A DNA stretch of 11,163 nt, from positions 1 to 11,163 of the forward strand of contig CAIVEA010000021.1 in the NCBI GenBank assembly GCA_903904765.1. The letters are read 5' to 3'. The notes under the pieces were generated by a model. That model saw nothing but the letters and a program-made list of their open reading frames with translations. It did no database searches and was not told where the DNA came from. This DNA is from an uncultured Chloroflexota bacterium. GTDB lineage: Bacteria > Chloroflexota > Anaerolineae > Aggregatilineales > Phototrophicaceae. The stretch's first letter is position 1. Each line of letters starts with the position of its first letter. Positions 1 through 11,163 of the stretch are shown here, one piece after another. Made by a program: the position numbers and the translations under genes.

Positions 1-7
1 CCGATGA

Positions 8-406
8 CTAGCTCTGCGCGGCTTCCTTAGCCTTCTTGCGCGATTCGCCAGCTGCCGGAGACGGATGGCTGGTCTTGGGGCTGACCGCCGGGGCGCTGGC
101 CTTCGCAGCGTTGGCTTCTTCCACCAGCTTTTCCATGCTTTCGCCAGCCTTCAGACGGGCAAAACGCGCCATCGTGCCGGTGCGGTTGAGAATGTTCGCC
201 ACCGATTCGCTGGGCTGTGCGCCTACGCTTAACCAGTACAGCAGACGATCTTCCTGCACCACATCGGTGGTGGGGATGGTACGCGGGTTGTGGAAGCCAA
301 CTGCTTCGATGAAACCGCCGTTGCGCGAACTGCGCTGATCGGCGACCACAATACGGTAGCTGGGCTGCTTCTTCAAACCGATGCGACGAAGACGAATACG
401 AACCAT
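8..406 (-). CDS. rpsP: 30S ribosomal protein S16
   Basis: Structural protein of the small ribosomal subunit that binds 16S rRNA during early 30S assembly. The first ~80 of 132 residues match S16: an MVRIRLRRIG start, then KKQPSYRIVVAD, then RNGGFIEAVGFHNP. The last ~50 residues form an Ala/Pro/Ser/Lys-rich low-complexity tail (from about residue 83) that is longer than the compact S16 proteins of E. coli type; such tails occur in several phyla. The start is fixed by family homology and by a good ribosome binding site (AGGAGT, 415-420), 8 nt before the ATG. The gene lies 99 nt downstream of ffh, which agrees with the common ffh-rpsP-(KH)-rimM-trmD order; the next genes would lie beyond the left edge. 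Identification is secure; any role for the tail is unknown. Confidence 0.97.
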   Translation of the reverse strand: MVRIRLRRIGLKKQPSYRIVVADQRSSRNGGFIEAVGFHNPRTIPTTDVVQEDRLLYWLSVGAQPSESVANILNRTGTMARFARLKAGESMEKLVEEANAAKASAPAVSPKTSHPSPAAGESRKKAKEAAQS

Positions 407-505
407 TTGTACAGACTCCTGTTATTTAGCGCCCTCAAGCGCACTCTGGCGGAGGGCCACTGGCGAAAAATGTGACTGCCAGTTGCGGAAAGGCCGGAAT
501 TGGCC
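407..505 (-). promoter_or_regulatory. ffh-rpsP spacer with two tandem inverted repeats
   Basis: Non-coding spacer between ffh and rpsP. In the minus-strand transcript it contains two inverted repeats in series. The first is ACTGGC/GCCAGT (478-483 with 459-464, 13-nt loop). The second is GCCCTC/GAGGGC (452-457 with 431-436, 15-nt loop). Neither is followed by a U-run, so they do not look like intrinsic terminators. They could be an mRNA leader structure controlling S16, a processing site, or chance in GC-rich DNA. The ribosome binding site AGGAGT (415-420) lies after the second repeat and is not inside it. I see no convincing separate promoter here, so rpsP is probably co-transcribed with ffh. 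Confidence 0.3.
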
Positions 506-1837
506 TTAGCGCATACCCGGAAAACCGGGCAAGTTGGGGAAACGCCCCTTGCGTAGCTGGCTCATCAAACTCTGCATATCGCGGAATTGCTTCAACACTT
601 CGTTGACATCCCGCACCTCAACGCCGCTGCCTTTGGCAATACGCTGTTTGCGGCTGGCGTTCAGTACCTTTGGATTGGCGCGTTCGCGGGCGGTCATCGA
701 ATTGATGATCGCTTCCACGCGCTTCATTCGCTTCTCAGCCTCTTCTTGGTCTATCTGCCCGCGCATCTTGTCCATGCCGGGGATCATACCGATGATTTGG
801 CTGATCGGCCCCATCTTCTTGATTTTCTGGAGCTGCTCCAGAAAATCCTGAAGGGTGAACTGATTCTCCATGAATTTCTTCTGGAGTTTCAGGGCTTCTT
901 TCTCGTCAAATTCCTGCTCAACCTTTTCGATCAGGCTGAGGACATCTCCCATGCCGAGGATGCGCGAGGCCAGACGATCCGGGTGAAACACCTCAAAACC
1001 GTCAATTTTCTCGCCCGTACCGAGGAATTTAATCGGCACGTTGGTGACGGCACGCATGGAGATGGCCGCGCCTCCCCGCGCATCACCGTCAATCTTGGTC
1101 AGGATAAGACCGGTAAGGCCGACGCGGGTATTGAACCCCTGCGCGATGTTCACGGCTTCCTGACCGGTCATCGAGTCCGCGACCAACAGGATTTCGGCGG
1201 GTTGGGTGCGGCGCTTGATTTCTTCTAGTTCAGCCATCAGCGTATCGTCAATCTGCAACCGACCCGCAGTATCCAGAATGACGACGGCGGCATTGGCTTC
1301 GCGGGCGGCCTTCAGACCGTTCGCGCAGATGTCCGCCGGCTTGGAACGCACACCCTCTTGATAGTAGGGGACGTTAATCTGCTTTGCCAGTGTCACCAAC
1401 TGGTCAACGGCGGCGGGGCGGTAAGTGTCGGCGGCCACCAGATACGGTTGTCGCCCTTCCTTGCGAAGATACGTGGAGAGCTTGGCCGCGGTGGTGGTTT
1501 TACCAGACCCTTGCAGACCGACCAGCATGATAACATGCGGCTTGGTGCTGCCAGAGAAGTTCAGCCGCCCCGGTTCACCCAGCGTCTCGATCAGTTCTTC
1601 GTGGACGATCTTAACGACCATCTGACCGGGCTTGAGCGCCTTAGCGACTTCCGACCCTACTGCGCGGTCTTTCACGCGCTTGACGAAATCTTTGACGACC
1701 GGGAGCGCCACATCGGCTTCCAGCAGCGCCATGCGGACTTCCCGCATGACCGTATCAACATCCTTTTCGGTCAGCTTGCCCGCTTTACCGAGGTTGTCGA
1801 AAATGCCTTGTAAACGATCGCTTAGATTCTCAAACAT
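506..1837 (-). CDS. ffh: Signal recognition particle protein Ffh (SRP54 GTPase)
   Basis: GTPase of the signal recognition particle. With SRP RNA it binds signal sequences of nascent membrane and secreted proteins and delivers ribosomes to the receptor FtsY. At 443 aa it has normal length. The N domain covers about residues 1-90. The G domain carries the P-loop GLQGSGKTT (107-115), DTYRPAA (137-143), DTAGR (189-193) and TKIDGDARGG (247-256). The methionine-rich M domain runs from about 300, with the RNA-binding segment RKQRIAKGSG (396-405), and the end is Gly/Pro/Met-rich. The start MFENLSDRL is the standard Ffh N-terminus. It has its own strong promoter (1868-1896) and lies 99 nt upstream of rpsP. 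All GTPase residues look intact and nothing suggests transfer. Confidence 0.98.
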   Translation of the reverse strand: MFENLSDRLQGIFDNLGKAGKLTEKDVDTVMREVRMALLEADVALPVVKDFVKRVKDRAVGSEVAKALKPGQMVVKIVHEELIETLGEPGRLNFSGSTKPHVIMLVGLQGSGKTTTAAKLSTYLRKEGRQPYLVAADTYRPAAVDQLVTLAKQINVPYYQEGVRSKPADICANGLKAAREANAAVVILDTAGRLQIDDTLMAELEEIKRRTQPAEILLVADSMTGQEAVNIAQGFNTRVGLTGLILTKIDGDARGGAAISMRAVTNVPIKFLGTGEKIDGFEVFHPDRLASRILGMGDVLSLIEKVEQEFDEKEALKLQKKFMENQFTLQDFLEQLQKIKKMGPISQIIGMIPGMDKMRGQIDQEEAEKRMKRVEAIINSMTARERANPKVLNASRKQRIAKGSGVEVRDVNEVLKQFRDMQSLMSQLRKGRFPNLPGFPGMR

Positions 1838-1867
1838 GCTACTCGCTCTGGTTTCTTAGCGGTTCGG

Positions 1868-1896
1868 ATTGTAGATGAGCCGTTGTACAGCGTCAA
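1868..1896 (-). promoter_or_regulatory. Sigma70-type promoter of ffh-rpsP
   Basis: On the minus strand TTGACG (1891-1896) and TACAAT (1868-1873) are separated by exactly 17 nt. Each hexamer differs from consensus at one position. Transcription would start near 1861, giving a leader of about 24 nt before the ffh ATG at 1837. The promoter lies in the 86-nt gap after the flavin reductase gene, so ffh-rpsP can be expressed apart from the upstream run. A short GC hairpin (GCAGG/CCTGC) just upstream has no U-run and is a poor terminator, so read-through is likely. Seen in the sequence; activity is inferred. Confidence 0.7.
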
Positions 1897-1923
1897 GGCA
1901 GGTTTCGCCCCGCCTGCGCTGCC

Positions 1924-2424
1924 CTATGATTGCGGCGTGAGGTTGTAGTAGCCCCGGTTGTGGTAGATGATCGGTTGCTGCTGCGGATCACTGCCTGTAG
2001 CCACCACTTCACCCACGATCATGCGCGTGACCCCGGCTTCATGAATGGCATGGAGGCGGCAGTCCATCCAGCCAACAGCACCCTTCAGCAGGGGCGCTCC
2101 GGTGACGGCGGTGTGCGTTTCGACCTGATAGAAGCGATCTGCGCCTTCCGGTAGTTTGGCGAAGCCCGCGAATTGAGCCGACAGCGCCGATTGCTGCGCG
2201 TTGAGGATGGAGATGGCGAAAACACCCGTCTGACGGATGAGTTTGTAGGTTTCGATGTAGTTTTGCAGGCAGACTAGCACCAGCGGCGGTTCAAGCGAGA
2301 TGGATGTGAACGAACTGGCTGTCACGCCAGCGCGGGCGATTCCGTCGCTGCTGGTGACGACGGTGACACCGCTGGCCCACAGCCGCATGGTCTGACGCAG
2401 ACTTTCCATATCCACACTGTTCAT
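1924..2424 (-). CDS. Flavin reductase family protein (FMN-binding, HpaC-like)
   Basis: A 166-aa single-domain protein of the Flavin_Reduct family. These proteins bind FMN or FAD in a split-barrel fold and often reduce free flavin with NAD(P)H to supply a monooxygenase. Diagnostic segments are MRLWASGVTVVTS near residue 13, GVTASSFTSISLEPPLVLVC (about 33-52), the FAGFAKLPEGADRF segment, and the C-terminal IIYHNRGYYNL. No monooxygenase partner lies in the window, so the acceptor is unknown; some family members are electron-transfer flavoproteins rather than reductases. The start is set by GAGAGG (2432-2437) 7 nt before the ATG; the next ATG upstream meets a stop after one codon. It lies 27 nt downstream of the metalloenzyme gene and is probably the last gene of that transcript. 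Confidence 0.9.
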   Translation of the reverse strand: MNSVDMESLRQTMRLWASGVTVVTSSDGIARAGVTASSFTSISLEPPLVLVCLQNYIETYKLIRQTGVFAISILNAQQSALSAQFAGFAKLPEGADRFYQVETHTAVTGAPLLKGAVGWMDCRLHAIHEAGVTRMIVGEVVATGSDPQQQPIIYHNRGYYNLTPQS

Positions 2425-2451
2425 AACATAACCTCTCGGTATTCGTAGAGC

Positions 2452-3390
2452 TTACAACCCGCTTGGCGGCTGACCGTCCTGCTTGAACAGCAAGTCCGCC
2501 ATGCGCGGGACAAAATCCGTCAAAGCCGAAAACTCGCTGGCGAACACTTGGCGCGGGTTGCCAATAATCACGGTTGGGACGGCGTTTTCGGTATGGTTGC
2601 GGTGGTCAATGGCTTCCAGATTACCATGATCGCTGGTGATAATCATCAGCCCTTCGTCATCGTCCCATGCGTCCAGTGCGCCCGCCATCACCGCATCGAA
2701 CAGTTCGAGGATGTCCACTCCCGCGCTTAACGGCCCGCGATGACCGATCATGTCCGTCACCCAGTGCGAGAAGAAGGCGAAATCGTACTGGCGCGAAATT
2801 TCGACCATTTTACGACCGCCTTCGCTGGGGGTGTACAGCGGCGAGTCGGTATAGCCGAGTTCGGAGCGCCAGCCCTGACCCGTCCAGTCTACCGCCAGCG
2901 CCGCGCCGCGATACAGGTCATCTTCGGTCATCAGCGGCAGTCCGGCTTCCAGCACTGCCTGCTGATAACTGGCGGGCAGGTGCTTGCGGCTGTTGATACC
3001 CTGATGAAAGCGCGGCGGGTAGGCTTCGATGAGCGCGGCTGTTCCGCCGTGCGCCACCACTTGCTTGAAGAAATTATCTTGCGCCAGTAACTCGCGGATG
3101 GCGGGGTTGGGCTTAGGGCCGTAGTGTTCCCCGATCATTTGCGGGATATTGCGCCCGGTGAGGATGGCAGCTTGCCCGCTGGCGCTTTGCGGACGGCCTG
3201 CCACACCCAGACAGGCATCGGTGGGGATGAACACGGCGCGTTCGCTGTGCTGTGTACCGATTCCGGCCAGCCAGCGGTGGCCATTGGTCAGGCTGTGCAG
3301 GGTGGGCAGATGGGCGGCAGCAAACGGGTTAGTGGCGGGGTCGTCCGCGCCTAGCCCGATGCCATCCAGAAAGATCATCAGAATGTGCAT
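2452..3390 (-). CDS. Alkaline-phosphatase-superfamily metalloenzyme (iPGM/phosphopentomutase-like)
   Basis: A 312-aa protein of the metalloenzyme superfamily that includes cofactor-independent phosphoglycerate mutase, phosphopentomutase and alkaline phosphatase. Visible two-metal site elements are FLDGIGLG near residue 8 (Asp9), a likely nucleophile loop QSASGQAAILTGRN (68-81), VTDMIGHRG (211-219, Asp213 and His217), SDHGN (253-257) and HTEN (266-269). It is shorter than phosphopentomutase and bacterial iPGM and lacks recognisable iPGM domains, so its substrate cannot be named; a phosphoryl-transfer or hydrolase role on a small phosphate ester is a family-level inference. The ATG directly abuts the TAA of the selenoprotein gene (TAAATG), which implies translational coupling. 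No signal peptide is seen, so it is probably cytoplasmic. Confidence 0.8.
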   Translation of the reverse strand: MHILMIFLDGIGLGADDPATNPFAAAHLPTLHSLTNGHRWLAGIGTQHSERAVFIPTDACLGVAGRPQSASGQAAILTGRNIPQMIGEHYGPKPNPAIRELLAQDNFFKQVVAHGGTAALIEAYPPRFHQGINSRKHLPASYQQAVLEAGLPLMTEDDLYRGAALAVDWTGQGWRSELGYTDSPLYTPSEGGRKMVEISRQYDFAFFSHWVTDMIGHRGPLSAGVDILELFDAVMAGALDAWDDDEGLMIITSDHGNLEAIDHRNHTENAVPTVIIGNPRQVFASEFSALTDFVPRMADLLFKQDGQPPSGL

Positions 3391-3894
3391 TTAAGAACCG
3401 GATGCCTCTGGCGCACGGGTCGCCTGTCCTAGTTCGTCATCTGAAGGGGGCGAATGTGATCGCCAGACCTCATCTCCACTGGCATCGAACAGAACGAACT
3501 CCGGTGTGAATTTGAATCCGTAGCGTTCACGCAAGGTGCGTCCAGAATCGGTGTGGATGTCCACCCGCAAAATGTTGAAGCTGCCGTCTAGACGCGCTGC
3601 CAGCGCATCAACCGCCGGTTTCGCGGCGGTGCAGCCCAGTCAGTATTGACTGAAAAACTCCACAAAGGTCGGCTTGCCGTTGCCGATCAAAGCCGCTGCT
3701 GCCTCCGTGCTGCTGACATCACTGACGGTCTGTCGCAGCGCCAACCCCGCGCCGCCGAAGATGAGCGCGAGCAGAGCGATCACCAGCCCGATCATGCGCC
3801 GTTTCAGCCCGACCACGCGCATCACGCCGATGGCCACCACGATGAGAACGAGCAGCGCCCACACGAATGAATACTGGTTGAATATCGCGGTCAT
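3391..3894 (-). CDS. Membrane-anchored thioredoxin-like selenoprotein (UxxC), UGA at 3640-3642 read as selenocysteine
   Basis: Read through one in-frame UGA, this is a 167-aa thioredoxin-like protein. Two hydrophobic segments (about residues 10-28 and 34-53) flank a KRR loop (31-33). By the positive-inside rule both termini and the redox domain face outward. The domain begins with KPTFVEFFSQY (74-84). Sec85-Leu-Gly-Cys88 replaces CxxC, followed by the active-site helix to about 102, strand NILRVDI (107-113), and cis-Pro131 in FKFTPEFVLFD (127-137). Without the UGA the product is an 85-aa membrane stub lacking the fold, and the downstream 82 codons have no start of their own. A SECIS-like hairpin follows the UGA. 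The ATG overlaps the TGA stop of the MBL gene (TGATG); a GTG one codon upstream (3895-3897) is possible. Expected role: thiol-disulfide or peroxide chemistry at the outer membrane face. Alternatives are a nonsense mutation or a base-call error. Confidence 0.85.
3611..3630 (-). promoter_or_regulatory. Candidate bacterial SECIS hairpin downstream of the Sec UGA
   Basis: In the minus-strand RNA, ACCGCCG (3624-3630) pairs perfectly with CGGCGGU (3611-3617), a 7-bp stem closing the 6-nt loop CGAAAC (3618-3623). The stem begins 9 nt and the loop 16 nt after the UGA, and the second loop base is G. Published descriptions of bacterial SECIS elements call for an apical loop of 3-14 nt, a G among its first two bases, and 16-37 nt between UGA and loop. 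This hairpin meets all three, with spacing at the lower limit. A weaker lower helix (GC with GC across a 4-nt bulge) may extend it. Its expected partner is SelB with Sec-tRNA; neither gene is in the window. Confidence 0.7.
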
Positions 3895-4559
3895 CACGAA
3901 TTAGCCTGTCGTTGGATGTAATCCAGTAAAAACGGGTTTGTCTGACGTTCGCGCCCGATGGTGGTGATGTCCATGTGACCGGGCAGCACGCGGGTATCAT
4001 CCCCTAGCGGGAGCAACTGCTCGAAGATGGAGCGCATGAGCAGGTCGTAATCACAACCGGGCAGGTCGGTGCGTCCGATGCTGCCTGCAAACAGGCAGTC
4101 GCCACCAAAGACCAGCTTGCCCTCCGGCATGTAGAAAGCGATATGACCGGGGGCGTGACCGGGTGTGAAACGGGTTTCCAGCCGGATGGCATCCAGCGTC
4201 AGGGTTTCCGGTTCGGAGGTGAGCAGGCGATCCGGTTCTGCCGCTTCGGGGAACAGTCGTCCGGCGATGCGGAGTCCGGTCTGCGGCAAGTTTTTGAGCA
4301 ACGGAAGCGAATCGCAGTGAATGTAGAAGGGCGCACCGGTGATGGCTTTCAGATCGGCACTGGCGAGGACATGATCGAAATGAGCATGGGTCGCCAGAAT
4401 GAGCTTGATCGTCCAACCCGCGTCCTGCGCGGCTTTGTGGATGTACTGAGCGTTATCTACGGGGTCAATGACCAGCGCCGAGCCAGTATCCGTATCGGCC
4501 ACGAGGTAACAGTGGGTGGCGGCTAGCCCTAGCGTGAATTGTTTGATCTCGATTGACAT
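3894..4559 (-). CDS. MBL-fold metallo-hydrolase (glyoxalase II/YcbL-like)
   Basis: A 221-aa metallo-beta-lactamase-fold hydrolase of the short hydroxyacylglutathione-hydrolase-like group. Metal-site motifs are complete: THAHFDH (57-63, with H58, H60, D62, H63), TPGHAPGH (132-139), GGDCLF (152-157, D154) and LPGH (192-195, H195). It lacks the C-terminal substrate domain of classical glyoxalase II, so it probably hydrolyses a small thioester or related substrate with two metal ions; the natural substrate is unknown. The frame is open upstream to a GTG at 4634, but homology begins at MSIEIKQFTLG, so the ATG at 4559 is chosen although its Shine-Dalgarno (AGGG, 3 nt spacing) is close. The TGA stop overlaps the selenoprotein ATG. 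It could act in thiol or persulfide metabolism with that redox partner (inference). Confidence 0.88.
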   Translation of the reverse strand: MSIEIKQFTLGLAATHCYLVADTDTGSALVIDPVDNAQYIHKAAQDAGWTIKLILATHAHFDHVLASADLKAITGAPFYIHCDSLPLLKNLPQTGLRIAGRLFPEAAEPDRLLTSEPETLTLDAIRLETRFTPGHAPGHIAFYMPEGKLVFGGDCLFAGSIGRTDLPGCDYDLLMRSIFEQLLPLGDDTRVLPGHMDITTIGRERQTNPFLLDYIQRQANS

Positions 4560-4596
4560 GAACCCTACCGCAGCTTGTCCGATGATGTCCGCGTGA

Positions 4597-4602
4597 ATTG
4601 TA
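4597..4602 (-). promoter_or_regulatory. Possible -10 element upstream of the MBL hydrolase
   Basis: TACAAT on the minus strand lies 37 nt before the chosen ATG (4559) within the 94-nt gap after murJ, and would start transcription near 4590. No good -35 hexamer is found 16-18 nt upstream (candidates read AACGCA to CGCACT). It may be a weak internal promoter allowing the MBL-selenoprotein-metalloenzyme-flavin reductase genes to be expressed apart from murJ. Low confidence. Confidence 0.3.
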
Positions 4603-4653
4603 CCCCATTCTACGTTAGAGTGCGTTGGAAGCACGTCAGAAGTGAGACAAATT

Positions 4654-6294
4654 TCAGGCGGATTTCCCGCGCCGCAGCAGGCCGTTCAGTACCATCTGAA
4701 GTTCCGGTAGTTTGAGCAGGTAGGCCGCCCCGACGAACACCAGCCCGCCGATCCCGGTTTCGAGTCCGATCTGGGCGAGGGTGAAGGGCAGGCCACGTCC
4801 CGTCAGTCCGAGCGCGTTCAAGAGCGTGCTGAGGATGAGGATGGAGACAGCCATCAACAGGCTGGCGACCAGCGTCTTGAGTAGCGTTGCGCCCAATTGC
4901 GATTCGTTCGCGCCATGCCAGCGCCGTCGTAGCAGTGCCAGCAGCACCAGCACTTCAAATAGCACGCCCATCGAGTTCGCCAGCGCCAGCCCGCCCACAT
5001 TTCCCACATCCGGCGTGAGGCCGAGCGCGGGCAGTCGTGCGGCGGCATTCACGAAAAAGTTGGCTTCCACGCGGGTGACACCACTCAGGGTGATCGCTAG
5101 CAAGCAGTTGATGGTTGTGCCGCCCAACGCCGCCCAGAGCGGGGTGAGGGTATCTTTGTCAGCGTAAAAGCTGCGGGCGACCACTTCCAGTGCGGAATGT
5201 ACCACAATGCCCAGCGAGAAGAAACTGAGCGCGGTATACACCAGTTGCGAGGCGGAGGCATCGAACGCGCCGCGTTCCAGCAGGCTAATGAGAGGCCGCC
5301 CGATCAGGATGATGCCGATGGCAGCCGGAATGCTGCAAATCAGGATGACACGGAGCGCCCCTGTCATGGCATCGCGCTTGCCTTTTTCGTCCCCCATTTC
5401 GCTGAGGGCGGCCAGCGTGGGGAAGATCACCGTGCCGATGGCTGTGCCGATCAGCGTTTCGGGGATCTGCATCAGCCGCCAACCCCAATCGAGCGCGGCG
5501 ACGGGTGCAGTTCCCAAGCGCGAAGCGATATTGGTCATGACGAGGAAGTTGACGCTAATCACGCCCAATCCCGCCACGCGGGGCAGCATCAGCCGGATGA
5601 CGCGCCACAGAACCGGATCGCGGAATCCAGTTTCCAGCGTCCAACGTGCTTTTACGCGCCACAGGCCGGGAATCTGCACGCCGAGGTGCAGGAACGACCC
5701 GAACACCGCGCCAAAGGCGATCCCGCGCACGCCGAAGGGCGGCATGAGGAAGATCACGCCCAGCAGGATGCCGACATCAAACAGGATGGGGGCGAGGGCG
5801 GGCAGCAGGAAGTTGTTGTGGCTTTGCAGAATGCCCATCATGATGCCGCTGACCGAAAATACCACCGTGCTGATGAGCAGAATCCGCATCAGTTCGACGG
5901 TCTGAGCGCGAACGGTTTCATCGAAGCCGGGGGCGACTACGTTGGCGACCAGTGCCGGTGCTAGGAAGAACACGATGATGCTCACTAGCAGCGTGATGAC
6001 GAAAATGCTGTTGATGACATGGCTAGCGGTGCGCCATGCTTGATCGGTTTCACCACGCGCCAGAAAACCTGTGAAGATGGGGATGAAGGCGTGCGCGAGC
6101 GCCCCGCCTGCGATCAGCGTGAAGATCAGCTCGGGGATGCGGTTGGCGGTCACATAGGCCGCCCATTCCGCACCCACGCCGAACACTTTGGCGATGATAA
6201 AGGTCTGTCCGAGGCTGACGATTTTGGCGACGGCGAAGGCGATCACCACCACGATTGTCGAACGTGCCAACTGGCGATTGTTCTGTGCCGTCAT
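4654..6294 (-). CDS. murJ: MurJ/MVF-family lipid II flippase-like membrane protein
   Basis: A 546-aa polytopic membrane protein of the MOP exporter superfamily, MurJ branch, with about 14 hydrophobic segments across its length. MurJ moves lipid II, the peptidoglycan precursor, across the cytoplasmic membrane. Family-like segments include ANRIPELIFTLIAGG (50-64) running into ALAHAFIPIF, and GIMMGILQSHNNFLLPALAP in the middle. The length fits. Several charged residues reported as essential in E. coli MurJ appear to be replaced here (see findings), so the exact lipid cargo is uncertain; a related polyprenyl-linked glycan is an alternative. The ATG is preceded by AAAGG and lies 11 nt after the TGA stop of the C39/TPR gene, indicating co-transcription. 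The SEDS and PBP genes nearby support a cell-envelope role. Confidence 0.85.
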   Translation of the reverse strand: MTAQNNRQLARSTIVVVIAFAVAKIVSLGQTFIIAKVFGVGAEWAAYVTANRIPELIFTLIAGGALAHAFIPIFTGFLARGETDQAWRTASHVINSIFVITLLVSIIVFFLAPALVANVVAPGFDETVRAQTVELMRILLISTVVFSVSGIMMGILQSHNNFLLPALAPILFDVGILLGVIFLMPPFGVRGIAFGAVFGSFLHLGVQIPGLWRVKARWTLETGFRDPVLWRVIRLMLPRVAGLGVISVNFLVMTNIASRLGTAPVAALDWGWRLMQIPETLIGTAIGTVIFPTLAALSEMGDEKGKRDAMTGALRVILICSIPAAIGIILIGRPLISLLERGAFDASASQLVYTALSFFSLGIVVHSALEVVARSFYADKDTLTPLWAALGGTTINCLLAITLSGVTRVEANFFVNAAARLPALGLTPDVGNVGGLALANSMGVLFEVLVLLALLRRRWHGANESQLGATLLKTLVASLLMAVSILILSTLLNALGLTGRGLPFTLAQIGLETGIGGLVFVGAAYLLKLPELQMVLNGLLRRGKSA

Positions 6295-6305
6295 CAGTAC
6301 ACCTT

Positions 6306-7928
6306 TCAGGCCGATAGCTGTTGCAGGGCGGTCTGCGCGGCGGTGTAGCGCGGGTTATGCACCAGCGCCTGCTTGAATGCGGCGGTTGCTCCGGCAGTGT
6401 CGCCCTGTGCGGCGAGGACTTTGCCCTTCCAGAAGTAGGACTCTTCGATGTAAGCGCCGCCGTTGTTCAGGTTCACATCCACCAGCGAGATTACATCGGA
6501 ATAGCGCCCAATCTGGAAATACGACTCGAACGGGCCGAACTGGTACAGTGTGATGCGCCATGGGACGTTCACCTGACGGGCGCGATCATAGGCGGCGGCG
6601 GCTTCCTGATAGCGCCCTAGCAAGGTGAGCGACGAGCCGAGGTTGAACCACGCGAATCCGTTCTTGGGGTTGGCGCGGGCTTCGGCCTGTGCGGTTTCGG
6701 CGGCGACAGCGGCTGCGCCCTGCGGGTCGGCTAAGTTGCCGAGGATTTGCATCAGCGTCGCTTCTTCTTCGGGCTTATACAGGACGACGAAGGTGCGGTT
6801 GAAGTTTTCCCAGAAGTCGTCAAAGTCGGTATAGGATTTGGGCATTCCCGCGTTGTTCTCGCCTGTTCCCAGATAGCTGTCGTAGATGTAGAACGACTGC
6901 TGTGAGTCGTCATAGCCGACGACGGTTTGGTAGTGCCCGATCCAGTCCGAGCCTTCCCACATGAATCCGGTTTCAATCAGCAGGGGGAAGCCGCCCGCAA
7001 TCAGGCGCTTGAGCGTTTGCATATCGCCCCCCACGCGGTTGACCGCCCGCACGCCGGTTTGCTCATTCACGAACGCAGTTAGTTCCCAAGGATTTACGTT
7101 TTTATCCTCGGAATCCGGTTTCAGGAAGCTGGCGGCGTAGTCCATCGTTTCTTTCCAGCCATAGTAACTGAGCGCCATAGTGATGTTGGCGGGGCCGCAG
7201 TTGTTCCACGTTTGCTTGATGTAGGTAAAGCCGAACAAGCGGGCGGTAACGGGTGGCGGCACGCTGTTCACGCCAGCGGCGGCGACGGTTTGCGGTGTGA
7301 CGGCTGCCGCTGCCTGCGTCACTTCAGGCGTGGCGGTGGGTGGCAGCAGGGTGGGTGACGGTGTTGCGGTTACTTCCTGCGTGGGGATGAGCGTGGGCTG
7401 CGGTGTGGCACTGGGCGCGGCAGGCGCAACGCTGGCTGTAGTGGGCGTGGCGGTTGCGCCGAAGGTCAACGGCGCATCGAGCAGGCTGGCGGGATCAATC
7501 CCGTTGCCGTTTTCACTCGGGACGGGGGTGGGCAGCGAACTGCCAACCGGAGGCAGCGGCGGGCTGAAGGCCGCCATGAAGGGCAGGTAATGCTTGACGG
7601 TTTCCCGCTGACCGGGAGCGAGGACGTTCCGGTAGATGAGGACGGTGGCGATGCTGGCGATAATCCACATCACCACCCATGCGCCGGTGACGACTGTTGC
7701 CCATCGCCGCCCGAACAGGAACACGGCGGCGATAATCGTCCCTAACGTCAGGATGGGCGCTGCCAGAATGGTGATTCCGAGCAGGGTACTCATGCCGGGG
7801 CTACTGAGGAAAATCAGGCCGGCAATCGCACCGAGAATGCCGAGGATGAAAATGCCGATTACGGCGATGAAAAGTAAACGGGGCGGCGGTGTCACGCCTT
7901 CGTCATAGTCGTTTCTGTAGTTGCTCAT
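6306..7928 (-). CDS. Membrane-anchored C39-like peptidase domain protein with C-terminal TPR repeats
   Basis: A 540-aa mosaic. Residues ~17-42, ~48-72 and ~75-98 are membrane segments. A Pro/Thr/Ala-rich linker follows (about 120-225, TPTPSPT style). Then comes a papain-like Peptidase_C39_2 domain (about 230-385) with candidate catalytic residues Cys244 in NNCGPAN, His332 in GHYQTVVGYDD and Asp350 in YIYDSYLG. The C-terminus holds about three TPR units (~424-457, 461-494, 496-529), the first in GFAWFNLGSSLTLLGRYQEA. It is probably exported, with peptidase and TPRs outside; its substrate is unknown. The start at 7928 is chosen because GGAGAAG (7934-7940) precedes it; the frame extends upstream only to a TTG at 7973. 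It is the first gene of the murJ transcript, under the promoter at 7995-8024. Confidence 0.82.
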   Translation of the reverse strand: MSNYRNDYDEGVTPPPRLLFIAVIGIFILGILGAIAGLIFLSSPGMSTLLGITILAAPILTLGTIIAAVFLFGRRWATVVTGAWVVMWIIASIATVLIYRNVLAPGQRETVKHYLPFMAAFSPPLPPVGSSLPTPVPSENGNGIDPASLLDAPLTFGATATPTTASVAPAAPSATPQPTLIPTQEVTATPSPTLLPPTATPEVTQAAAAVTPQTVAAAGVNSVPPPVTARLFGFTYIKQTWNNCGPANITMALSYYGWKETMDYAASFLKPDSEDKNVNPWELTAFVNEQTGVRAVNRVGGDMQTLKRLIAGGFPLLIETGFMWEGSDWIGHYQTVVGYDDSQQSFYIYDSYLGTGENNAGMPKSYTDFDDFWENFNRTFVVLYKPEEEATLMQILGNLADPQGAAAVAAETAQAEARANPKNGFAWFNLGSSLTLLGRYQEAAAAYDRARQVNVPWRITLYQFGPFESYFQIGRYSDVISLVDVNLNNGGAYIEESYFWKGKVLAAQGDTAGATAAFKQALVHNPRYTAAQTALQQLSA

Positions 7929-7933
7929 GCGTT

Positions 7934-7940
7934 CTTCTCC
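7934..7940 (-). promoter_or_regulatory. Ribosome binding site fixing the C39/TPR start
   Basis: GGAGAAG on the minus strand ends 5 nt before the ATG at 7926-7928 (8 nt from the GGAG core). It selects this ATG over the TTG 15 codons upstream, which also lacks family-like sequence after it. Confidence 0.75.
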
Positions 7941-7994
7941 GCTGCCAGCTTCGAGCCTTCGTTTATCGGTCAAACCGGCATCTATCGTCAGCCG

Positions 7995-8024
7995 CTTATA
8001 CTACACTTGACGCGGGAGCGTCAA
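7995..8024 (-). promoter_or_regulatory. Promoter of the C39/TPR-murJ run
   Basis: On the minus strand TTGACG (8019-8024) is followed after 18 nt by TATAAG (7995-8000). Each hexamer differs from the sigma70 consensus at one position. The start site would be near 7988, giving a leader of about 60 nt. The -35 hexamer lies inside the right arm of a perfect palindrome (8005-8026) whose other arm fills the spacer, so repressor control is plausible. Confidence 0.65.
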
Positions 8025-8026
8025 GT
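8005..8026. repeat. Perfect 9-bp inverted repeat overlapping the promoter (candidate operator)
   Basis: ACTTGACGC (8005-8013) and GCGTCAAGT (8018-8026) are exact reverse complements separated by GGGA. The repeat covers the -35 hexamer and most of the spacer of the minus-strand promoter, a typical place for a dimeric repressor site. As RNA on the plus strand it would be a stable hairpin, but only TTT follows and no plus-strand gene ends here, so a terminator is less likely. Confidence 0.55.
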
Positions 8027-8079
8027 TTGATCGCCCGCCGTTTTCCCACCGCACCCCGGCGTAGGAAGCGGCAGACGAG

Positions 8080-8095
8080 TGTGCGATAATGCACA
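8080..8095 (+). promoter_or_regulatory. Extended -10 promoter of the PHP gene inside a short palindrome
   Basis: TGCGATAAT (8082-8090) fits an extended -10 element (TGn followed by GATAAT). No clear -35 hexamer lies 17 nt upstream, as is tolerated with extended -10 promoters. The hexamer is flanked symmetrically by TGTGC (8080-8084) and GCACA (8091-8095). The start site would be near 8097, about 36 nt before the ATG at 8133. Confidence 0.5.
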
Positions 8096-8120
8096 GGAGC
8101 GTTCCACAATCAGCCATTCG

Positions 8121-8127
8121 GGAGAAG
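8121..8127 (+). promoter_or_regulatory. Ribosome binding site fixing the PHP start
   Basis: GGAGAAG lies 5 nt before the ATG at 8133 (8 nt from the GGAG core). It supports the ATG at 8133 over the ATG at 8079, which would place the start upstream of the likely transcription start. Confidence 0.75.
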
Positions 8128-8132
8128 CGCAC

Positions 8133-8816
8133 ATGAGCGAACGATGGAATGTTGATCTGCACAGTCATACCCTGTGGTCGAAAGACTGCTTGAGTACCTT
8201 CGCGCATATTGCGGCGCTATGCCAGCGGCGGGGCGTGGATCGTATCGCCATCACCGATCATAATACGGCGGACGGGGCGCTGGCCTTCCAGAAGATCGCG
8301 CCGGAACTGGTGATCGTGGGCGAAGAAATCATGACGGATGAGGGCGAAATTCTGGCCTATTTCGTGCGCGAAACCATCCCTGCTGGCCTGACCCCGATGG
8401 AGACGATTCGCCGTCTGCGCGATCAGGGTGCGGTGATTAGCGTGTCTCATCCGTTTGATCGCCTGCGGAAAGGTGCGTGGGGCAGGGAGGCATTGGAACG
8501 GATTGCCGACCATGTTGACGCGATTGAAATTTTCAACGCCCGTTGCATCTACCGCGAGGACAACGAGCAGGCGCTGATGTTCGCGCAGCAACGCGGCCTG
8601 ATCGGCACGGCGGGGTCGGACGCGCACAGTGCGCCGGAATATGGGCAGGCGGTGACGCGCTTGCAGCCGTTTCAGGATGCGCCTTCGTTCTTGCAGGCGC
8701 TGCACAACGCCGAATATACCAAGCGCCTTAGCCCGATGTATGTTCATGGCTTCAGCACCCTCGCAAAATGGGCGAAACGTTTGGGACTGCGCCCCCGTCA
8801 GTGGCCGGGTGGCTAG
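8133..8816 (+). CDS. PHP-domain metal-dependent phosphoesterase
   Basis: A 227-aa PHP-domain protein, the only plus-strand gene in the window. PHP enzymes bind up to three metal ions and hydrolyse phosphoesters, for example in nucleotides or histidinol phosphate. The metal motifs are in order: DLHSHT (8-13), TDHNT (41-45), GEE (63-65), SHPFDR (105-110), an IEIFNAR segment (131-137), and SDAH (162-165). It is a stand-alone small PHP protein, closer to TrpH/YciV-like enzymes than to the DNA polymerase PHP domain; the exact substrate is unknown. The start is set by homology and the ribosome binding site at 8121. It diverges from the C39/TPR gene and converges on the PBP gene, ending in a TAG that overlaps the PBP stop. 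Confidence 0.9.
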   Translation: MSERWNVDLHSHTLWSKDCLSTFAHIAALCQRRGVDRIAITDHNTADGALAFQKIAPELVIVGEEIMTDEGEILAYFVRETIPAGLTPMETIRRLRDQGAVISVSHPFDRLRKGAWGREALERIADHVDAIEIFNARCIYREDNEQALMFAQQRGLIGTAGSDAHSAPEYGQAVTRLQPFQDAPSFLQALHNAEYTKRLSPMYVHGFSTLAKWAKRLGLRPRQWPGG

Positions 8817-10234
8817 TGGGTGGTGATATGCGTGGCGGCGGTCAGCACTTCGCCGCCGATTTGCGCCGCCAGCGCCGAATCGTCCGTATCTTCCAGCACG
8901 ACCGCCACCGTGACTCCGTTGCGCCCGCCCAGTGCTGCGAAGCCGATGAACCACACCTGTGACCCTTGCCCGGAAAAACTGCGTGCCACCTGCCCGCCGA
9001 TGTCATAGGCCTTGCGTCCAGCTGCCGCCGCCGCACCATACGAAACCGCGTCGCGCATCCATGCTCGCATCTGCGAGGCCACTTCGGATGTAATGAGGGG
9101 AATGGGCGAGGCGTTGTGGTTAATGCGATCTTCCCATGTCGTGATGCCGGGCGGACGTACTGCCAGCAAAGTATAAGGTACGGGTGCGTTGCCATCATTC
9201 AGGATGGCAGCGGCGAGGACGGCCATTTGAAGCGGCGCAATTTGTAACGCTCCCTGTCCCATTGTTGTTTCCAATAGGTTCTCTGCGTTGAGGTTGAGTG
9301 TGGGCGGCCGCAGGCCTTGCGGAATGCGGATATAGCCTTCGAGAGGGAGGCGTTCCTGTAGATGAAAAGCGGTCAGCACTGCCTGTACCGTGTCTATCCC
9401 TAGCACTTCGGCTAACTGCGCGAACGGATACGGGCAACCGTAGGCGAAGGCCTGCCGTAGCGAGAGCATCTCGGTGGGTGGGGCAGCGGCACAACCCAGT
9501 TCTATGTTGTTCAGCCGGACACGCTGGGCGGCGTTCGGGATGGGTGCATCGCTAGGATGGCGAGTGAGGATGGCAGCGGCAGCCAGCGGTAGTTGTAGTA
9601 ATCCGCCGGGTTGATATGCCCCTTGCAGCGCCCGGTTGAAAAAAGGTTTTTCCGGCGATTGGGTCAGGTCGCTCCAGTTGGCATCCAGCGTGTTTGGGTC
9701 GAAGGTGGGCAGGCTGAGCATGGTAAGTATTTGTCCGGTGGGGACGGAAAGCACCACAATTGCTCCGCGTTTGCCCTCCATCAAACGATCAGCCGTCTCC
9801 TGAACCCCGCTGTCGAAACTGAGCATGATGTCCGAGCCGATTTGGGGACGGTGCAGCAGGCCGTTCATCCACTGGTCAATCAGCGGCGGTTGGCGATCAT
9901 CTCCGCGTAGGAGGGTATTGAAGGCTTCTTCCGCGCCGCTGACCCCGTAACGATAGCTGGCATAGCCCAGCGCACTGTAAAAGGTGGGGGCAAGGTACTG
10001 TCGCTGTCCGATCTGGTCATCCGCAAAGACAGATTGCACCAGAGTCTGGTTGTCGCGGTCTACGATCAGGCCACGATGCAGGTGGGTTTCGATCTCCACA
10101 TTGCGAGGATTATCGTCGCGACGGGTGATGGTGGATGTGCCAATCGTTCCCCAGTAAGCGGCGGCGAGGGCAACCATCCCGAATGCCACCAGCAGGCCGA
10201 AGGTGAGCCGTTTGATCTCTTGCGTGAACTGCAT
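8813..10234 (-). CDS. Class B penicillin-binding protein homologue with all catalytic motifs lost (pseudo-transpeptidase)
   Basis: A 473-aa PbpA/FtsI-like protein. One membrane anchor lies near residues 10-28. The N-terminal module contains HRGLIVDRDNQTL (53-65). The transpeptidase-like domain contains GAIVVLSVPTGQILTMLSLP (157-176), NRALQGAYQPG (200-210), TTMGQGALQIAPLQMA (323-338) and VWFIGFA (427-433). The three active-site motifs are degraded: SxxK is Gly211-Leu-Leu-Gln214, the SxN region reads YGCPY (265-269), and KTG reads about SFS (418-420). It should therefore neither acylate peptides nor bind beta-lactams. Length and layout are intact with no frameshift, so it is probably functional as a partner of the SEDS enzyme 7 nt upstream; class B PBPs bind and activate SEDS proteins. 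A TAGGGG Shine-Dalgarno (10239-10244) overlaps the SEDS stop codon, suggesting translational coupling. Confidence 0.88.
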   Translation of the reverse strand: MQFTQEIKRLTFGLLVAFGMVALAAAYWGTIGTSTITRRDDNPRNVEIETHLHRGLIVDRDNQTLVQSVFADDQIGQRQYLAPTFYSALGYASYRYGVSGAEEAFNTLLRGDDRQPPLIDQWMNGLLHRPQIGSDIMLSFDSGVQETADRLMEGKRGAIVVLSVPTGQILTMLSLPTFDPNTLDANWSDLTQSPEKPFFNRALQGAYQPGGLLQLPLAAAAILTRHPSDAPIPNAAQRVRLNNIELGCAAAPPTEMLSLRQAFAYGCPYPFAQLAEVLGIDTVQAVLTAFHLQERLPLEGYIRIPQGLRPPTLNLNAENLLETTMGQGALQIAPLQMAVLAAAILNDGNAPVPYTLLAVRPPGITTWEDRINHNASPIPLITSEVASQMRAWMRDAVSYGAAAAAGRKAYDIGGQVARSFSGQGSQVWFIGFAALGGRNGVTVAVVLEDTDDSALAAQIGGEVLTAATHITTH

Positions 10235-10241
10235 AGCGCCC

Positions 10242-11163
10242 CTAATCTTCCAATGCGGACAGCCGCAGCAGTAGCCCGATCATGATGAAGCAGGCTAGTA
10301 GTGAACTGCCGCCGTAGCTCATGAAGGGCAGCGTGACCCCGGTGAGGGGCAGCAGTTTGAGTACGCCCATCATGATGAGCAGGCTTTGTACGCCGAGGGT
10401 GACGCTCACGCCGACAGCCAGCAGCGCCAGAAACGAACGCCGCTGCACCCGCAATGCACAGCGCAGTCCGCGCCCGACCAGCAGTGCGATGCAGGCGATC
10501 ACTGTGAAGATGCCGAGAAGCCCCCATTCTTCCGCCACCGCCGCGAAGATGAAATCCGAATGCACTACCGGAATATACCCCGGCGACCCCTGTCCCACGC
10601 CCTGCCCGAAGATGCCACCGCTGGCGAACGCCAGTAAACTTTGTACGATTTGGTAAGCGCGTCCATCGGCTTCAGGCCAGGGGTTAATCCAGATGTCCAC
10701 GCGAAGCTGAACTACACCGAACGCATGATAGGCTGCCCATCCCGCCACTACCGTTAGGCAAGCGCCGCCCACCAGCAGCAAACTGTAGCCGCTGGCGACG
10801 TACAGCAGCAGCAGGAACACGGTGAAGAATAGGATGGCTGTGCCGAGGTCGCGCTGCCAGACCAGTACCACCACCGATAGCCCCCACATCAGTAGCATGG
10901 GGCCGACGACGCGGGGCGAAAGGGGTAAGCGATGGTGTTCCAATCCTTCGGCGCGGAAGGCCGGGAACTGTTCGGCGAGATAGCTGGCGAGGAACGCCAC
11001 GAGGATGATTTTGAGTGCCTCTGACGGTTGGAAGAAGATTGTCCCAATGCCCAACCAGAGTTGCGGGGCGCTGCTCAAACCCGACGGGTTCACACCAAGG
11101 ACGATGGTGCTGATGAGCAATAACAAGCCGCAGGCCAGCAGCAGGTAACGATAGGAGCGCAAC
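10242..11163 (-). CDS. SEDS-family peptidoglycan glycosyltransferase (FtsW/RodA/SpoVE), N-terminus outside window
   Basis: The C-terminal ~307 residues of a polytopic SEDS protein that polymerises lipid II into glycan strands. Signature segments are present: FFQPSEALKI, WQRDLGTAILFF, AYQIVQSLLAFASGGIFGQG, VVHSDFIFAAVAEEWG and LPLTGVTLPFMSYGGSSLL. The Asp of the HxDFIFA motif, implicated in catalysis in RodA/FtsW studies, is retained, so the enzyme appears active, unlike its PBP neighbour. The frame is open to the window edge; a TTG near 11162 is almost certainly internal because family members have about 100 more residues before this point. Whether it belongs to the division (FtsW) or elongation (RodA) type cannot be decided; the rodA-pbpA arrangement resembles that of Actinobacteria. 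Confidence 0.92.
   Translation of the reverse strand, partial: LRSYRYLLLACGLLLLISTIVLGVNPSGLSSAPQLWLGIGTIFFQPSEALKIILVAFLASYLAEQFPAFRAEGLEHHRLPLSPRVVGPMLLMWGLSVVVLVWQRDLGTAILFFTVFLLLLYVASGYSLLLVGGACLTVVAGWAAYHAFGVVQLRVDIWINPWPEADGRAYQIVQSLLAFASGGIFGQGVGQGSPGYIPVVHSDFIFAAVAEEWGLLGIFTVIACIALLVGRGLRCALRVQRRSFLALLAVGVSVTLGVQSLLIMMGVLKLLPLTGVTLPFMSYGGSSLLACFIMIGLLLRLSALED

What the first reader, a model, noticed from the sequence alone, without database searches (positions are those of the whole stretch)
3391..3894. Hidden selenoprotein: membrane thioredoxin with Sec in place of the first active-site Cys
An in-frame UGA (3640-3642) falls exactly at the first position of a thioredoxin CxxC motif, giving Sec-Leu-Gly-Cys. 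The frame continues for 82 codons that complete the fold (helix, strand NILRVDI, cis-Pro in FTPEFVLFD). The reading frame then stops with TAA directly against the next ATG, so operon spacing makes sense only for the long form. Automated annotation would report an 85-aa membrane stub and lose the catalytic half. UGA is a true stop in three neighbouring genes and Trp is UGG throughout, so this is site-specific recoding. Sec in UxxC thioredoxin-like proteins is known in bacteria; a two-TM anchored version in this gene context is new to me.
Basis: partly seen in the sequence, partly recalled or inferred. Interest (0 to 1): 0.92.

Follow-up and report, generated by a model that had tools for sequence, protein, structure and literature searches.

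The report
Hidden selenium-containing membrane thioredoxin
A gene that ordinary annotation would cut in half at a stop codon very probably reads that codon as selenocysteine to make a membrane-anchored thioredoxin, and it belongs to a widespread selenoprotein family of Anaerolineae bacteria that I did not find described.

Summary
On the minus strand, ATG 3894 to TAA 3391 is a 167-codon frame with one TGA (3640-3642) at the first active-site position of a thioredoxin domain (Y-U-L-G-C). Selenocysteine is strongly supported. All 93 aligned homologues have Cys there. Of 166 family loci, 109 (window included) have TGA at that codon and 57 TGC/TGT. The closest relative, L001, shares the TGA and the order of all 11 window genes; its genome holds selA, selB, selD and tRNA-Sec. 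A 49-nt block across the UGA is identical in both: 15 of 15 degenerate same-residue codons match, 48 of 92 elsewhere. Across the family a hairpin after the UGA covaries in TGA genes, hardly in Cys genes. AlphaFold gives two membrane helices plus a thioredoxin fold; charges suggest the redox domain faces outside. UxxC thioredoxin is a known selenoprotein kind, so this is a new variant: a membrane family with a TGA form in 95 of 396 sampled class genomes and repeated Sec/Cys switching. The window's genome is not held; nothing was tested at the bench.

The parts
3391..3894 (-). Gene for the 167-aa selenothioredoxin (ATG to TAA, UGA at codon 85 read as Sec)
3640..3642 (-). UGA codon at the first active-site position (Sec85)
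   Evidence: TGA at this column in 109 of 166 family loci, Cys codons in the other 57
3631..3633 (-). TGC for the resolving Cys88 of U-L-G-C
   Evidence: Cys in 94 of 94 rows of A1 and in 109 of 109 TGA loci
3600..3648 (-). 49-nt block identical in the window and L001, from codon 83 to codon 99; putative bacterial SECIS region
   Evidence: 15 of 15 degenerate same-residue codons identical here, 48 of 92 elsewhere
3611..3630 (-). Best-scoring hairpin in the block (ACCGCCG-CGAAAC-CGGCGGU; loop 16 nt after the UGA, -11.8 kcal/mol)
   Evidence: meets the bSECIS constraints read in PMC13188914, but is not at the place of the family hairpin
3600..3618 (-). Alternative hairpin CCGGC-GGUUGAUGC-GCUGG that ends where the conserved block ends
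   Evidence: read by eye from the sequence; energy not computed
3811..3870 (-). Transmembrane helix 1 (residues 9-28)
   Evidence: AlphaFold helix and hydrophobic sequence
3736..3801 (-). Transmembrane helix 2 (residues 32-53)
   Evidence: AlphaFold helix and hydrophobic sequence
3418..3708 (-). Thioredoxin domain (residues 63-159)
   Evidence: Pfam, AlphaFold block pLDDT 86-96 over residues 61-160, Foldseek
3502..3504 (-). Pro131 of FTPEF, at the cis-Pro place of thioredoxins (cis-Pro role recalled)
   Evidence: nearly invariant column
3894..4634 (-). Upstream neighbour: MBL-fold hydrolase (its stop overlaps the start of the selenothioredoxin gene)
2452..3390 (-). Downstream neighbour: metalloenzyme-superfamily protein, ATG directly after the TAA

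Best explanation
The gene encodes a membrane-anchored thioredoxin whose first active-site residue is selenocysteine. UGA 3640-3642 is decoded by the standard bacterial SelB / tRNA-Sec route, directed by an RNA element in the coding sequence just after the UGA. The protein has two transmembrane helices joined by a short positively charged cytoplasmic loop, and a thioredoxin domain on the outer face of the membrane. It probably acts as an extracytoplasmic thiol-disulfide (or peroxide/persulfide) reductase, with Sec85 as attacking selenolate and Cys88 as resolving thiol, re-reduced by a CcdA/DsbD-type membrane protein. Shown from sequence: the gene anatomy, the conservation of the codon, the machinery in the closest relatives, the constraint at RNA level; the fold is predicted. 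Inferred: Sec incorporation in this very organism, the membrane orientation, the electron donor. The substrate is a guess.
For: Cys at this column in all 93 homologues aligned. TGA there in 109 and Cys codons in 57 of 166 unique loci, nothing else. L001 and L015 have TGA with the same frame continuing. Codons after the UGA to the next stop: minimum 49, median 80 in 108 loci, two of them cut by the locus end. selB in G001 and G015, tRNA-Sec with anticodon tca, selA in both, selD in G001, itself with an in-frame TGA. All 11 window genes lie in the same order and orientation around L001. Synonymous freeze over 49 nt, p = 1.6e-4, absent in one Cys pair of like divergence. Family hairpin: 89.8% of cells paired and 103 two-sided changes in 105 distinct TGA sequences, against 44.7% and 32 in 57 Cys sequences. 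Genomes with the TGA form have selB or tRNA-Sec in 88 of 95, Cys-only genomes in 11 of 27. Structure: (Sec modelled as Cys). Orientation: inter-helix loop net charge mean +3.39, minimum +2, n = 94. A DsbD_TM-type protein over the cut-off in G001 and G015 and in 7 of 8 genomes examined, though it is also found in 10 of 14 control genomes.
Against: The window's own genome is not held, so selA-D were not seen in it. selD was not found in G015. The window's downstream fold is not unusually stable over 45 nt (z -0.4; z -2.2 over a 71-nt stretch), and its hairpin is not at the family position. 42 of 109 TGA genes fail my simple bSECIS hairpin scan, L015 narrowly (-7.0); 10 of 57 Cys genes and 20% of 434 control stretches pass it. 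The synonymous freeze is not seen between window and L015 (4 of 12 against 23 of 65). Seven TGA genomes show neither selB nor tRNA-Sec; incomplete assembly is possible but untested. Sec machinery is common in the class anyway (selB 314 and tRNA-Sec 295 of 396), and against all other genomes the association is only p = 0.014. No test was corrected for kinship. Function and donor rest on inference.
Confidence: 0.93

Rival explanations
1. The UGA is a true stop and the gene is a decayed pseudogene or makes an 84-aa membrane stub.
For: A plain ORF call ends there. A second, short ENA contig encodes a 92%-identical stretch that also stops right after FFSQY (P0095).
Against: 109 of 166 loci with TGA at exactly one column and none with TAA or TAG there; downstream frame kept; synonymous freeze across the UGA between window and L001; operon contacts on both sides.
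Confidence: 0.03
2. UGA is recoded, but as cysteine or another amino acid and not Sec (for example by a tRNA-Sec charged with Cys, or by another suppressor tRNA).
For: The homologous residue is Cys. Non-Sec recoding of UGA by variant tRNA-Sec systems is recalled from the literature and was not checked here.
Against: tRNA-Sec with anticodon tca, selA and selB in the two nearest TGA relatives, selD in G001. Of the family carriers that lack both markers, 16 are Cys-only and 7 have the TGA form, although TGA carriers outnumber Cys-only ones 95 to 27. UGA ends neighbouring genes, so recoding is site-specific.
Confidence: 0.03
3. TGA is an assembly or sequencing error for TGC/TGT in this record.
For: The window's clade is mostly Cys (26 of 30 rows).
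Against: The same TGA occurs in L001, L015, L191 and L193 and in 104 further loci, and here inside a block under RNA-level constraint.
Confidence: 0.01
4. It is a selenothioredoxin, but the redox domain faces the cytoplasm and works as an ordinary thioredoxin tethered to the membrane.
For: In the wider family a canonical trxA often lies close upstream (25 loci, 21 of them TGA), which fits a cytoplasmic thioredoxin partnership. The window itself has no trxA neighbour.
Against: Positive-inside rule (recalled): the loop between the two helices is net positive in all 94 aligned sequences and the segment after helix 2 averages -0.76, which predicts the C-terminal domain outside. N-terminal charge could not be used (two rows).
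Confidence: 0.15

Closest known systems
Sec-containing thioredoxin (UxxC, PF00085; listed as experimentally verified in Table 1 of PMC13188914)
   Same: Thioredoxin fold, Sec in place of the first Cys of CxxC, UGA with a bacterial-type RNA element after it
   Different: Here the domain carries an N-terminal membrane anchor and faces outward (inferred). The residue before the site is mostly Tyr, Thr or Phe and never Trp in the 109 TGA loci. It scores far below the NCBIfam thioredoxin cut-off (27.5 against 96.8 bits)
TlpA / ResA / DsbE type extracytoplasmic membrane-anchored thioredoxins (recalled), and UGC-containing TlpA selenoproteins (listed in PMC13188914)
   Same: Membrane-anchored, outward-facing thioredoxin-like domain; selenoprotein forms exist
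   Different: dsbE model 18.7 bits against cut-off 123.15, TlpA model 14.9 against 230; the closest folds are classical thioredoxins; motif is UxxC, not UGC
Canonical TrxA
   Same: beta-alpha-beta-alpha-beta-beta-alpha order, redox motif at the helix start, cis-Pro place
   Different: No membrane anchor in TrxA (recalled); 16-26% identity to the 50 PDB matches shown, nearly all thioredoxins or thioredoxin fusions

Membership tests
Bacterial selenoprotein (general) | In-frame UGA aligned with a redox Cys of homologues | tested here: met
   Cys in all 93 aligned homologues; 109 TGA and 57 TGC/TGT of 166 loci
Bacterial selenoprotein (general) | Independent homologues with the same UGA | tested here: met
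   108 loci besides the window
Bacterial selenoprotein (general) | selA, selB, selC, selD in the same genome | tested here: inconclusive
   Window genome not held. In the closest relative G001 all four were found; in G015 selA, selB and selC but not selD
Bacterial selenoprotein (general) | bSECIS hairpin (3-9 nt loop, 4-16 bp stem, G in first two loop places, 16-37 nt spacing, energy at or below -7.5; as read in PMC13188914) | tested here: met
   Window hairpin -11.8, spacing 16, loop 6; 18-20% of controls pass too, so this alone is weak; supported by the frozen 49-nt block
Bacterial selenoprotein (general) | Selenium shown in the protein | not testable with these tools
   Needs 75Se labelling or mass spectrometry
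Thioredoxin (PF00085) | Score above the Pfam gathering score | tested here: met
   31.9 bits against 23.5
Thioredoxin TrxA (NCBIfam TIGR01068) | Score above the curated cut-off | tested here: not met
   27.5 against 96.8 bits; 0 of 10 further family members over this or any other listed cut-off
DsbE / TlpA family | Score above NCBIfam cut-offs (TIGR00385, NF047696) | tested here: not met
   18.7 of 123.15 and 14.9 of 230 bits

The most novel reading that the evidence does not exclude
An outward-facing, membrane-bound selenothioredoxin is a main reason why Anaerolineae keep the selenocysteine machinery. It would account for genomes such as Anaerolinea thermophila UNI-1, reported to encode a Sec elongation factor but no selenocysteine-annotated dehydrogenase (passage of PMC4959059; that genome was not examined here), and its UGA-linked hairpin also shapes the protein sequence beside the active site.
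Probability: 0.35. Interest if true: 0.68.

Novelty: new variant of a known kind. Interest (0 to 1): 0.6.

Why it matters
About a quarter of the sampled genomes of the class (95 of 396) carry a TGA form of this family, whose catalytic half is lost if TGA is read as stop. Recognising it gives these bacteria a widespread redox selenoprotein, probably on the outer side of the membrane, and a candidate reason for their SelB genes. It also offers a natural set of Sec/Cys switches (17 changes at fewest on one quick tree, 9 forced by well-supported branches), in the window's clade at a syntenic locus, in which the cost and benefit of selenium can be studied.

Tried and rejected
One search translated a wrong frame (start off by one) and was discarded. 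The viral-contig scan found no relative. Rfam found nothing at gathering score in the window; lower scores were not tried. A search with the 84-aa stub for other truncated members gave only the window's own stub and P0095; P0095 looks chimeric (foreign N-terminus, PF06055 label, 602-nt contig) and its stop codon could not be read, so it is weak support only. The plasmid search returned only ordinary thioredoxins (17 records, all Burkholderia, under 60% identity). Fold energy of the window alone did not settle the SECIS question. A pseudogene, a read error and a non-Sec recoding were considered and are given as rivals. The tree is a quick one with a simple model (LG+G4, 62 of 163 inner branches poorly supported); direction of change was not inferred.

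Rows dropped before counts: P0095 was left out of the alignment (93 of 94 proteins used); canonical thioredoxin hits in flanking genes, recognised by DFWA (21; excluded); duplicate loci of one genome. One match (G363, L125) was listed with '1 TGA' but has TGC at the site and is counted as Cys. The family search used a profile of Cys members with TGA read as Cys, so members lacking a residue like Cys there could score a little lower. The class search drew 396 genomes from a larger group, and the tRNA-Sec search over them used stricter filters that lose weak matches.

Papers: PMC13188914, section 7 parts 1 and 2 of 3 read plus passages; PMC9312934, PMC1088965, PMC1794560, PMC12013277, PMC4959059 passages only; all others search listings only. 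No paper describing this family appeared in the listings of searches; the library holds open-licence PMC papers only and no preprints.

Full report
What is there. The gene lies on the minus strand: ATG at 3894, an in-frame TGA at 3640-3642 (codon 85) and TAA at 3393-3391, with the next gene's ATG at 3390 and the previous gene's stop overlapping the start. The read-through protein of 167 aa matches Pfam Thioredoxin (E 1.4e-7, residues 69-143).

The codon. The protein search returned 94 proteins; 93 were aligned with the window (P0095 left out) and all 93 have Cys at the UGA column. A scan of species genomes gave 24 loci. The window's nearest relative among them, L001 (67% identity), and L015 have TGA at the same place with the frame continuing. 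A search of 396 genomes of the class of G001 gave 127 places in 122 genomes; 97 places have TGA at exactly this codon and 30 have a Cys codon. With the order-level search (49 of 154 genomes matched) and the first loci, the unique set is 166 places: 109 TGA, 43 TGC, 14 TGT, none other; the resolving residue is Cys in all 109 TGA loci. After the UGA the frame runs on for a median of 80 codons, minimum 49, in 108 loci (two cut by the end of the locus); 40 of these 108 end in TGA as the final stop, so recoding is site-specific. That the class is Anaerolineae is read from the record titles of the loci; L001's own title says only Chloroflexi.

The machinery. The window's genome is not held. L001 is a close stand-in: all 11 window genes occur there in the same order and orientation, with 67% (this gene) to 96% (ffh) identity. 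Its genome G001 has full-length selB (376 bits; cut-off 242), tRNA-Sec (68.6 bits; gathering 47) with anticodon tca, selA (over two contigs) and selD, the last with an in-frame TGA of its own. G015 has selA, selB and tRNA-Sec; selD was not found. In the class sample, 88 of 95 genomes with the TGA form have selB or tRNA-Sec (72 both, 7 neither), against 11 of 27 Cys-only genomes (Fisher p 3.7e-8, not corrected for kinship). The background is high: selB 314 and tRNA-Sec 295 of 396, and against all other genomes p is only 0.014. Of ten further TGA-bearing genomes of the order, nine have selB and nine have tRNA-Sec; each has at least one.

The RNA element. Between window and L001 a 49-nt block from codon 83 to codon 99 is identical: 15 of 15 degenerate same-residue codons agree there, 48 of 92 elsewhere (p 1.6e-4). 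One Cys pair of like divergence (L002/L003) shows 3 of 15 against 35 of 83, and window against L015 shows no excess (4 of 12 against 23 of 65). This is the best evidence for an RNA signal in the window's own gene. The published bSECIS constraints were read in the legend of Fig. 2 of PMC13188914. A simple hairpin scan under them passes 67 of 109 TGA genes, 10 of 57 Cys genes and 20% of 434 control stretches from the TGA genes. The window passes (-11.8 kcal/mol, loop 6 nt, spacing 16 nt), as does L001; L015 narrowly does not (-7.0). In the wider family the hairpin sits at +19 to +37 after the UGA, with loop GUG, GUU or GUC in 106 of 109. In 105 distinct TGA sequences 89.8% of cells of the six inner pairs are standard pairs, with 103 two-sided changes; slid versions give 31-53% and column shuffles 77.8% on average. 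In 57 Cys sequences the figure is 44.7%, with 32 (shuffles 42.3%). The pairing shows through in the protein: CCC-AUC-GUG-GAU-GGG reads PIVDG and CCU-GUC-GUG-GAC-AGG reads PVVDR (sequences). Mean folding z in the 45 nt after the codon is -0.95 for 99 TGA genes, and +0.16 (30) and -0.33 (20) for two sets of Cys genes; in the 45 nt before the codon it is -0.49 for the TGA genes.

Structure and orientation. AlphaFold on the 94-row alignment, with Sec as Cys, gives mean pLDDT 88.3: helices 9-28 and 32-53, then a thioredoxin domain with residue 85 just before helix 86-102. The closest solved folds are ordinary thioredoxins, as are the closest solved sequences. The loop between the two helices has net charge +2 to +6 (mean +3.39, n 94) and the segment after helix 2 averages -0.76. 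By the positive-inside rule (recalled) the loop is cytoplasmic and the redox domain outside. The N-terminal charge could not be used (two rows only). A DsbD_TM-type protein that could supply electrons scores over the cut-off in 7 of 8 genomes examined, G001 and G015 included, and in 10 of 14 control genomes; that it is the donor is inference.

Evolution. On a quick tree of the 166 domains the Sec/Cys label needs 17 changes (shuffled mean 47.4; at least 9 forced by well-supported branches). The window pairs with L001 (support 99) inside a 30-row clade of 26 Cys and 4 Sec rows (98), the four being the window, L001's gene, L015 and L191. Since gene order is largely shared among the loci of this clade, Sec and Cys forms occupy the same locus. 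Direction was not inferred. Four genomes (G017, G150, G333, G506) carry both a Cys and a TGA member.

Known or new. UxxC thioredoxins are an established selenoprotein kind, and the 2026 review tabulates 119 families and subfamilies (section 7, parts 1 and 2 read). No entry there is named as a membrane-anchored or Anaerolineae thioredoxin, and words beginning Chloroflex or Anaerolin do not occur in its main text. No NCBIfam model reaches its cut-off for the window protein or for ten diverse members. The 2006 survey counted three selenoproteins in Chloroflexi (passage of PMC1794560). Subseafloor Anaerolineales were reported with Sec-annotated formate dehydrogenases, and A. thermophila UNI-1 with a Sec elongation factor but no Sec-annotated dehydrogenase (passage of PMC4959059); this family is a candidate to fill that gap, not tested here. 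I file it as a new variant of a known kind.

Noticed in passing
L215 (G001), L216 (G504), L217 (G448): selD of three relatives has a single in-frame TGA in the match (CAGUASKL or CAGUAAKL), so SelD is probably a selenoprotein too in these genomes.
   Followed up: partly
flanks of 25 loci of the wider family, e.g. L138, L113, L153: A canonical trxA (WCGPC type) lies close to the family gene in 25 loci (21 TGA; 24 of 25 hits upstream on the same strand); a CsoR-like regulator is near in 14 loci (13 TGA) and a glutaredoxin/thioredoxin reductase-like protein in 8 (6 TGA). The last two names are by eye, from no family search.
   Followed up: partly
P0095 (602-nt ENA contig): A 128-aa protein with a stretch 92% identical to the window's stub that stops at the same residue, fused to an unrelated N-terminus; probably a chimeric contig.
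   Followed up: no
G017 (L040, L067), G150 (L053, L100), G333 (L050, L097), G506 (L202, L210): Genomes that carry both a Cys and a TGA member of the family.
   Followed up: no
G147, G149, G197, G208, G335, G341, G389: Genomes with the TGA form in which neither selB nor tRNA-Sec was found; gaps in assembly or missed genes not checked.
   Followed up: no
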